A DNA stretch of 64,000 nucleotides from Streptomyces halstedii. Lineage in GTDB: Bacteria; Actinomycetota; Actinomycetes; Streptomycetales; Streptomycetaceae. Of the stretch, positions 1-64,000 are shown one piece after another; the stretch's first letter is position 1; the number at the start of each line of letters is the position of its first letter. Both the position numbers and the translations under genes were made by a program. Location: assembly GCA_000720535.1 (NCBI GenBank), contig JOAZ01000006.1, forward strand, positions 124,001 through 188,000. The letters are read 5' to 3'. The notes under the pieces are model-generated. The model worked only from the letters and a program-made list of their open reading frames with translations. It did no database searches and was not told where the DNA came from.

Positions 1-221
1 GAGTCCACCGCGAAGACGAAGGGCCCGTCGTCGCTGTCGTTGTGCGTCCAGTAGACGCCGGGGTGGATACGGCTCGCGGCGAGACCGCTGGACTCGGTGA
101 TCCGGGGATCCTTGATCGTGAAGTTCTGGTCGGCCTTGCCGTCGTCCGCCACGGCGGGCGCCGCCCCCACGCACAGCAGAAGGGCGGCAGCGGCGGCGGA
201 GAGGGGCAGCGACGGTCTCAT
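1..221 (-). CDS. Secreted protein, N-terminal fragment (cut by window edge)
   Basis: The gene reads leftward from an ATG at 221 and runs off the window, so only about 73 residues are visible. The first ~26 residues form a Sec signal peptide: MRPSLPL, then an Ala/Leu core ending near the AVADD cleavage region. The mature start contains ESSGLAASRIHPGVYWTHND, the opening pattern of a family of Streptomyces secreted proteins usually annotated as WD40-repeat or esterase-like beta-propeller proteins. I infer an extracellular protein of that class; the fold and any activity lie outside the window. It is divergent from the SGNH hydrolase, with only 58 bp between the two starts, so both promoters must lie in that gap. 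Confidence 0.75.
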   Translation of the reverse strand, partial: MRPSLPLSAAAAALLLCVGAAPAVADDGKADQNFTIKDPRITESSGLAASRIHPGVYWTHNDSDDGPFVFAVD

Positions 222-279
222 GCCACAAGTGTCCACTGTCACGTACCGGCGCGTAGCGGCGATCGGCCATGATGTGGCC

Positions 280-978
280 ATGCGTTTTCTCTTCGTCGGT
301 GACAGCATGACCGTGGGCAGCGCCGGCGACTTCACCTGGCGCTACCGCATGTGGCAGCACCTCGAAGCGACGCTCGGCGAGGGCGGTTACGCGATCACCG
401 GCCCGCGCACCGAGCTGTACGACACCAAGGCGGGCGCCCCGCTCTCCCACGCGTACGGCGATCCGTCCTTCCCCGCCCACGCCCGCCGGCACCTGGCGGG
501 ATGGGGCGAGGGCTGGCTGCACATGGCCCCGGTCGTCGCGGACGCGGTCACCGCGGCCCGCGCGGACGTACTGCTGGTCTCACTCGGCCTGATAGACCTC
601 GGCTTCTACACGGACAGCGGCCAGACCGCCCTGAACGTACGGGAGTTCATCACCGCGGCGCGCACGGCGAACCCAGCTGTCCGGATGGTCCTGCTGCCCG
701 TGATACCGAACATACGGGCGGAGTCCGACGCCCCCTTCGCCGCCGAGTGCGACCGCTTCAACACCCTCCTCGCGAAGGCGGTGGCCGACTTGGACACCGG
801 GCCGTCCCCGCTGCTGCTGGCCTCCCGCCCGCAGGGATACGACATCCACACGGACACCTACGACGGCACCCACCCGGGCCCCAGCGGTGAACACCGCCTG
901 GCCGCCGCGTTCGCCGACGCCATGCACCAGGCGTGGGGCGTCGGCGGCCCGTACGCGGGAGCCCTGGCCACGGTCTGA
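280..978 (+). CDS. SGNH/GDSL-family hydrolase
   Basis: A 232-residue esterase/lipase-like SGNH hydrolase. Block I with the nucleophile is at the extreme N-terminus (FVGDSMTVG, Ser about residue 9). Block V with the catalytic Asp/His is near the C-terminus (YDGTHPGPSG). The block III region reads VSLGLIDLGF, so the usual Gly-x-Asn-Asp is modified. I start at the ATG at 280 because block I follows within eight residues, as is usual; the longer open frame upstream looks non-coding. There is no signal peptide, so it is probably cytoplasmic. The substrate cannot be read from the sequence; deacetylation or ester hydrolysis is the family norm. Confidence 0.85.
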   Translation: MRFLFVGDSMTVGSAGDFTWRYRMWQHLEATLGEGGYAITGPRTELYDTKAGAPLSHAYGDPSFPAHARRHLAGWGEGWLHMAPVVADAVTAARADVLLVSLGLIDLGFYTDSGQTALNVREFITAARTANPAVRMVLLPVIPNIRAESDAPFAAECDRFNTLLAKAVADLDTGPSPLLLASRPQGYDIHTDTYDGTHPGPSGEHRLAAAFADAMHQAWGVGGPYAGALATV

Positions 979-1220
979 GGCGCGTCGCCCCCTCGCCAAG
1001 TCGGCGTCCTGGCGGCGCGCTTCCCGGCCCCGAGGCGGCTCACGGCCGGGGGCAGCGGAACCATACCGCCACCCCCGGCGTCGTCCTCCACGGGAGGCCG
1101 CCCGCACGGAAGCGGACTCCGGCGCCTTGGCCGTACGCGGGAGCGGGGCACGGTCGCCGTACAGGCACGATCGCCGCACGGGGCACGACGGCGCGGACAG
1201 GACAGGACACGGGGCACGGC

Positions 1221-2174
1221 ATGGGGAAGACCGGGGGCAGCGGCGGCTCGGCTCGGTGGAGTTGGGGGCGGGGACGGGTCCTCGCGTCGGTCGCCGTACT
1301 CACGGCCCTGCTGCTGGTCTTCCACTCCGCCGTCCCGGACACCCCCGCCCACCTCGGCAGCCTGCTGGAGACGTTCCTGCCCTGGCTGGGTCTCGCCGTG
1401 CCCGTACTGCTGGTCCGGGGCCTGCTGCGCCGCTCGTACACCGCCCTGTGCGCACTGCTGCTGCCGGTGGTGGCGTGGGCCGCGCTCTTCGGCGGGCTGC
1501 TGCTCCCCGGCGGCTCGGACGGGGACCTCACGGTCGTCCAGCACAACGTCAGCGACGTGAACCCGGACCCCTCCGGCACCGCCCGCGCGCTGCGTGCCAC
1601 GGGCGCCGACCTCATCGCCATGGAAGAGCTGATGCCCGCCGCGATCCCGGTGTACCAGGAGGTGCTGGGGGCCGACTACCCGTACCACGCCACCCAGGGC
1701 ACGGTGGGGCTGTGGTCCAGGCACCCGCTCTCCGACGTCCGGAAGACCGACAGCAAGCCGCAGGGGATCGCGTACGGCTGGGACCGGGGCATGCGGGCGA
1801 CGGCCAGGACACCGCACGGCGATGTCGCCGTGTACGTGGCGCACCTTCCCTCCGTGCGGATGGGCGTCACCGGCTTCCGGGCCGCGTGGCGGAACGAGAG
1901 CGCGGCCCTGCTCGGTGAAGCGCTCGCCGCCGAGCCGCTGGAGCGGGTGATCCTGCTCGGCGACCTGAACAGCACGCTGGACGACCGCGGCCTGTCCCCC
2001 GTCACCTCCCGCATGACCCGGCCGGACACGGACGCCGCCTTCAGCTGGCCGGCGAAGCTGCCCCTGGCCCGGATCGACCAGATACTGACCCGCTCGGCAA
2101 CGGTCACCCACCTCTGGTCCCTCCCGGCGACGGGAAGCGACCACCTGCCGGTCGCGGCACACGTCACGCTCTGA
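1221..2174 (+). CDS. Membrane-anchored endonuclease/exonuclease/phosphatase-family protein
   Basis: A 317-residue protein. The first ~105 residues carry three hydrophobic segments, and the rest is an EEP domain. EEP landmarks in order: QHNVSDVNPDP (metal-site Asn), GADLIAMEEL (metal Glu), LLGDLNSTLDD (Asp-x-Asn) and the terminal GSDHLPVAAHV (Ser-Asp-His). All catalytic positions look intact. The topology suggests the EEP domain is outside the membrane, acting on a phosphodiester or phosphoester; the substrate is unknown. The start at the ATG at 1221 is chosen because residues encoded upstream are Arg/Pro-rich shadow sequence. The 3' end, including the stop codon, is the first unit of a 44-bp tandem duplication. 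Confidence 0.85.
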   Translation: MGKTGGSGGSARWSWGRGRVLASVAVLTALLLVFHSAVPDTPAHLGSLLETFLPWLGLAVPVLLVRGLLRRSYTALCALLLPVVAWAALFGGLLLPGGSDGDLTVVQHNVSDVNPDPSGTARALRATGADLIAMEELMPAAIPVYQEVLGADYPYHATQGTVGLWSRHPLSDVRKTDSKPQGIAYGWDRGMRATARTPHGDVAVYVAHLPSVRMGVTGFRAAWRNESAALLGEALAAEPLERVILLGDLNSTLDDRGLSPVTSRMTRPDTDAAFSWPAKLPLARIDQILTRSATVTHLWSLPATGSDHLPVAAHVTL

Positions 2175-2235
2175 CCCGGCCCGCCGCGCCCCCGGTCGCG
2201 GCACACGTCACGCTCTGACCCGGCCCGTCGCGCCC
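2148..2235. repeat. 44-bp tandem duplication covering the end of the EEP gene
   Basis: Unit 1 is 2148-2191 and unit 2 is 2192-2235, differing at one base (position 2182 C versus 2226 T), with the first bases of a third unit following. Unit 1 contains the last eight sense codons and the TGA of the EEP gene, so unit 2 is a non-translated copy of that gene end. It lies between two convergent genes. Confidence 0.95.
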
Positions 2236-2251
2236 CCGGTCGCCGCGCGGT

Positions 2252-2917
2252 CTACTCCACGGGGGAGGCGATGCCCATCATCTCCAGGCCCAGCGTGGTG
2301 AGTTCCTGCGAGACCTCCTCGGGCCTGGCGCGGCGGGCCCGGCGGCTGTGATGAGCCATCAGCTCGTGCACCGTACCCACCATCACCATCACCACCACGC
2401 GGTGGTCCCGCTCCTCCACCTCCCCGCGTACGGCGGCGCGTTCGGCCTCACCCGTCAGGAAGTCCGCCCACAGGTCCTTCCACCGCTTGCAGTGCTCGTC
2501 CACGGCCGGACTGACCCCCAGCACCTCCACGAACGTCACCCGGGCCTCGCGGAGGTCCTTGGTCACCGCGTACACATACGCGTCGAAGAGGCGCCGGAAG
2601 CGCATGCCCAGCGGGCAGTCGTCCATCCCCTCCGAGAGCAGGGCCTGTTCGGACGCCCGCAGCCCCTTGGTCGTCACGCGGTTGTGGATGGCCATCAGCA
2701 CACCCTCACGGGAGCCGAACTCCTCCCACAGCACTTCCTCCGGCACCCCGGCCACCTCGCACAACGCCTGCTCCGACGTCTGTGCGTAGCCGTAGACCCC
2801 GAACAGCTCCAGCCCCGCTTCGAGAAGCTGCCCACGGGCCCGGGTACGAGCCAGGTCGACCGTGCCGGTCACCTGATCCACCGAGACATCCACGACGGTC
2901 CCTCCTTCGTCTGCCAC
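2252..2917 (-). CDS. TetR-family transcriptional regulator
   Basis: A 221-residue regulator with a TetR-type N-terminal DNA-binding domain at about residues 22-75: ARGQLLEAGLELFGVYGY, then a helix-turn-helix around EQALCEVAGVPEEVLWEEFGSREG. An all-helical ligand-binding domain follows. The recognition helix departs from the usual VSKGTLYYHF pattern (EEVLWEEFG). It could start at the ATG used or a few codons later. Upstream is 650 bp without an intact gene, so its target is not obvious from context. The C-terminal region contains a run of Arg residues (HHSRRARRARPEE). Confidence 0.85.
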   Translation of the reverse strand: MADEGGTVVDVSVDQVTGTVDLARTRARGQLLEAGLELFGVYGYAQTSEQALCEVAGVPEEVLWEEFGSREGVLMAIHNRVTTKGLRASEQALLSEGMDDCPLGMRFRRLFDAYVYAVTKDLREARVTFVEVLGVSPAVDEHCKRWKDLWADFLTGEAERAAVRGEVEERDHRVVVMVMVGTVHELMAHHSRRARRARPEEVSQELTTLGLEMMGIASPVE

Positions 2918-3249
2918 ATCTCCGTCCGTTCGCGGCGGCCGAGCGGTGTCGCGAGCGCGGGAGAGGATTCGTCACCTCTGCATGGCGCCTGCGCCATTCT
3001 CCTCGCCTCCGCCCCCGAACCCCTTCTCCGCCGCGCCGCAGCACCGGGTACGAACGCATGTCCCCGCACCGCCCCCCGTACGGCCCGGCGCCGACGGCGC
3101 GCCGCATCCGGTACGCCACCGAAGCGGCCCGAGCCGCCGCCAACTCCCGCCCCGCCACCCGCTCCTCGCCGCCGCCGCGTCACCACTCCCGACGCCCGCA
3201 CGTCTGAAGCACTCGGCCCGGCCGTCCCGTGCGCACGACGGAACGGCCG

Positions 3250-3516
3250 CGGCATCACCCGTAAGAGAGCGCGGACGAGCCTCGGTATCGCACGCGGCCT
3301 TCGCGGGGTGCCGGGAAGCCGCGCCGACGTGCCGGAGCAGTCCTGGTGAACTCCTGCTCCACAGGCGGGTGACGACCCTCGGACCGGCGCGGGTGGCACC
3401 GCCGGGGGCTGCCGCTCCTCGCGCACGGAGCGTGAGAGCGCGCTCACGGTATCGCAGTGGGCCGCGCCCCCTGTAGGCATATGACAAGCGCACAGTCTTT
3501 CGATCAGGCACTCTTC
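3250..3516 (-). pseudogene. Decayed copy of the leader and 5' end of the HTH gene at 4638-5708
   Basis: Read leftward, this stretch aligns along its length with 5630-5888. At 3503-3516 it keeps the end of an upstream gene (codons reading ...SA then TGA). It then has a ~160-bp leader, the block upstream of the start codon, and about 30 codons of the HTH gene. The start codon has become CTG (3339-3337) in place of ATG. The encoded residues LLRH...ACDTEARPRSLTGDA mirror MLRH...ASHDVVRHPRLTSDA. Similarity fades left of ~3250. It cannot make the full protein, so I call it a relic. The rest of the gap (2918-3249) shows no gene I can support. Confidence 0.7.
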
Positions 3517-3568
3517 AGGGCGCCATGCGGCGGGCCCTCCCGCACCGGCCCACGGGTCGGTTCCGGCC

Positions 3569-4585
3569 TCACGCGTAATGGTCCAGGAGTGCCCGGAGGT
3601 AGTCCTCCAGCCTGCCGGTCAGCAGGGCGGGAGTGAGGTCGGCGCGGCCCAGTTCCCGCCAGGGCACGGCGACTTTCTCGGCGTCCGGCGCGTAGGCCAG
3701 GGCGTCCAGCAGACGCCAGTACAGATGCGCGGCGCGGTCCCGGCCGAGTACGCCACCCGCCGCGACGTAGCGGTCGGCGAAGCGCATACCGGCGGGAACT
3801 CCGTGCAGCAGGGCCAGGGCCGTCGAGCAGTGGGCGACGTCCAGGTCGGCCGGCCCCCAGGAGGTCTCCACCCAGTCGACGACGCCGCTGATGCGCAGGT
3901 CCTCGCCGTCGCCGTCGAAGAGGACGTTGCCGGGGTGGAAGTCGCGGTGCAGGAAACGGGCCGTGTGGTCGGGTGGTTCGCGGCGGATGACGTCCACGGC
4001 TCGCCGCCACAGCTCCGGACGCCCGGTGTCCGGGGGGATGTTCACCCGCTCGGGCCCGGTCCACGCCTGGTAGACCCGGGGTCGGTCCGCCTCACCCACC
4101 CGCAGCTGGTGAATGCTCCGGAGTCGGCGAGCCAGCAGGTCGGCACGCCGGTCCGCCCCCTCGTCGGTCAGGCGCACGGTGCCCGGCAGCAGGGTCATGA
4201 GCAACGAGGGGTGGTCGCAGTACTCCGCCGTGGCATCAACGGCGACGAGCCGGGCGGCGGGCACATCGGTGTCTTCGAGCAACCGCTGGACGTCCGCCTC
4301 CCGTGTCAGCAGCCCCTCGGCATGCCGGACGTAGAAGGCCTTGGTGAACGACCGGAGCACCAGCGAGCGTCGGCCTTGGGGCCCGGAGACGTCCAGCCGG
4401 AGCATCTCCGACGTCCACCCTCCGCACAGGCGTACCGCGTCGTCGATGCGCTCCGACGCCCGCAGCCTGCCCTCCACCCAGGCGCGCGTCGCGTACCGGC
4501 CCTGACCGTCGAAGGCCTCGCTCACACGCTCGGCGCCTTCGCTCGCACCCTTGGACGGCGTCCGCGCCGTACTCCTCGCATCCAC
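3569..4585 (-). CDS. Aminoglycoside phosphotransferase-fold kinase
   Basis: A 338-residue APH/choline-kinase-fold protein. The Brenner motif is FLHRDFHPGNVLFDG (catalytic Asp and Mg-binding Asn), followed by the second metal Asp in GVVDWVETSWGPADLDVAH. The N-lobe Lys is probably in SLVLRSF. APH-fold kinases phosphorylate antibiotics, sugars, amino acids or choline; nothing here fixes the substrate. The start is GTG at 4585; the residues encoded further upstream are Arg/Gly-rich shadow. It follows the HTH gene on the same strand with a 52-bp gap and is followed by the relic. A resistance role should not be assumed from the fold. Confidence 0.85.
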   Translation of the reverse strand: MDARSTARTPSKGASEGAERVSEAFDGQGRYATRAWVEGRLRASERIDDAVRLCGGWTSEMLRLDVSGPQGRRSLVLRSFTKAFYVRHAEGLLTREADVQRLLEDTDVPAARLVAVDATAEYCDHPSLLMTLLPGTVRLTDEGADRRADLLARRLRSIHQLRVGEADRPRVYQAWTGPERVNIPPDTGRPELWRRAVDVIRREPPDHTARFLHRDFHPGNVLFDGDGEDLRISGVVDWVETSWGPADLDVAHCSTALALLHGVPAGMRFADRYVAAGGVLGRDRAAHLYWRLLDALAYAPDAEKVAVPWRELGRADLTPALLTGRLEDYLRALLDHYA

Positions 4586-4637
4586 TCCGAGCCCCCCTTC
4601 CCCGCCGAGCCGCCACGCACGGCCCGGCCTCTGTGTC

Positions 4638-5708
4638 TCAGCATGGCTCGGCACGCGGTCCGTTGACGGCCGCGAACCGCTCCCGCCACGGCAGCGGGGC
4701 AGGCTGCCCCTCGGCCAACTCCCGCTGCCGGAGCCAGAAGCGCCGGGCCTCCACCCGTCCGCACGGGCCGCACAGCTCCTCGCCGCGCACCGGCCGGAAG
4801 AGGTGTTCCTCGCCCGGCCCCGCACAGGGGATCATCGCGGCCACCACCGGCTTCGGCGCGGGCACCTCCGGCCGTGGTTCCTCCGGCAGCTTGTGCACGA
4901 GCCGGTACCGCAGGAACCCGACCGCCGACCGTACGCCCCCGTCCGGCAGTTCACTGGTCAGCACCCGCCGCAACTGGGCCGCCGTGATGCCCCGCCGCAG
5001 CCATTCGGCGGCCAGGGCGGCGAGGGTCCGGGCCTCCTTGGCCCCGAGGTACAACTCCCGGCACACGTGCCGCAACGACAGCAGCACCCGCTCACCCTCC
5101 GCGACATCCGGCGGCAACGACGCGTCCGGCGCTGACCCCGGCTCCGGGGCCGGATCCGGGGCCGGATCCGGCTTTCCCTCCGGGGCCGGGACCGGGTCCG
5201 GCTTCGCTTCGGAGGGTGGGTGGGGAGAGTTCTTCTCCCGTTCTTCGTCTACCGGTAGTTGACCACCGACCACCCGGTCCACCGGCTCACCGATGGCCGG
5301 TTCACCGACAGCCGGATCCCGCGCACCCGGGCACATCGCGGTCTCGGGGGCCTCCGAGGCCTCCAAGCTCTCCGAGGCACGCCCCAGACAGACCGTGGCG
5401 GCCTCGGCGGGCGTCAGGGAGACGTTCGAGAGCAACTGCGCCGTAGCCCAGAGCCCACGCACACCCTGCTCGCGCCGCTCGTGCAGGAACCCGTTCACCG
5501 CGAGGAGTTCCTTGGCCTTCTGGTACGCCCGTCCGGTGATGCCGAGCTTCCGCGCGTGTTCACTGAGCGGCCTGTCCGCCGATTCGGCGGTGAGCCCCTG
5601 CACATACAGCAGGAGAATCTTCGCGTCACTGGTGAGACGCGGATGGCGCACGACATCGTGCGAAGCCTTCGTGTAGCGCCGAGGGGGCGCGATAGCATGC
5701 CGAAGCAT
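4638..5708 (-). CDS. HTH-domain protein with C-terminal zinc-binding motif (Streptomyces dispersed family)
   Basis: A 356-residue protein in three parts. Residues 1-110 are a winged-HTH-like domain (RRYTKASHDVVRHPRLTSD, then LSEHARKLGITGRAYQKAKELL and NGFLHERREQGVRGLW), resembling replication-initiator/phage-type HTH domains. Residues ~120-220 are a Pro/Glu-rich low-complexity linker with PDPAPEP repeats. The C-terminal domain has CAGPGEEHLF...CGPCGR, likely one zinc site. I recall this as a multi-copy Streptomyces family with no characterised member. The long 5' leader (5709-5875) is shared with the relic at 3.3 kb. The gene upstream on the same strand is the orphan at 5876-6292. Confidence 0.75.
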   Translation of the reverse strand: MLRHAIAPPRRYTKASHDVVRHPRLTSDAKILLLYVQGLTAESADRPLSEHARKLGITGRAYQKAKELLAVNGFLHERREQGVRGLWATAQLLSNVSLTPAEAATVCLGRASESLEASEAPETAMCPGARDPAVGEPAIGEPVDRVVGGQLPVDEEREKNSPHPPSEAKPDPVPAPEGKPDPAPDPAPEPGSAPDASLPPDVAEGERVLLSLRHVCRELYLGAKEARTLAALAAEWLRRGITAAQLRRVLTSELPDGGVRSAVGFLRYRLVHKLPEEPRPEVPAPKPVVAAMIPCAGPGEEHLFRPVRGEELCGPCGRVEARRFWLRQRELAEGQPAPLPWRERFAAVNGPRAEPC

Positions 5709-5875
5709 TCCTGGTGGACTCCGTATCCACTAGCGGGTGAAGGCCCTCGGCCGGGTGTTGGTAGCACCCCCGGGGGCCGCCCTGCGCACGCGTGCGCACA
5801 GAGCGTAATGAGGCGATCACGCTATCGCACCGGAGGGACTCCCCGCACCCACAGGGCAGGGGAACACTCCTTCGA
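5709..5875 (-). repeat. Conserved leader between the orphan gene and the HTH gene (diverged second copy at 3341-3502)
   Basis: A 167-bp region lying entirely between two genes, yet retained in the second copy at 3341-3502. Shared blocks include the ATCAGGCACTCT stretch at the upstream gene stop, a TATCGC block, a G/C-rich stem region (CCCCCGGGGG at 5767-5776) and the bases just before the start codon. A non-coding segment conserved between paralogous loci is more likely a promoter/5'-UTR element, or part of the duplicated unit, than neutral spacer. Confidence 0.7.
5783..5798. promoter_or_regulatory. 16-bp perfect palindrome inside the leader
   Basis: TGCGCACGCGTGCGCA is a perfect palindrome about 80 bp upstream of the HTH gene start. 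The relic at 3.3 kb keeps GCGCAC here but not the symmetry. It is a candidate operator for the HTH protein or another regulator. The call rests on symmetry and position only. Confidence 0.45.
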
Positions 5876-6292
5876 TCAGGCACTCTCCAGAACACCGAGC
5901 GTCAGTTCGTGCAACAGCCCCGGATCGACGTACGGCACCTCACGCGTCGGTTTCGAGCGCCAGTCCAGCGGCCACGTACGCCCGTCGAGCGCCGGAACCC
6001 CGACGAAGGCGTCACACCGAGCGTCCCGCCCCATGAGGCGCGCACCCGCCGGCCACGGATACGCGGCGGCGGACCGTGGCGGCAGCAGGAAGTACACGTT
6101 CCGCTCCCCGACCCAGGACCGCACGATCGGCCCGGCCTGGAAGTCCGTGAACTGCATGATCTCGTACGCCACTTGCTCCCCCAGCACGCCGACCATCCGC
6201 ACGGCGTCGAAGTGCACCCCCGTATGCCGGAGGGCGTGCCCGCTCGCGGGAATCCAGGACGGCACCGACTCTGGTGAACTTTTCTGATCCAT
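5876..6292 (-). CDS. Hypothetical protein, 138 residues (partner of the HTH-leader module)
   Basis: A soluble 138-residue protein of unknown function. It has no signal peptide or membrane segment. Visible patterns are YFLLPPRSAAAYPWPAG and FVGVPALDGRTWPLDW. These resemble the N-terminal part of short Streptomyces proteins related to bifunctional primase/polymerase domains, but I cannot confirm that. The start is ATG at 6292, preceded by the intergenic region shared with the divergent HTH/DUF5753 gene. Its last codons and stop are also present, degenerate, in the relic at 3503-3516, so an ancestral unit probably contained this gene followed by the leader and HTH gene. Confidence 0.65.
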   Translation of the reverse strand: MDQKSSPESVPSWIPASGHALRHTGVHFDAVRMVGVLGEQVAYEIMQFTDFQAGPIVRSWVGERNVYFLLPPRSAAAYPWPAGARLMGRDARCDAFVGVPALDGRTWPLDWRSKPTREVPYVDPGLLHELTLGVLESA

Positions 6293-6343
6293 ACGGACAG
6301 CGTGAACGCCGACACATACGGTGACCAGAGTCACAGGGCGTCT

Positions 6344-6380
6344 GTGCACTGTCGTGTACTCGGGAGGCGGAGCTGTGCAC
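6344..6380. promoter_or_regulatory. Phased GTGCAC / GTGTAC / GTGCAC repeats before the HTH regulator gene
   Basis: Three 6-bp elements begin at 6344 (GTGCAC), 6354 (GTGTAC) and 6375 (GTGCAC). The spacings of 10 and 21 bp put them on the same face of the helix. The last overlaps the proposed GTG start of the downstream regulator gene. The layout suits cooperative autoregulation by that HTH protein; this is inference. Confidence 0.4.
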
Positions 6381-7187
6381 TCCGGTGAGCAGAGAAGCAG
6401 CAACGCGGAGATGTTCGGCACGCTGCTCCGCTTCTACCGCGAACGGGCCGGGCTGTCCCAGGAGGCACTTGGCGCGAAGATCGGTTTCTCCAAGTCGCAG
6501 GTGGCGATGGTGGAACGGGGAGAAAGGCCACCGAAGGGCGGGTTCATCGCGGGGGCGGACGCGGCGCTGGGTGCACAAGGTGCACTGGAGGCGGCGGGAG
6601 CGAAACTGCGGTACAGCTACCTGCCCGCGTGGACCGAGGAGTACACGGAGCACGAGGCTGTGGCGGTCGCACTGCACAACTACGAGAACCGGGTGATCCC
6701 CGGCATCCTCCAGACCACTGGTTACGCCGGCCACGTTTTCAGTTGTCACTGTCCACCGCTGGACGACGAGGAAATCGAAGGGCGCGTACAGACACGACTC
6801 GCACGGCACGCACTCCTTCGGCGCCGCCCCGCACCCATCGTCAGCTTCGTGCTCGAACAGAGCGTGCTCACACGCCCGATCGGCGGGGAACACGTTCTGA
6901 AAGAACAGTTGCACCATTTACTCGATGTAGCCCGGCTGCGGCACGTCGACATCCAGGTCATGCCACCGACCCGGCGCACACACGCGGCGTTGAACGGCCC
7001 CATCTTCCTGTTGGAGACACCGGAACACGAGCAGCTCGCCTACGTCGAGGGACAGGATGGGGGTAACTTCGTCAGCGACCAGGCCCGGCGTAACCACCTG
7101 TTCACCAGGTACAGCCTTCTCCGCGCCCAGGCTCACACCCCGGAGGATTCCTTGAAGCTGATCCGAGAAATTGCGGAGGCCCTATGA
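6375..7187 (+). CDS. XRE-family regulator with DUF5753 domain (Scr1-type)
   Basis: A 270-residue protein. The N-terminal XRE HTH spans about residues 14-65 (LLRFYRERAGLSQEALGAKIGFSKSQVAMVERGERPP). A DUF5753 ligand/partner domain follows (YENRVIPGILQTTGYA..., IVSFVLEQSVL, HVDIQVMPPTRRTH). Proteins of this class pair with small DUF397 proteins; the Scr1/Scr2 pair of S. coelicolor is described as antitoxin/toxin-like, and WhiJ is a developmental regulator of the same family. The next gene here is DUF397, overlapping by 4 bp (ATGA). I start at the GTG at 6375 because GGAGG lies seven bases upstream; in-frame GTGs at 6321 and 6354 are alternatives. Confidence 0.85.
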   Translation: MHSGEQRSSNAEMFGTLLRFYRERAGLSQEALGAKIGFSKSQVAMVERGERPPKGGFIAGADAALGAQGALEAAGAKLRYSYLPAWTEEYTEHEAVAVALHNYENRVIPGILQTTGYAGHVFSCHCPPLDDEEIEGRVQTRLARHALLRRRPAPIVSFVLEQSVLTRPIGGEHVLKEQLHHLLDVARLRHVDIQVMPPTRRTHAALNGPIFLLETPEHEQLAYVEGQDGGNFVSDQARRNHLFTRYSLLRAQAHTPEDSLKLIREIAEAL

Positions 7188-7435
7188 ATGGCACCGACCT
7201 CACCTGGTTCAAAAGCAGTTACAGCGACGACGAGAGCGCCTGCCTGGAGATCGCCGTCGCCTGGACCAAGTCCACCCACAGCGGCTACGAGGACGGCGAC
7301 TGCGTAGAGGTCGCCACCTGCCCGCACGCCGTCCACGTACGGGACTCCAAGGACCTGACCGTCCCGGCCCTCACGGTCTCCCCCGACGCCTGGGCGGCCT
7401 GGACCGCCTTCGCCAGCAACGCCCCGGACATCTGA
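7184..7435 (+). CDS. DUF397 protein (small partner of the DUF5753 regulator)
   Basis: An 83-residue DUF397 protein with the characteristic motif in two half-copies: LTWFKSSYSDDESACLEIA (truncated) and WTKSTHSGYEDGDCVEVA followed by the usual VHVRDSK and VSPDAW tail. Most DUF397 proteins are ~60-70 residues with one or two such motifs. The start codon overlaps the stop of the HTH gene (ATGA), so translation is coupled. The family is thought to bind and modulate its cognate DUF5753 regulator; over-expressed members can be toxic or trigger antibiotic overproduction. Function here is inferred from pairing. Confidence 0.85.
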   Translation: MNGTDLTWFKSSYSDDESACLEIAVAWTKSTHSGYEDGDCVEVATCPHAVHVRDSKDLTVPALTVSPDAWAAWTAFASNAPDI

Positions 7436-7567
7436 ACATGCCGCGAGAACGGCCGTCATAGCGCGGGCTCCTCCTACGACGACTCGGCCGACGGCCCCTT
7501 GACGTCCTGGGGGCTCCCGGCGGAACGTCGTACACAGTCCATCGTCAGTCAGACATGGGAGAACACC

Positions 7568-7831
7568 ATGGCGTTACGGTTCGTGGGCATGGACCCGGAG
7601 ACTACAGGAGGCGGCTCACCCACCGTGTGGGTCGATGAGCAGAGACAGGAGATCGTCATCCAGGGTTGGAGACTGGATGAGGCGCTGACGGCCGAAGTCG
7701 CTGGCACGGAGTGGGCTCTCGGCCACGACACGGGCATCCCTCCCCACGAGACGGCTCTCCGTGTGCCGGCTCGGATGGTGCCGATCCTGAGGGAGGCGTG
7801 CGATGCCGCAGAGCGTTCCGGACTTCGCTGA
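7568..7831 (+). CDS. Small hypothetical protein, first gene of the DUF6879/DUF5753 module
   Basis: An 87-residue acidic protein with no recognised domain. It begins MALRFVGMDPET and contains TVWVDEQRQEIVIQGW, a beta-hairpin-like pattern, then a region ending VPARMVPILREACDAA. The ATG at 7568 has a GGGAGA ribosome site eight bases upstream. It overlaps the DUF6879 gene by 29 bp, showing the two are made together. Small proteins of this kind recur before DUF6879 and DUF5753 genes in Streptomyces and probably play the role DUF397 plays in the neighbouring module; that is inference. Confidence 0.65.
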   Translation: MALRFVGMDPETTGGGSPTVWVDEQRQEIVIQGWRLDEALTAEVAGTEWALGHDTGIPPHETALRVPARMVPILREACDAAERSGLR

Positions 7832-8327
7832 ACTGCTGCGCGGAGCCGAACGCACGGCGGTTCACCTGGAAATGCGTGACGTCTACAGCGTGGCTGACGA
7901 GGCGGGCAGCTTCGAACGTTTCAAGCGAACCGGCGAGGCAGATCTCGATCCCGACTCGGCGTTCTGGGTCGGCTGGACCTCGATCGTCCGCGAGACGGTA
8001 GGCCGCGGCGTGGAGATCCGTCGAGCACGTGTCGTTTCCGAGCCGGTGACCGACTACATCCGCTACGAACACGCTCTGACTCCGGTGAACGTCGCCGTGG
8101 GCGAGAAGGTGCGGTGGTTGCCTCGTCGGCTGGCGTCGGACATCGCTCTCCCTGGCAACGACCTTTGGCTGATCGACAACCGCAAGGTCCTCTTCCACTG
8201 GTTCACCGGGGACGGTGATTGGGCGGGACACGCCTTCAACGACATGCCGGAGGTGGTCAAGATGGTCTCCACGGCGTTCGAGACGGTCTGGGAGCGGGGC
8301 GTCCCGCACGCGCATTACGCCACCTGA
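7803..8327 (+). CDS. DUF6879-family protein
   Basis: A 174-residue protein matching the DUF6879 pattern. It begins with FAELLRGAERTAVHLEMRD, has a central RGVEIRRARVVSEPVTDYIRYE block, then RWLPRR and DLWLIDNRKVLFHWF, and ends near the C-terminus with the GHAFNDMPEVV region. The family is uncharacterised and almost always next to DUF5753 HTH regulators. It overlaps the upstream small gene by 29 bp; the HTH gene starts 27 bp after its stop. Base composition is slightly less GC-rich than the core genes, fitting an accessory location. Confidence 0.8.
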   Translation: MPQSVPDFAELLRGAERTAVHLEMRDVYSVADEAGSFERFKRTGEADLDPDSAFWVGWTSIVRETVGRGVEIRRARVVSEPVTDYIRYEHALTPVNVAVGEKVRWLPRRLASDIALPGNDLWLIDNRKVLFHWFTGDGDWAGHAFNDMPEVVKMVSTAFETVWERGVPHAHYAT

Positions 8328-8354
8328 CCGCGACCCGCATCGGACAGTCCGCTC

Positions 8355-9203
8355 ATGCCGAAGTCACCCTCCTCCAGCGCTCAAGCCGCCCGGGAAGCAG
8401 TCGCCGTGCGCCTGCGCGAACTCATGCTGGAGGCGGGGCTCACTGGTACAGAGCTCGCTGTCCGGTGCCGCTGGAGTAGCGCCAAATCCTCTCGGATCAT
8501 CAACGCCAAGACTCAACCATCGGATTCCGACATCCGTACGTGGTGCTCTGCCTGTTGCGCTGACGACCAAGCCGGTGACCTGATCGCGGCTTCACGGGCA
8601 GTGGAGTCGATGTATCTGGAGTGGCGACGACTGCACAGGAACGGCATGCGCAAGGTCCAGCAAGACTTTTACACTCTGCACGAACGAACCTCCTTGTGCC
8701 GGTCCTACGCGTCGAACGCGGTACCGGGCTTCCTGCAGACACCCGCTTACGCTACAGCGCTGATGGCCGGCATCACCGACTTCCAGGGAACTCCCGACGA
8801 CATCGCCGAGGCCGTCGTCGCACGCGTGTCGCGCAGCCGGTTCCTTTACAAGGGCAACCATCGCTTCGTTGTCATCCTGGAGGAGTGGGTTCTTCGCTCA
8901 CAGATCGCGGACCGCGACACCATGGCCTGCCAACTCCGGCATCTCCTCCGGACGATGCCGCTGCCCTCCCTGTCTCTCGGCGTCATCCCTTTCACAGCCC
9001 GGCGGAGTATTTGGCCGTTGGAAGCGTTCTTCCTGTACGACGACCAGCGAGCCCTTGTGGAGACGCTGACTGCGGAGATCAACGTCACGCAACCGCGTGA
9101 GGTCACCGACTACCGCAAGGCATTCGCCGGGCTCATGGAGACGGCCGTCCACGGTGACAAAGCACGAGCACTGATCAATCACGCGATCGACGCCCTTGGC
9201 TGA
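8355..9203 (+). CDS. HTH regulator with DUF5753 domain (second module)
   Basis: A 282-residue protein with an N-terminal HTH at about residues 17-65 (LRELMLEAGLTGTELAVRCRWSSAKSSRI) and a DUF5753 domain from ~95 onward (YASNAVPGFLQTPAYATALM, VILEEWVLRSQI, LGVIPFTARRSIWPLEAFFLYD). It is the third gene of the module with the small protein at 7568 and DUF6879. The HTH is only distantly related to that of the first DUF5753 protein at 6375, so the two modules are not a simple tandem duplication. Its probable job is to repress or activate its own module, with the partner proteins tuning it. Confidence 0.82.
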   Translation: MPKSPSSSAQAAREAVAVRLRELMLEAGLTGTELAVRCRWSSAKSSRIINAKTQPSDSDIRTWCSACCADDQAGDLIAASRAVESMYLEWRRLHRNGMRKVQQDFYTLHERTSLCRSYASNAVPGFLQTPAYATALMAGITDFQGTPDDIAEAVVARVSRSRFLYKGNHRFVVILEEWVLRSQIADRDTMACQLRHLLRTMPLPSLSLGVIPFTARRSIWPLEAFFLYDDQRALVETLTAEINVTQPREVTDYRKAFAGLMETAVHGDKARALINHAIDALG

Positions 9204-9382
9204 GTGCGCGCAAGACCGTGCAAATTCGTTGAGGCCACACCATCTGTCTCCTTAGCGTGTCCAGTGCCGTACGGGGCCGAAGAAGCACGGCTTGTGCAGG
9301 CGTGAGCAGTACCATCCGCCAACTTCTCAAAGCCACGGCAGGCGGCCCCGTACCACTCGAACCCGCCGAGAGGAGCACCACC

Positions 9383-9787
9383 ATGGACACCCTCACCATC
9401 GAGCGCCGGGAACTCGGCCGCTTCCTCACCATCGCCGGACAGCGCTTCGACAGCGGCGATCCGGCCCCCGAGATGTTCTCGCGGGCCGTGGACGCCGCAT
9501 GGCACCGGATGCTGGCCACCCCGGAGTACAGGGAATTCAGCAAGCAGCACGCCGGGGCCGTCCTGGGACACTGCGAAAGAGGCGGCACCGGGTCGATCAC
9601 ATGGGTCTCCGCGTACGAGGAGACGTACGGGCCTCTGCCGGAGATCTGGTTCACCGACGCGAGCGGCGTCCTCGACCACGCGGCGTTCGCCCGTTACCGG
9701 AACACCGGCACCGTCGTGGCGGAGTGGGACTGCGGTCCCACCACCGGCGACGGTGACGATGTCTCCCCGGGAACCACGACCCCGTGA
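9383..9787 (+). CDS. Hypothetical protein, first gene of a four-gene coupled operon
   Basis: A 134-residue protein without a recognised domain. It is helical in the first two thirds (ERRELGRFLTIAGQRF, AWHRMLATPEYREF), followed by WFTDASGVLDHAAFARYR. It ends in the conspicuous tail EWDCGPTTGDGDD, with one of two Cys residues. The ATG at 9383 follows GAGAGGAGCACC, a good ribosome site. The GTG of the next gene overlaps its stop by 4 bp. I do not know the function. The acidic Trp-Asp-Cys tail could be a recognition or modification site for the kinase or GNAT made from the same operon. Confidence 0.7.
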   Translation: MDTLTIERRELGRFLTIAGQRFDSGDPAPEMFSRAVDAAWHRMLATPEYREFSKQHAGAVLGHCERGGTGSITWVSAYEETYGPLPEIWFTDASGVLDHAAFARYRNTGTVVAEWDCGPTTGDGDDVSPGTTTP

Positions 9788-10419
9788 CCGTCGCCCACGC
9801 GGACGGAGCGTCCTGGCACACCGCTGGGGCGCTCCGTCTCATTGAGCCGAGCAGCACACGGCCGGTGACCGTGGACGTCGCCTCCTACACGGAGCGGATG
9901 ACGGCCCATTGCCCCTACCTCGCCCCCTCACTCGAACGCGGCCTGACCACCTGGACCGTCTACCGCGCCGAGGGCGAAGCGGACGCCGTGGAGGCAGAGT
10001 TGTTCCGAGCCGGGGTCCAGGCTGCCGAATGGCTACGTCCCCTGCTGCACCGGCCGCACGGCCTTCTTCGGTGCGAGAACATCGTCGTCGTGGGCGATGT
10101 CCCCGGTACCACGCATCGCGCGCTCGTGACCTGGCCGCACTGGGTGCTCAAGCACCTCTACGGGCCCCTCGGGCTCATGTTCGGGAAGTTCTGCGCGGGA
10201 GAGGAGGAGACCTCGACGGCCGGTCGGCGCATCCCGGCCGCCCCGGTCTCGTTCCTCCCGGTGCGGGCCGCCGTCCGGCGGCGTGACCCGCGCCTCCTCC
10301 GGGCGACACCCGACCTTGCCGCGGCACTCGCCGTGGGCGATGACGACGGCCGGGATGTGTTCGCTCACCTGCCACGGGACTGGAAGGACATCCGGACATG
10401 GGCACGGAGCACGCTGTGA
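9784..10419 (+). CDS. DUF6875-like protein
   Basis: A 211-residue soluble protein. I place it tentatively in DUF6875 from its length and the patterns VDVASYTERMTAHCPYLAPS, HGLLRCENIVVVGDVPGTTHRALVTWPH, LYGPLGLMFGKF and VSFLPVRAAVRRRDPRLL. No catalytic motif is obvious to me. The GTG start overlaps the previous stop (GTGA), and its last 22 bp overlap the kinase-like gene, so it belongs to a translationally coupled operon. Uncharacterised proteins of this kind are often seen beside biosynthetic or modification genes; a specific role cannot be claimed. Confidence 0.65.
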   Translation: MTVAHADGASWHTAGALRLIEPSSTRPVTVDVASYTERMTAHCPYLAPSLERGLTTWTVYRAEGEADAVEAELFRAGVQAAEWLRPLLHRPHGLLRCENIVVVGDVPGTTHRALVTWPHWVLKHLYGPLGLMFGKFCAGEEETSTAGRRIPAAPVSFLPVRAAVRRRDPRLLRATPDLAAALAVGDDDGRDVFAHLPRDWKDIRTWARSTL

Positions 10420-11297
10420 TCCCGCCTCCGGCCGAAGCCGTCGGCATCCTCGAAGACCGCTTCGGCCGCCCTCTCGTCGCGGACCCCGTCAGCCGCCGTC
10501 GCGGCTCCCAGGTCTGGCGACTGACCGGTGACCATGTGCGCGTGGCTCTCAAGGCCGATGCGCCCGAGGGCGGCACCGCCCGTGGCACGGTGAGCGAAGT
10601 CGGCCAGGAGGACGCGGCCTTGACCGCTCTCATCGGCTCCGGCGCGCTGGATCCCGCGTACCGGGTCGCGGCCGGGCCCTGGGAAGGCGGACGTTGGCTG
10701 GCCGTACGGTGGATCGGCGGGCAACCACTCTGGCGCGCCCTCTCGACCGCGCGTGATCCTGAGGGGGACGGACCCGCCGTGCGCCCCTGGCTGCTCGGCA
10801 TCGCCCGCACCTGGGCCGAACGCCTCGCCCTCGTACACGCCGCGGGGTGGACGCACTCCGATGTCCAGCCCACCAACACCCTCGTCGACGCGGGCACCGC
10901 CCACCTGATCGACTACGCCCTCGCCTGCGGCCCCACGCACGTCGACCGCCTGCCGTACCGGGGAGCACTCACCCACACCACCGCCCCCGAGATCGCGGAC
11001 CGTCTCCTCTCCACCGCACCCGATACACATGTCCAGGCAGAGTGGCCGGCCGACATCTGGGGGCTGGGGGCCTCGCTCTTCTGGTGCTGGACGGGTATCC
11101 GGCCCTTCGCCTATGAGGACGACATCCCACGTGAGGAGAAGCTCAAGGTCATCGCGAAGGCCGGGACGACCCCTCTGCGCGATGTGCGGCCCTGGCCGTT
11201 TCCCGAGTTCGAGGAAGCCGTCACCGCCTGTCTGGCCCCTTCCCCCCAGGACCGGCCCTCCGGCGCGGAACTGGCCGCGCTTCTCGGTGCCTTGTGA
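10398..11297 (+). CDS. Protein kinase-like protein with HSD/DYA motifs
   Basis: A 299-residue eukaryotic-type kinase fold without a membrane segment or extracellular sensor, unlike typical Streptomyces Ser/Thr kinases. Key positions: VALK with Lys52; candidate helix-C Glu at 67 or 71; catalytic loop H153-S-D155-V-Q-P-T-N160 (HRD changed to HSD); metal-binding D172-Y-A in place of DFG; and A196-P-E198 as the APE motif. All charged catalytic residues are present, so activity is likely, but the HSD and DYA substitutions are atypical and suggest a kinase acting on a dedicated partner or small molecule. It overlaps both neighbours (22 bp and 4 bp). Confidence 0.8.
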   Translation: MGTEHAVIPPPAEAVGILEDRFGRPLVADPVSRRRGSQVWRLTGDHVRVALKADAPEGGTARGTVSEVGQEDAALTALIGSGALDPAYRVAAGPWEGGRWLAVRWIGGQPLWRALSTARDPEGDGPAVRPWLLGIARTWAERLALVHAAGWTHSDVQPTNTLVDAGTAHLIDYALACGPTHVDRLPYRGALTHTTAPEIADRLLSTAPDTHVQAEWPADIWGLGASLFWCWTGIRPFAYEDDIPREEKLKVIAKAGTTPLRDVRPWPFPEFEEAVTACLAPSPQDRPSGAELAALLGAL

Positions 11298-11773
11298 TCA
11301 CGCTCGCGCTCCGACTCCTCACACCGGCCGACGCCTCTGCCGTCCTGCGTATCTACAGCGGAGCTTCGGTGGCATTCCTGGGGCGCCCCGCGATGACCGT
11401 CCATGAGTCCGAGGAGTACGTCGCGCCGGTGCGGCACCGGACCGGGTCCGTCTCCGTCTCCGTCGCGCAGTACGTCTTCGGCGTGGAGGTCGCCGGGGAT
11501 CTGGTCGGTGTCGTCAAACTCGGCAGGCGCCCTGGTGGTCAAGGACGAGTGGGCTATGTCCTGCGCGAAGACTGCTGGGGCCGTGGCTACGCGACACAGG
11601 CCGTCCAGCAGCTCATCACCTTCGCCTTCGTCACGGTCGGCCTCGACTCGTTGGGCGCCAAGGTCCATCCCGACAACGTCGCCTCGGGCCGAGTCCTGGA
11701 GAAGGCCGGATTCACTCCGCTCGGGATGCGGGGCCGCATGATCACCTACCGCCTGGCCGCCTCGACGGACTGA
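11294..11773 (+). CDS. GNAT-family N-acetyltransferase
   Basis: A 159-residue RimJ/RimL-like GNAT. It begins LRLLTPADASAV, has the beta-4 strand VGVVKLGR and the acetyl-CoA loop GYVLREDCWGRGYATQAV (Gly-x-Gly-Tyr/Ala), and ends with HPDNVASGRVLEKAGF, the hallmark end of this subgroup. It transfers an acetyl group to an amine, often a protein N-terminus or an amino-sugar. It is the last gene of the four-gene operon, and its GTG overlaps the kinase stop (GTGA). With a kinase and two orphans it could act in modifying one shared substrate. Confidence 0.85.
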   Translation: MITLALRLLTPADASAVLRIYSGASVAFLGRPAMTVHESEEYVAPVRHRTGSVSVSVAQYVFGVEVAGDLVGVVKLGRRPGGQGRVGYVLREDCWGRGYATQAVQQLITFAFVTVGLDSLGAKVHPDNVASGRVLEKAGFTPLGMRGRMITYRLAASTD

Positions 11774-11860
11774 ACGACTGGACGCGCGGCCCGCCTCGTC
11801 AGGCCGCAGGCCTCCCCAGGCCGTGCGCCGCAATGGCCCGCCCAGCCCCTTGCCCCCCGC

Positions 11861-13201
11861 TCACGCGCCCACGGCGACCGCGTCCACGGCCGGGGTGCGC
11901 AGGGTCGTGCGGGCGGTTGCCAGCGTCGTGCCGAGGGTCGCGGCGGTGGCGACCGCGACGACGGCCAGCCAGGTGCCCGGCCCCTGGTCCGGCAGCACCT
12001 GGTCGGTGCGGACCATGGTGAAGGGGATGATCCCCGCGACCCCCGCCACCGTGCCCAGGAACAGCCCGGTCAGGGTGAGGACCACCGCTTCGCAGCCGAC
12101 CGTGCCCAGGACCTGGCGCGGGGTGGCCCCCGCGAGGCGTTGCCGGCCGAACTCGCCGCCCCGGTAGGAGGTGGCCGCGTACAGGCTGTTGACGAGCATC
12201 ACGCAGGAGAAGACGACGACGATGCCGACGACGACGAGGTTGAGGGTCTCCACGTTCTTGTCGTCCACGGTCTTGGCCAGGCCCGACGCCGTGACCCAGT
12301 CGCTCTCGACGGCCTGGATGTAGAGGGTCGCGGTCGCGATGCCGGTGAAGATGATCATCGGCATGAGCACTCCGGAGAGTTCCGCGCCGCGTCGGCGCAG
12401 GTGACGTGTGGTCAGGTAGCCGCTCGCGCCGCCGACCCGGTCCACCGGTCCCTGGAGCCGTCCCAGGACCCTGCCGAGCAGGGACGGGGCGAGGACGGCG
12501 AAGCCCACGGACAGCAGGATGGCCCCGTAGGCGGGGAAGGCCATCAGCATCTCCTCGGTGCCGTCCATGGCGTACGTGGTCGAGATGCCCGCGGCTCCCG
12601 CGACCAGGGCGGCGGTGCCCGCGAGGGCGCGGCCCCGGCCGCCCCGCCGGGTGCGGGCTCCGGCGGCCGCCCTGGTGGCGCGGCGTACGGCGAGGAACGC
12701 GGCGCCCGCCGTGGCCAGCAGCACGATGCCGGTCCCGGAGCCCAGGGCGACCGGACCGAAGACCGGATCGACCCGTTCGGAGACCTGACCGCTGTCCTGG
12801 AACAGCCCGACCAGGACCCGTCCGCCGAGTACGGCGGGGCCCACGGCCGCCAGGGTGGCGACCGTGGCGACGACGACCGCCTCCCCGACGACCATGCGCG
12901 TGATCTGGGCGGGGGTGGCGCCGGTGCAGCGCAACAGGTGCGTCTCCGCCGCTCGTTGGCGGACGTTGACGGTGAGGGTGGAGGCGATGGCGAAGAAGAC
13001 GAGGAGGGAGCCGTAGCCGCCGACCACGCTCGCCGAGAGCGTCAGCGACTCCGCGCTGGCGTCGTCGGTCCCGGGGGCGGCGGCCGTGTCGAACAGCGAG
13101 CTGAACGTCATGATGATCACGGCGCCGAGGAACGCGGAGAGCAGCGTGGCGGCGAAGCGCCCCGGGCGCTGCCGGACCGAACGCAGCGCCAGGAAGAACA
13201 C
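11861..13201 (-). CDS. FtsX-type ABC transporter permease
   Basis: A 446-residue MacB/LolE-like permease with two FtsX domains and about eight membrane segments. The first domain contains the RQRAAETHLLRCTGATPAQI coupling helix, and the second RGGEFGRQRLAGATPRQVLGTV, where the permease meets the ATPase. It starts with GTG at 13201, 3 bp after the ATPase stop, in one transcript. Systems of this type export peptides or hydrophobic compounds, or pull lipids from the membrane; substrate unknown. The length suits a complete single-polypeptide permease that acts as a homodimer. Confidence 0.87.
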   Translation of the reverse strand: MFFLALRSVRQRPGRFAATLLSAFLGAVIIMTFSSLFDTAAAPGTDDASAESLTLSASVVGGYGSLLVFFAIASTLTVNVRQRAAETHLLRCTGATPAQITRMVVGEAVVVATVATLAAVGPAVLGGRVLVGLFQDSGQVSERVDPVFGPVALGSGTGIVLLATAGAAFLAVRRATRAAAGARTRRGGRGRALAGTAALVAGAAGISTTYAMDGTEEMLMAFPAYGAILLSVGFAVLAPSLLGRVLGRLQGPVDRVGGASGYLTTRHLRRRGAELSGVLMPMIIFTGIATATLYIQAVESDWVTASGLAKTVDDKNVETLNLVVVGIVVVFSCVMLVNSLYAATSYRGGEFGRQRLAGATPRQVLGTVGCEAVVLTLTGLFLGTVAGVAGIIPFTMVRTDQVLPDQGPGTWLAVVAVATAATLGTTLATARTTLRTPAVDAVAVGA

Positions 13202-13204
13202 GGC

Positions 13205-14107
13205 TCACACCCCCGGCAGCGGGTCGCCCTGCGGATGCCGGGCGGCGGCCCGGTCCCCGAGGGGGTTCACGCCTTGCCCAGCCCGGTCCCCGAGGTGGGC
13301 CAGGCGTTCCGCGGCCCGGTCCCCCAGGTGGTTCACGCGTTCCGCGGCCCGGTCCCCCAGGTGGGTCATGCGTTCCGCGACCGCCTCGGCGGTGGGCGCG
13401 CGCAGTTCTCCCGCCGGCCGGCCGTCCGCGAGGAACACCACGGAGTCTGCGTAGGCGGCGGCCACCGGGTCGTGGGTGACCAGGACGACGGTGCGGCCGT
13501 GCAGCCGTACGGTCTCCCGGAGCAGGGTCAGCACCTCGCGGGCGCTGCGGGTGTCCAGCGCGCCGGTCGGCTCGTCGGCGAAGATCACGCTCGGCTCGGT
13601 GACCAAGGCGCGGGCGATGGCGACGCGCTGGCGCTGTCCGCCGGAGAGTTCGTCGGGGCGGTGGGTGAGGCGTTCGCCGAGCCCCACCTGGGTGAGGATC
13701 GTCCGGGCGCGTTCCTGGTCGACGGGTCGGCCGGCCAGCCGCAGCGGCAGGACGGTGTTCTCCGCCACGGTGAGGGTCGGCAGCAGGTTGTACTGCTGGA
13801 AGACGAAGCCGATGCGGTCCCGGCGGAACTTCGTGAGCGCCGCCTCGCCGCCGCCCGTCATCTCCTCGCCGTCCACCACGATCTGCCCCCGGTCGGGGCG
13901 GTCCAGCCCGGCGGCGCACTGGAGGAGCGTGGACTTCCCGGAACCCGAGGGGCCCATGACCGCCGTGAACGTCCCGGCGCGCAGGCTCAGGCTCACCTCG
14001 TCCAAAGCGGTCACGGCGCCGCCCCCGGTTCCGTACACCTTGCTCACCGACACCAGCCGCAGTGCCTCGGCCGACCGCCGCGGAGGTCGCCGTCTGCGAG
14101 CGAACAT
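13205..14107 (-). CDS. ABC transporter ATPase (LolD/MacB type) with repetitive C-terminus
   Basis: A 300-residue ATPase. Walker A is GPSGSGKST, the Q-loop is in VFQQYNLLP, the signature is [15 protein letters not shown], Walker B is [12 protein letters not shown], and the H-loop is VLVTHD. All are intact. After the ~225-residue catalytic domain it carries an unusual tail (residues ~242-286) of four 11-residue repeats close to [11 protein letters not shown]. The start at the ATG at 14107 puts a basic leader (ARRRRPPRR) before the core domain; GTG 6 bp upstream is an alternative. It is divergent from the cstR-like gene and co-transcribed with the downstream permease. Confidence 0.87.
13251..13382 (-). 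repeat. Four 33-bp in-frame tandem repeats in the ABC ATPase gene
   Basis: Units begin at 13251, 13284, 13317 and 13350. Each begins, on the + strand, with CGGTCCCC and encodes an 11-residue unit of the form (M/V/L)[10 protein letters not shown]. Units 2-4 are nearly identical; the unit nearest the stop is more diverged. Copy number probably varies between strains. Confidence 0.9.
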
Positions 14108-14265
14108 GACCGTCACCTTCCCCTCGTCCGACGCCTGGTGCGCCACGGTGACGACGCTACGGAGAGGGCTCCTCCGGTACACGGGGCGTACACACCCGAG
14201 TGCGGGGTGGTGCTGGGTGCACCCCGGCCGGACACTGCCTCCCGCTCGGGAGCGGGCACGGTAAG

Positions 14266-14581
<316 letters not shown>

Positions 14582-14661
14582 GGCGCCTGACCTGAGGCGC
14601 CTGGCCGGAGGCTTCCGGCCGGAGGCCCGAGGCCCGGTGCCGCGACCCGGGGTCCGGCGCG

Positions 14662-15402
14662 TCAGACGACGGCGTCCACCAGCATGACGGCCGCGACGCC
14701 CAGCAACAGGACGGCGAAGACCTGTTGCAGCCGGGCCCCCGAGACCTTGGCCGCGAGCCGCCTGCCGTCCCACGCGCCCAGGATCGCGGCTCCGGCGAAG
14801 GGCGCGACCACCGCCCAGTCCAGGTCGGCGGCCCCGCCGGTACGGGTCATGAGCGAGGCCAGGGAGTTGGTGGTGATCACCAGCAGGCTCGTCCCCACCG
14901 CGGCCTGCATCTCGAACGCCAGCACCGTGACCAGGGCGGGTACGGCGAGGAATCCTCCCCCGACGCCCAGCAGTCCGGTCAGCGCGCCGAGCCCGGCGCC
15001 CGTACCCGCCGCCTTGAGCGGCCGCACCTCCTTCGGCGCGGCGGTCGCCGGGCGGAGCATCCTGACCGCGGCGAGCGCGGCGACGGCGGCGAACGCGGCC
15101 GTGAGCACGGGCTGCGGCAGCCGGGTCGCGGCCGCCCCCGCCAGGGCCGCCGGTACGAGACCGGCGGCGGCGAAGGCCGCTCCGGCCCTCCAGCGCACGT
15201 GCCCGGCGCGGGCGTGCGCGTACAGGGAGGTGGCGGTGGTGGCCGCGACGATCAGCAGGCTCGCCGTGGTCGCCGCGGCCGGGGTGAAGCCGAGCAGATA
15301 GATCAGGGCGGGCACGGCCAGGACGCTGCCGCCTCCGCCGAGCGCACCGAGCGCCAGGCCGACCACGGCCCCCGCGACCAGGGCCAGGACGAGCACACTC
15401 AC
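14662..15402 (-). CDS. tauE: TauE/SafE-family sulfite/sulfonate exporter
   Basis: A 246-residue TauE/SafE protein with about eight membrane segments in two homologous halves. Each half begins with a Gly-rich motif: ALGGGGSVLAVPAL near residue 20, and LLGVGGGFLAVPALV near 145. In cst loci this protein is thought to export sulfite or thiosulfate made by the oxidising enzymes. The GTG start overlaps the rhodanese stop by 4 bp (GTGA), so the two are translated together. It converges with the cstR-like gene 80 bp away. Confidence 0.85.
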   Translation of the reverse strand: MSVLVLALVAGAVVGLALGALGGGGSVLAVPALIYLLGFTPAAATTASLLIVAATTATSLYAHARAGHVRWRAGAAFAAAGLVPAALAGAAATRLPQPVLTAAFAAVAALAAVRMLRPATAAPKEVRPLKAAGTGAGLGALTGLLGVGGGFLAVPALVTVLAFEMQAAVGTSLLVITTNSLASLMTRTGGAADLDWAVVAPFAGAAILGAWDGRRLAAKVSGARLQQVFAVLLLGVAAVMLVDAVV

Positions 15403-15764
15403 GCCGTCGAACCGCCCCGGCCGCGCCCGCCGGTGACGGGAAGGCCCGCCCGCTCCCAGGCGATCATGCCGCCCTCCACATCCAGGGCGTCCACTCCCCG
15501 CCCGGCCAGGAGCTTCGCGGCCTGCCGGGAGCGGTGCCCGGAGCGGCAGACCGCCACGACGGGACGGCCCTCGACGGCGCCGGGGAGAGCCGCGCCGGCC
15601 AGCAGACGGGTCAGGGGCAGGTGGACCGCGCCGGGAGCGTGGCCCGCGTTCCACTCGGAGACCTCACGTACGTCCAGCAGGACGGCACCGCCCGGGGTGC
15701 CGGTGCGGGTACGGGCCTCGGCGGGGGTGAGCCGGCCGGTGCCACGCCGGAAGGGGTTGCGCAT
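15399..15764 (-). CDS. Single-domain rhodanese sulfurtransferase
   Basis: A 121-residue rhodanese with one domain: LLDVREVSEWNAGHAPGAVHLPL in the first half and the active-site loop CRSGHRS, with the persulfide-forming Cys, around residue 74. It moves sulfane sulfur between thiols and would supply or consume persulfides together with the CstB-like enzyme upstream and TauE downstream. It is separated from the CstB-like gene by 99 bp containing a TTACG array, so it may have its own promoter as well as read-through. Confidence 0.87.
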   Translation of the reverse strand: MRNPFRRGTGRLTPAEARTRTGTPGGAVLLDVREVSEWNAGHAPGAVHLPLTRLLAGAALPGAVEGRPVVAVCRSGHRSRQAAKLLAGRGVDALDVEGGMIAWERAGLPVTGGRGRGGSTA

Positions 15765-15782
15765 GATCGTTTCCCTGGTTCT

Positions 15783-15810
15783 TTACGTTACGTTACGGTA
15801 CGTTTCGTTA
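15783..15810 (-). repeat. Pentanucleotide TTACG array upstream of the rhodanese gene
   Basis: Read on the + strand this is TTACG three times, then GTACG, TTTCG and TTA, a 5-bp period over 28 bp. It lies 19 bp before the rhodanese ATG, in the 5' region of the rhodanese-tauE transcript. A 10-bp (two-unit) phase would suit a DNA-binding protein; a slippage-prone tract is the other reading. Confidence 0.6.
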
Positions 15811-15863
15811 TGCTGGCCGGGCCGCCTCGCGGTCCTTGTGCCGCAGTCGGCCATCAGTCACCG

Positions 15864-17228
15864 TCAGCGGCCGTCATCCGTCTCCACGGTGAGTCCGGCG
15901 GCGCGGGCGGACTCGAAGCCGTCGTCCACGGCGACGACCTCGCGTCCGGCGGCGTCCAGCAGGGACGCGGCGATCGCGGCCCGCATCCCGCCCGCGCAGT
16001 GCACCCACACCGTCCCGGCGGGGACTTCGTCCAGCCGGCCGCGCAGGGCGTGGACGGGGATGTGGACGGAGCCGCGCACATACCCCTGGGCGCGCTCGGA
16101 GTCCCGGCGTACGTCCAGCACCACCACCTCACCGGCCCGCTCCGCGAGGGCGGCGAAGTCGGCGCGGGGGAAGGAGCGCAGGGTGTCCCCGGCGCGCACC
16201 CAGGACGCCGGGTCACCGGTGGCCGCCGAGGCGGGCCGGTCGATCCCGACCCGGACCAGCTCCCGCTGGGCGGCGGCGAGTCGCTCCGGGCTGTCGGCGA
16301 GCAGACTGACGGGCTTGCCCCACGGGATCAGCCAGGCCAGGTACGTGGCGAGCTTGCCCTCGGCCTCGAAGTTGAGGGTCCCGGCGACATGGCCCTGGGA
16401 GAAGGCGGCACGGTTGCGCAGATCGACGACCCACTCCCCCGCAGCGAGCCGGTCCGCGATCTCGGCGGGGTCGGCGATCCGGGGCGGCGTGAGGTCCACC
16501 GGCGCGGGACCGGACGCGTTGACCGGGCCCATGTGGGCGTAGTACGCGGGTACGTCCTCCAGCCCCGCCAGCACCCGCGCCACGAACGTGTCGGCGTCCA
16601 GCGTCAGCGCCTCGTTGCTCCGCCGCTCCGCGCCGATCGTGGTGGCGTCCCCTTCCGCCTGCGAGGAGGAGCAGAAGCTGCCGAAGCCGTGGGTGGGCAG
16701 GACCCGGACGGCGTCGTCCAGTTCGGCGGCCAGCCGGTGGGCGGAGGCGTGCTGGGCCCGCGCCAGCTCCTCGGTGAGGCGCGGTTCCACGAGGTCGGGA
16801 CGGCCCACACTGCCGATCAGCAGGGACCCACCGGTGAAGGCGGCGACCTCGCGGCCGTCCTCGGCCAGGACGTAGGAGGTGTGGTGCGGGGTGTGGCCGG
16901 GGGTGGCCAGCGCGCGGAGCACGAGCCCCGCGTCCACGGTGACGGTGTCGCCGTCGGCCACGGGTATCCGCTCGAAGGCGACCCGGGCGGCGGCGGGCAC
17001 CAGATAGCGGGCGCCGGTCAGCCGGGCCAGTTCGGGTCCACCGGTCACGTAGTCGTTGTGGATGTGGGTCTCCACCACGTACGCGACGCGCACCCCGCGC
17101 GCGGCGGCGGCCGCCAGCACCCGGTCGGCGTCGCGCGGCGGATCGACGACCACGGCCGCCTCCGGGCCACCGGCCAGATAGCTGCGGTTGCCCAGGCCTT
17201 CGGTTTCAAGGGTGTCGACGAAGAACAC
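15864..17228 (-). CDS. cstB: CstB-like persulfide dioxygenase-rhodanese fusion
   Basis: A 454-residue protein in three parts. First is a metallo-beta-lactamase-fold persulfide dioxygenase with T54-H-I-H-N-D59 and later metal ligands in TPGHTPHHTSYV and LPTHGFGSFC. Second is a rhodanese-like domain (WVVDLRNRAAFSQGHVAGTLNF) whose active loop reads LLADSPE with no Cys. Third is a catalytic rhodanese with Cys411 in WVHCAGGMRA. This order, including the inactive middle domain, is that of S. aureus CstB, which turns persulfides into thiosulfate. The start is GTG with AAGGAG upstream. Two CstR-type operators lie 33-82 bp before the gene. Confidence 0.9.
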   Translation of the reverse strand: MFFVDTLETEGLGNRSYLAGGPEAAVVVDPPRDADRVLAAAAARGVRVAYVVETHIHNDYVTGGPELARLTGARYLVPAAARVAFERIPVADGDTVTVDAGLVLRALATPGHTPHHTSYVLAEDGREVAAFTGGSLLIGSVGRPDLVEPRLTEELARAQHASAHRLAAELDDAVRVLPTHGFGSFCSSSQAEGDATTIGAERRSNEALTLDADTFVARVLAGLEDVPAYYAHMGPVNASGPAPVDLTPPRIADPAEIADRLAAGEWVVDLRNRAAFSQGHVAGTLNFEAEGKLATYLAWLIPWGKPVSLLADSPERLAAAQRELVRVGIDRPASAATGDPASWVRAGDTLRSFPRADFAALAERAGEVVVLDVRRDSERAQGYVRGSVHIPVHALRGRLDEVPAGTVWVHCAGGMRAAIAASLLDAAGREVVAVDDGFESARAAGLTVETDDGR

Positions 17229-17260
17229 GGACGGTCTCCTTCTCCTGCGCGGGCTGAAAA

Positions 17261-17276
17261 TTACCCCCCGGGGTAT
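17261..17276. promoter_or_regulatory. CstR-type operator, proximal to the cstB-like gene
   Basis: TTACCCCCCGGGGTAT fits (A/T)TACCCC-N2-GGGGTAT, the layout seen before the cstR-like gene. It is 33 bp upstream of the cstB-like start and overlaps the likely -10 region for leftward transcription. Confidence 0.8.
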
Positions 17277-17294
17277 ACATCGACTGTAACAGCA

Positions 17295-17310
17295 ATACCC
17301 CAGGGGGTAT
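17295..17310. promoter_or_regulatory. CstR-type operator, distal to the cstB-like gene
   Basis: ATACCCCAGGGGGTAT has the same arms as the site at 14266 with AG as the central pair. Its centre is 34 bp from that of the proximal site, so two repressor tetramers could bind side by side. It could also influence the divergent SDR gene. Confidence 0.8.
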
Positions 17311-17454
17311 TTCCCCGGACCTCCGCCCCCGTCTCCGGACTCCCACCACCCCCGTACCCGGACCCCCGCCGCCCCCGTCTCCGCGCCTCTGCCACCCCCG
17401 GCCTTCGGTAAAGCGCTTGCCCTTCCCGTGCCCGGTCACGGAGCATTCCTGCCT

Positions 17455-18234
17455 GTGACGACGACGCACGCACACGACCCCGCCCGCCGACCGCTCGCGC
17501 TGATCACCGGCGTCGGCCGCACCGTCGGCATCGGCGCCGGAATCGCCCGGCGCCTGGCTGCCTCCGGCTGGGACATCGCCTTCACCTACTGGACGCCGTA
17601 CGACCGCCGCATGGACTGGGGCGTCGAGCAGGGGGCCACCGAGGCGATCACCGCCGCGCTGACCGAGCACGGCGCCGCCTCCGTGGCCATCGAGGCGGAC
17701 CTCACCGACCCCGACACCCCCGGCCGCGTCCTCGACGAGGCCGAGACCCGGCTCGGCCCGGTCACCGCCCTGGTGATGTGCCACGCCGAGTCGGTCGACT
17801 CAGGGCTGCTCGACACGTCCCTGGAGAGCTTCGACCGGCACTTCGCGGTCAACACGCGGGCCTCCTGGCTGCTGATCCGCGAGTACGGGCTGCGCTTCCG
17901 GGGCACCCCGGGCTCGGGCCGGATCGTCGCCCTGACCAGCGACCACACGGTCGGTAACCTGCCCTACGGCGCCAGCAAGGGCGCCCTGGACCGGATCACC
18001 CTGGCCGCCGCCCGCGAACTCGCCCATCTCGGGGTGACCGCGAACGCCGTCAACCCCGGCCCGGTGGACACGGGCTGGATGACCCCGGAGGTCGAGAAGA
18101 GCCTGACCGCCGCCACCCCGCTCGGCCGCCTCGGTACCCCCCGGGACACGGCGCATCTGGTGGACTTCCTGTGCTCGCCCGAGGGTGCCTGGATCAACGG
18201 GCAACTGCTGATGAGCAACGGGGGCCTGGCGTAG
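17455..18234 (+). CDS. Short-chain dehydrogenase/reductase
   Basis: A 259-residue classical-type SDR. The cofactor loop is TGVGRTVGIGAGIA, a longer variant of TGxxxGIG, and the catalytic segment is ALTSDHTVGNLPYGASKGALD with the YxxxK pair. C-terminal landmarks are NAVNPGPVDTGWM and the ending SPEGAWINGQLLMSNGG. The long Gly-rich loop and the TYWTPYD segment resemble 3-oxoacyl-ACP reductase/enoyl-reductase-like SDRs; the substrate is unknown. The start at GTG 17455 is preferred, and GTG 17428 is possible. It is divergent from the cstB-like gene and has no clear link to sulfur metabolism. Confidence 0.85.
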   Translation: MTTTHAHDPARRPLALITGVGRTVGIGAGIARRLAASGWDIAFTYWTPYDRRMDWGVEQGATEAITAALTEHGAASVAIEADLTDPDTPGRVLDEAETRLGPVTALVMCHAESVDSGLLDTSLESFDRHFAVNTRASWLLIREYGLRFRGTPGSGRIVALTSDHTVGNLPYGASKGALDRITLAAARELAHLGVTANAVNPGPVDTGWMTPEVEKSLTAATPLGRLGTPRDTAHLVDFLCSPEGAWINGQLLMSNGGLA

Positions 18235-18420
18235 GTTCCGTACGGCGGGCTCTGGCCCGGCCACGCGGCCACGACGGACCGGCACGGGGGCACGGGCACA
18301 CCCCGAGACGTACCCTCCCCGGACTCACACCACCGGGACGCACACCCCCGAGACGCACACGCACGCCGACCCCCACACCCGCCCCCACACGCCCGACGGA
18401 CGACAACCGGATGAGGCCCC

Positions 18421-19614
18421 ATGGTCACGGTCACGGCGCAACCGGCTTCCTGGCACCGTGGGGCGGTGCTCGTCGCCCTCATGCTGGCCGCGTTCACCTT
18501 CAACACGGCGGAGAACCTGCCCATCGGCCTCCTGAAGCTCATCTCCGAGGGGCTGCGGGTCTCGGTGCCCTCGGTCGGTTACCTGGTCACCGGCTACGGC
18601 GTGACGGTGGCCGTGGCCTCCCTGCCCCTGGCCCACGCCACACGGACCATGCCCCGCCGCCATGTGCTCTCCGGGGTGCTGGCGGCCCTCGTCGTCTCCA
18701 GCCTGGTCGCGGCCCTGGCCACGTCCTACGGGGTGCTGCTCGGGGCGCGGCTGCTGACGGCGCTCGCCCAGGCGTTGTTCTGGGCCGTGATGGGGCCGGT
18801 CGCGGTGGGCCTGTTCCCGGCCGAGGTGCGCGGCCGGGTGATCGGGGTGCTGTCCGTCGCCGGGTCGCTCGCCCTCGTCCTCGGCGTGCCCGCGGGGACC
18901 TGGCTGGGCCACCACAGCGACTGGCCGGTGCCCTTGGCGGCTCTCGGGGGCCTGGGGCTCCTCTCCCTCGTGACGATCGCCGCCCTGCTGCCCACCTCGC
19001 GCCCGGAGGAAGGGCACGCCGCCTACGGGTCCGCTCCGGACACCCGCAGGTTCGCGACCGTGCTGACCGTCGGAATCCTGTCCGCCACCGGGGCGTTCGC
19101 GGGATTCACGTACATCGTGACGTTCCTGGGCGACGTGAGCGGCTTCTCCACGGGCACGATCAACCTCCTGCTCGTGGCCTTCGGCATCGCGTGCCTGGCC
19201 GGGGTGGGCGTCACCGGGGCGCTGCTGGACCGCTTCCCGCGCGCCGCCCTGGGCGCGGCGGTGGCCGTCCAGGCGGTGGGCATGCTCGGTCTGTACGCGA
19301 CGGGCTCCGATCCGGTGGCGGCGGTGGTCTTCCTGACCGTGATGGGCTGCGCGCTCGGACCGGTCTTCATGGCCACGCAGCACGAGATGCTGCGCTGCGC
19401 CCCCGGCCGTACGGACATGGCGCTCGCGGCCAACTCCGGTGGCTACAACGCCGGAATCGCGGCCGGGGCCGCGATCGGTGCGCTGCTCCTGCCCCGCGTC
19501 GAGGTACGCGGTACCTTCCTGACGGGCGGTCTGCTGGCCGTCGGGGCGTGCGCGGTGCTGCTCGTCGAACGGCTGCTGCCCCACGGCTCCGTGCGGACAC
19601 CCGCGCACAATTGA
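18421..19614 (+). CDS. MFS transporter (AraJ/sugar-efflux or drug-efflux type)
   Basis: A 397-residue 12-segment major facilitator. The N-terminal half shows the typical AENLPIGLLKLIS region and, between segments 2 and 3, HATRTMPRRHV; the loop between segments 8 and 9 is LLDRFPR. It resembles the DHA1 AraJ-like group, whose members export sugars or antibiotics. The ATG at 18421 is preceded by a Pro/Arg/Thr-coding shadow region, not by an in-frame gene. The 186-bp gap from the SDR gene is low-complexity (CACACC/CACGCC-rich) and I see no specific site in it. Confidence 0.85.
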   Translation: MVTVTAQPASWHRGAVLVALMLAAFTFNTAENLPIGLLKLISEGLRVSVPSVGYLVTGYGVTVAVASLPLAHATRTMPRRHVLSGVLAALVVSSLVAALATSYGVLLGARLLTALAQALFWAVMGPVAVGLFPAEVRGRVIGVLSVAGSLALVLGVPAGTWLGHHSDWPVPLAALGGLGLLSLVTIAALLPTSRPEEGHAAYGSAPDTRRFATVLTVGILSATGAFAGFTYIVTFLGDVSGFSTGTINLLLVAFGIACLAGVGVTGALLDRFPRAALGAAVAVQAVGMLGLYATGSDPVAAVVFLTVMGCALGPVFMATQHEMLRCAPGRTDMALAANSGGYNAGIAAGAAIGALLLPRVEVRGTFLTGGLLAVGACAVLLVERLLPHGSVRTPAHN

Positions 19615-19705
19615 CCTACCGTCAGGCACACCAGCGCGGTCGCCCGCGCACCACTGGCACACCGTCAGCCGGACACCCCGCCGCGCGGCGTACGCTCACC
19701 CGCGA

Positions 19706-20212
19706 TCAGTGCGGCTGACGCTCCGGGAACGGCTCACCGCAGGCGCTGCAGAACCTCGGCGCCCGGTCCGCCGACAGCCGGCCGCACTCCGGGCAGACCA
19801 GGTCCAGCATGCAGGGGGCCTCGCCGCCTTCCGAGCGCACCGGCGCCCCGGCGGCCGACCTGATCGTGAGGCCGGGACGGCGGCGGTGCACCGTGAAGTA
19901 CGCCAGCCCCTCGGGTCCGGCCTCCAGGGCACGGCGCGAGGTGCGCGGCAGCCAGGTCACGGTCGTCGGGACGAGCCCCAGGACGTCCCCGTCGCCCGTA
20001 CGCAGGGTGCCGCCGCCCGCGAGGACGACCAGCAGCACGTCCAGGGTGTCCTCCTGGTGCTCCCCGACCGCCGCGTGCGGGGGCAGCCGGACGACGTTGG
20101 CGTCCAGCTCCCGCCCCTGTTCGGCGAGGTGCCACAACGCCCCGCGTTCACCCGGGGCGGCCCCGGCGAGCAGGTCGTCCAGCAGGGCGAGGATCCGAGG
20201 AGTCGCGTTCAC
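19706..20212 (-). CDS. Cupin-like protein with C-terminal zinc ribbon
   Basis: A 168-residue protein. Residues ~25-110 look like a single cupin barrel (VRLPPHAAVGEHQEDTLDVLLVVLAGGGTLRTGDGD, then LPRTSRRALEAGPEGLAYFTVHRRRPGL). The C-terminus (~135-165) is a zinc ribbon with CPECG and CSACG pairs. The start is GTG at 20212. It is divergent from the aldo-keto reductase gene, with a palindrome between the starts, so it may be a small ligand-sensing regulator of that gene. Cupin plus zinc ribbon is an uncommon pairing. Confidence 0.75.
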   Translation of the reverse strand: MNATPRILALLDDLLAGAAPGERGALWHLAEQGRELDANVVRLPPHAAVGEHQEDTLDVLLVVLAGGGTLRTGDGDVLGLVPTTVTWLPRTSRRALEAGPEGLAYFTVHRRRPGLTIRSAAGAPVRSEGGEAPCMLDLVCPECGRLSADRAPRFCSACGEPFPERQPH

Positions 20213-20293
20213 GGCGCCCAGGCTACGCCGGGGGCCCGGCGCCCGGGGTGGGCGCGGCCGGAATCCGTCGGGGCCGCTTCCGTACGTACTTGC

Positions 20294-20309
20294 TTCGAGC
20301 GCGCTCGAA
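20294..20309. promoter_or_regulatory. 16-bp palindrome between the cupin and aldo-keto reductase genes
   Basis: TTCGAGCGCGCTCGAA is perfectly symmetrical and lies 18 bp before the aldo-keto reductase ATG and 81 bp before the cupin start. Its position in a divergent promoter fits an operator; no regulator can be assigned. Confidence 0.55.
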
Positions 20310-20327
20310 GGCGTTGGCTTGGGTCTC

Positions 20328-21323
20328 ATGAAGTACACGCAGCTCGGACGCACCGGACTCAAAGTCAGCCGCCTCGTCCTGGGGACGATGAACTTCGGCC
20401 CGCAGACCAACGAGAGCGACAGCCACGCGCTCATGGACGCCGCCCTGGACGCGGGCGTCAACTTCTTCGACACCGCGAACGTCTACGGCTGGGGCGAGAA
20501 CAAGGGCCGCACCGAGGAGATCCTCGGCACCTGGTTCGCCCAGGGCGGCGACCGCCGCGACAAGGTGGTCCTCGCCACCAAGGTCTACGGCAACATGGGC
20601 GCCGACGGCGAGGCGTGGCCCAACCACGACAAGCTGTCGGCCCTGAACATCCGCCGGGCCGTCGACGCCAGCCTCAAGCGGCTCCAGACGGACCACATCG
20701 ACCTGTACCAGTTCCACCACGTCGACCGGTCCACCCCGATCGAGGAGATCTGGCAGGCCATCGACGTACTGATCCAGCAGGGCAAGATCCTCTACGCCGG
20801 ATCGTCCAACTTCTCCGGCTACAAGATCGCCCAGGCCAACGAGCGGGCCCGGCAGCGGGGCAGCTACGGGCTGGTCAGTGAGCAGTGCATCTACAACCTG
20901 ATGCAGCGCGACGCCGAGATGGAGGTCATCCCGGCCGCCCAGGAGTACGGCCTCGGGGTCATCCCGTGGTCGCCGCTGCACGGCGGGCTGCTCGGGGGCG
21001 CGATCCGCAAGGAGCGCGAGGGCGGCGGCGCCCGCTCCACCTCCGGCCGGTCCGGCGACGCGCTCGCCGACCCGAAGCTGCGGGCGCAGATCCAGGCGTA
21101 CGAGGATCTGCTGGAGAAGCACGGCCTGGAGCCCGGCGAGGCGGGTCTGGCCTGGCTGCTGACCCGGCCCGGGATCACCGGCCCGATCTCCGGCCCGCGC
21201 ACGCGGGAACAGCTCGACTCCGCCCTGCGGGCGGTGGAGCTGGAGCTGTCGGACGAGGTGCTGGCCGCCCTGGACGAGATCTTCCCCGGCCCGGGTCCGT
21301 CGCCGGAGAACTTCGCCTGGTAG
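20328..21323 (+). CDS. Aldo/keto reductase
   Basis: A 331-residue AKR (YghZ/voltage-gated-potassium-beta-like group). The catalytic tetrad is visible: Asp and Tyr in FFDTANVYGWGE, Lys in LATKVYG, and His in LYQFHHVDRSTP. The NADPH-binding end carries SGPRTREQLDSAL. These enzymes reduce aldehydes and ketones with NADPH in the cytoplasm. The ATG at 20328 opens the conserved MKYTQLGRTGLKVS start. A perfect palindrome lies just upstream. Confidence 0.9.
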   Translation: MKYTQLGRTGLKVSRLVLGTMNFGPQTNESDSHALMDAALDAGVNFFDTANVYGWGENKGRTEEILGTWFAQGGDRRDKVVLATKVYGNMGADGEAWPNHDKLSALNIRRAVDASLKRLQTDHIDLYQFHHVDRSTPIEEIWQAIDVLIQQGKILYAGSSNFSGYKIAQANERARQRGSYGLVSEQCIYNLMQRDAEMEVIPAAQEYGLGVIPWSPLHGGLLGGAIRKEREGGGARSTSGRSGDALADPKLRAQIQAYEDLLEKHGLEPGEAGLAWLLTRPGITGPISGPRTREQLDSALRAVELELSDEVLAALDEIFPGPGPSPENFAW

Positions 21324-21402
21324 CCGGCGCACCGGTCGCGGCCGTCCTCGTGGCTGACCACCCCGAGGGCCACCGCGCCGGGTCGCGGCCGTCCGCGCGG
21401 GC

Positions 21403-21492
21403 TCAGCCCCCGAGGGCGGCCGCCGCCGCGACGACGAGGAACATCAGCACGAGCACGGCCGCCATGATGCGGTTTCTGGTCTTCGGGTCCAC
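21403..21492 (-). CDS. 29-residue single-pass membrane protein
   Basis: A GTG at 21492 opens a 29-codon frame: a short polar head (VDPKTRNRI) followed by one hydrophobic helix of about 18 residues and a Gly-Gly end. The charge pattern places the N-terminus in the cytoplasm. I recall near-identical tiny proteins in many Streptomyces genomes, which is why I call a gene this short. The ribosome site is weak. No function is known. Confidence 0.55.
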   Translation of the reverse strand: MDPKTRNRIMAAVLVLMFLVVAAAAALGG

Positions 21493-21689
21493 CCGTCGAG
21501 CCTAACCGCCCGGACCGCCGTCCCGGCGCCCAGGCCCGGAGGACCGCGTACCGGGACTCCCTCCTGCCGGCTCACCGAGGGCGCTCGGGCGGCGGGACGG
21601 CCACCAGGGACGCGGCCGAGCCGTCGTCCGGTGGCAGCCGAAGGCGACGGAAAGGATGATGGTGCGGGACTCCAGCTCCAGGAGGCCCG

Positions 21690-22862
21690 ATGAACTACAA
21701 GGTCAGCGTCCTGTTCCGAGCGATACCCGTTCTCATGGGCGCCATCTCGGCCGCGCTGGGCGGATACGTACTCGCGCACGCCTCCGGGCCGAGCGCCCGG
21801 GTCGCGGGCCTGGTACTCATCTTCCTGGCAGCCATCTGCCTCTGCCTCTTCTCCACCGCGGCCACGATCATCCGGCAGCTCATCGGCCGCTTCTCGGCGC
21901 TGGACCGGGTGCTCTACCCGGCGCTCGGCTTCGCGGTCAGCGGCGTCACCGCGGGGTACGGGCTCTCCCTGCTCACGGAGACCCCGCGCCCACCGCCCGA
22001 CTTCGTCGCCGGGCACGTCGTCTTCGGCGTCGGCATGATCTGCGTGTGCGTCTCCAGTGTGGCCACGGCCTCCACCCGGTTCGTCATGATCACCGAGAAC
22101 TCGGCGCTGCCCGAAGGGTCGCCCCCGCGCTCGCCCGCACCGTTCGGTCCGCTCACCGCACGGGTCCTGCTGGCGCTCCCGGCCCTGGCCGCCCTGGTGA
22201 CCTGGGTGTGGGCCTTCGTCCTGCTGGCGGGCGGGGGCGGCGGGGCCGCGGCGGGACGTTTCACCGCCGGGCACGTGATGGCGGGCCTGGCGCTCGTCTG
22301 CACCTGCCTCATCGGACTGGTGGCCAGCATCCTGCGGCAGATCCAGAACACCTACACACGCCGGGAGCGCGTCCTGTGGCCCGCGGCCGCCGCTTGCCTC
22401 GGCGCCGTCGGCATCGTGTGGGGGCTGCTGGTCCTCGCCCTCCACGACCGGTCCACCCAGCTGTCCGCCGGATACGTCGTCATCGGTCTCGGCCTCATCT
22501 GCTGGAGCATCCTCAGCAAGGTGCTGCTCCTCGCGCTCGTCTGGCGGCGGAAGGCACCCCTGGCGAACCGGGTGCCGCTGATCCCGGTCGGCACGGCCCT
22601 GCTCTGCCTGTTCCTCGCGTCGTTCCTCTTCGAGTCGGCCGACTCCGCGGTCGTCGTCGCGGCCCGCGTCCTGATCGGCCTCGGCGGCGTCTGCTTCTCG
22701 CTGTTCTCCATCGTCTCCATCCTGGAGAGCGGGACCGGCGGCGGAGACGACGACCCGGGGGACGGGACGTCGGCGGCGCCGGAGACCGGGGCCCCGGCGA
22801 CGGACGGCACCGGCCGCGCCACCGCCGGGCGGGAACCGCCCGGCGACCGCCCCGGAACCTGA
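21690..22862 (+). CDS. DUF2776 (YhiM-like) integral membrane protein
   Basis: A 390-residue protein with about ten membrane segments. The N-terminal pattern RAIPVLMGAISAALGGYV followed by FLAAICLCLFSTAATIIRQLI matches the DUF2776 family, whose E. coli member YhiM is an inner-membrane protein linked to acid and low-osmolarity survival. The hydrophobic part ends near residue 350, and a hydrophilic Gly/Asp/Pro-rich tail follows that is not part of the family core. CCAGGAGG sits 11-12 bp before the ATG. It converges on the MFS gene with a strong terminator between. Confidence 0.8.
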   Translation: MNYKVSVLFRAIPVLMGAISAALGGYVLAHASGPSARVAGLVLIFLAAICLCLFSTAATIIRQLIGRFSALDRVLYPALGFAVSGVTAGYGLSLLTETPRPPPDFVAGHVVFGVGMICVCVSSVATASTRFVMITENSALPEGSPPRSPAPFGPLTARVLLALPALAALVTWVWAFVLLAGGGGGAAAGRFTAGHVMAGLALVCTCLIGLVASILRQIQNTYTRRERVLWPAAAACLGAVGIVWGLLVLALHDRSTQLSAGYVVIGLGLICWSILSKVLLLALVWRRKAPLANRVPLIPVGTALLCLFLASFLFESADSAVVVAARVLIGLGGVCFSLFSIVSILESGTGGGDDDPGDGTSAAPETGAPATDGTGRATAGREPPGDRPGT

Positions 22863-22864
22863 GA

Positions 22865-22898
22865 ACGGCCGCCCTCCCCGGCAGGGGAGGGCGGCCGT
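22865..22898. terminator. Bidirectional hairpin terminator
   Basis: A 15-bp perfect stem (arms 22865-22879 and 22884-22898) with a GGCA loop sits 2 bp after the DUF2776 stop and 22 bp from the stop of the convergent MFS gene. Confidence 0.9.
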
Positions 22899-22919
22899 GC
22901 GGTCCGTCGGTGCGGGCGG

Positions 22920-24251
22920 TCAGGCCGCCGCGGCCAGCTCGCGCGGGACTATCCGCACGTGCGGGCGGCCAGGTCGCAGGTCCACCTTGACGCGCAGGTT
23001 GCCGACGCGCGTCAGCATGAAGCCGACGGCGACCGCGGCGACCATCGAGATGGCGCCACCGACGGCCATGCCCGTCCGGGCGCCGTAGGTGTCGCTGATC
23101 CAGCCGACGATCGGGGCGCCCACCGGCGTACCACCGGCGAAGACCATCATGTACAGGCTCATCACCCGGCCCCGCATCGCGGGGTCCGCGGCCATCTGGA
23201 CGCTCGTGTTGGCGCTGATGTTGGTCGTCATCCCGATCATGCCGATCGGGAGCAGCAGCAGCGCGAAGAGCCAGACGGCCGGGGAGAGCGCCGCGACGAC
23301 CTCCAGCAGACCGAACACCGTGCCCGCGGCGACCACCATCCGCAGCCGCGAGGAGCGGCGGCGGGCGGCCAGCAGGGCTCCGGCCAGGGAACCGGCCGCC
23401 ATCAGGATGTTGAAGAACGAGTACATCCCGGCGCCGCCGTCGAAGATCTCGTCCGCGAAGGCCGTCAGGAAGATCGGGAAGTTGAAGCCGAAGGTGCCGA
23501 CGAAGCCGACCAGGACGATCGGCCAGACCAGGTCAGGTCTGCCGGACACGTAGCGCAGGCCCTCGCGCAGCTGGCCCTTGGCACGCTTGACGGTCACGGA
23601 CGCGTGCAGCTCGTTCGTCCGCATCATCAGCAGGCCGACCAGCGGGGCCGCGAAGGACAGGCCGTTGAGCATGAAGGCCCAGCCGCTGCCGACCGTGGTG
23701 ATCAGGACACCCGCGACGGCGGGGCCGATGAGGCGGGCGGACTGGAAGTTCGCGGAGTTCAGGCTGACGGCGTTCCGCAGCTGGGCGGGGCCGACCATCT
23801 CGGAGACGAACGACTGGCGCGCCGGGTTGTCCACGACGGTCACCATGCCGAGCAGGAACGCGATCAGATAGACATGCCAGACCTCGACGACGCCGGAGAG
23901 GGTCAGCACGGCCAGTGCGATGCCGCACAGACCGAGCGCTGCCTGGCTGATGAGGAGCAGACGCCGCTTCGGGAGGCGGTCGGCGATGACGCCGCCGTAC
24001 AGGCCGAAGAGCAGCATCGGGAGGAACTGGAGGGCCGTGGTGATACCTACGGCGGCGGCGGACCCGGTGAGGCTCAGGACGAGCCAGTCCTGCGTGATGC
24101 GGGACATCCAGGTACCGGTGTTGGAGATCACGGCGCCCGTGGCGAACAGGCGGTAGTTACGGATCTTCAGCGACGAGAAGGTCCCGCCGGTCGTGCTCTC
24201 GTGGGTGGAAGTCGGTGCGGGGGCGGAGTCTGCTCCGGATCCCGTACTCAA
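22920..24251 (-). CDS. MFS efflux transporter next to a MarR regulator
   Basis: A 443-residue MFS_3-type (enterobactin-exporter-like) transporter. It opens RNYRLFATGAVISNTGTWMSRITQDWLVL, with the loop GVIADRLPKRRLLL and the later SLYMMVFAGGTPVGAPIVGWISDTYGAR. It starts with TTG at 24251. The MarR gene lies just upstream on the same strand (87 bp gap). S. coelicolor has a comparable MarR/MFS pair (SCO4122/SCO4121, from memory) linked to multidrug efflux, so exporting drug-like compounds under MarR control is the best reading. Confidence 0.87.
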   Translation of the reverse strand: MSTGSGADSAPAPTSTHESTTGGTFSSLKIRNYRLFATGAVISNTGTWMSRITQDWLVLSLTGSAAAVGITTALQFLPMLLFGLYGGVIADRLPKRRLLLISQAALGLCGIALAVLTLSGVVEVWHVYLIAFLLGMVTVVDNPARQSFVSEMVGPAQLRNAVSLNSANFQSARLIGPAVAGVLITTVGSGWAFMLNGLSFAAPLVGLLMMRTNELHASVTVKRAKGQLREGLRYVSGRPDLVWPIVLVGFVGTFGFNFPIFLTAFADEIFDGGAGMYSFFNILMAAGSLAGALLAARRRSSRLRMVVAAGTVFGLLEVVAALSPAVWLFALLLLPIGMIGMTTNISANTSVQMAADPAMRGRVMSLYMMVFAGGTPVGAPIVGWISDTYGARTGMAVGGAISMVAAVAVGFMLTRVGNLRVKVDLRPGRPHVRIVPRELAAAA

Positions 24252-24338
24252 AGGGGTTCGCCTCCTCGGCGTCTACGACGTACGTGCTGACGAGGACGTG
24301 GCGGCGGGCGCCGCGGACGGTGTCCGCCGCGCCCGGGG

Positions 24339-24785
24339 TCACAGGTGGGCCAGCTTCTCCAGCACGGGCGCGGCGGCCCGGAGCTTGTCCCACTCGTCCT
24401 CGTCCAGGCCCTCGGCGAGGCCGGCCAGCCAGGCGTTCCGCTTGGAGCGGCTCTCGGCGAGCATGGCTTCCGCCTGCTCGGTCCGGCTGACCATCTTCTG
24501 CCGACGGTCTTCGGGGTGCGGTTCCAGTCTGACCAGGCCCTTGGCTTCCAGCAGCGCGACGATGCGGGTCATCGACGGCGGCTGCACGTGCTCCTTGCGG
24601 GCCAGCTCACCCGGGGTGGCGGAACCGCACCGGGCGAGTGTCCCGAGCACCGACATCTCGGTCGGGCTCAGCGACTCGTCGACGCGCTGGTGCTTCAGGC
24701 GACGGCCCAGCAGCATCACCGCGGAGCGAAGGGAGCTCACGGCGGCGGCACTCTCACCGTCGTGGATCAGGTCAGGCATGTTCAT
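24339..24785 (-). CDS. MarR-family transcriptional regulator
   Basis: A 148-residue MarR repressor with a winged helix at about residues 38-100: LSPTEMSVLGTLARCGSATPGELARKEHVQPPSMTRIVALLEAKGLV, then the wing LEPHPEDRRQKMVSRTEQ. The DxR/DRR wing motif is intact. It very probably controls itself and the downstream MFS gene; the TTAG/CTAA symmetry just upstream of its start is the likely site. The ATG at 24785 sits within the 128-bp divergent promoter region shared with the RHH gene. Confidence 0.9.
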   Translation of the reverse strand: MNMPDLIHDGESAAAVSSLRSAVMLLGRRLKHQRVDESLSPTEMSVLGTLARCGSATPGELARKEHVQPPSMTRIVALLEAKGLVRLEPHPEDRRQKMVSRTEQAEAMLAESRSKRNAWLAGLAEGLDEDEWDKLRAAAPVLEKLAHL

Positions 24786-24810
24786 TAGCGTAACTCATTA
24801 GCTTCACTAA
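24785..24810. promoter_or_regulatory. Candidate MarR operator
   Basis: TTAGCTTCACTAA (24798-24810) has TTAG/CTAA arms, and TTAGCGTAA at 24785-24793 repeats a half-site. The AT-rich patch stands out in GC-rich DNA, touches the marR start codon, and is close to the promoter of the divergent RHH gene. Confidence 0.55.
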
Positions 24811-24913
24811 AGACCACTCGGTGGTACACGCGCGAGAAACTGATCACCCGAACGAGTGAGTACGAGCCGGAAAGACGCGCGAAACGGCCACATGTGCCGA
24901 GACCCTGCTGAGC

Positions 24914-25126
24914 ATGGGATCGACAGTGCTCAGTCTGCGGATAGACGGTGAGCTGCTCGACCGGCTCCGCCGGCACGCGGCCAGACGCGGCATGAGTGTC
25001 CAGGACTACGTGGTCCAGACGCTCGTCCGCGACGACTTCGACGAACGGTTCAGCGCGGCCGTCGACGAGACGGAGAAGTTCTACGGGGCGGACCTCCCGC
25101 AGGACCCGGCCGACCGGGTCACCTGA
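24914..25126 (+). CDS. Small ribbon-helix-helix-like protein
   Basis: A 70-residue protein. The N-terminal part (VLSLRIDGELLDRLRRHAARRGMSVQDYVVQTLVRDDFDERF) has the strand-helix-helix plan of Arc/CopG DNA-binding proteins. The tail is acidic (ETEKFYGADLPQDPADRV). It looks like an antitoxin DNA-binding half, but no toxin gene follows: the next gene is on the other strand. It may instead be a stand-alone regulator. It is divergent from the marR gene. Confidence 0.75.
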   Translation: MGSTVLSLRIDGELLDRLRRHAARRGMSVQDYVVQTLVRDDFDERFSAAVDETEKFYGADLPQDPADRVT

Positions 25127-25166
25127 GGGAGGTCCGCCCCGTGGGGGTGGACGTGCGCGGCGGTGG

Positions 25167-26624
25167 TTACGTGAGGCCGAGCGCCGGCATCGCGTAGTAG
25201 AAGACGAAGACCGCCGAGACCGCGTACATCGCCACCGGCACCTCCCGGCCGCGCCCCGCCACCAGGCGCAGCACGCAGAAGGCGATGAAGCCGATGCCGA
25301 TGCCGTTGGTGATCGAGTAGGTGAGCGGCATCATCAGCATCGCCAGGAACGCCGGGATCGCGAGCGTGTAGTCGCTCCAGTCGATGTCCCGTACGGAGCC
25401 CGCGAGGATCATGAACCCGACCGCGACCAGCGCGGGGGTGGCGGCCTGCGAGGGGACCATCGTCGCCAGCGGCGTCAGGAACAGCGCCACCGTGAAGAGC
25501 AGCCCGCTCACCACGCTCGCCAGACCGGTGCGGGCGCCCTCTCCGACCCCGGCCGTGGACTCCACGAAGCAGGTCGTCGCGGAGGAGGAGCTGGCCCCAC
25601 CGGCGGCGACGGCGACACCGTCGATGAACAGGACCTTGTTGATCCCGGGGAAGTTGCCGTCCTTGTCCATCAGCTTCGCCTCGTCACCGACGCCCAGGAT
25701 GGTGCCCATCGCGTCGAAGAAGCAGGACAGCAGCACGGTGAAGACGAACAGGACGCCGGTCAGCAGCCCGACCTTCTCGAAGCCGCCGAGCAGGCTGACC
25801 TCACCGATGAGCCCGAAGTCCGGGGAGGCGACCGGGTTGCCCGGCCACTCGGGGACGGTCAGCCCCCACGCCTCGGCGGGCAGACCGGCGACGGCGTTGA
25901 TGATCAGCGCCACCGCGGTCATGGCCACGATGGAGATCAGGATCGCGCCCGGCACCTTGCGGACGAGCAGCGCCAGGGTGAGCAGGGTGCCGAGGACGAA
26001 GACCAGGACCGGCCAGCCGTTGAGGTGGCCGTCGTTGCCGAGCTGGAGCGGCACGGTGGTGTGCGCGGCGTCCGGGATGCGGGAGACGAACCCGGAGTCG
26101 ACCAGGCCGATCAGCAGGATGAACAGGCCGATCCCGATGGCGATGCCCTTGCGGAGCGACTTCGGCACGGCGTTCATCACGCGTTCGCGCAGCCCGGTCG
26201 CGACGAGGAGCATCACGACGATGCCCGCGAGGACGACCATGCCCATCGCGTCCGGCCAGCTCATCCGGGGGGCGAGCTGGAGGGCGACGACGGTGTTGAC
26301 GCCGAGCCCGGCGGCCAGCGCGATCGGCACGTTGCCGATGACGCCCATCAGCAGGGTGGAGAACGCGGCCGACAGCACGGTGGCGGTGACCAGCTGGCCG
26401 CCGTTGAGCTGGTGTCCGTACATGTCGTGCGCGCTACCGAGAATGATCGGGTTGAGCACGATGATGTACGCCATCGCAAAGAACGTGGCGAATCCGCCGC
26501 GGATCTCGCGCGCGAGGGACGACCCCCGCTCGGAGATCTTGAAGAAGCGGTCCAAGCCGCCGGAAGGCTGCTGAGGGGCCGGGGGCGGAGTGGCGTCGAC
26601 CGGAGCGGTGGCCGAGGGGGACAT
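25167..26624 (-). CDS. NCS2-family purine permease (AzgA/PbuG-like)
   Basis: A 485-residue permease of the hypoxanthine/adenine/guanine NCS2 branch with about 13 membrane segments. Family marks: GGFATFFAMAYIIVLNPIIL after a short cytoplasmic N-terminus, GLGVNTVVAL, LLSCFFDAMGTILGV, and SSSATTCFVESTAGVGEGARTGL. These proteins take up purine bases by proton symport. The 186-bp upstream region has an unusually AT-rich stretch (26680-26740) holding small inverted repeats (GTATGAATAC, AGATCGCTATCT), a plausible regulated promoter; I see no purine riboswitch. Confidence 0.9.
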   Translation of the reverse strand: MSPSATAPVDATPPPAPQQPSGGLDRFFKISERGSSLAREIRGGFATFFAMAYIIVLNPIILGSAHDMYGHQLNGGQLVTATVLSAAFSTLLMGVIGNVPIALAAGLGVNTVVALQLAPRMSWPDAMGMVVLAGIVVMLLVATGLRERVMNAVPKSLRKGIAIGIGLFILLIGLVDSGFVSRIPDAAHTTVPLQLGNDGHLNGWPVLVFVLGTLLTLALLVRKVPGAILISIVAMTAVALIINAVAGLPAEAWGLTVPEWPGNPVASPDFGLIGEVSLLGGFEKVGLLTGVLFVFTVLLSCFFDAMGTILGVGDEAKLMDKDGNFPGINKVLFIDGVAVAAGGASSSSATTCFVESTAGVGEGARTGLASVVSGLLFTVALFLTPLATMVPSQAATPALVAVGFMILAGSVRDIDWSDYTLAIPAFLAMLMMPLTYSITNGIGIGFIAFCVLRLVAGRGREVPVAMYAVSAVFVFYYAMPALGLT

Positions 26625-26798
26625 GTAGGACCTTCAGTCGGGCATCGGGGGAGTAAAAGTGGTCAGCTTTGGATGTTCGTACCAATAATTCGAGACAACC
26701 GGAAGCAGATTCAGTATGAATACATAAGGCGAAGATCGCTATCTCCGCGCGTAGACCCTTGGGTCGACTACCCTGTCCGCCTTCGTCCGGCCACGACC

Positions 26799-26804
26799 TA
26801 GACT
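26799..26804 (+). promoter_or_regulatory. -10 element for a leaderless transcript (DUF2530 gene)
   Basis: TAGACT ends 6 bp before the ATG at 26811. With this spacing transcription would begin at or next to the start codon, and no ribosome site is present, so the mRNA is probably leaderless. Confidence 0.6.
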
Positions 26805-26810
26805 GGGCGC

Positions 26811-27101
26811 ATGGAGAAGTGGACACCGAAGCACGAGGCACCGGAGCCCCTGGAGGGCCCGGTCGTCGCCACGGTCACCGGCGGCACGGTCATCTGGTTC
26901 GTCCTCTTCCTCGTGCAGCTCCCCTTCTACGGCTGGTACGCCGACCACGGCCACACCTGGTGGCTCTGGGCCTGCCTGGCCGGTGGCGGTCTCGGCCTCA
27001 TCGGCATCTGGTACGTGCGAGCGCGGGACGCGGCGATCAAGCGGGAGGCCGCGCGGGCGGCGGGGACCGCCGGGGACGCCGCGCCGGGCGCCGGACACTG
27101 A
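26811..27101 (+). CDS. DUF2530 small membrane protein
   Basis: A 96-residue protein with two membrane helices (about 23-42 and 52-69) joined by a short extracytoplasmic loop (YADHGHTWW). The N-terminal tail is acidic (EAPEPLEGP) and the C-terminal tail basic then Ala/Gly-rich. This matches DUF2530, an actinobacterial family without known function. A probable leaderless promoter lies immediately upstream. It is divergent from the purine permease gene. Confidence 0.82.
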   Translation: MEKWTPKHEAPEPLEGPVVATVTGGTVIWFVLFLVQLPFYGWYADHGHTWWLWACLAGGGLGLIGIWYVRARDAAIKREAARAAGTAGDAAPGAGH

Positions 27102-27234
27102 CGGACCGGGGCGGGGCACCGACGGACCGGGCCGGGGCGCCGTGTACGCCCACGGGACCGTTTCCCTCCTCCCACGGTCGGATCTTCGGACCCCCGGCGG
27201 GTGAAGCGCTCCGGCGGCCCGTACGGTCGGAGCC

Positions 27235-29634
27235 ATGACGCAGCGGGCACTCGACTCCCCCGGAGAGCAACCGGACCCCGTACGGCCTCCCGGGCCGGCC
27301 GGCGGGCTGAGCAGCGCCGAGGTCGCCGAACGGGTCGCGCGTGGCGAGGTCAACGACGTGCCCGTACGCTCCTCCCGCTCCGTCACCGAGATCATCCGCG
27401 CGAACGTACTGACCCGGTTCAACCTGATCATCGGTGTGCTCTGGGTGATCGTGCTGCTCGTCGCACCGGTCCAGGACAGCCTCTTCGGCTTCGTGATCAT
27501 CGCCAACACCGGGATCGGCGTCGTCCAGGAGTGGCGCGCCAAGAAGACCCTGGACGGCCTCGCGGTCATCGGTGAGGCGAAGCCCACCGTGCGGCGGGAC
27601 GGCAAGGCCGCCGAGGTGTCGGTCTCCGCGATCGTCCTGGGCGACCTGGTGGAGCTGGGGCCCGGGGACAAGGTGGTGGTGGACGGCACGGTCGTCGAGG
27701 CCGACACCCTGGAGATCGACGAGTCGCTGCTGACCGGCGAGGCGGACCCGGTGATCAAGCGTCCGGGCGACTCCGTGATGTCGGGCAGCTTCGTGGTCGC
27801 CGGGGGCGGGGCGTTCACCGCGACCAGGGTCGGCCGCGAGGCCTACGCCGCCCAACTCGCCGAGGAGGCCTCCCGCTTCACCCTCGTCCAGTCCGAACTG
27901 CGCAGCGGCATCAGCACCATCCTCAAGTACGTGACGTGGATGATGGTGCCGACCGCCCTCGGCCTGATCATCAGCCAGCTGGTCGTCAAGCAGCACGCGT
28001 TCAAGGAGTCCGTCGCCCGGACCATCGGCGGCATCGTCCCGATGATCCCCGAGGGCCTGGTCCTGCTCACCTCGATGGCCTTCGCGATCGGGGTCATCCG
28101 GCTCGGCCGCAAGCAGTGCCTCGTGCAGGAGCTTCCCGCCATCGAGGGCCTGGCCCGGGTCGACGTCGTCTGCCTCGACAAGACCGGCACGCTGACCGAG
28201 GGCGGCATGGACGTCACCGAGGTCCGGACGCTGAACGGCTGGGACGAGGACGAGGTCCACCGCGTCCTGGGCGCCCTGGGCGGGTCCGACCCCCGGCCCA
28301 ACACCAGCCTCCAGGCGATCATCGACGCCTGCCCGGACGACGGGCGGTGGACCGTCACCCAGACGCTGCCGTTCTCCTCGGCCCGCAAGTACAGCGGCGC
28401 CGCGTTCACCGACGCCGACGGGACCGCCTCCGCCTGGCTGCTGGGCGCCCCCGACGTGCTGCTGGACACCGACGACCCCGCCCTCGCGGAGACCGGCCAC
28501 CTCAACGAGCAGGGGCTCCGGGTGCTGCTGCTCGCCCGCGCGCGGGACGCGCTCGACGCCCCGGACGCCGCCACGGGCGCGAAGCCCGCCGCGCTGATCG
28601 TCCTGGAACAGCGGTTGCGGCCGGACGCCGGACAGACCCTGGCCTACTTCGAGGACGAGCACGTCTCGGCGAAGATCATCTCCGGGGACAACGCCGTCTC
28701 GGTCGGCGCGGTCGCCCAGAAGCTCGGGATGCCGGGCGCCGAGAACACCCTGGACGCCCGCCGGCTGCCCGCCGACCGCGACGAGATGGCCTCGGCGATC
28801 GAGCGGAACGCCGTGTTCGGCCGGGTCGCCCCGCAGCAGAAGCGGGACATGGTGGCGGCCCTCCAGTCGCGCGGCCACACCGTCGCGATGACCGGTGACG
28901 GCGTCAACGACGTCCTGGCGCTGAAGGACGCCGACATCGGGGTCGCGATGGGGTCGGGCTCGGAGGCGACCCGCGCGGTGGCCCAGATCGTGCTGATGGA
29001 CAACAGCTTCGCCACCCTGCCCTCGGTGGTGGCCGAGGGCCGCCGGGTCATCGGCAACATCACCCGGGTCGCCACCCTGTTCCTCACCAAGACCGTCTAC
29101 TCGGTGCTGCTGGCGGTCCTGGTGGTCTGCTTCCAGGTGGAGTACCCGTTCCTGCCGCGCCACCTCACGCTGCTGTCCACACTGACGATCGGGGTGCCCG
29201 CGTTCTTCCTGGCCCTCGCCCCGAACAAGGAACGGGCCCGCCCGCACTTCGTGCACCGGGTCATGCGGTACTCGATCCCCTCGGGGGTCATCGCGGGGGC
29301 GGCCACCTTCGCCACGTACCTGCTGGCCCGGCACCACTACACCGGTCCCGGCGCGCTGGACGCCGAGACGAGCGTGGCCACGCTCACCCTGTTCCTGGTG
29401 TCGATGTGGGTCCTGGCGATCATCGCCCGCCCCTACACCTGGTGGCGGGTCGCCCTGGTGGCGTCCATGGGCCTGTGCTTCGTGGTCGTCCTGGCTCTGC
29501 CGACGCTCCAGCACTTCTTCGCGCTGAAACTGGTGGGGTCGGTCATGCCGTGGACGGCGGTGGCGATCTCGCTGGTGGCGGCGGCCGCCCTGGAGCTGGC
29601 CTGGAGGCTGGTCGGCCGCCGCTTCCCGTCGTGA
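27235..29634 (+). CDS. Cation-transporting P-type ATPase (CtpE-like)
   Basis: A 799-residue P-type ATPase. The actuator motif is SLLTGEADPV, the segment-4 ion-binding motif IVPMIPEGLVLL, the phosphorylation site CLDKTGTLTEGG, and the hinge MTGDGVNDVLALKDADIG; about ten membrane helices follow the usual order. There is no N-terminal metal-binding domain and no CPC motif, so it is not a heavy-metal pump. It is most like mycobacterial CtpE, reported to take up calcium. Complete and apparently functional, probably transcribed alone. Confidence 0.88.
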   Translation: MTQRALDSPGEQPDPVRPPGPAGGLSSAEVAERVARGEVNDVPVRSSRSVTEIIRANVLTRFNLIIGVLWVIVLLVAPVQDSLFGFVIIANTGIGVVQEWRAKKTLDGLAVIGEAKPTVRRDGKAAEVSVSAIVLGDLVELGPGDKVVVDGTVVEADTLEIDESLLTGEADPVIKRPGDSVMSGSFVVAGGGAFTATRVGREAYAAQLAEEASRFTLVQSELRSGISTILKYVTWMMVPTALGLIISQLVVKQHAFKESVARTIGGIVPMIPEGLVLLTSMAFAIGVIRLGRKQCLVQELPAIEGLARVDVVCLDKTGTLTEGGMDVTEVRTLNGWDEDEVHRVLGALGGSDPRPNTSLQAIIDACPDDGRWTVTQTLPFSSARKYSGAAFTDADGTASAWLLGAPDVLLDTDDPALAETGHLNEQGLRVLLLARARDALDAPDAATGAKPAALIVLEQRLRPDAGQTLAYFEDEHVSAKIISGDNAVSVGAVAQKLGMPGAENTLDARRLPADRDEMASAIERNAVFGRVAPQQKRDMVAALQSRGHTVAMTGDGVNDVLALKDADIGVAMGSGSEATRAVAQIVLMDNSFATLPSVVAEGRRVIGNITRVATLFLTKTVYSVLLAVLVVCFQVEYPFLPRHLTLLSTLTIGVPAFFLALAPNKERARPHFVHRVMRYSIPSGVIAGAATFATYLLARHHYTGPGALDAETSVATLTLFLVSMWVLAIIARPYTWWRVALVASMGLCFVVVLALPTLQHFFALKLVGSVMPWTAVAISLVAAAALELAWRLVGRRFPS

Positions 29635-29663
29635 CGTCGTGACGCGGTCCCTCACGCGTCCGC

Positions 29664-29707
29664 GACGGCGGGTCCCGGTCACGTCACGTACGCCGGGACC
29701 CGCCGTC
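29664..29707. terminator. Hairpin terminator between convergent genes
   Basis: A 15-bp perfect stem (29664-29678 with 29693-29707) and 14-nt loop lies 29 bp after the P-ATPase stop and before the stop of the convergent secreted-protein gene. Confidence 0.88.
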
Positions 29708-29762
29708 TCACGTACGCCGGGGGCTGGTTACCTCACCTCGACTTCACCGGCTGCTTCACTGG

Positions 29763-30614
29763 TTACTTCACGTCCACGAAGTCGCCCGCGGCCGTGACCG
29801 CCGGGGTGGTCGACGTACCGGCGAAGGAGTAGCGCCAGTAGCCGTCCGCCGAGGCCTTGACCGTGGTCTTCAGGGCGCCCGTGCTGTTCGACTTGACGGT
29901 CTTGACGGTCGTGTAGGTGCTGCTGCCCTTCTTGCGGAACTGCAGCTTGACGGGCTGCTTGGTGTAGCCCTTGTAGGTGCCGGTCTCCCAGTTGGCGCGC
30001 GTGAGCTTGCCGGTGATCGTGAGGGTCTTGCCCTTCTTCACGGGCTCCGGACCGGCGTTGGCGGTCAGCTTGGAGAAGCGCTGGAGCTTCACCTTGGCGA
30101 ACTTCGTCTTCTCGACGAGCTGGCCGTCCTTCGCGGCCACGGCGACCGCCAGGTGCCAGGAGGCCGCGTCACTGTTGATCAGCCAGGCCGGGTCGACCGT
30201 GATGGTCAGGGTGCAGGTGGAGGTGGTGGCGCTCGCCGCCTTGCACGTGGCGTTGTCCTCGTTCTGCGAGAAGCCGAAGCTGTCCTCCGACTCGATGTCG
30301 CTGCCGATCCACAGCGCGGCACCGGCCCCGGCGATCCCCGAGTCGTCGGTGGCGGTGATCGCGACGGTCACCTTCTTCTTCGACTTGGTGCCGACCGCGA
30401 TCGGCTTGCCGCCGTTCACGACCGCCTTGGTGACCTTGAGATCGGTGTCCGAGGTGAGGGACCGGGCGGCCATCCGCTCCTGGGCCTTCTGCGGCGCCGT
30501 GAGCGAGAAGTCGTGCGTCCACGAACGCCCTTCGTCGGCCTGGGCGGCCGGAAGCGCGAGAGCGGAAAGAACCAGGGCGCCGGAGACGGCGGCCACAGTG
30601 GCACGCATACGCAT
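29763..30614 (-). CDS. Secreted protein, possibly DUF5707-like
   Basis: A 283-residue exported protein. Residues 1-27 are a Sec signal (RMRATVAAVSGALVLSALALPAAQA). The mature part is rich in Lys, Thr and Ser and looks like two Ig-like beta domains: LKVTKAVVNGGKPIAVGTKSKK followed by VAITATDDSGIAG, and later GPEPVKKGKTLTITGKL with the SADGYWRYSFAGT ending. I link it tentatively to DUF5707. The start is ATG at 30614, with AGGGGA upstream; the open frame extends further but lacks a signal. A large hairpin lies 52-94 bp upstream. It is likely an extracellular structural or binding protein. Confidence 0.78.
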   Translation of the reverse strand: MRMRATVAAVSGALVLSALALPAAQADEGRSWTHDFSLTAPQKAQERMAARSLTSDTDLKVTKAVVNGGKPIAVGTKSKKKVTVAITATDDSGIAGAGAALWIGSDIESEDSFGFSQNEDNATCKAASATTSTCTLTITVDPAWLINSDAASWHLAVAVAAKDGQLVEKTKFAKVKLQRFSKLTANAGPEPVKKGKTLTITGKLTRANWETGTYKGYTKQPVKLQFRKKGSSTYTTVKTVKSNSTGALKTTVKASADGYWRYSFAGTSTTPAVTAAGDFVDVK

Positions 30615-30665
30615 GTGTTCCCCTGATGGAGAGGGGGCCCGCGGCATGTGGTTCGGCCGGCGGGG

Positions 30666-30708
30666 CCCGTCTGGTCGATGAGTCTGATGACTCGACTGAC
30701 CAGACGGG
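30666..30708 (-). promoter_or_regulatory. Long hairpin in the leader of the secreted-protein gene
   Basis: The outer arms are 11 bp and perfect (CCCGTCTGGTC at 30666-30676 against 30698-30708). A second inner pair, GAGTC/GACTC (30680-30684 and 30689-30693), closes on a 4-nt loop. It lies 52-94 bp before the start codon, so it is either an operator or a 5'-UTR structure. Confidence 0.6.
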
Positions 30709-30816
30709 TCCCTGGTGTGAATGGTTGTACACACTCATGACTTTCCCGTGAAGATCACAGGACCCGGGCGGTTCCTGCGGCCACCCGGCGGCCACCGGGA
30801 ACGGCCCCCGGCACTC

Positions 30817-33800
30817 TCAGTCGAACCAGCGGTCGCGGGCCAGCTCCTGGGTACGGGACGGGTCCTCCAGCAGCGCCGCCACCTCGAAACGGCGCGGCCA
30901 CTGACCGGCCGCCCAGGCCAGACCCGCCGCCACGCCCTCCAGCGTCGAGGCGTGGACCACCCCGTCCGGGGTGCGGCGCCAGTCCAGCTCGACGCCACCG
31001 GCACGGAGTTCACCGTGTTCGAGGTAGGTGGCGGGCGTCCCGGCACCGAGCAGCGCCCGTACCTGCTCCGGCACCGGGTGCTCCTCGCCCTCGCTCGTCA
31101 CCTCGGCCTCGACCCTCTCGCCGAGCCGCGGCACCTGGAGCAGCTCCGCCAGCTCGGCCGCGCGGGCGGGCGCCACCGGCAGCAGGGGCATCCCGCCGGT
31201 CAGCGGCAGCACGTCGGGGGCGTCCGCGACCACCGCGTCCGCCGCGTCCACCACCCGTACCTCGCCGTCCACGACGGCCCGCAACTCGTCGGGGAGCGTG
31301 ACCTGTTCGGGGTCCAGACCGGCGAGGGCGGTGTACAGCGCGTGCAGCTGCACGGGGCTGACGGGACGGTCCTCGTCCGCGAGCCTGCCCAGCAGCTCGG
31401 CCGCGCCGCCCGGCTCGTCCAGCAGGGCGGCCACCGAGGTGCGCACCCCGAGGGCGCGCAACACCTCGGCGTCCTCGAAACCGCTCGCGTCCACGGCGTC
31501 GTACAGCCCCGCCAGAAGGGGGTCACCGCTCGCGGAGCGCAGTCCCGCGGGCCGGCGGCCGTCGAGCACCGGGTGGCCGCGCAGCCACCAGGCGGTGTAC
31601 GGGCGTACCGACCGCGTGGTGCCGTCGGGGAGCAGGACCCGCACCGGCTGGGTCAGCGCGTCGCGCAGCGGCGGACGGGCCAGCATGGCCAGCGCCTGCG
31701 GCCAGGCGTCGTCGTCCACCAGGTCCAGATCACGTACGGCGACGAGTTCGGTGGCGACCGGCGGCACCGGGGTGTCGGGCAGCCGGTCCAGGACGTCCTC
31801 GCACCACACGTCCACGGCGTCCAGCAGTCCGGCGTCGTCGGGTTCGGCGAAGTCGCCGTCGCGGGGCTCCAGTTCGTCCGGGTCCAGGACGACGTCGTCG
31901 GCGCGTACGAGGGTGAAGCCGGCCAGCACCCCGCAGGCGGTCAGCGGGCGTTCGCCCCAGCGTCCGGCCAGCTCCGCGTCGCACAGGGCGAGTTCGTCCT
32001 CGCGCATCACCTGGGCGAACGGGCTTCCGGGCAGCACGAGTTCACCGGCGGGCGCGAGCTCGCCGTCCTCGTCGGGCAGGGCGAGGGCACCCAGCCAGGG
32101 TTCGTCACCGGGCTCCAGAGCGGCGTCCCGGACGAGGGTGAGGACGGTCTCGGCCAGTTCGTCGCCGCTCGGCGCGTCCTCGTCCCAGATCTCGCCCGCG
32201 TCCAGTGACCCGGCGACCGCCGCCCGCACCTGAGGCGTCGTCAGCACGGCGCGCGGGGTCGCGGGCAGGGCGCCGAGCTTCTCCAGCAGCGGGTGGGCGG
32301 CGTCCGGGTGGGCCACCTTCAGCCCGAGCCGGGCCAGCCGGGCGAGGACGGGGCCGGTCAGCGCGTCGGGCAGCGGCAGGAGCACCTGCCGGGGGCCGAT
32401 GGTGGTACGGGGCACCTCGTCCGCCGCGCCCTCGCCCGCGAGCGGGACGGGCAGCCCGGAAAGCCGGTCCGGATCGACCCCGGCGAGGCTGTCGTAGAGC
32501 CGCCGCCACCACTCGGGGGCACGCTCCAGTCCGGCCAGCCGGTCGATGGCCTCGGTCAGCGGCACCCGGGCGACGCCGAGCGTACGCAGCTCGGTACGGC
32601 GTTCCAGCCCGGCGGGCAGCAGACACGGCAGCACCTCGGCGAGGACCCGCACGGTCTCGGCGCCCACCCCCTCGACCACCTCGGCCTCCAGCGGGCGCAG
32701 CGCGGTCGTCGCCGTGCGGGGCGTCCCCTCGGCGCCGCCCTCCCAGTCGTCCCAGCGGTCGTCCTCGGCCAGGTCGCGGGGGGCCGCCGCCTCCAGGAAC
32801 GCGACCTTGGGCAGCCGCTCCAGGATCGCCGCCCGCAGCTCGCCGTCCAGGTGCCCCTTGCCGAGCGGGCCGGGCACGAGCGCGATGGTGGCGGTGGAGA
32901 CCGGCTCCCACGCGGCCAGCAGCTCGGCGTAGGCGTCGGCGGCCCGCTCCACCAGGAAGTCGGTCAGCGGACCGGGCGCGGGGTGCCTGCGGGTGGTGTC
33001 CAGCGGCAGCGAGGCGATCAGCAGCGCGGGGACGCCGAGCGGCTCCTCGGTGGGCGTCGGCGCGTGTACGACCGGTGCCGTACGGGGGGTTCGGGGCGCG
33101 CCGTCCTCGTCCACCGGCACGGCCCAGGTCACCGACCAGTACGGACGCAGCCGTTCCTCCACGGGCCGGTCCGCGAGCAACGCCCGCTCGACAGAACCGT
33201 GGCGGACGACGGTGCGCCAGCGGTGGGTCCCGCTCGCGGAGTCCTCGACGTGGGTGTACGGGCCGTGCTGCGACCGGCCCAGCGTCCGTACGCCGTCCGG
33301 CGTCTCGACGACGACCTCGGCGAGGCCGGGCAGGGTGAGCAGCAGCGCGTCGTCCACCGCGGCGAGCAGCCGGGCCACCAGGTCCTCCGCGACGCCGTCG
33401 CGCAGGGGCAGCACGACGACGGTGTCGTAGCCCTCGGGCGCGGTGCCCTCGGCGGGCAGCGGCAGGCGGAGCAGCGGTACGTGGCCGTCGCGGCGGCGCA
33501 GTTCGTCCCCGAGGCCGGGGCTGCCCGCGGCGGCCTGCCGGGCGAGTTCGCGGGCCTCGGCGAGCGACCAGCGGACGCCGCCGTGCCGGCCGACGAGGGC
33601 GGGTTCGTCGCTGACCGCGAGGACGGCGGCGAAGCCGACACCGAACCGGCCCACGGCCTGTTCGTGGCCCTCGCGCTTGGCGGAGGCCCGCAGGGTGCTC
33701 AGGGACTCGACGCCGGTGGCGTCCAGGGGCGCGCCGGTGTTCGCGGCGGCCAGCACGGCGCGGCCGTCCCGGTCCTCGTGCAGGGTGAGGCGGAGCCGGC

Positions 33801-34002
33801 CGGGGACCCCGGCGCGGGCGGCGGCGTCGGCGGCGTTCTGGGCCAGCTCGACCACGAGGCGGTCGCGGTAGCCGCCGAGCACGAGGTCCTCCTCGGCGTT
33901 GGCGTCCTCCCGGAACCGGGCGGGCCCGGCCCCCCACGCGTCGAGCACGCCACGCCGCAGCCGTGCGGTCCCGAACGGATCGGCCCCCTCGGTCGCCTTC
34001 AT
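30817..34002 (-). CDS. Large sacsin-like (GHKL ATPase) protein
   Basis: A 1061-residue cytoplasmic protein with an N-terminal Hsp90/sacsin-type ATP-binding domain: ELAQNAADAAARAG (Glu/Asn box), LAAANTGAPLDATGVESL, and the GRFGVGFAA glycine lid. The remaining ~800 residues show no recognised catalytic motif and are strikingly acidic with many Leu-Pro-Asp/Glu segments. Homologues are conserved across Streptomyces beside DUF3027, as here. The domain suggests a chaperone-like or conformational ATPase. The ATG at 34002 is used; a GTG 6 bp upstream is possible. Confidence 0.82.
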   Translation of the reverse strand: MKATEGADPFGTARLRRGVLDAWGAGPARFREDANAEEDLVLGGYRDRLVVELAQNAADAAARAGVPGRLRLTLHEDRDGRAVLAAANTGAPLDATGVESLSTLRASAKREGHEQAVGRFGVGFAAVLAVSDEPALVGRHGGVRWSLAEARELARQAAAGSPGLGDELRRRDGHVPLLRLPLPAEGTAPEGYDTVVVLPLRDGVAEDLVARLLAAVDDALLLTLPGLAEVVVETPDGVRTLGRSQHGPYTHVEDSASGTHRWRTVVRHGSVERALLADRPVEERLRPYWSVTWAVPVDEDGAPRTPRTAPVVHAPTPTEEPLGVPALLIASLPLDTTRRHPAPGPLTDFLVERAADAYAELLAAWEPVSTATIALVPGPLGKGHLDGELRAAILERLPKVAFLEAAAPRDLAEDDRWDDWEGGAEGTPRTATTALRPLEAEVVEGVGAETVRVLAEVLPCLLPAGLERRTELRTLGVARVPLTEAIDRLAGLERAPEWWRRLYDSLAGVDPDRLSGLPVPLAGEGAADEVPRTTIGPRQVLLPLPDALTGPVLARLARLGLKVAHPDAAHPLLEKLGALPATPRAVLTTPQVRAAVAGSLDAGEIWDEDAPSGDELAETVLTLVRDAALEPGDEPWLGALALPDEDGELAPAGELVLPGSPFAQVMREDELALCDAELAGRWGERPLTACGVLAGFTLVRADDVVLDPDELEPRDGDFAEPDDAGLLDAVDVWCEDVLDRLPDTPVPPVATELVAVRDLDLVDDDAWPQALAMLARPPLRDALTQPVRVLLPDGTTRSVRPYTAWWLRGHPVLDGRRPAGLRSASGDPLLAGLYDAVDASGFEDAEVLRALGVRTSVAALLDEPGGAAELLGRLADEDRPVSPVQLHALYTALAGLDPEQVTLPDELRAVVDGEVRVVDAADAVVADAPDVLPLTGGMPLLPVAPARAAELAELLQVPRLGERVEAEVTSEGEEHPVPEQVRALLGAGTPATYLEHGELRAGGVELDWRRTPDGVVHASTLEGVAAGLAWAAGQWPRRFEVAALLEDPSRTQELARDRWFD

Positions 34003-34223
34003 GCTCACGCTCGTAACTCCACTCTTCCGGTGACCCCTGACGCCCAGTGTGCGCCCGAAGGTACCGCGCGTGGCGCCGCCCATCCGGCCGAGGGGTTCCG
34101 TCCCCGAACGCCGGACGGGCCGGGGGTGTCACCGCCGGGCGGGCACGGACAACCGCCCCGAGCCCGCCCGGCGATTCAGGGCAGGCTCCGGGTCGGGCCG
34201 GATCAGGTCAGTCCGACGTCAGG

Positions 34224-35159
34224 TCAGGAGTGGCCCAGGTCCTCCGTAGGACCGTCCGCCAGAACCGGGACCGAGCCGGAGTCGTCCGCCGGCCGCAACG
34301 AGTACTCGTCCACCCGCATCGTGTCCATCGCGTGCGGCACCGGCTTCGGCGGCTTCGGCATCACCGCCGCCTCGGAGTGCCCCCCGCAGCCGTACGCCAG
34401 CGAGACGACCCGCCCGTCGGCCGGGGCGAACTCGTTGGCGCACACCCCGAACGCCTGCCGCAGCGAGCCCGCCATCGGCAGCAGGAACGCACAGGTCACA
34501 CAGGACGCGGGCGCCGCCTGCGCCATCGGCGTCCGGGGTCCGAACGCCTCGTCCCACCGCTCCGCCGCCTGCCGCAGCCCGTACCGGGACAGCACCCGCG
34601 CCCGCCGCGCCCCCAGCTCCTCGGCGACCGAGGCGATGGCTCCGCGGTTGACCTCCGTGGGCCGGTTCGTCAGCTCGGCGTCCTCCACGTCCACGAGGTC
34701 CGAGATCTCGTCGGACATCTCGGCGATCACGGAGTTCGGCGGCGGCTCGTCCTCACCGGTGTAGCCCGGCTCCAGGCGGGGGTCCTCCGCCTCGGTGGGC
34801 AGCAGGTCGCCGGGGCCCATGTCGCCGGGCCGCAGCCGCTCGCTCCACGGCACCCACTCCGGGGCGAGGAGCGCGTCGGGGCCCGGCAGCAGCACCGTTT
34901 CGTCAAGGGTGACCTTCTTGGCCCGCGACGCGCGGGCGACCGTCACCGCCCAGCGCCAGCCCCGGTAGCCGGGGTCCTCGCACGCGAAATAGTGCGTGAC
35001 GACCCGGTCGCCCTCGGAGACGAGGGACACATGGTCGCCGACCACACCGGGCGCGGCAGCCTCCTCGGCCGCCGCGCGGGCGAGGTCTACCGCCTCGGCG
35101 CACAGGCGGTCGGGGGCGGGGGTACGGGCCGTACGGCTTCGCGTCGTCGCAGCACTCAC
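34224..35159 (-). CDS. DUF3027 protein
   Basis: A 311-residue DUF3027 protein. Conserved parts: VGDHVSLVSEGDRVVTHYFACEDPGYRGWRWAVTVARA, LLPGPDALLAPEWVPWSERLRPGDMGPGDLLP, and the C-terminal Cys cluster ASCVTCAFLLPMAGSLRQAFGVCANEFAPADGRVVSLAYGCGGHSE, which has four Cys plus His and could bind zinc or an iron-sulfur cluster. The GTG start is at 35159. The family is confined to actinobacteria and unstudied. It is upstream of the sacsin-like gene on the same strand with a 221-bp gap. Confidence 0.85.
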   Translation of the reverse strand: MSAATTRSRTARTPAPDRLCAEAVDLARAAAEEAAAPGVVGDHVSLVSEGDRVVTHYFACEDPGYRGWRWAVTVARASRAKKVTLDETVLLPGPDALLAPEWVPWSERLRPGDMGPGDLLPTEAEDPRLEPGYTGEDEPPPNSVIAEMSDEISDLVDVEDAELTNRPTEVNRGAIASVAEELGARRARVLSRYGLRQAAERWDEAFGPRTPMAQAAPASCVTCAFLLPMAGSLRQAFGVCANEFAPADGRVVSLAYGCGGHSEAAVMPKPPKPVPHAMDTMRVDEYSLRPADDSGSVPVLADGPTEDLGHS

Positions 35160-35613
35160 AGGTCTCGCTTCTCTCCATACGCCGTCTCACGAGTGCGCCA
35201 GCAGCCCATCGATGTCCGATTTCGGCTGTCACAGGTGCGGGCGGAGCGGACCTGGGGGCCGCGTCGACGTCCACACCCGTGGTGCCTGCCTCGGGCGCGC
35301 CTTCTGCCACCCATTCTGCGGGATCGCGAGGAGGCGCGCGGCCAAGAACCATCGCCGGTGGCGCGTGAGTGCACGCTACCCTCTCCGCCGCCCCGCGCCC
35401 ACCTGCCCGTCCGTAAGAGAACCGGAACCGGGACGGCCGACCACCGCGACGAGGAACCGGAACCCGTGCGGGAGCGCCTCACGACAGGGGCGCGACGCCG
35501 GCTCCGCGCGGGCCGCCGGGGCGCCGGAACGGCTTCGCGGCGCTCACCCGACAGAGCGTCCGCCACCGCGTCCGGCACGATCATGGGTTCGTGAGGGCAG
35601 GGGGTGGGGCACT
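35160..35613. other. 454-bp divergent intergenic region, no gene supported
   Basis: This lies between the DUF3027 and MFS starts. It holds a repeated GAACCGGAACC element (near 35412 and 35453) and a short + frame with a Cys-rich run (FGCHRCGRS...CHPFCG), which I do not accept as a gene. No clear terminator or conserved operator is visible; promoters for both flanking genes must lie here. Confidence 0.6.
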
Positions 35614-37059
35614 ATGACTGACGTGGCTGCCGCCAGGTCCTCCGACGGATCCGGTCCCCTCCGCAGGGCGGGCCGGACGGTCGGCCGTGCCCTGCGCGCC
35701 CCGTTCACCGGCACCGCGAAGGGCATCCGGAAGGCGACGCACGCCCACGGGGCCGGGGAGTCCGGTCTCGGCAAGCTGATCGAACTGCACGCGGTCAACG
35801 GCGCGGGCGACGTCATGATCACCGTCGCGCTCGCCTCCACGGTCTTCTTCTCCGTGCCGACCGACGAGGCACGCGGGCGCGTCGCCCTCTACCTCGCCGT
35901 CACGATGGCTCCCTTCACCCTGCTCGCCCCGGTGATCGGCCCGCTGCTGGACCGGCTTCCGCACGGCCGGCGGGCCGCGATGGCGGGCGCGATGCTGGCC
36001 CGCGCGGTACTCGCGCTCGCCATGTCGGGCGCCGTCGCCACCGGCGGGCTCGAACTGTATCCGGCCGCCCTGGGCGTGCTCGTCTGCTCCAAGGCGTACG
36101 GGGTGGTGCGCAGCGCTGTCGTACCCCGGCTGCTGCCCCCGCGGTTCTCCCTGGTGAAGGCCAACTCCCGGGTGACGCTGGCCGGGCTCCTGGCCACGGG
36201 CGTGGCCGCCCCCATCGGGGCGGGGCTGCAAGCCGTCGGGTCCCCCTGGCCGCTCTACGGCGCCTGCGTGATCTTCATCGGCGGCACGTTCCTGGCCTTC
36301 ACCCTGCCCCGCACGGTCGACTCGGCGAAGGGCGAACACCGGGCCCGGCTGGTCCCGCGCGGCGACGACGTACGGCTGTCCTCCCCCGGCCCGGGGAGCA
36401 CCCGCAGCGATCTGTGGAGCGGGCGGTGGCGCGGGCGCCGGGACGGTACGCGGGGAAAGCCGCCGGGGCTGCGGTCCGTGGGGCCGTCCGTCCTGCACGG
36501 CCTCCAGGCCAACGCCGCGCACCGCACGCTCTCCGGCTTCCTGATCTTCTTCCTGGCGTTCCTGCTGCGTGAGCATCCGCTCGGCGGGCAGAGTGCCGCC
36601 GTGTCGCTCGGCATCGTCGGCGTCGCGGCCGGGGCGGGCAACGCCATCGGTACGGCGGTGGGGTCCTGGCTGCGGGCGCGCGGCCCCGAGGCGATCGTCG
36701 CGACCGTGCTGGGGCTCGCCCTGGGGGTCGCGGTGCTCGCCGCCGTCTTCTTCAGCACCGTGCTGGTCGCCGCGCTGGCCGCGGTGGCCGGATTCACCCA
36801 GGCCCTCTCGAAGCTGTCCCTGGACGCCATGATCCAGCGGGACGTGCCGGAGGAGGTGCGGACATCGGCCTTCGCCCGGTCCGAAACGCTGCTCCAGATG
36901 TCCTGGGTCTTCGGGGGCGCCATCGGGATCGCCCTGCCGCTCAACGGCGTGCTCGGCATGTCGGTCGCCGCCGGAATCCTCGCGCTCGGCGCGACCGCCT
37001 CCGTACGGGGCCTCCTGGGCGCCGCGCGGCGCGGCTCACCACACCCCCGCGTGGCGTGA
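35614..37059 (+). CDS. MFS transporter
   Basis: A 481-residue major facilitator with an N-terminal basic/amphipathic extension of ~60 residues before the first membrane helix, then 12 predicted helices. It has the loop LLDRLPHGRRAAM after helix 2, and a long hydrophilic central loop (residues ~235-290) with RSDLWSGRWRGRRDGTRGK. The second half includes ANAAHRTLSGFLIFFLAFLLREHP. The substrate is unknown; related proteins are annotated only as MFS. The ATG at 35614 is followed closely by the DUF2771 gene (27 bp after the stop), which has its own leaderless promoter. Confidence 0.82.
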   Translation: MTDVAAARSSDGSGPLRRAGRTVGRALRAPFTGTAKGIRKATHAHGAGESGLGKLIELHAVNGAGDVMITVALASTVFFSVPTDEARGRVALYLAVTMAPFTLLAPVIGPLLDRLPHGRRAAMAGAMLARAVLALAMSGAVATGGLELYPAALGVLVCSKAYGVVRSAVVPRLLPPRFSLVKANSRVTLAGLLATGVAAPIGAGLQAVGSPWPLYGACVIFIGGTFLAFTLPRTVDSAKGEHRARLVPRGDDVRLSSPGPGSTRSDLWSGRWRGRRDGTRGKPPGLRSVGPSVLHGLQANAAHRTLSGFLIFFLAFLLREHPLGGQSAAVSLGIVGVAAGAGNAIGTAVGSWLRARGPEAIVATVLGLALGVAVLAAVFFSTVLVAALAAVAGFTQALSKLSLDAMIQRDVPEEVRTSAFARSETLLQMSWVFGGAIGIALPLNGVLGMSVAAGILALGATASVRGLLGAARRGSPHPRVA

Positions 37060-37073
37060 ACGCCGCCGACCGA

Positions 37074-37079
37074 TAACCT
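37074..37079 (+). promoter_or_regulatory. -10 element for a leaderless transcript (DUF2771 gene)
   Basis: TAACCT ends 7 bp before the ATG at 37087 and no ribosome site is present, so the gene is probably read from a leaderless mRNA starting at its ATG. Confidence 0.55.
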
Positions 37080-37086
37080 TCGGCGC

Positions 37087-37569
37087 ATGACCGTTGCGTT
37101 CTTCTCCGGTAAGGGCCGTCGAATCGGCGTCGCTCTCGGTGCCGTGTCCGCGGGACTCCTTGTCCTGACCGCCTGCGACAAGCCGACGCCGCTCGCCACC
37201 GTGACGGTCGGCGACACCTCGGTGAACACCGAGGCCGCCTGCTACAACGACGGCAACGCGCTCAAGGAATCCAAGATCGAGGGCTGCCTGAACAAGAAGG
37301 CGGACAAGGTCATCGACGTCTCGATGGACGACAAGGTCCGCTTCGGTGTGGACCCCGAGATCGCCGACCACGGCTGGACCCTGTTCATCAACGGCCAGCA
37401 GGCCGAGCAGGAGCCGTACAAGAAGACCTACCGGTCGATCCCGGGCAGCGCCTTCTTCGCCAGCCAGACCGGCGAGACCACCGCGGACAAGACGCAGGTC
37501 AGCATCGTCGAGACGAAGGGTCAGAAGCTCACGGGCATCTGGCACTTCGAGCTCAAGAAGACCTCCTGA
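37087..37569 (+). CDS. DUF2771 lipoprotein
   Basis: A 160-residue lipoprotein. It has a basic N-terminus (GKGRR), a hydrophobic core and the lipobox LTAC with the acylated Cys at about residue 30. The mature part is a small beta-rich domain (TVGDTSVNTEAACYNDG, VRFGVDPEIADHGWTLFING, TGIWHFELKK). Length and pattern fit DUF2771, a family of unknown function found upstream of mqnB in Streptomyces. It would be anchored to the outer face of the membrane. Confidence 0.8.
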   Translation: MTVAFFSGKGRRIGVALGAVSAGLLVLTACDKPTPLATVTVGDTSVNTEAACYNDGNALKESKIEGCLNKKADKVIDVSMDDKVRFGVDPEIADHGWTLFINGQQAEQEPYKKTYRSIPGSAFFASQTGETTADKTQVSIVETKGQKLTGIWHFELKKTS

Positions 37570-37594
37570 CCGTCTCGACCCGACCGTCTCCTCC

Positions 37595-37633
37595 TGAACC
37601 ACCGATCTGAACCACCGATCTGAACCACCGATC
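37595..37633. repeat. Three perfect 13-bp tandem repeats upstream of mqnB
   Basis: TGAACCACCGATC occurs at 37595-37607, 37608-37620 and 37621-37633 without a mismatch, ending 16 bp before the mqnB GTG. It lies between the DUF2771 stop and mqnB, so it is in the mqnB leader. It could be a slippage-prone tract or a repeated protein site. Confidence 0.92.
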
Positions 37634-37649
37634 CGCCAGGAGCGTCGCC

Positions 37650-38402
37650 GTGCGGGTGCTTGTCGTGACCGCCGTCCCGGCCGAACGGGACGCGGTCGCA
37701 CGCGCCGTCGCGGGGACCCCACGCGTCCGCGCGGTGCCGGGTGCCGAACTGCACCGGGCGGGCCCCTTCGACGTGGTCGCGGGCGGTGCGGGACCGGCCG
37801 CCGCCGCGGCGGCCACCGCGTTCGCCCTCGCCTCGGCCCCCTCCTCGCCCACCGGCCCGGCGACCTCCGACGAGCCGTACGGCCTGGTCGTCTCCGCCGG
37901 CATCGGGGGCGGTTTCGCCCCCGCCGCACCGGTCGGCTCCCTCGTCGTCGCGGACGGCATCGTCGCCGCCGACCTGGGCGCCGAGACCCCGGACGGCTTC
38001 GTGCCCGTCACCGGTCTCGGCTTCGGCAGGGACCGGTTCGTGCCGCCCGCCCCGCTCGTACGGGAGGTCGCGGAGGCCACCGGGGCCGTGCCGGGCCAGG
38101 TGCTCACCGTCTCGACCGTGACCGGGAGCGCCGCCCGCACCGCCGCGCTGCTGGCCGCACACCCCGGAGCCGTCGCCGAGGCCATGGAGGGCTTCGGCGT
38201 CGCGGAGGCCGCCGGCCGGCTCGGCGTGCCGGTGCTGGAGCTCCGGGCCGTCTCGAACGCCGTGGGGCCCCGCGACCGGGACGCCTGGCGCATCGGCGAG
38301 GCGCTGGCCGCGCTCACCGGGGCGTTCGGGAAGCTCGTACCCGTAGTGGAAGGCTGGACCCATGACCGACTCGACCGACACCGCGCCCCGCACCGTGACT
38401 GA
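37650..38402 (+). CDS. mqnB: Futalosine hydrolase
   Basis: A 250-residue nucleosidase of the purine/uridine phosphorylase fold. It shows RVLVVTAVPAERDAVARAV at the N-terminus, the Gly-rich VVSAGIGGGF loop and GQVLTVSTVTGS. The C-terminal AEAMEGFGVAEAAGRLGVPVLELRAVSNAVGPRDRDAWRIGEAL carries the ribose-binding Met-Glu and the catalytic Asp. It cleaves hypoxanthine from futalosine, the second step of the alternative menaquinone pathway used by Streptomyces. The start is GTG at 37650. It overlaps mqnD by 41 bp, so the two are co-translated. Confidence 0.92.
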   Translation: MRVLVVTAVPAERDAVARAVAGTPRVRAVPGAELHRAGPFDVVAGGAGPAAAAAATAFALASAPSSPTGPATSDEPYGLVVSAGIGGGFAPAAPVGSLVVADGIVAADLGAETPDGFVPVTGLGFGRDRFVPPAPLVREVAEATGAVPGQVLTVSTVTGSAARTAALLAAHPGAVAEAMEGFGVAEAAGRLGVPVLELRAVSNAVGPRDRDAWRIGEALAALTGAFGKLVPVVEGWTHDRLDRHRAPHRD

Positions 38403-39267
38403 GACCGCCGACGGCATACCGCCCGCGCTGCGGATCGCCTTCTCGCCGTGCCCCAACGACACCTTCGTCTTCGACGCCTGGGCGCACGGACGGGTCCCCG
38501 GCGCGCCCGCCCCCGAGGTCACCTTCGCGGACATCGACCTCACCAACGGCATGGCCGAGCGCGGCGAGCTCGACGTGCTGAAGGTCTCCTACGCCGTCCT
38601 GCCGTGGGTCCTCGACGAGTACGCGCTGCTGCCGTGCGGCGGGGCGCTGGGCCGGGGCTGCGGGCCGCTCGTCCTCACCCGGGAGCCGGGCGCGGACCTG
38701 ACCGGGAAGACCGTGGCGGTACCCAGCGAGCGCTCCACCGCCTACCTGCTGTTCCGGCTCTGGGCGGCCGAGGTGGTGCCCGGCGGCGTGGGCGAGGTCG
38801 TCGTCATGCCGTTCGACCGGATCATGCCCGCCGTGCGGGACGGCCTGGTGGACGCCGGTCTGGTGATCCACGAGGCCCGCTTCACGTATCAGGACTACGG
38901 CCTGCACAGCCTGGCCGACATGGGCCAGCACTGGGAGTCCACCACCGGGCTGCCGATCCCGCTCGGCGCGATCATCGCCAAGCGGTCCCTGGGCGAGGAG
39001 ACGCTGAAGCGGCTGACGGACACCATCCGCGCCTCGGTACGGATGGCCTGGGACGACCCGGAGCGCTCACGCCCGTACGTCCTGGAGCACGCCCAGGAGA
39101 TGGACCCGGCCGTGGCCGACCAGCACATCGGGCTGTACGTCAACGAGTTCACCGCCGACCTCGGCGAGAGCGGCTACGCGGCGATCCGGGGCCTGCTGAC
39201 GCGGGCGGCCGCCGAAGGGCTCGTCCCGCCGCTGGCCCAGGACGCGCTGTCGGTCACCGGCCGCTGA
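38362..39267 (+). CDS. mqnD: 1,4-dihydroxy-6-naphthoate synthase
   Basis: A 301-residue enzyme with a periplasmic-binding-protein fold. Landmarks: the N-terminal IAFSPCPNDTFVFDAW, DIDLTNGMAERGELDVLKVSYAVLPWVLDEYALLPCGGALGRGCGPLVL, the EARFTYQDYGLHSLADMG segment and the terminal HIGLYVNEFTADLGESGYAAI. It converts cyclic dehypoxanthine futalosine to 1,4-dihydroxy-6-naphthoate, a precursor of menaquinone. The first codons overlap mqnB in another frame. Other mqn genes (A, C, E) are not in the window. Confidence 0.93.
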   Translation: MTDSTDTAPRTVTETADGIPPALRIAFSPCPNDTFVFDAWAHGRVPGAPAPEVTFADIDLTNGMAERGELDVLKVSYAVLPWVLDEYALLPCGGALGRGCGPLVLTREPGADLTGKTVAVPSERSTAYLLFRLWAAEVVPGGVGEVVVMPFDRIMPAVRDGLVDAGLVIHEARFTYQDYGLHSLADMGQHWESTTGLPIPLGAIIAKRSLGEETLKRLTDTIRASVRMAWDDPERSRPYVLEHAQEMDPAVADQHIGLYVNEFTADLGESGYAAIRGLLTRAAAEGLVPPLAQDALSVTGR

Positions 39268-39394
39268 CGGCCGCCTGTTCCGGGCGGACCTCGTCGCGGG
39301 CGGGCCGTGTCCGGGCGGACCGTCACTCCGAAGAGACCCGCATACCCCGGGCCCGTCACTCCGACGAGACCGTCGCCCGGCCGGGGACGTCACC

Positions 39395-39416
39395 CCGGCG
39401 GGGAGATCCCCGCCGG
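39395..39416. terminator. Hairpin between mqnD and the cold-shock gene
   Basis: A 9-bp perfect stem, CCGGCGGGG against CCCCGCCGG, with an AGAT loop lies between two convergent genes. The surrounding 200 bp also holds repeats of GTCACTCCGA and GGCGGGGA. Confidence 0.7.
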
Positions 39417-39475
39417 AGCGCCTCCCCGGCGGGGACGTGAGTCCGGCGGTCGCGGGGACGTGCGTCCGGCGCGCG

Positions 39476-39859
39476 TCAGACGTCGAGCTGGTCCGCGACC
39501 GCCCTCAGCAGGCCCGCGATCTTGGCGCCCGCGGCCTTGTCCGGGTAGCGGCCCCGCTCCAGCAGCGGCGTGATGTTCTCCAGCACCGTCGTCAGGTCCT
39601 GCACGATCGACGCCAGCTCGTCCGGCTTGCGCCGCTGCGCCGCGGCCACCGACGGGGTGGGATCCAGGACGGTGACGGAGAGGGCCTGGTCACCGCGCTG
39701 CCCCGCCACCACGCCGAACTCGACGCGCTGGCCGGGCTTGAGGGCGTCGACACCGGCCGGGAGTACGGACGAGTGGACGAAGACGTCGCCGCCGTCGTCG
39801 CGCGAAAGAAAGCCGAAGCCCTTTTCCGAATTGAACCATTTGACCTTACCCGTGGGCAC
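39476..39859 (-). CDS. Cold-shock-domain protein with C-terminal extension
   Basis: A 127-residue protein. Residues 1-66 are a cold-shock domain with RNP1 (KGFGFL) and RNP2 (VFVHSS) nucleic-acid-binding motifs. A ~60-residue helical extension follows ([47 protein letters not shown]), absent from the ordinary 67-residue Csp proteins. The start is GTG at 39859. It binds single-stranded RNA or DNA; the extension could mediate oligomerisation or partner binding. It converges on mqnD. Confidence 0.9.
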
Positions 39860-40014
39860 GTCTGTCCTCGTCCTCGTACTCGTCGGTGGGGCGGGAGAGC
39901 CGCGAACCGGCTCCGGATAGCAGTACAGCGGGTCCCGTGACCCGCCACGTCCAAGGCTAGTGGCCCAGGGGCCGGAGACAAGACGTCGCCGAACGGCTCC
40001 GCCGAGCTGGGAAC

Positions 40015-40020
40015 TACCCT
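40015..40020 (+). promoter_or_regulatory. -10 element for a leaderless transcript (small membrane protein gene)
   Basis: TACCCT ends 6 bp before the GTG at 40027, with no ribosome site: the TANNNT-N6-RTG arrangement of Streptomyces leaderless genes. Confidence 0.55.
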
Positions 40021-40026
40021 GGCCGG

Positions 40027-40263
40027 GTGAGTACTACTCCTTCCGGCGCCGGCGACCGGCTCGTCCAGGTCGGCGCGATCGTCTTCTTCATCGGCGCGCT
40101 GGCCACCCTGGTGACCGTCGCCCCCCTGTTCCTGGGCACCGATCCGTTCCCGTCCGTGGCTTATGCGGTGTGCATGCTGATGGGACTGGGCTTCCTCATC
40201 GCCGCCGCGGGGGTGGTGCGCTCGGTCTGGAAGAGCTCACCGAAGCGCGCCGCCGCCCGCTGA
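40027..40263 (+). CDS. Small two-helix membrane protein
   Basis: A 78-residue protein with two hydrophobic helices (residues ~13-36 and ~44-65), a short polar N-terminus and a basic end ([11 protein letters not shown]). No domain name can be given. Its GTG start fits a leaderless transcript, and it is followed after 10 bp by the convergent HAD gene. Function unknown. Confidence 0.75.
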
Positions 40264-40273
40264 CCGGGGCCCG

Positions 40274-40903
40274 TCAGACCGCCGCGCCGCGTGCCGCCCA
40301 GCGCTTCAGCCAGGCCGGGAACCGGGTGAGATTTGGCAGGATCACGTCGGCGCCCGCGGTCCGCAGCTCCGCCTCGTCGCACGGTCCCGTGGTGACGCCG
40401 ACCGACAGGGCGTCCGCCGCGCGGGCCCCGCGTACGTCTCCGGTGTGGTCGCCGACGTATACGCGCGCGCCGTGTTCCAGGAGCGCCTCCGCCTTGCCCT
40501 CGGCCCAGAGCCCGCCGATCAGGACGTCCGGCGCGAGGCCGAGGTGGTCGAGGTGGAGCTTGGCGTTCGGCTCGTACTTGGCGGTGACGACGAGCGCCCG
40601 CCCGCCGAGCGCCTGAACGGCTTCGACGGCCTCCCGGGCGCCGCGCAGGGCGGTCGTCGGGGTGATCGCCCGCTCCGGGTAGATGTCCCGGTACAGGTCG
40701 GCGACCTCGGCGACCCTCTCGGGCGGGTACCAGTGGGCCAGCTCGTCCTCCAGCGGCGGGCCGAGCCGGGTCACGACCAGGTCGGTGTCGATCGGCACCC
40801 CCGTCACCTCCGCCAGGGTCAGATAGGCCGCCTTGATGCCGGGCCGGGAGTCGATGAGCGTCATGTCCAGGTCGAAACCGACCGTCAGGGGGTGTGAGGG
40901 CAT
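40274..40903 (-). CDS. HAD-family phosphatase
   Basis: A 209-residue HAD hydrolase of the phosphoglycolate-phosphatase type. Motif I is GFDLDMTLIDS with the nucleophilic and acid/base Asp residues, a helical cap follows, motif II/III is LVVTAKYEPNAKLHLDHLG, and motif IV is VYVGDHTGDVRGARAAD. It dephosphorylates a small metabolite; which one is unknown. The ATG at 40903 begins two codons before the hydrophobic first strand. It is divergent from the siderophore ABC operon. Confidence 0.87.
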   Translation of the reverse strand: MPSHPLTVGFDLDMTLIDSRPGIKAAYLTLAEVTGVPIDTDLVVTRLGPPLEDELAHWYPPERVAEVADLYRDIYPERAITPTTALRGAREAVEAVQALGGRALVVTAKYEPNAKLHLDHLGLAPDVLIGGLWAEGKAEALLEHGARVYVGDHTGDVRGARAADALSVGVTTGPCDEAELRTAGADVILPNLTRFPAWLKRWAARGAAV

Positions 40904-41065
40904 ACAGCCATTGTGCCGAGCCCGCCCGGGGACGGGAGGAGCCGTACAACACACCGGCGCCCGGTGGCCGCCTGCCCCCAGGTGGTCAGGACCCCGGTGG
41001 CCGCCCGGCGGCCCGGCGGCGCGGTCGCGGGGCAGACGGAGCCCCCGGACAGGCCACGCATAGAC

Positions 41066-41084
41066 TCAGCCAAGCCTTACCTTG
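41066..41084. promoter_or_regulatory. Possible iron box over the siderophore transporter promoter
   Basis: TCAGCCAAGCCTTACCTTG keeps the right half of the DtxR/DmdR-type 19-bp iron box, AGCCTTACCT, while the left half is poor. It overlaps the end of a likely -10 (TAGACT, 41061-41066) and would cover the transcription start. The match is partial, and the operon function is the main support. Confidence 0.5.
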
Positions 41085-41112
41085 CTCCTCCCCGCACACC
41101 CGATTGGTTCCG

Positions 41113-42123
41113 ATGGCCCCCGCCGCACCCCGCCTCTCCAGACGCGCACTCGCGACAACGGTGGCCGCCCTCGCGCTGGTCCTGGCCGTCCTGCTCAGTC
41201 TGGCCGTGGGCGCGCGGACCATCGCGCCGTCCGCGGTCCTCGACGCCCTGCTGCACGGCGGGCACTCGGACGCCGCCGAGGTGATCCGCGAGATGCGGGT
41301 GCCCCGGACCCTGATCGGGCTGATGGTCGGCGCGGGCCTCGCCCTCGCCGGTACGGCGCTCCAGGGCATCACCCGCAACCCCATCGCCGACCCCGGGATC
41401 CTCGGCATCAGCCAGGGTGCCTCGGTCGCCGTCGTCCTGGCCATCGCCTACGCCGGGGTCCACACCCTCAGCGGGTACGTCTGGTTCGCGTTCGCCGGGG
41501 CCGCCGTCGCGGCCGTCGCCGTGTACGCCGTCGCCGCCCGGGGACGCGGCGGCGCCACCCCGGTCAAGCTCGCGCTGGGCGGCGCGGCGATCAACGCGCT
41601 GCTGGTGTCGGTGACCATGGGGGTGCTCACCACCAAGGCGTCCGCGCTCGACGAGTTCCGCTTCTGGCAGGTCGGGTCCATCGCCGGACGCGAGACCCAG
41701 GTCGCCCAGCAGATCTGGCCGTTCCTGCTGGTCGGGGCCGTGCTCGTGCTGTCCGTGGCGCGCGGTCTCGACGCCCTGGCGCTGGGCGAGGACGTGGCGA
41801 AGGGCCTCGGCCAGAACGTCGCGGCCGTACGGATCGTCGGCGGGATCGGCGCCACGGTGCTGACCGGCGCCGGGGTCGCGGCTGCCGGGCCGATCGCCTT
41901 CGTCGGCCTCGCGGTCCCGCACATCGCCCGCGCGATCGTCGGCGGGGACCACCGCTGGGTGCTGCCGATGGCGGCCCTGATCGGGCCCGTGATGCTCCTC
42001 GTCTCCGACGTCGTCGGCCGGATCGTCCTCCCGCCGGGCGAGGTACCGGCGGGCGTGATGACGGCCCTGATCGGGGTGCCGTTCCTCGTCGCCCTCGTAC
42101 GCCGGAAGGCGGTGCCCGCGTGA
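41113..42123 (+). CDS. Iron-siderophore ABC transporter permease (FecCD family), first subunit
   Basis: A 336-residue FecCD/BtuC-type permease with about ten membrane helices. Marks: [44 protein letters not shown] and the C-terminal [29 protein letters not shown], which includes the loop touching the ATPase. It pairs with the second permease, whose GTG overlaps this stop (GTGA). A TTG at 41104 is an alternative start. The operon follows a possible iron box. Confidence 0.9.
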
Positions 42124-43208
42124 GCACGGACACGGCGGTACCCGCACGGAAGGTCCCGGTCCGCCCCGCCGGTTACGGCGTCGTACGGATCGGGGCACGG
42201 GCCCGCTTCCTGCTCCACCGGCGCTCGGCCCTCGTCTCGCTGGGGCTCGCGGCGCTGCTGGCCGCCCTGTGCGTCGCGTACCTGTGCGTCGGCGAGAGCT
42301 TCGTGGCGCCCACGGAGGTCGTGAAGGTCGTCCTGGGGCAGCCGTCGCCGGACGAGCTGGTCGTGGGCACCCTGCGGCTGCCGCGCATGGTCGTCGGGCT
42401 GCTCGTGGGGCTGGCCTTCGGTGTCGCCGGGGCGCTGATCCAGACCGTCGCCCGCAACCCGCTGGCCAGCCCCGACATCATCGGCGTCAGCCAGGGCGCG
42501 GGCGCGCTCACGGTCGGCGCGATGACCTTCGGCGTCACCTCGTACACCGTCCTGCCGTACCTCTCCGTCCTCGGCGGGATCCTCGCGGCGGTGCTGGTGT
42601 ACGTGTTCGCGTGGCGCGGCGGGCTGCACGCCACCCGCTTCGTCCTCATCGGCATCGGTTTCGCGGTCGCCCTGCGGTCGGTGACCACCCTCTTCCTGAC
42701 GAAGGGCGACTACCTGGTCGCCCAGCAGGCCCAGATCTGGATGACGGGCTCGCTCAACGGCCGGGGCTGGAACGAGGCCGCCCCGATCGGCTGGACCCTG
42801 CTCGTCCTGCTCCCCGCCGTGCTGTGGGCGGCGCGGGCGCAGCGCACCGTCTCGATGGACGACGACACGGCGACCGCGCTCGGCGTACGGCTCGGCCGCG
42901 TACGGCTGGGGCTCGTCGCCCTCGGCGTGGTCCTGGCCTCGGTGGCGACGGGGACGGCCGGGCCGGTGGACTTCGTGGCGCTGCTCGCCCCGCAGATCGC
43001 CCGCCGGATGACGCGTACGGCACAGATCCCCCTGCTGTCCTCGGCGCTGCTGGGGGCGGTCGTCGTCGTCCTCGGCGACCTGCTGGCCCGCAGGCTCTTC
43101 TCGCCGACCGAGCTGCCGGTGGGCGTGCTGACGGCGGCGGTCGGCGCCCCGTACCTGATCTGGCTGATCATCCGCGGTCATGGCGGCCGCAGTGGAGGCA
43201 ACGCATGA
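42120..43208 (+). CDS. Iron-siderophore ABC transporter permease (FecCD family), second subunit
   Basis: A 362-residue FecCD-type permease with an N-terminal cytoplasmic extension of ~35 residues. Marks: [44 protein letters not shown], and near the end [33 protein letters not shown]. It forms the channel with the first permease; the ATPase start overlaps its stop (ATGA), so all three are coupled. Sequence divergence from the first subunit shows a heteromeric channel of the FepD/FepG kind. Confidence 0.9.
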
Positions 43209-44074
43209 AGACGACCGGCCCCGGCACCGCCACGGACACCGTGACCAGCCGGCTCACCGCCCGCGGGCTGACCCTCGCCTACGAGGACCGCACCGTCGTC
43301 CACGAGCTGGACCTCGCCGTCCCGGACGGGCGGGTGACGGTCATCGTCGGCCCGAACGCCTGCGGCAAGTCGACCACCCTGCGGGCGCTCGGACGGCTGC
43401 TGAAACCGGCGGGCGGGGCGGTCCTCCTGGACGGCACCGAACTCTCCCGGATACCCACGCGGAAGATCGCCCAGGCGGTCGGGCTGCTGCCGCAGACCCC
43501 GGTGGCGCCCGAGGCGATCACGGTCTCCGACCTGGTCGCCCGCGGCCGCCAGCCGCACCAGCACTGGTGGCAGCAGTGGTCGGACGCCGACGAGCGGGCG
43601 GTGACGGAGGCCATGGAGCGGACGGACGTCACCGCGCTCGCCGAGCGGTCGGTGGACGAGCTGTCCGGCGGCCAGCGGCAGCGGGTGTGGATCGCCATGG
43701 CCCTCGCCCAGGACACCGATCTGCTGCTCCTGGACGAGCCGACGACGTATCTGGACATCGCCCACCAGGTGGAGGTCCTGGACCTGGTGCGCAAGCTCGC
43801 CGCCCCGGCGGCCGACGGCACCCGGGGGCGGACCGTCGTGACGGTGCTCCACGACCTCAACCAGGCGGCCCGGTACGCCGACCACCTGGTCGCCATGAAG
43901 GCCGGCCGGATCGTGGCCGAGGGCCGCCCCGAAGACGTGGTCACCGCCGGCCTCGTACGCGAGGTGTTCGGCCTGGAGGCGGTGATCGTCCCCGATCCGG
44001 TGACGGGTTCGCCGCTCGTCGTGCCGGGCGCGCCCTGGAAGCCCTCCGCCCCCTCTCCCCGAAAGGCATCCTGA
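43205..44074 (+). CDS. Iron-siderophore ABC transporter ATPase
   Basis: A 289-residue FecE/FepC-like ATPase. Walker A is GPNACGKST, the Q-loop LLPQTP, the signature [15 protein letters not shown], Walker [13 protein letters not shown], the switch [12 protein letters not shown]. It energises uptake through the two FecCD permeases. It overlaps the previous gene by 4 bp, and the binding-protein gene starts 1 bp after its stop. Confidence 0.93.
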
Positions 44075-44075
44075 C

Positions 44076-45071
44076 ATGACCGGTTCCCTCCGCAACCGCC
44101 GCTCTCTCGCCGCCGCCTGCTTCGCCGTGACGACCGCCCTGGCGCTCTCCGCCTGCGGATCGTCGGACTCCGACGACTCCGGCACCGGCCCCGTGTCGGG
44201 CGGCGGCTCCACGGGCGACACGACGCACATGGTCGCCACGGCGATGGGCAACGTGTCGGTCCCCGTCGCCCCGAAGCGGGTCGTCGTCCTGGACACGGCC
44301 GAGCTGGACTCGGCGCTCACCCTGGGGGTGAAGCCGGTCGGGGCGACCCACGCGGACGTCGACTCGGGCTTCCTGAGCTACCTGCCCGAGGACCAGGTCG
44401 CGGGCATCAAGGACGTCGGCGCGATGACGACACCGAACCTGGAGTCGATCGCCGCCCTCAAGCCCGACCTGATCCTCACCAGCAAGGTCCGCCACGGCGA
44501 CGCGTACGACGAGCTGAAGAAGATCGCGCCGACGGTGATGACGGAGAACACCGGCTTCACCTGGAAGGAGAACTTCCAGACCCACGCCAACGCGCTCGGC
44601 AAGGTACCGGAGGCCGAGAAGGTCATCGCGGACTACGCCGACCACACGGCGAAGGTCACCGAGGCCCTCGGCGGCAAGGAGAAGGCGGCCGCCACCGAGG
44701 TCAACATGGTGCGCTTCGTCGAGGGCGCGGACATCCGCGTCTACGGCAAGCAGAACTACATCGGCACGATCCTCGCGGACGTGGGCCTCGGACGCCCCGC
44801 GATCGTGGACAAGGCCAAGGACGGCTTCTCGTACGACGTCAGCCCGGAGAAGATCGACCTGGCGGACGCGGACGCCGTCTTCCACTCGACGTACGGCGAC
44901 GCGAAGAAGTCCAAGGAGACGCAGACCGTGGGCAGCGGGCTGTGGAAGAACATGTCCGCGGTGAAGAACGGCAAGGTCTTCGCGGTGGACGACGAGCTGT
45001 GGATCCAGGGCATCGGCTACACGGCGGCGGACAAGATCCTGGACGAACTCCAGGCGGACCTGACGAAGTGA
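44076..45071 (+). CDS. Iron-siderophore-binding lipoprotein
   Basis: A 331-residue substrate-binding protein of the FhuD/FepB class. It has a signal peptide with lipobox LSAC, Cys27 being acylated, a Ser/Gly/Asp linker (SSDSDDSGTGP), then two lobes: RVVVLDTAELDSALTLGVKPVG, and LESIAALKPDLILTS. The long connecting helix spans about residues 175-205. It delivers a ferric-siderophore to the permeases; catecholate versus hydroxamate cannot be told by eye. It is the last gene of the operon. Confidence 0.92.
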   Translation: MTGSLRNRRSLAAACFAVTTALALSACGSSDSDDSGTGPVSGGGSTGDTTHMVATAMGNVSVPVAPKRVVVLDTAELDSALTLGVKPVGATHADVDSGFLSYLPEDQVAGIKDVGAMTTPNLESIAALKPDLILTSKVRHGDAYDELKKIAPTVMTENTGFTWKENFQTHANALGKVPEAEKVIADYADHTAKVTEALGGKEKAAATEVNMVRFVEGADIRVYGKQNYIGTILADVGLGRPAIVDKAKDGFSYDVSPEKIDLADADAVFHSTYGDAKKSKETQTVGSGLWKNMSAVKNGKVFAVDDELWIQGIGYTAADKILDELQADLTK

Positions 45072-45201
45072 CACCGCCCCCGGCCGGGGCGCCCCGCGAG
45101 TGAAGCCGGGGCGGGGCCGGTCGGGGTGGCCGCGGCTCTGGCCCCGCGCGCCCAACCGCGGTCGGCGCGCCCGGCATTCTCCCCGCTCGTGGTGGCGGGC
45201 G

Positions 45202-45207
45202 TACCTT
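45202..45207 (+). promoter_or_regulatory. -10 element for a leaderless transcript (XRE-TPR gene)
   Basis: TACCTT ends 6 bp before the GTG at 45214 and no ribosome site is present. Confidence 0.5.
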
Positions 45208-45213
45208 GGCGAC

Positions 45214-46494
45214 GTGGCAGACGAAGACCTGGGACGGACCCTGCGCCGCCTGCGCCGTCTGGCCTCCCTGACGCAAGAGGAGCTGGCCGAGCGGTCCGGC
45301 GTGTCCGTCGATGTGATCCGTCAGCTCGAACAGGGACGGAAGCACTCGGCGCGCCTCCCCACACTGCACGCGCTGGCGGACGGTCTCGGCGTGGAGCTGA
45401 CCACGCTTCTCGGTGACCCGCCCGCGGTCACCTCCTCCGGCGAGAACGACGGACCGCGCTTCGTGGCCGTACGCCGTGCGATCATGCCCGCGCTCCGGGG
45501 GCCAGAGCCTCGCCCCCCAGGCCCCGAGTTCTCTTCGGAGCGGCTGCGCGAGCAGATCGCGGAGGGCTGGACCCAGTACCATTCCGCCGAGTTCGACACG
45601 GTGATGAAGGCGCTGCCGGACGTGATCTCGGACGCGCGTTCCGCCACGACCTCGGGAAGCGACGACTACCGCAGGGCCGGTTTCGCGGCTCTGGGCAAGG
45701 CACTTCAGCTCGCGGGACACGTCGCCGTGCGGATGGGAAAGACGGATCTCGCCCTCATCAGTCTGGAGCGCGCGACAGACGCGGCGGGGCGGTCCTCCGA
45801 CCCGCTGCTCCTGCCGATGATCGTCAACTCCACGGCGTGGACGTACCAGCGACAGGGACGCCTGGAAGACGCGCTGGACATCGCGCTCCGTACCGCCGAC
45901 GCCATGGCGGACGCGGGCCGTACCGACACGGCCGACGAGCTGAAGGTGTGGGGCGCACTGACCATGAGCGCCGCCACGTCCGCCGCACGGAGCGGCGACT
46001 ACGAGCGTGCGGCGGCGATGATGGAAACAGCGGAGAAGGAAGCCGCCCGCGTCGCGAAGCTGCCCGCCGGTGGCGACAACCGTATGGTCAGCGTCTTCAG
46101 CCCCTCGTCGGTCCGCATCGAACGTGTCCGGCTCGCGGTCCAGTACGGGCATCCGCACGACGCCCTGGCTCTGGCCAAGGGAATGCGGCTGAGCAAGGAC
46201 ACACCGCCGTCCTGGCGGACATGGCTCCTGCTGGACGTGGCACGCGCCCACACGGACACCGGCGACGCGGCCGGAGCGGTGAAGACCCTGGAGTCCCTGC
46301 GCCGTGTGGCACCGACGTGGATGCGGCACCACACGCTGGCCGTGGCCGTCGTGCGTGACCTCTGGGCCCTGACCGACCACCCACCGGGCCTCAGGGCCTT
46401 GGCCGAGTTCCTGGGGGTCGGCGAACAGCGTGGTGAGACCGGATCGGTGGACCTCGCGGCGACCGGATCGGTTACGGGTCGTCAGGACCCGTGA
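45214..46494 (+). CDS. XRE-type regulator with TPR-like C-terminal region
   Basis: A 426-residue protein. The HTH is at residues 8-62 (LRRLRRLASLTQEELAERSGVSVDVIRQLEQGRKHSARLPTLHALADGL). After a linker, about residues 150-400 form helical hairpins of TPR type (AGFAALGKALQLAGHVAVRMGKTDLALISLERA, NSTAWTYQRQGRLEDALDIALRTADAMADAG, RLAVQYGHPHDALALAKGM). The architecture is that of peptide- or partner-sensing regulators. The GTG at 45214 with its TACCTT box suits a leaderless start. Targets unknown; the siderophore operon just upstream is one possibility. Confidence 0.82.
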   Translation: MADEDLGRTLRRLRRLASLTQEELAERSGVSVDVIRQLEQGRKHSARLPTLHALADGLGVELTTLLGDPPAVTSSGENDGPRFVAVRRAIMPALRGPEPRPPGPEFSSERLREQIAEGWTQYHSAEFDTVMKALPDVISDARSATTSGSDDYRRAGFAALGKALQLAGHVAVRMGKTDLALISLERATDAAGRSSDPLLLPMIVNSTAWTYQRQGRLEDALDIALRTADAMADAGRTDTADELKVWGALTMSAATSAARSGDYERAAAMMETAEKEAARVAKLPAGGDNRMVSVFSPSSVRIERVRLAVQYGHPHDALALAKGMRLSKDTPPSWRTWLLLDVARAHTDTGDAAGAVKTLESLRRVAPTWMRHHTLAVAVVRDLWALTDHPPGLRALAEFLGVGEQRGETGSVDLAATGSVTGRQDP

Positions 46495-46641
46495 GGAGCG
46501 GCTGCGGGCCCAGGACATCTGACGCGGATGGAGCCGGGCACGCGGGCGCCCGGAACCGGGCGGAACCAGGCGCGGGGAACCGGGCGCGCGGGGCCCCGGT
46601 ATTGGCCGCCGCCGCCCCGCCTCGGCCGGGGTTCCCGCTCC

Positions 46642-47814
46642 TCACCCCGGCAGTCGCCGCGAGCGCCACACCAGGTAGACCGCCGACGCCACCGCCGCCG
46701 TACGGACCACTCCCGGCCATACGTCCGCCATCGCGTCCCCCAGCGCGCCCTCCGCGATCGGGGTGCCCCAGCGGCCGTCCATGCGGCCCCAGAGCCAGAC
46801 GACCGCACCGGCCACCACCACACCCGGCAGGCCCAGCGCGACCCACTTCGCCTCCGTGCGGGAGAACTTGCGGGAGCTGTACGCCAGCACCCAGCCGCCC
46901 GCGAGCGCCAGCCAGGAGCCCACGACCGCCCCGGCCACCAGCAGGGCCGCCGCCATCAGCAGGAGCGGATGGGAGAGCCGGATCCTGCGGGCGGGGGCGT
47001 CGGCTACGGGCGTACGGCGGCGCAGCCTCGGCCACTTCCGCGCGGGAGCGGGGGCCGCCTCGGCGGCGGCCTCCTCCGCCTCGGCGGTGTCCGGCGCGTC
47101 CGCCGGTTCCTCCGGCGGGCGGGGCCGCCTCAGCAGTTCCGGGGCCAGCCCGCCCACGAACCCCGGGACGCTCATGTCCGGCGCGCCCGACACGCCCGCC
47201 GGGCCCGCGGTCTCACCGAAGGGCCCCGGTTCGATCCGCCACCACTCCGGCTCACCCGTCGACACGCCCTCCGACACGCCCGACTGCCCCAGGCCGAGCA
47301 TGTGCGGTGCGGACGCCGAGGGCCAGGCGGTTCCGGCCTCCTCCGTGTCCGGGGCGGCGGAAGCCGTGTCCGGCGGTGTCCCTGCCGTACCCTCACCCGC
47401 CGCCTCCACGGGCCGCACGGCCGGGGCCGCCGGATCCTCGCGTCCCGCGTCCCCGTCGGCCCGGTCCGCGCGCCCCGGGTCCTTCCGGAACATCCCGAGC
47501 CGGGGCCGGGGAACCCCGCGCGGCCGGGCCGGTTCCGGGTCGGCGGCGGCCGCCCGGGGTGACGGCGTCACCACCGTCCCGTCGCCCGACTCCGCCGCCG
47601 CGGCGACCAGTTCGTCCGGCGCGCCGAGCCGGCCGAGGATGCGCCGGACCGTGGCGGGCGAGTCCGCGGCCTCCCCGCCGCGCTGCCGGTCGATCTCGCC
47701 CCGGAGCGTCGAGACGAGTCTCATCCGGGCGCCCGAGGACAGCTGTTGCTGCTGGGCCAGGTCCCCGACCCGGCTCAGATAGTCGTAGACAAGCTGGTCG
47801 CTCTCGATCCCCAC
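46642..47814 (-). CDS. Membrane protein with HAAS-like N-terminal domain
   Basis: A 390-residue protein. The N-terminal ~75 residues (YDYLSRVGDLAQQQ...ARMRLVSTLRGEIDRQR...PATVRRILGRLGAPDELVAA) resemble the HAAS/DUF1700-type helical domain often linked to PadR-like regulators. A long Pro/Ala/Glu-rich disordered segment (~80-255) follows, then about four or five C-terminal membrane helices. The start is GTG at 47814. It is divergent from the XPB-partner gene with 64 bp between them. Function unknown. Confidence 0.7.
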   Translation of the reverse strand: MGIESDQLVYDYLSRVGDLAQQQQLSSGARMRLVSTLRGEIDRQRGGEAADSPATVRRILGRLGAPDELVAAAAESGDGTVVTPSPRAAAADPEPARPRGVPRPRLGMFRKDPGRADRADGDAGREDPAAPAVRPVEAAGEGTAGTPPDTASAAPDTEEAGTAWPSASAPHMLGLGQSGVSEGVSTGEPEWWRIEPGPFGETAGPAGVSGAPDMSVPGFVGGLAPELLRRPRPPEEPADAPDTAEAEEAAAEAAPAPARKWPRLRRRTPVADAPARRIRLSHPLLLMAAALLVAGAVVGSWLALAGGWVLAYSSRKFSRTEAKWVALGLPGVVVAGAVVWLWGRMDGRWGTPIAEGALGDAMADVWPGVVRTAAVASAVYLVWRSRRLPG

Positions 47815-47865
47815 GCGTTGGCTCTCCCTCCACCCGCCCTGCCCCGACGGTAGCGTTCCAGCGGC

Positions 47866-47871
47866 TACCGT
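47866..47871 (+). promoter_or_regulatory. -10 element for a leaderless transcript (helicase-associated gene)
   Basis: TACCGT ends 7 bp before the ATG at 47879. This supports ATG 47879 over the in-frame GTG at 47870, which overlaps the box. Confidence 0.55.
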
Positions 47872-47878
47872 GGGACGG

Positions 47879-50353
47879 ATGGGGACGACCACACCACCGC
47901 GCACGCTCGCCGAGGCTCTGCGCGCCCGGGGCGACGCATCGCTGGCGGGGCTGCTGCGTGCCCGCCCCGACCTGCTGAGTCCCGTGCCGAACGACATCAC
48001 GCAACTCGCCACCCGGGCCGGGACGCGGGCCTCCGTCGTACGGGCCCTGGAGCACCTGGACCGGTTCGCCCTCCAGACGGCGCAGGCCCTGGCGGTGGCG
48101 CCGGACCCGGCTCCGTACGCCACGTTGCTCGCGCTCCTGACGGGGGACGGCCAGGACGACGGCGCGGGGCGCGACGGCACCGGGGCGGCGATCACCGCCG
48201 CACTGCCCGGAGCCCTCGACACCCTGCGCGAACAGGCCCTCGTGTGGGGCGAGGACGAGGCCCTGCACCTGGTACGCACGGCACGCGAGCTGCTCGCCCC
48301 GTCCCCCCAGCACCCCTCCGCCACCGGTCTCGGCCCGACCGTCGCCGAGGCCACCGCCGGCATGTCACCGGGCCGGCTCCAGGAGATCCTGGCCGCCGCC
48401 GGGCTGCCGGCCACGCACGACCCGGTCTCGGCCGTCGCCGCGCTGACGGACCTGTTCACCGACCGCACCCGGATGGCCGCGCTGCTGGACACCGCCCCGG
48501 TCGAGGCCCTGGCGGTGCTGGACCGCCTGGTGTGGGGCCCGCCGTACGGCGAGGTCACCGCCAACCCCGCGCCGCCGGTGCGGTGGCTGCGCGACCGGGG
48601 CCTGCTGCTGCCGGTCTCGACCCGTACCGTCGTCCTGCCGCGCGAGGCCGCGCTGCACCTGCGGGCCGGACGCGCCCACCGCGTACCGGAACCCGTGGCC
48701 CCGGCCGTCACGGCCGCGGCCGAACGCGATCCCCAGGCTGTGGACAGGGCTGCGGCCGGTCAGGCCTTCACCGCGCTGTCCACGATCGAGGAGCTGCTGA
48801 AGCTCTGGAACAATGGCGGACCGGCCATCCTGCGCGCGGGCGGCCTGAGCGTACGCGAGCTCAAGCGGACCGCGAACGCCCTGGACGTCTCCGAGCCGAT
48901 CGCCGCCTTCTGGGTTGAACTCGCCTACACCGCAGGACTGTTGGCCCCCGACGGGGAGACCGACGAGCGGTACGCGGCGACACCGGCGTACGACGAGTGG
49001 CTGGAGCGCCCGGCCCAGGACCGCTGGACCCACCTCGCCACCGCCTGGCTCACCGCCACCCGTACCGCCGGGCTGGTCGGCGGTCAGGACGCCAAGGGCC
49101 GGGCCCTCTCCGCGCTCGGCCCCGACCTGGACCGGTCGGCCGCCCCCGAGGTACGCCGCCGGGTGCTGGCCCTGTTCGCGGCGCTCCCTGCGGGCACCGC
49201 CCCCGACCCGCAGGCCGTCCTCACCCGGCTGCGCTGGGAACGCCCCCTGCGCACACCCGCGCCCGGCACCTCGGCCGCCTCCGGCGAGACCCTGGACCTG
49301 CGCTCCAGAATCGCCCTGTGGACGGTGAACGAGGCGGAACTGCTCGGCGTCACCGGCCGCGGCGCGCTCTCCTCGCAGGCCCGCGCCCTGCTCGACGAGG
49401 GGCCCCGCGAGGCCTCCGCCCGGCTCGCCCCGCTCATCCCCGAACCCCTGGACCACGTCCTGCTCCAGGCCGACCTGACGGCGGTGGCCCCCGGCCCGCT
49501 GGAACGCCCGCTCGCGGAGACGCTGTCGGTGCTCGCGGACATCGAGTCCAAGGGCGGCGCGACGGTCTACCGCTTCACACCCGGCTCCGTACGCCGCGCT
49601 CTGGACGCCGGCCAGGCCGCCTCCGACCTGCACGCCTTCCTCGCCACACACAGCCGTACGCCGGTGCCGCAGCCGCTGAGCTACCTCATCGACGACGTGG
49701 CGCGCCGCCACGGCCATCTGCGGATCGGCGCCGCCTCGGCCTACGTCCGCTGCGACGACGAGGCCGTCCTGAACGAGATCCTGGCCGACAAGCGCTCCGC
49801 CGGACTGCGGCTGCGCCGCCTCGCGCCGACCGTGCTGTCCGCGCAGTCCGACCCGGCGTCGCTGCTGGAGGCGCTGCGCGAGATGGGGTACGCCCCGGCC
49901 GCCGAGTCCGCGGAGGGCGACGTCCTGATCACCCGCGCCGGCGCCCGCCGCACCCCGCCGCGCACGGCCCCGGCCCCCGTGCCCGAGGGCCCGCCGGTCC
50001 CGGACGCGACCCTGCTGTCCGCCGCGGTACGGGCCGTCCGCGCCGGTGACACGGCCGCGCGGGCCGTCCAGGGCGGCGGCGGGGACGGCCCCGGCCCGAC
50101 GTCGGCCGGCGCCCTGCCGCGTACGGCGGCGGCGGAGACCCTGGCCACCGTCCAGGCGGCCGCGATGACCGGGTCCACGGTGTGGATCGGCTACGTCAAC
50201 GCGGACGGGGCGGCCAGTCAGCGCGTGATCGCCCCCGTCAAGGTCGAGGGCGGCTTCGTCACGGCGTACGACCACACGGCCGACGAGGTCCGCACCTATC
50301 CGCTGCACCGGATCACGGGCGTCGCCGAACTCGCCGACGAGCAGGGCGCCTGA
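47879..50353 (+). CDS. XPB-associated protein with helicase-like and WYL-like regions
   Basis: An 824-residue protein resembling mycobacterial Rv0862c, a conserved neighbour of the XPB helicase Rv0861c. It is mostly helical wHTH-like repeats (LAEALRARGDASLAGLLRARPDLLSPVPNDITQLATRAG, then ALSTIEELLKLWNNGGPAILRAGGLSVRELKRTANAL). The region DHVLLQADLTAVAPGPLERPLAETLSVLADIESKGGATVYRFT marks the helicase-associated domain. The end (VWIGYVNADGAASQRVIAPVKVEGGFVTAYDHTADEVRTYPLHRITGV) is WYL-like. It lacks Walker motifs. Likely role: partner of XPB in DNA repair. XPB itself lies 4 kb downstream, separated by other genes. Confidence 0.82.
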   Translation: MGTTTPPRTLAEALRARGDASLAGLLRARPDLLSPVPNDITQLATRAGTRASVVRALEHLDRFALQTAQALAVAPDPAPYATLLALLTGDGQDDGAGRDGTGAAITAALPGALDTLREQALVWGEDEALHLVRTARELLAPSPQHPSATGLGPTVAEATAGMSPGRLQEILAAAGLPATHDPVSAVAALTDLFTDRTRMAALLDTAPVEALAVLDRLVWGPPYGEVTANPAPPVRWLRDRGLLLPVSTRTVVLPREAALHLRAGRAHRVPEPVAPAVTAAAERDPQAVDRAAAGQAFTALSTIEELLKLWNNGGPAILRAGGLSVRELKRTANALDVSEPIAAFWVELAYTAGLLAPDGETDERYAATPAYDEWLERPAQDRWTHLATAWLTATRTAGLVGGQDAKGRALSALGPDLDRSAAPEVRRRVLALFAALPAGTAPDPQAVLTRLRWERPLRTPAPGTSAASGETLDLRSRIALWTVNEAELLGVTGRGALSSQARALLDEGPREASARLAPLIPEPLDHVLLQADLTAVAPGPLERPLAETLSVLADIESKGGATVYRFTPGSVRRALDAGQAASDLHAFLATHSRTPVPQPLSYLIDDVARRHGHLRIGAASAYVRCDDEAVLNEILADKRSAGLRLRRLAPTVLSAQSDPASLLEALREMGYAPAAESAEGDVLITRAGARRTPPRTAPAPVPEGPPVPDATLLSAAVRAVRAGDTAARAVQGGGGDGPGPTSAGALPRTAAAETLATVQAAAMTGSTVWIGYVNADGAASQRVIAPVKVEGGFVTAYDHTADEVRTYPLHRITGVAELADEQGA

Positions 50354-50384
50354 CTGGCCGTCACCTTGGCGCGTACCGGGGCGA

Positions 50385-51308
50385 TCAGGCGGGATCCATG
50401 TCCCGGAAGCGCTCGAAGGACTCCGTACCGGTGGTCCCCTTCTTCCACGTCACGGTCAGGGTGTCCCCGCTCTGCTCGATCTCACCGAGCCGGTCCTTGT
50501 CCTCGGCCTTGGTCCCGTCCTGCTCGCAGAGCAGCGCCACCACCAGGCCGCCGCCGTCGTCCTTCTGCCACCGGCCCTTGCACTCGAAGCCGTTCCCGTC
50601 GCTGAGGACCGCGTTCACACGTCGGGGCTCGTCCTCGTACGCGTCGCCCAGGGCCAGCATGGTGGAGTCGGGGGCCCGCCACACGGCCTGGAGCCCGGTT
50701 CCGGTGGGCGTCGGCAGATCGGGGACCGAGGACGACCCCTCCCCCGCCGACCCTTCGGCGGACGGCCCGGCCACGGGCGGCTCCGGCGCGGTGGGGTCGT
50801 CCGTCACCCCCGGCGTGGTCTCGGAGGTGCCCGGACTCCCGTGCGCCGTAGGCGCCTTGGCGCCGTCGCCGCCCCCGTGACCGAACGCGAACCACACCCC
50901 GCCGCCGACCAGCGCGAGGGCCACCAGCACACCCCCCGCGATCAGCCCGGCCCGCCGCTTGCCGGCACCGGACGCCGGTGCCGGGACCGGGGGCCCCGGA
51001 GGCGGAGGCGGCGGGGACGGGTACCCACCGTACGGCGAGGTCTGCTGCGGCGGCTGCGGAAACGGCGGGGGCTGCTGGTACGGCTGGTACGGCTGAGCCT
51101 GTGGGGACTGAGGCGCCTGCTGCGCATACGGGTTGTCCGCCACGGGCTGCCCGCCCTGCGGGTACCCGTACCCCGGCCCGGGCGAACCGTACGGCGACTG
51201 GGGCTGCTGAGGCGGTTGCTGCGCCGGTTGTTGCTGGGGCGGCGGCCCGTCCGACGGCTGGGGCTGCGGCCCGTCCGGCTGTTGCGGCCAGGGCGGCGGC
51301 TGTGTCAT
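50385..51308 (-). CDS. Pro/Gln-rich single-pass membrane protein
   Basis: A 307-residue protein. The first ~110 residues are a cytoplasmic Pro/Gln/Tyr-rich low-complexity tail (QPPPWPQQPDGPQPQP style). A single membrane helix follows at ~118-138 (AGLIAGGVLVALALVGGGVWFAF), then a Thr/Ser/Pro linker and an extracellular domain of ~105 residues (LQAVWRAPDSTMLALGDAYEDEPRRV and a two-Cys segment). Such proteins are common in Streptomyces, sometimes as kinase-linked sensors; nothing identifies this one. It converges on the XPB-associated gene. Confidence 0.75.
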   Translation of the reverse strand: MTQPPPWPQQPDGPQPQPSDGPPPQQQPAQQPPQQPQSPYGSPGPGYGYPQGGQPVADNPYAQQAPQSPQAQPYQPYQQPPPFPQPPQQTSPYGGYPSPPPPPPGPPVPAPASGAGKRRAGLIAGGVLVALALVGGGVWFAFGHGGGDGAKAPTAHGSPGTSETTPGVTDDPTAPEPPVAGPSAEGSAGEGSSSVPDLPTPTGTGLQAVWRAPDSTMLALGDAYEDEPRRVNAVLSDGNGFECKGRWQKDDGGGLVVALLCEQDGTKAEDKDRLGEIEQSGDTLTVTWKKGTTGTESFERFRDMDPA

Positions 51309-51429
51309 GGCGTTTCCTCCCCCGCGGCCGACGCCCTGTCGGCGCGAAATCCCTTTCTACCAGCCGCTCCTGACCGCCCCGGGCGCCTCCCTTGTCGGCA
51401 GTGGCGGCGTACCCCCGCATGCCGCCCGC

Positions 51430-52062
51430 TCACGTCGAGGTGTGCCGTGCCTTTCTCAACAACCCGACAAGCCTGTCCACATCCGTCCATGGATTGACCG
51501 CACACCCGTTCGATCCACGCTTCCTCATCGCACTCGCGCGCTGCTCGGCATCCGCGTGGCCCTCACGCAGGCTCTCGTAGTCCAGATGCTTGCGACTGGT
51601 CGAATAGCCACAGGACCCAAGCCTCTCCAGCGCCTTCTGGGCGGCGTCGGACGTCTGGTAGCCCGACACCTCGGTGAAATGCAACATGATCCACAACTCG
51701 AAGCAGGGGTTGGTGAGCGCCACGTCGATGCCGTGCCGTTCCGCCAGTCGTAGCGCATCGCTCAGGCCGGGGTGCGGAGTCGGCGCCTCGACGTCGAGCA
51801 CACACCAGACCTCGTCGTATTCCGTCCAGCGGTCCTGCGGAGAACGCGCGGCCCGCTTCTTGTGCTCGATCGCCGCACGGACCACCGATTTCGGCTCGCC
51901 GTGTTCCCCGCCCATGCAGATCTGGACGGGGAGGGCGCGTAAGTCGGCCCTCAGACCGCGGAAGTACTGGTTCTCCGTGCACTCCCCCTCGCAGTAGATG
52001 AGGAACCTACGCTGCTCCTGGCGCACGCCCCTCGACCGCCTCAGCGGCTTTCCCCGCTTCAT
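51430..52062 (-). CDS. rloB: RloB-family protein (candidate TOPRIM-like nuclease)
   Basis: A 210-residue RloB protein. Conserved residues: IYCEGECTENQYFRGLR (the acidic Glu of the Toprim-like fold), EVWCVLDVEAPTPHPG (the Asp-x-Asp position reads Asp-Val-Glu) and TNPCFELWIMLHF. RloB genes were first seen beside type I restriction systems and usually follow an AAA ATPase, as here, where the genes overlap by 56 bp. Together they resemble the ATPase-plus-Toprim plan of OLD, Gabija and PARIS defence systems. The start is ATG 52062; ATG 52074 is possible. Confidence 0.85.
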   Translation of the reverse strand: MKRGKPLRRSRGVRQEQRRFLIYCEGECTENQYFRGLRADLRALPVQICMGGEHGEPKSVVRAAIEHKKRAARSPQDRWTEYDEVWCVLDVEAPTPHPGLSDALRLAERHGIDVALTNPCFELWIMLHFTEVSGYQTSDAAQKALERLGSCGYSTSRKHLDYESLREGHADAEQRASAMRKRGSNGCAVNPWTDVDRLVGLLRKARHTST

Positions 52063-53368
52063 TGACACCCCCATGCCGGAACGCCGCGACCATGTCCCGC
52101 AGCAGTTCGTCATCCAAGTACGGCACCGCTCCGTACCGTCCGCCCAGGTAACGCTTCTCCAGGTTGTCGGTCGAATCCCGGACCGAGAACTCCGTCATGG
52201 GGAACAGCCGGGTGGCGAGTGTGCGCGGGTCCTTCTCGGTGAACCACACCTGATCGCGGAAGAGTTCGGTACGCACGTTCCGTCCCAGCAGCGCCGCCTC
52301 GTGCGTGCTGAAGACCAACTGCGCTCCGGCCCGGTTGATGTCGCGAGACTGGAACATGCCGACCAGGGCGTCGACCAGGTACGGGTGCAGCCGTGCGTCG
52401 AGTCCGTCCACGCAGAGCACTCCGCCGTCGGCGAGTGTCGTCACGACCGGACCGACCAGTCCGATCCAGGTGCGGGTACCGCTCGACTCGTCCCTGAGGT
52501 CCAGCGGGAACACTCCTTCGTCCGTCCGGTGCTCGACCCTGACTCTCCGCTTGCTCTCCTCCTGCACCCTGACCTTGTCACCCAGGGCCTCCCGCAGTGC
52601 CTCGGTGATGCGCTTGTGGTCCTCCAGGACGGCCTCGTCCCACTCCTTGGTGTCCAGACCCGATACTCCGAGATCGGCGAAGCGCAACATGGCCATGACA
52701 GGTGTGTCCGGTCGGCCCCCTTCGGCCTGACACAGCCGGACGGTGTGGTCGAGTCGCTGCGAGAAGTCCTGGTCCGTCGCCATACGCAGACCGAAACGGA
52801 ACCACCGGTACACCTCTCCCAACTGCTCGTGGCCCTGCGCCGCCGCCACCGAGAGATAGAGGCTGTTGGGGCGCAGCAGTTCGGCGATGAGCTTGCGTCT
52901 CCCCGTGAGCCAGCGGCCGAACGTCACATCGCCGTCGCCTCCCCGCTCGTAGAGCCGGCGCTGCCGGCCCTCGGGGTAGTAGTAGAGCCATTCCTCCGTC
53001 ACCCGGTCGTCGTTCACCGAGAAGCCGAACTGGTGGTGCACTCCGCCCAGTACGAAATCGACCGCGAACGAACTGGGATGGGCGGCGGCGTCATCGCGCA
53101 GGACGAACGGGCGGCGCGGCACTCCGCCACTGGGGTCCCAATGGCGGAACGACGACAGCACGGCCCTTCTCATCCATCCGACGGCGTCGATGACATTCGA
53201 CTTGCCGGATGCGTTGGTGCCGTAGACAGCGCAGACCGGGACCGCGCGGAAGTCACCGCTGGGTGTCTCCGCCTCGGCCCGTTCGGCGTGACGGTCTGCG
53301 GCCACCAGGGAAAGCTCTTGCTCCTCCAGGAGCGACGCGTGATTCGTGACCTGGAACCGAAGCAGCAT
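52007..53368 (-). CDS. rloA: AAA ATPase (RloA-type) paired with RloB, Walker B glutamate replaced
   Basis: A 453-residue SMC/ABC-like AAA15-21 ATPase. It begins MLLRFQVTNHASLLEEQELSLVA. Walker A is VYGTNASGKSNV, the signature-like segment is RDESSGTRTWIGLV, and the Walker B region is GGVLCVDGLDARLHP. Relatives read VDELD there, so the catalytic Glu is Gly. The switch is FSTHEAALLG. The end YLGGRYGAVPYLDDELL is typical of RloB-linked ATPases. It presumably senses a phage or DNA signal and controls RloB. A 20-bp hairpin is upstream, between it and the UDG gene. Confidence 0.87.
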   Translation of the reverse strand: MLLRFQVTNHASLLEEQELSLVAADRHAERAEAETPSGDFRAVPVCAVYGTNASGKSNVIDAVGWMRRAVLSSFRHWDPSGGVPRRPFVLRDDAAAHPSSFAVDFVLGGVHHQFGFSVNDDRVTEEWLYYYPEGRQRRLYERGGDGDVTFGRWLTGRRKLIAELLRPNSLYLSVAAAQGHEQLGEVYRWFRFGLRMATDQDFSQRLDHTVRLCQAEGGRPDTPVMAMLRFADLGVSGLDTKEWDEAVLEDHKRITEALREALGDKVRVQEESKRRVRVEHRTDEGVFPLDLRDESSGTRTWIGLVGPVVTTLADGGVLCVDGLDARLHPYLVDALVGMFQSRDINRAGAQLVFSTHEAALLGRNVRTELFRDQVWFTEKDPRTLATRLFPMTEFSVRDSTDNLEKRYLGGRYGAVPYLDDELLRDMVAAFRHGGVNEAGKAAEAVEGRAPGAA

Positions 53369-53397
53369 GGCGCCTCCTCCACGCATCGGACGATGTC

Positions 53398-53444
53398 GTT
53401 GGGCGGGCGGTATCGTCAGTTCTCGACGATACCGCCCGCCCAAC
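53398..53444. terminator. 20-bp perfect hairpin between the UDG and ATPase genes
   Basis: The arms are 53398-53417 and 53425-53444 with a 7-nt loop, beginning GTTGGGCGGGCGG. It sits 18 bp after the UDG stop and 30 bp before the ATPase ATG, so it ends UDG transcription and probably leaves the defence pair under its own control. At this distance from the start it might also act as an operator or attenuator. Confidence 0.8.
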
Positions 53445-53461
53445 AACATCAGCCAGCGTTT

Positions 53462-54295
53462 TCACCCTTCAGGGTGGCGCGCCGGCCTCTCCGGGCGGCA
53501 GGTGTGCCCGGAGGGCTGCCCCAGCCCCCCGATCCCCGCCGCCTCCCGGAGTACGCCGACGAGCATCGGCATCGTGAGCCGGCCGGTGAACGTGTTGCGC
53601 TGGCTGGGGTGGTAGCTGCCCAGCAGGTGCACCTCCCGTCGGCGTTCCGTGGCGGGCAGGACCGCGTGTGCGCCGTGGCCGAAGGCGGGGCGGGGGCGGG
53701 GCAGTCGCCAGCCCGCCTCGGCGAGGGCCGGGAGGAGGGCCTGCCAGCCGAAGCCGCCGAGGACGACCACGGCACGCAGCCCCGGGCTCAGCAGGTCCAG
53801 CTCGGCCGCGAGCCACGACCGGCAGGTGTCGCGTTCCAGCGGGGTGGGCCGGTTCACCGGGGGCGCGCAGTGCACCGGGGAGGTCAGCCGTACGCCGTAC
53901 AGGGTGAGGCCGTCCCCGGCGTGGTCGGAGGTGGGCTGCGAGGCCAGGCCGAGGGTGTGCAGGGCCTCGAAGAGGAAGTCGCCGGTCGCGTCGCCCGTGA
54001 ACATCCGGCCCGTCCGGTTGCCGCCGTGCGCGGCGGGTGCGAGCCCGACGACGGCCACCGTCGCGTCCGGGGGGCCGAAGCCGGGCACGGGCCGGGCCCA
54101 GTAGTCCCAGTCCTGGAAGGCCGCCCGTTTGACCACGGCCACCTCCTCCCGCCAGGCCACCAGCCGGGGGCAGGCACGGCACCCGGTGAGAAGGCTGTCC
54201 AGCTCGCCGAGGCCGGAGCACCGGGGCGCGTGGTAGGCCGGAAAGCCCCGGTCGTCGGCGCCCGGCGCCGGATCTGCCGCTTCCGCTTCGTCCAT
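53462..54295 (-). CDS. Family 5 uracil-DNA glycosylase (UDGb type)
   Basis: A 277-residue iron-sulfur glycosylase. The cluster Cys residues are 39, 42, 143 and 158. The first catalytic motif is GLAPAAHGGNRTGR (residues ~85-98), in which family 5 lacks the usual polar activating residue; the second is GSYHPSQRNTFTG. It removes uracil, and often hypoxanthine, from DNA in base-excision repair. The start is ATG at 54295. It is divergent from the XPB helicase gene, sharing a 181-bp promoter region, which fits a repair cluster. Confidence 0.92.
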   Translation of the reverse strand: MDEAEAADPAPGADDRGFPAYHAPRCSGLGELDSLLTGCRACPRLVAWREEVAVVKRAAFQDWDYWARPVPGFGPPDATVAVVGLAPAAHGGNRTGRMFTGDATGDFLFEALHTLGLASQPTSDHAGDGLTLYGVRLTSPVHCAPPVNRPTPLERDTCRSWLAAELDLLSPGLRAVVVLGGFGWQALLPALAEAGWRLPRPRPAFGHGAHAVLPATERRREVHLLGSYHPSQRNTFTGRLTMPMLVGVLREAAGIGGLGQPSGHTCRPERPARHPEG

Positions 54296-54476
54296 CCCTC
54301 CACGCTATGACCCTTCCGCCGCGCGGCCCGCGAGCCGGGCGGACGCCGTGATCGCGGCCCCGCGCGGCCACCCGGTCGCGGCCCCGATGCGGCACACTGG
54401 ACGTTTGGCCGTTCGCGGCCGCCCGGCGGCGGACCCCAGCAGCAGGGCACAGGCAGACCAGAAAGGGCCGACGCGC

Positions 54477-56132
54477 GTGACCGGACCCCTCATCGTCCAG
54501 AGCGACAAGACGCTGCTCCTCGAAGTCGACCACGACCAGGCCGAGGCCTGCCGTCGTGCCATCGCCCCCTTCGCGGAACTGGAGCGTGCGCCCGAGCACA
54601 TCCACACCTACCGGGTCACCCCCCTCGGCCTGTGGAACGCCCGCGCCGCGGGCCACGACGCGGAGCAGGTCGTCGACGCGCTCGTGGAGTACTCGCGCTA
54701 CCCCGTGCCGCACGCACTGCTCGTCGACATCGCCGAGACGATGGCGCGGTACGGCCGGCTCACCCTCTCCAAGCACCCGGTGCACGGGCTCGTGCTGACC
54801 ACCAACGACCGGCCGGTGCTGGAGGAGATCCTCCGCTCGAAGAAGGTCCAGCCGCTGGTCGGCGCCCGGCTCGACCCGGACACGGTGGCCGTGCACCCCT
54901 CCGAGCGCGGACAGATCAAGCAGACGCTGCTGAAGCTCGGCTGGCCGGCGGAGGACCTCGCCGGGTACGTCGACGGCGAGGCGCACCCGATCGAACTCGC
55001 CCAGGACGGCTGGTCGCTGCGCCCGTACCAGAGGCAGGCCGTCGACGGGTTCTGGCACGGCGGCTCCGGTGTCGTCGTCCTCCCCTGTGGCGCGGGAAAG
55101 ACGCTGGTCGGGGCCGGTGCGATGGCCGAGGCCAAGGCGACGACGCTGATCCTGGTCACCAACACCGTCTCGGCCCGGCAGTGGAAGCACGAGCTGGTGA
55201 AGCGGACCTCGCTCACCGAGGACGAGATCGGCGAGTACAGCGGTACGCGCAAGGAGATCCGCCCGGTCACCATCGCCACGTACCAGGTGCTGACCACCCG
55301 CCGTAAGGGCGTCTACCCGCACCTGGAGCTGTTCGACTCCCGCGACTGGGGTCTGGTGATCTACGACGAGGTGCATCTGCTGCCCGCCCCCGTCTTCAAG
55401 TTCACCGCCGACCTCCAGGCCCGGCGGCGCCTCGGGCTCACGGCGACGCTGGTGCGCGAGGACGGCCGTGAGTCGGACGTCTTCTCGCTCATCGGGCCCA
55501 AGCGGTTCGACGCGCCGTGGAAGGAGATCGAGGCGCAGGGGTACATCGCGCCCGCCGACTGCGTCGAGGTCCGGGTCAACCTCACCGACTCGGAGCGCCT
55601 CGCGTACGCGACCGCCGAGACCGAGGAGAAGTACCGGTTCTGCGCCACGACCGCGACGAAGCGGAAGGTCACCGAGGCGCTCGTACGCAAGCACCGGGGC
55701 GAACAGACCCTCGTCATCGGGCAGTACATCGACCAGCTCGACGAGCTCGGTGAACACCTGGACGCCCCCGTGATCAAGGGGGAGACGAGCAACGCGCAGC
55801 GCGAGAAGCTGTTCGAGGCGTTCCGGCAGGGCGAGATCAGCGTGCTGGTGGTGTCGAAGGTCGCGAACTTCTCCATCGACCTGCCGGAGGCGACGGTCGC
55901 CATCCAGGTCTCGGGGACGTTCGGGTCGCGCCAGGAGGAGGCGCAGCGGCTCGGCCGGGTGCTGCGGCCGAAGGCGGACGGGCACGAGGCCCGCTTCTAC
56001 TCGGTGGTCGCCCGCGACACGGTCGACCAGGACTTCGCCGCGCACCGCCAGCGGTTCCTGGCCGAGCAGGGGTACGCGTACCGGATCGTCGACGCGGACG
56101 AACTGCTCGCGGAGCCCGACCCGGAGAGCTGA
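54477..56132 (+). CDS. XPB/Ssl2-type DNA helicase
   Basis: A 551-residue SF2 helicase. An N-terminal XPB-specific domain (~1-170) is followed by Walker A (VVLPCGAGKTLVGA), motif II DEVH, motif III GLTAT followed by the XPB REDG element, and motif VI RLGRVLRPKADG. This is the bacterial XPB known from Mycobacterium (Rv0861c), a 3'-5' ATP-dependent helicase in repair. The GTG at 54477 is the likely start. It is divergent from UDG, and its helicase-associated partner gene is at 47879. Confidence 0.92.
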   Translation: MTGPLIVQSDKTLLLEVDHDQAEACRRAIAPFAELERAPEHIHTYRVTPLGLWNARAAGHDAEQVVDALVEYSRYPVPHALLVDIAETMARYGRLTLSKHPVHGLVLTTNDRPVLEEILRSKKVQPLVGARLDPDTVAVHPSERGQIKQTLLKLGWPAEDLAGYVDGEAHPIELAQDGWSLRPYQRQAVDGFWHGGSGVVVLPCGAGKTLVGAGAMAEAKATTLILVTNTVSARQWKHELVKRTSLTEDEIGEYSGTRKEIRPVTIATYQVLTTRRKGVYPHLELFDSRDWGLVIYDEVHLLPAPVFKFTADLQARRRLGLTATLVREDGRESDVFSLIGPKRFDAPWKEIEAQGYIAPADCVEVRVNLTDSERLAYATAETEEKYRFCATTATKRKVTEALVRKHRGEQTLVIGQYIDQLDELGEHLDAPVIKGETSNAQREKLFEAFRQGEISVLVVSKVANFSIDLPEATVAIQVSGTFGSRQEEAQRLGRVLRPKADGHEARFYSVVARDTVDQDFAAHRQRFLAEQGYAYRIVDADELLAEPDPES

Positions 56133-56176
56133 GCCGAAGCTCAGAAGCGGCTGAAGCGGCTGAAACGGCCGGAGGG

Positions 56177-56371
56177 TCAGTGGGGGCGGCGGACGACGCC
56201 CGCCTCTTCGGCGAACTCTCCGAGGACGGCCACCCCGAAGGCGGTGCGCGCGAAGACGCCGACGGCGCGCACCGCGTCCCCGAGGCGGTGGCTGCGGGGC
56301 TGACCGGCGTTCGCGCCGTGCGCGGGGCCGGTGCTGCTGGGGTTCAGGTAGGCGCTGGTCATGTGTTCCAT
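56177..56371 (-). CDS. Small conserved hypothetical protein (64 residues)
   Basis: A 64-residue protein: MTSAYLNPSSTGPAHGANAG, then SHRLGDAVRAVGVFARTAFGVAVLGEFAEEAGVV. The second half has one amphipathic or weakly hydrophobic helix. I recall similar short proteins in other Streptomyces, and codon use is normal, so I accept it as a gene; an ATG three codons later (56362) is the alternative start. It is convergent with the XPB gene, 44 bp from its stop. Function unknown. Confidence 0.55.
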   Translation of the reverse strand: MEHMTSAYLNPSSTGPAHGANAGQPRSHRLGDAVRAVGVFARTAFGVAVLGEFAEEAGVVRRPH

Positions 56372-56818
56372 GGTGCGTCGCGCCCACCCGTCCCGGCATC
56401 GGCCCGGGGGCTGAAGTGGGCGGCGGCGCGGGTAGACCCCAGGTGCCATGCCGTCCCCTACGGGACGGACCCGCCCGCCTCCTCCCCCGGCAGGTGACGA
56501 CACCGGTGGCGGGACGAACGACGAACCCGGAGAGACCGGCGGACGCGTCCCGGCAAGGGCCCGTCCGCCACGGCCACGCGCCGTAATACGTTCGACCTGA
56601 CCCACCGCGATCGATACAATCGCCGGTCTGCCCGCCTCCCGCACCGTGGTACCGGCCCGCCGACGTAGCGGCCGGCAGCCGGGGGAGCGCCGCCGACCGG
56701 ACGGAAACCGGCCGACACCAGCCGTACACGGCCACCGTGTGCGCATCCGTGAAAGTCCTCAGCGGGCCGTGCCGTGAGCGCGGTCCGCCGTCCTGTGTCG
56801 AAAGCCGGAGGCAAGACC
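56372..56818. other. 447-bp promoter region before the helD gene
   Basis: It contains a 7-bp-stem hairpin (56451-56468, CCGTCCC/GGGACGG with CTAC loop). A plausible promoter has TTCGAC at 56591-56596, an 18-bp gap and TACAAT at 56615-56620. The transcript would carry a ~200-nt leader ending with GGAGG at 56807-56811. I do not see the rifamycin-associated element reported before some HelR genes. Confidence 0.55.
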
Positions 56819-58918
56819 GTGCCCACGCACGAAGCGACAACCCCACCCGAGACTGCCGGCCCCGGTGCGTCCGGTGATCCGCTCGCGAGCGAACGCGCCC
56901 ACCTGGCCGCGTCCCGTGCCGCCCTGCGCGCCATGCGTGAGGACGTGCAGGCCCTGGACATCCGCGACGTCACCGCGAACTGGGTCAACGCCGCGGTCCT
57001 CCAGGCCCAGATGGATGACCGGATCAAGGCGCTGGCCGATCTGGCGCACACCCCGCTCTTCTTCGGCCGCCTGGACTACCTGCGCCCGGTGGGCGGCGAG
57101 GCGGCCGAAGGGGCCGAGGGCGAGCAGTTCTACATCGGCCGCCGCCACGTCCACGACGCGCACGGCGACCCGATGGTCATCGACTGGCGCGCCCCGGTGT
57201 CCCAGCCCTTCTACCAGGCCTCCAGGAACAACCCCCTGGACGTGGACCGGCGGCGCCGTTTCGGCTACACCGGCGGCGAGCTGACCGCGTACGAGGACGA
57301 GCACCTCACCGACCCGGCCGAGGCCGAGCAGACCAGCAAGCTCCTCCAGGCGGAGATCGAGCGGCCCCGTGTCGGGCCGATGCGCGACATCGTGGCCACG
57401 ATCCAGCCGGAGCAGGACGAGATCGTCCGCAGCGGGCTCGGCGGGACGGTGTGCGTCCAGGGAGGTCCCGGGACCGGCAAGACGGCCGTGGGCCTGCACC
57501 GGGTCGCCTACCTCCTGTACGCGCACCGGGAGCGACTGGCCCGTACCGGCACCCTCGTCATCGGCCCCAACAAGTCCTTCCTGCACTACATCGAGCAGGT
57601 GCTCCCCGCGCTCGGCGAGCTGGAGGTGAAGCAGGCCACCGTCGAGGACCTGGTGGCGGCCCGGGTCGAGGTGCGCGGCACCGACGAGCCGGCCGCCGCC
57701 GTGATCAAGGGCGACGCCCGGATGGCCGAGGTGCTGCGCCGGGCGATCCGCTCGCACGTCACCCCGCCGACCGAGCCGGTCGTGGTGGTGCGCGGCTCAC
57801 GGCGCTGGCGGGTACCGGCGTACGAGATCGAGGAGATGGTCACCGAGCTGCTCGCCCGCGACATGCGGTACGGCGCGGCCCACGAGGCGCTGCCGCAGCG
57901 GATCGCGCACGCCGTGCTCGTACGGATGGAGGAGGCCGGTGAGGCGCCCGACGACCGGGTGCAGAACGCGGTGGCCCGCAACCCCGCGGTGAAGGCGGCG
58001 GTGAAGGCGATCTGGCCGGTGGTGGACCCGGCGAAGCTCGTGCTGCGGCTGCTGACGGACGCGGAGTTCCTCGACGCGCACGCGGAGGGGCTCCTCACCG
58101 CGGAGGAGCGCGAGCACCTGCTGGCGGCGAAACCGGGGCGCGCTGTGAAGTCCGCGAGGTGGACGGCGGCCGACGCGGTGCTGATCGACGAGGCGGCCGA
58201 CCTGGTGGCGCGTACGCACTCGCTGGGGCACGTGGTCGTCGACGAGGCCCAGGACCTGTCCCCGATGCAGTACCGGGCGGTCGGGCGGCGCTGTTCCACA
58301 GGTTCGGCGACCGTGCTCGGTGACCTGGCGCAGGGCACGACGCCGTGGTCCACGGCGAGCTGGGAGCGGGCGCTGTTCCATCTGGGCAAGGCGGACGCGG
58401 TGGTGGAGGAGCTGACGGCCGGTTTCCGTGTGCCGCGCGAGGTGATCGCGTACGCCTCCCGGCTGCTCCCCGCGATCTCGCCCGGTCTGGCCCCGGTGGA
58501 GTCGGTGCGTGAGGCTCCGGGCTCGCTGGCCGTACGGGAGGTGGCGGATCCGGAATCCCTGGACGCGGCGGTGGTCGCGGCGTGCGAGGAGTCGCTGCGC
58601 CAGGAGGGCTCGATCGGCCTGATCGCGGCCGACGCGCGTGTCCCGGCCCTGGCCGCCGCGCTCGCCGCGGCCGGTCACGGCCACCTCTCCCCCGGCGAGG
58701 AGACGACGGCCTCCTCCCGGCTGACCCTCGTCCCGGCCTCCCTGGCGAAGGGCCTGGAGTACGACTACGTGGTGCTGGACGAACCGGCCGCGGTGGTCGA
58801 CGGGGAGCCCGACGAGCGTACGGGGCTGCGCCGTCTGTACGTGGCGCTGACCCGAGCCGTGTCGGGGCTGACCGTGCTGCACGCGGCGCCCCTGCCGGAG
58901 CGGCTCGCCGGCGCCTGA
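56819..58918 (+). CDS. helD: HelD-family RNA polymerase recycling ATPase
   Basis: A 699-residue SF1-like protein. The N-terminal ~110 residues form the coiled secondary-channel arm (SERAHLAASRAALRAMREDVQAL...VLQAQMDDRIKALADL). The ATPase has Walker A GGPGTGKT near residue 217, the HelD-specific domain around 300-470, then Walker B VVVDEAQDLSPMQ and the C-terminal motif YVALTRA. HelD dislodges stalled RNA polymerase from nucleic acid, and the Streptomyces HelR form gives rifamycin tolerance. I take GTG 56819 because GGAGG is seven bases before it; GTG 56774 is possible. Confidence 0.9.
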   Translation: MPTHEATTPPETAGPGASGDPLASERAHLAASRAALRAMREDVQALDIRDVTANWVNAAVLQAQMDDRIKALADLAHTPLFFGRLDYLRPVGGEAAEGAEGEQFYIGRRHVHDAHGDPMVIDWRAPVSQPFYQASRNNPLDVDRRRRFGYTGGELTAYEDEHLTDPAEAEQTSKLLQAEIERPRVGPMRDIVATIQPEQDEIVRSGLGGTVCVQGGPGTGKTAVGLHRVAYLLYAHRERLARTGTLVIGPNKSFLHYIEQVLPALGELEVKQATVEDLVAARVEVRGTDEPAAAVIKGDARMAEVLRRAIRSHVTPPTEPVVVVRGSRRWRVPAYEIEEMVTELLARDMRYGAAHEALPQRIAHAVLVRMEEAGEAPDDRVQNAVARNPAVKAAVKAIWPVVDPAKLVLRLLTDAEFLDAHAEGLLTAEEREHLLAAKPGRAVKSARWTAADAVLIDEAADLVARTHSLGHVVVDEAQDLSPMQYRAVGRRCSTGSATVLGDLAQGTTPWSTASWERALFHLGKADAVVEELTAGFRVPREVIAYASRLLPAISPGLAPVESVREAPGSLAVREVADPESLDAAVVAACEESLRQEGSIGLIAADARVPALAAALAAAGHGHLSPGEETTASSRLTLVPASLAKGLEYDYVVLDEPAAVVDGEPDERTGLRRLYVALTRAVSGLTVLHAAPLPERLAGA

Positions 58919-58935
58919 TCCGGGCGGGGCGAGCG

Positions 58936-58990
58936 GGCCGGGCACGGCGACCGGGCGGGACCTGGCCGGGCACGGCGACCGGGCGGGACC
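58936..58990. repeat. 27-bp direct repeat after helD
   Basis: Perfect copies at 58936-58962 and 58964-58990, beginning GGCCGGGCACGGCG, separated by one T. They lie between helD and the terminator shared with the convergent cutC gene. Confidence 0.9.
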
Positions 58991-59009
58991 GGCGGGGGAT
59001 CCGGAAGCG

Positions 59010-59050
59010 CTCACCCGCCGGGCGCGGCCCGGCGTCGCCCGGCGGGTGAG
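59010..59050. terminator. Hairpin between helD and cutC
   Basis: A 15-bp perfect stem (59010-59024 with 59036-59050) and an 11-nt loop lies between two convergent genes, 34 bp from the cutC stop. Confidence 0.85.
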
Positions 59051-59083
59051 TGGTGTCCGGCCACGCGGGTGTCCCCGGGTCCG

Positions 59084-59773
59084 TCACCCGTCGATCGCCG
59101 CGCGCCACTCCCGTACGGCCGCCACGTCCACCGGGCCGGACCAGCCGCCGGGGCGGGCCGCTCCGCCGATGTGGAAGGCGTCGACACCGCCGGCCCTCAG
59201 GCGGGGCAGGTGGTCCAGGCGGAGGCCGCCGCCCACCAGGATCCGGGCCTCGTAGCCGGGCTGCCCCGAGCGGGCCGCCTCGGCCAGCAGGGTCGGGATG
59301 CCGTCGTCCACCCCGGTCGCGGCGCCCGCCGTCAGATAGGTGTCCAGTCCCGGCAGGTCGGCCAGGTGCTTGCGCAGGACGTCGCGGTCCACGGCGCGGT
59401 CGATCGCCCGGTGGAAGGTCCACCGGCAGCCCTCCAGCTCCGCGACGAGGCGCTCGACGGCCACCAGGTCGGCGTGGCCGTCCTGGTCCAGGAAGCCGAG
59501 GACGAACTCCTCGGCGCCCTCGGCCCGCATCTCGCGTGCCTTGTCGACCAGTACATCGATGTCACCGGCCGCGAATCCGTCCGCCACCCTGAGCATGACC
59601 CGCATGGGGATGTCCACGGCGGACCGGATCTCCGCGACGGTCTTCGCGGAGGGCGTCAGGCCGTCGGCGGCCATGTCGGTGACGACTTCGAGGCGGTCCG
59701 CACCACCCGCCTGGGCCGCGACCGCGTCCTCCGCGTCGAGTGCGATCACCTCCAGTAGTGCACGGTTGCTCAT
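59084..59773 (-). CDS. cutC: CutC-family TIM-barrel protein
   Basis: A 229-residue protein. It opens LLEVIALDAEDAVAAQAGGADRLEVV, has MRVMLRVADGFAAGD, WTFHRAIDRAVDRD and LTAGAATGVDDGIPTLLA, and ends with ILVGGGLRLDHLPRLRAGGVDAFHIGGAAR. It was named for copper tolerance in E. coli, but later work questioned that, and the barrel looks enzymatic with an unassigned substrate. A DasR-like site 29-40 bp before the ATG would tie it to N-acetylglucosamine signalling here. Confidence 0.9.
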   Translation of the reverse strand: MSNRALLEVIALDAEDAVAAQAGGADRLEVVTDMAADGLTPSAKTVAEIRSAVDIPMRVMLRVADGFAAGDIDVLVDKAREMRAEGAEEFVLGFLDQDGHADLVAVERLVAELEGCRWTFHRAIDRAVDRDVLRKHLADLPGLDTYLTAGAATGVDDGIPTLLAEAARSGQPGYEARILVGGGLRLDHLPRLRAGGVDAFHIGGAARPGGWSGPVDVAAVREWRAAIDG

Positions 59774-59801
59774 GGGATCCCAATTCTTCGGAAGCGGCTA
59801 T

Positions 59802-59813
59802 AGGTCTAGTCCA
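59802..59813. promoter_or_regulatory. DasR-like (dre) site before cutC
   Basis: AGGTCTAGTCCA, in the wider frame ATAGGTCTAGTCCATT (59800-59815), matches 12 of 16 positions of the consensus ACTGGTCTAGACCAGT used by the GntR/HutC regulator DasR. TTGACCAG just downstream (59814-59821) repeats part of an arm. The site is 29 bp from the cutC ATG, in promoter position. Confidence 0.6.
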
Positions 59814-59911
59814 TTGACCAGCCTACGGGTCAGCCACCTGACAGCGCAGCTCCCTATGTGAACGTACGGCGGCTCCCTCCGCGAACGTACGGCGGCGCGG
59901 CCCGGCGAAGA

Positions 59912-59960
59912 CGCGAGGCCGCGGCGGCGTCCGTGGGGGCGGACGCGCCGCGGCCTCGCG
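59912..59960 (-). terminator. Hairpin after the lipase gene
   Basis: A long GC-rich stem of ~20 bp (CGCGAGGCCGCGGCGG at 59912 pairing with the arm ending 59960) with one bulge lies 21 bp beyond the lipase stop. Confidence 0.8.
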
Positions 59961-59980
59961 CGGTCACGGGCGGGGGTACG

Positions 59981-61387
59981 TCAGGGCTGGAGCGGCATCG
60001 ACCAGCAGTTGGAGGTGGTGCGCCTGCCTTCGAGGCGGTCGGTCAGCCAGGACACGGCCTTGCCCTGGTCGGCGAGGAGGGGCGCGAGGTGGTTGGTGAG
60101 TATCTTGTCGCCGAGGTTGGGCAGGACGACCGCGTCGTACGTCACGTCACCGCCCTTGCGGCACCAGTCCACCGCCAGTTGGCGGGCCTGTCCGTGCGGC
60201 ACGATGTCGTCGTGGACCCCGGTCGCCAGCCGCACCGGTCCGGTCGGCTTCAGGGTGCCGATGCGCTGCTGGTCGAGCACCGCCCGGAGCTGGGGCTCGG
60301 CCGCGATGATGTCGGCCAGGGACCGGCCGTCCGCCGTCCACTTGGTGCTCTTGGTGAAGCCGTGGCCCAGGATCGCGTCGCCGACGCACATGGTGGACGT
60401 GTCCTGGAGCGCGGCCTTGCCGGCCGCGTTGGTGCGGGCGTCGACGACGGCCCGCAGGGAGGGTTCGGACTGGACGAAGCCGTTGATCGACCAGCCCAGG
60501 GCGCCCGCCAGGGCGCTGCCGTCTATGCCCTTCATGACCTCGGTGAGATCGGCGGGCGGCGCACCGGCGTAGGTCCCGGCCAGCGTGATGTCCGGGGCGT
60601 AGACGGGCTGGAGTTCGGCGGCCGCGGCGGTGGCGCCGCCGCCCTGGCTGTAGCCGTACAGGCCGACGCGCGAGTCCTTGGTGACCGACGCCCCGTCGAC
60701 TCCGTACGCGGCGCGGACCGCGTCCAGCAGGGCGTGCCCCTCGTCGACCCGGTTGACGTAGGTGTGCAGCCGGTCGGTCGTGCCGAGGCCCACGTAGTCG
60801 GTGACGACGACCGCGGCGCCCTCGGCGAGGAAGCGGTAGACGGCCAGGTTGTCGTAGCCGATGGAGAGCGTTCCCTCACCGATGGTCAGGGGGTGCTGGA
60901 GGGCGAGCGAGGGGGCGCACTGGTCACCCTGGCCCATCGTCCCGGAGGCCAGCGCGACCAGCGGGCGGGGACCGGAGCCCTTCCAGCGGGCCGAGGGTTC
61001 GATGTAGGCGCCGGTGACGGCGACGGGCTGTCCGGCGGAGTCCGTGGACTTGTACATCAGCCGGGTCGCCGTACCCGGCATCGGCTTGCCGTCCAGTCCC
61101 GGCAGGCTCAGCCCCAGCGGGAGGGGTTCGGTGCGCACGAGGGCGCCGTCCGCGGCGGGCAGTCCGGCGGGCGGGGTGTAGAAGGCGGGGATGGTGACGC
61201 CCCGGGACACCACCGGCTCGGTACCCGTCGCGGCGGAGGCGGCGGGTACGGCGAAGGCGCCGAGGCAGGCCGCCGCGGCGAGCACCGCCAGTACCGGCCG
61301 CCCGGTACGGCGGCGGGCGGTGGGGCGGAGACCGGGGTGGGGGGTACGCGCGGTCGAGCTGGAACGGGCGGTCTGACGGGGACTCAC
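59981..61387 (-). CDS. Secreted lipase (LIP family)
   Basis: A 468-residue exported alpha/beta hydrolase of the secretory-lipase family. A long basic signal region (residues 1-52: GLRPTARRRTGRP, then PVLAVLAAAACLGAFAVPAASA) precedes the mature chain. The nucleophile is Ser247 in GYSQGG, with probable catalytic Asp in ATGVHDDIVP and His in TNHLAPLL. At least three Cys (QCAPS, MCVGD, NCW) could form disulfides. It hydrolyses ester lipids or other esters outside the cell. Inverted repeats 55-95 bp upstream suggest regulation. Confidence 0.88.
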   Translation of the reverse strand: MSPRQTARSSSTARTPHPGLRPTARRRTGRPVLAVLAAAACLGAFAVPAASAATGTEPVVSRGVTIPAFYTPPAGLPAADGALVRTEPLPLGLSLPGLDGKPMPGTATRLMYKSTDSAGQPVAVTGAYIEPSARWKGSGPRPLVALASGTMGQGDQCAPSLALQHPLTIGEGTLSIGYDNLAVYRFLAEGAAVVVTDYVGLGTTDRLHTYVNRVDEGHALLDAVRAAYGVDGASVTKDSRVGLYGYSQGGGATAAAAELQPVYAPDITLAGTYAGAPPADLTEVMKGIDGSALAGALGWSINGFVQSEPSLRAVVDARTNAAGKAALQDTSTMCVGDAILGHGFTKSTKWTADGRSLADIIAAEPQLRAVLDQQRIGTLKPTGPVRLATGVHDDIVPHGQARQLAVDWCRKGGDVTYDAVVLPNLGDKILTNHLAPLLADQGKAVSWLTDRLEGRRTTSNCWSMPLQP

Positions 61388-61441
61388 GGCTCACTCCTCG
61401 CACACGTCGGATGCAGGGTGAGCGCAAGCTAGCACCGGGGT

Positions 61442-61482
61442 GTTACCTCAAGTAACCAGCCGGTAAGTTACGCTTCGGTAAC
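61442..61482. promoter_or_regulatory. Paired GTTAC/GTAAC inverted repeats before the lipase gene
   Basis: Two inverted repeats occur in 41 bp: GTTAC-N5-GTAAC (61442-61456) and GTTAC-N6-GTAAC (61467-61482), with another GGTAA half-site between. Their starts are 25 bp apart. They are 55-95 bp upstream of the lipase ATG and downstream of the pxpC stop (61509), so they concern the lipase promoter. Confidence 0.65.
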
Positions 61483-61508
61483 GTACTGGAGCCTCCTGAC
61501 AACGGCGC

Positions 61509-62486
61509 TCAGGCCGCCACGAACCGCACCGGTGTCCCGGGGACCGCCTGCGCCGCCGCGGCGAGCGCGGACAGGGCGACCACGCCCACGACCGGGTAAC
61601 CGCCGGTCGTCGGATGATCGTTGAGGAACACCACGGGCCGCCCGTCCGGCGGCACCTGCACGGCACCCAGCACCATGCCCTCGCTGGGGAGCTCACCGCC
61701 CCGGGCACGCTCCAGGACGGGCCCCTCGGTACGCAGCCCGATCCGGTTGCTCCGCTCCGAGACCCGGTACACGGCGGTGGTGAACGTACGCAGCGCGGCG
61801 GACGTGAACCAGTCGTGGCGCGGCCCAGGGTGCACCGGCAGGACCAGCTCGGTGGGCGCGCCCGGCCAGGGCACGGGACCGGCGGCCGGGCAGCCTCGCC
61901 CCGGAACGACCGCGCCCAGGGGCAGGGCGTCGCCGTCGCGCAGGACCGGCGGACCGAGCCCCGAGAGCAGGTCGGCCGACCGGCTGCCCAGCACCGGTCC
62001 GGGCACCAGGCCGCCGCCGAACGCCAGATAGGCGCGGAGTCCGTGCAGCGCGGGCCCGGCCTCCAGCACCGCCCCGGCCGGTACGCGCACGGGCGCGCCC
62101 CAGGCCGCCGGCCTCCCGTCCACGGTCACCCGGCACACCGCCCCGCCGACCACGGCGGTGACGGGGCGGGGACCGGTGACGCGGACCGCGCAGCCCGTGA
62201 GGGTGGTCTCCAGCACGGCCGCGTCCGGGGGGTTGCCGACGAGCCGGTTGGCCAGGTCCCGGGCCGGGCCGTCCAGCGCCCCCGCGCGGGGCACGCCGAG
62301 ATGCGCCCGGCCGGTCCGCCCCGCGTCCTGCACCGTCGTCAGCGCCCCGGCCCGTACGACCTCCAGCCGGGCACCGGCGGCCGCCACGTCCCCGCGCCCG
62401 GCGGCACTCGCCTCCCCGCGCCCGGGGCCCGGGACCCGCGGCGCGTCCCGGGCGGTGCCCCGGGCCGTGCCGGCCCCCCGGGTCAT
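61509..62486 (-). CDS. pxpC: 5-oxoprolinase subunit C
   Basis: A 325-residue biotin-dependent-carboxyltransferase-like subunit (KipA/PxpC). It has an extra Gly/Arg-rich N-terminus (~35 residues) before the usual start LEVVRAGALTTVQDAGRTG. Later marks: GVPRAGALDGPARDLANRLVGN, YLAFGGGL, LGSRSADLLSGLG and VYRVSERSNRIGLRTEG, then the FLNDHPTTGGYPVVG end. With PxpA and PxpB it hydrolyses 5-oxoproline (pyroglutamate) to glutamate using ATP. It overlaps pxpB by 4 bp. The true start may be inside the N-terminal extension. Confidence 0.9.
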   Translation of the reverse strand: MTRGAGTARGTARDAPRVPGPGRGEASAAGRGDVAAAGARLEVVRAGALTTVQDAGRTGRAHLGVPRAGALDGPARDLANRLVGNPPDAAVLETTLTGCAVRVTGPRPVTAVVGGAVCRVTVDGRPAAWGAPVRVPAGAVLEAGPALHGLRAYLAFGGGLVPGPVLGSRSADLLSGLGPPVLRDGDALPLGAVVPGRGCPAAGPVPWPGAPTELVLPVHPGPRHDWFTSAALRTFTTAVYRVSERSNRIGLRTEGPVLERARGGELPSEGMVLGAVQVPPDGRPVVFLNDHPTTGGYPVVGVVALSALAAAAQAVPGTPVRFVAA

Positions 62487-63127
62487 CCGGCGCCCCCCGC
62501 GACCACGAAGCGCACCCGGGACCCCGGACCGAGCAGCGCGGCCGGTTCACGTCCCGGGTCCCACAGGGCCTCCGGCTCCGGTGTCCGGCCGATGAGCTGC
62601 CAGCCGCCGGGCGAGGGGCGCGGGTAGAGCCCGGTGTACGGCCCGGCGAGGGCCAGCGCACCGGCGGGCACCCGGGTGCGCGGTGTGGCCCGGCGCGGCA
62701 CCCGCAGATGACCGGGCAGCCCCGTGAGATAGCCGAATCCGGGCGCGAACCCGCAGAACGCCACCCGGAACTCGGTCCGCGCGTGGATGCGCGGCACGTC
62801 CGCGACGGGCACACCCCACGCCCCGGCGACCTCGGCGAGGTCCGGACCGTCGTAGACCACCGGTATCTCGACGGCCGCACCGCCGCCCTGCCGCAGGGGC
62901 GGCACCTCCCAGGACGTCAGCCGCCGGGCGAGCGCGGCGGCCGCCCCGGGCTCGATCCCGTCCAGCAGCACGGTGGTGGCTCCCGGGACGATCTCGCGGA
63001 CGGCGGGCAGCGCGCCCCGTGAACGGCGGCGCAGCAGCTCCGCGTGGAAGGCCTCGGCCGCCTCCCCGCAGGACAGCTCGACCAGCAGGGCGTCCGGTCC
63101 GGCCGGGAGCACCCGTACCGCGCTCAC
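62483..63127 (-). CDS. pxpB: 5-oxoprolinase subunit B
   Basis: A 214-residue KipI/PxpB subunit. It begins VRVLPAGPDALLVEL, has VPGATTVLLDGIEPG, IPVVYDGPDLAEVAGAWG, the signature RVAFCGFAPGFGYLTGLP, then VPRRATPRTRVPAGALALAGPYTGLYPRPSPGGWQLIGRT. It is part of the PxpABC 5-oxoprolinase. The GTG at 63127 overlaps the pxpA stop (GTGA), so the three subunits are translationally coupled. Confidence 0.92.
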   Translation of the reverse strand: MSAVRVLPAGPDALLVELSCGEAAEAFHAELLRRRSRGALPAVREIVPGATTVLLDGIEPGAAAALARRLTSWEVPPLRQGGGAAVEIPVVYDGPDLAEVAGAWGVPVADVPRIHARTEFRVAFCGFAPGFGYLTGLPGHLRVPRRATPRTRVPAGALALAGPYTGLYPRPSPGGWQLIGRTPEPEALWDPGREPAALLGPGSRVRFVVAGGAG

Positions 63128-63873
63128 ACGAACGCCCGTACCGTCACGCCCGCGTCCTCCAGGGCGGTCCGGACGCGCCGGGCGAGCGCCGCCGCCCCGG
63201 GGGTGTCTCCGTGGACGCACAGCGACCTCGCGTCGACCGGTATCCGGCTGCCGTCCACTCCGGTCACGGCGCGCTCGACGGCCATGCCGACGCTCCGGCG
63301 TACGACTTCGTCCGCGTCGTGCACCACCGCGCCTTCCTCGCCCCGGGGGACGAGCGTGCCCCGGGGTGTGTAGGCGCGGTCGGCGAAGGCCTCCTCCACG
63401 GCGGTCAGTCCCGCCTCCCGGGCATGGGCGAGCAGCCGGGAGCCGGGCAGGCCCAGGACGGCGGGACGGCCCCCGGCGAGCAGCACCCCGGCGACGACTG
63501 CGGCCGCCTGCCCGTCGTCGTGGACGGTGCGGTTGTACAGCGCGCCGTGCGGTTTGACGTAGGTGACGGCGGAACCGGCCGCCTCGGCGAACACCCGGAG
63601 CGCGCCGATCTGGTAGGCGGTCTCGGCGGTGAGTTCGGCCGCCGGTACGTCCATGGCGCGGCGCCCGAATCCGGCCAGGTCCCGGTAGGAGACCTGTGCC
63701 CCGATCCGCACGCCCCGGGCCGCCGCCGCGTCGCAGACCCGCCGCATCACGGAGGCGTCTCCGGCATGGAAGCCGCAGGCCACGTTGGCGCTGGTGACAC
63801 AGGTCAGCAGCGCCTCGTCCTCGGTGAGGGTCCAGCGCCCGAACCCCTCCCCGAGATCGGCGTTGAGGTCCAT
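63124..63873 (-). CDS. pxpA: 5-oxoprolinase subunit A (LamB/YcsF family)
   Basis: A 249-residue LamB/YcsF protein: MDLNADLGEGFGRW at the start, then VTSANVACGFHAGDASVMRRVCDAAAARGV, IGAQVSYRDLAGFGRRAMDV, YVKPHGALYN and the end LCVHGDTPGA. It is the first gene of pxpA-B-C. I take ATG 63873, where family members begin; an in-frame GTG about 70 bp upstream would add ~23 poorly conserved residues. Its promoter is in the last ~125 bases of the window. Confidence 0.9.
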   Translation of the reverse strand: MDLNADLGEGFGRWTLTEDEALLTCVTSANVACGFHAGDASVMRRVCDAAAARGVRIGAQVSYRDLAGFGRRAMDVPAAELTAETAYQIGALRVFAEAAGSAVTYVKPHGALYNRTVHDDGQAAAVVAGVLLAGGRPAVLGLPGSRLLAHAREAGLTAVEEAFADRAYTPRGTLVPRGEEGAVVHDADEVVRRSVGMAVERAVTGVDGSRIPVDARSLCVHGDTPGAAALARRVRTALEDAGVTVRAFV

Positions 63874-64000
63874 CGCGTACGGCGTGGCGGCGAGGGCCGC
63901 GCCGTGGTCCGCCCGGTACGCCGGGAGCGCCGCTTCTGTCACCGCCGCAACGTAACCACTGGTCGGCCCGCCCGACAAGGTCCCGGCACCGGCACCCGCC

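Follow-up and report, generated by a model that had tools for sequence, protein, structure and literature searches.

A conserved Streptomyces gene cassette combining an orphan protein with a DUF6875-like protein, a divergent kinase and a GNAT acetyltransferase

Introduction

Four overlapping genes in Streptomyces halstedii, encoding a small orphan protein, a DUF6875-like protein, an atypical protein kinase and a GNAT acetyltransferase, raise the question of whether their products form one functional unit and, if they do, on what that unit acts. The genes lie within a stretch of 64,000 nucleotides (assembly GCA_000720535.1, contig JOAZ01000006.1, positions 124,001 to 188,000), which we refer to as the window. 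A preliminary description proposed that all four proteins act on one substrate, possibly the small first protein. Using searches of the genus, the class, plasmids and viral contigs, we identify this locus as what is almost certainly a conserved Streptomyces gene cassette, and we weigh the functions that it may serve.

Gene content and conservation in Streptomyces

All four genes are encoded on the forward strand: the orphan, a protein of 134 aa and the proposed substrate (9383..9787); the DUF6875-like protein, 211 aa, a proposed heme enzyme (9784..10419); the divergent protein kinase, 299 aa (10398..11297); and the GNAT acetyltransferase, 159 aa (11294..11773). These coordinates, and the overlaps of 4 bp (orphan/DUF6875-like), 22 bp (DUF6875-like/kinase) and 4 bp (kinase/GNAT), agree with those given in the preliminary description. 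An ABC-type permease, named by eye, adjoins the cassette in the window and had no match in 24 loci, and we recognized no conserved exporter or protease of the cassette.

A search of 295 Streptomyces genomes with the DUF6875 protein gave matches in 21 genomes and 22 loci, one genome having two, and we inspected all 22 (the window, 20 stretches and L116). In 14 of these loci the match extends over 85% or more of DUF6875, in one frame in 12 and in two frames in L040 and L046. In each of the 14 the orphan precedes DUF6875 and a kinase follows it, and 13 contain a GNAT of the window kind, which in L046 is a fragment of 22% of its length beside a kinase likewise split over two frames; the fourteenth locus, L043, encodes a GNAT from another Pfam subfamily at the equivalent place. 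The presence of orphan, kinase and GNAT in 14 of 14 loci argues that the four genes belong together. The remaining 8 of the 22 loci are partial, with 17-78% of the DUF6875 protein, and contain no orphan (0 of 8); whenever 80% or more of DUF6875 is covered, the orphan is present.

The kinase follows a different distribution. At a threshold of E<=1e-40, which excludes a second kinase lineage, 15 of the 295 genomes contain a close relative of the window kinase, and 14 of these 15 adjoin DUF6875 or its remnant, whereas only 10 adjoin the 134-aa orphan. A stop-free kinase stands without the orphan in six loci (L039, L047, L048, L052, L115 and L116), three of which (L039, L047 and L048) have kept a GNAT as well. 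Every long copy of this DUF6875 protein that we found is thus accompanied by the orphan, whereas the kinase outlives both, and these orphan-free kinases are the main result against a kinase that serves the orphan alone. The expectation that the four genes stay together is borne out in the 14 Streptomyces loci with at least 85% of DUF6875, but it does not extend to the kinase, which persists without the orphan in six loci. The preliminary description had named, as contrary to a common function, a kinase and GNAT found mostly apart from the two orphan genes; with close relatives of the kinase adjoining DUF6875 or its remnant in 14 of 15 genomes and the 134-aa protein in 10 of 15, that description is partly supported.

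Where the kinase or GNAT differs, its place can be taken by a protein of like function, namely the second kinase lineage and the other GNATs of L092 and L043. We considered an exchange of kinases between cassettes and did not adopt it: the orphan and DUF6875 trees permit one to three changes of kinase lineage, and exchange is not required.

Occurrence in other families, on plasmids and on a viral contig

Of 394 genomes drawn from the class, six contain a DUF6875 protein of the window kind, and two of these six matches are from other families. The first, L091, has the orphan, DUF6875 and the kinase; neither tblastn with two GNAT queries nor inspection by eye revealed a GNAT. The second, L092, has DUF6879, an XRE regulator, the orphan, DUF6875 and a different GNAT, without a kinase. 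Orphan, kinase and GNAT also accompany DUF6875 in L089 and L090, and all four genes are present on a viral contig (L113). Eight plasmid records match DUF6875, five of them over at least 80%, and all are from Streptomyces. One of the two plasmid loci inspected, on an S. decoyicus plasmid (L098), contains all four genes, and in the plasmid locus L097 21% of the kinase is left and no GNAT match was found. Searching phages with the orphan gave no match, and the window's own genome contains one orphan match.

Two mobilizable Macrococcus plasmids encode an orphan about 33% identical, with the tail EWDCVP. In CP124578.1 the orphan is followed by a PknB-like kinase and then by a GNAT on the opposite strand. 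The same plasmid encodes an MFS transporter, a HelD-like protein (315 bits, under the model cut-off of 419) and a stand-alone 158-aa protein that matches the RamC/LanKC lyase domain (57.8 vs 27 bits) and also matches solved LanKC chains. A further protein is tentatively DUF6875-like (hhalign 4%, with shuffles reaching up to 0.4%). The sister plasmid has the orphan, the transporter and a shortened DUF6875-like gene, with kinase, GNAT and lyase not annotated, and a lyase domain beside the kinase is seen in the Macrococcus version only. The Macrococcus genes resemble a biosynthetic set equipped for export, and the HelD-like protein hints at RNA polymerase as a target.

Upstream regulators and an operator-like element

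The unit extends upstream, where three genes (7568-9203), its likely regulators, and an operator-like element (9210-9255), all on the forward strand, are part of the cassette; these genes, the element and the meaning of DUF6875 had not been covered in the preliminary description. The first gene encodes a protein of 87 aa (7568..7831) and overlaps the gene for a 174-aa DUF6879 protein (7803..8327; PF21806, 188 bits), which is followed by a 282-aa XRE regulator with the Pfam domains HTH_31 and DUF5753 (8355..9203). Matches to the 87-aa protein by tblastn (E<=0.004) lie directly 5' of DUF6879 in 14 of 31 loci, and DUF6879 together with the XRE/DUF5753 regulator is found upstream in 10 of the 14 loci with at least 85% of DUF6875 (the window included in both counts), with the XRE regulators outside the window showing 34-68% identity. 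Our literature search, which took in few subscription papers and no preprints, found nothing on DUF6879.

When the sequences preceding the orphan were aligned for 14 loci, a shared operator- or promoter-like element emerged, GCAA-N6-GCAA-N5-TTG[AG]-N20-TAG (9210..9255), within which lies an 11-bp inverted repeat, CAA-N5-TTG. Across 37 loci scanned on both strands (725,763 bases), the core pattern occurs at 13 sites in 11 loci, where 0.2 would be expected, and the complete pattern in 9 loci, where 0 would be expected, an enrichment that is only partly independent since the pattern was derived from some of the scanned loci. Eleven of the core sites are directly after the XRE stop codon and two are before the 87-aa gene. 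In addition, the element is present in 11 of the 12 loci whose XRE is at least 43% identical, the exception being L092. We propose to read this element as the operator and promoter of the operon, to which the XRE regulator may bind. The XRE-DUF397 pairs of S. coelicolor (Scr1/Scr2) are reported likewise to place an XRE regulator beside a small DUF protein; the window XRE differs in having DUF6879 and the 87-aa protein as its partners, and in its apparent tie to one enzyme cassette through the operator-like element.

The kinase and the acetyltransferase

The kinase matches PF00069 (Pkinase) with 33.8 bits vs a cut-off of 31.7, and in NCBIfam its top match is to the kinase portion of LanL, at 53.5 bits and far below the cut-off of 650. 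The HSD motif in place of HRD, the DYA motif in place of DFG, and Lys52, Asp155, Asn160 and Asp172 are all present, as had been noted before. Examination of 17 aligned kinase rows, the window included, demonstrated that Lys52, Asp155 and Asp172 are invariant and that Asn160 is replaced by His in five rows, which constitute the second lineage. By these residues, the window kinase has the catalytic Lys, Asp and Asn and the DFG-type Asp predicted for an active protein kinase. The GNAT matches PF13302 (Acetyltransf_3) with 91.9 bits vs a cut-off of 25.4.

The orphan and its invariant tail

The orphan (aligned with its relatives in alignment A1) has no Pfam match at E<=5, a single NCBIfam match of 14 bits that is below the cut-off of 50, and only three matches in a PDB sequence search (E 0.54-0.86). 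The WDC-containing tail reported for this protein proved to be real and widely conserved: codons 115-119 (9725..9739, forward strand) encode W-D-C-G-P, and the motif W-[DN]-C-x-P is found in 18 of 18 aligned orphans and in five of five others (L089, L090, L095, L097 and L098), i.e., in 23 of 23, while an orphan fragment in L093 does not show it. The N-terminal half resembles a set of small DxxWH proteins (hhalign 97%, 61 columns), a match that is partly circular since the 20 DxxWH relatives were gathered with the orphan's own profile. These relatives, which we take to be the proteins named GRDP-like (glycine-rich-domain-like), have the motif D-x-x-W-H ... Y-x-x-F-C ... G ... H in common with the orphan, and none of the four that were scanned matches any Pfam family. 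They differ in the tail, with W-[DN]-C present in 0 of 20 relatives outside the cassette.

Compared with a RiPP precursor, which has a leader and a modified core, the orphan has a conserved domain and an invariant tail. Trp40, Trp74 and Trp89 are likewise invariant, so W115 may be structural. We rejected lanthionine as a general rule in the tail, since several orphans carry a single Ser/Thr beyond the Cys. AlphaFold models, made for the window protein and one viral-contig relative in each case, reach a mean pLDDT of 54 for the orphan and 43 for the DUF6875-like protein, both of low confidence, and we judge them too poor for use.

The DUF6875-like protein

The label "DUF6875-like" is justified, since the window protein passes the curated cut-off of PF21780 (DUF6875; 27.2 vs 24.5 bits). 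All 12 rows of alignment A2, the window included, match this family at E<=1, and the viral-contig relative in L113 scores 20.1 bits, which is below the cut-off. A profile match to six typical DUF6875 members (92.6%, E 4.5e-7, 134 columns), with an identity of about 20%, marks the window protein as a distant relative. The motifs CP[YF], H-x3-K and M-x-G-x-F are common to both groups. All 15 window-type rows and all 6 typical rows contain CP[YF], and the His of H-x3-K, judged by eye, is found in 14 and 5 of them, respectively (12 and 5 with a stricter pattern). Cys43 and His119 are candidate heme ligands, and His119 is replaced by Ala in L092 and by Gln in one typical member. PDB sequence searches with the DUF6875-like protein found nothing.

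In one study, DUF6875 proteins are reported as heme enzymes that oxidize tryptophan ("cytochrome P422"), among them ZigI of zigralone biosynthesis; deletion of zigI gives a demethoxylated compound, C-7 hydroxylation is proposed, and the proposed substrate of ZigI is a small molecule (PMC13307353). We scanned the neighboring genes in three of the six typical DUF6875 loci. In L110 the DUF6875 gene is beside genes for Trp 2,3-dioxygenase, kynureninase and an O-methyltransferase, and in L107 it is beside a P450, a berberine-type oxidase and an aminotransferase. None of the six typical loci has an orphan nearby, whereas the window protein is encoded beside a protein with an invariant Trp tail. The window-type variant may bind heme as well.

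What the cassette may do

Our best reading, which we offer tentatively and as a possibility only, is that the orphan is a ribosomal substrate whose Trp115 is oxidized by the DUF6875 protein and which the kinase and GNAT modify further, in a RiPP-like protein-modification cassette with its own regulators. The XRE regulator, with DUF6879 and the 87-aa protein, would control the promoter at 9210-9255, from which the orphan and the three enzymes would be expressed. The N-terminal domain of the orphan would serve recognition, and its C-terminal tail would present the invariant W-[DN]-C-x-P, where the DUF6875-like protein would oxidize Trp115 by hydroxylation or by a link to Cys117. The kinase and GNAT would then phosphorylate and acetylate the oxidized tail or a product cut from it. 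The choice of Trp115 as the target, the order of these steps and the release of a small product are all presumed here.

The earlier suggestion that the small protein is the substrate is thus strengthened by the invariance of the tail, by the Trp chemistry reported for DUF6875 and by the Macrococcus plasmid, and weakened by the six kinases without an orphan. Gene order, the absence of an orphan from typical DUF6875 loci and the operator-like element also count in favor of the substrate reading. Several observations count against it: L092 lacks a kinase, and the Asn is missing from the second kinase lineage; the window protein matches typical DUF6875 only weakly (27 bits), His119 is variable and the structure models are of low confidence; the DUF6875 substrates known so far are small molecules; we recognized neither a lyase nor a protease nor a conserved exporter; and the L093 fragment does not show the tail motif, in addition to the possible structural role of W115. 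As for Macrococcus, its DUF6875-like protein is tentative, its GNAT is on the other strand, and its sister plasmid is without kinase, GNAT and lyase.

Lanthipeptide systems offer one of the closest parallels. In the class V lanthipeptide pair CaoK/CaoY, a kinase is reported to work with a ribosomal substrate (PMC9486802). The window locus resembles these and the class III/IV synthetases LanKC/LanL in combining a kinase with a proposed ribosomal substrate, in having LanL as the best NCBIfam match of its kinase and, in the Macrococcus version, in a stand-alone LanKC-type lyase domain. It differs in that the window genes scanned with Pfam and NCBIfam include no lyase or cyclase, that the proposed substrate is a protein of 134 aa, and that several tails have the single Ser/Thr described above.

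A more specific form of the substrate reading, which we consider unlikely, is a new class of ribosomal product, in which a Trp-Asp/Asn-Cys tail would be oxidized by a non-P450 DUF6875 heme enzyme and then phosphorylated and acetylated, with the Firmicutes-plasmid parallel (a transporter and a HelD-like, RNA-polymerase-recycling protein) hinting at RNA polymerase as the target of the product. Our literature searches, of the scope given above, found no such cassette among the titles of the matches listed. If the substrate reading is true, a heme enzyme family reported for tryptophan oxidation also works on a genetically encoded protein, and the cassette may represent a new means of producing a modified peptide, opening new peptide chemistry with a compact group of genes that has its own regulators; few genes are involved, and the substrate candidate is clear.

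Alternative explanations

The strongest rival, in our view a rather unlikely one, is a small-molecule pathway in which DUF6875 oxidizes free tryptophan or a derivative and the product is phosphorylated by the kinase and acetylated by the GNAT, with the orphan serving as a carrier, a chaperone or a partner subunit of the heme enzyme. ZigI, for which a small-molecule substrate is proposed (PMC13307353), sets a precedent, as does the typical DUF6875 gene that adjoins Trp catabolism genes; an enzyme and its partner would fit the orphan's presence at every locus with at least 80% of DUF6875, and a small-molecule role would suit a kinase and GNAT able to persist without it. However, neither the scanned window genes nor the genes annotated at two plasmid loci include a Trp-pathway gene, the orphan is found at 0 of 6 typical DUF6875 loci, and the tail motif survives at 33% identity across phyla.

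A defence or toxin-antitoxin-like role, with a kinase effector restrained by the orphan and XRE and tuned by DUF6875 and GNAT, seems to us improbable. The distribution would suit such a role, being patchy (21 of 295 genomes), with partial copies in 8 of 22 loci and with cassettes on Streptomyces plasmids, in one case about 3 kb from a Pycsar pair. The kinase also matches the PADLOC PD-T4-6 models at 46.5 bits, but the same models score a distantly similar Macrococcus kinase at up to 102 bits, so these look like general kinase matches rather than a PD-T4-6-specific one. Moreover, the orphan has no PADLOC match, L092 has no kinase to restrain, and six kinases occur without the orphan that should restrain them.

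We give still less credence to detoxification, in which XRE would sense a foreign compound and the kinase and GNAT would inactivate it, helped by oxidation through DUF6875. Kinases, acetyltransferases and heme oxidases are classical drug-modifying activities, and the kinase and GNAT remain alone in L039, L047 and L048. The GNAT match to BlmB that would point in this direction is weak (25.5 bits vs a cut-off of 625), and its match to the general Acetyltransf_3 model is far higher than to any resistance model; this explanation also leaves the invariant orphan and its tail without a role.

Finally, ordinary neighbors with separate roles, joined by chance, are a very remote prospect: short gene overlaps are common in Streptomyces, but chance is contradicted by a gene order that holds in all 14 loci and by the pairing of orphan and DUF6875 in two other families and on plasmids. 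The above-chance feature of these four genes is their kept order, rather than their short overlaps.

Cassette kinases and the GNAT position

Among the loci compared with the window cassette, six (L039, L047, L048, L052, L115 and L116) contain an open kinase gene where the orphan is absent, with both cassette kinase lineages represented and a GNAT present in 3 of the 6. Given these open kinases without the orphan, the cassette kinase may serve a separate function. In the second kinase lineage (alignment rows L041, L042, L043, L045 and L052), we observe the motif HxDLQP[SA]H, with the catalytic-loop Asn replaced by His. The GNAT slot of the cassette can also be filled by other kinds of GNAT (L092:10725-11285 and L043:6752-7207).

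Neighboring genes and related loci

Upstream of the cassette, the window encodes an additional, second XRE-DUF5753 regulator (6321-7187). On an S. zaomyceticus plasmid, an annotated Pycsar cyclase/effector pair (L097:13194-14422) is located ~3 kb from the cassette. A Macrococcus plasmid (L096, CP124578.1, 5465-11374) encodes a HelD-like protein, an MFS transporter, a stand-alone LanKC-type lyase domain, a GNAT, a kinase and the orphan, a gene set that looks like a separate small biosynthetic cluster.

At L110, a typical DUF6875 locus, genes encoding a kynureninase, an O-methyltransferase and a Trp 2,3-dioxygenase accompany the DUF6875 gene, and this group (6168-10064) is likely a hydroxy- or methoxy-tryptophan pathway. 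At L112, the typical DUF6875 gene lies between two gene pairs (5396-6691 and 12586-13881; 278 + 150 aa each) of identical gene lengths and opposite orientation, perhaps an insertion element in two copies.
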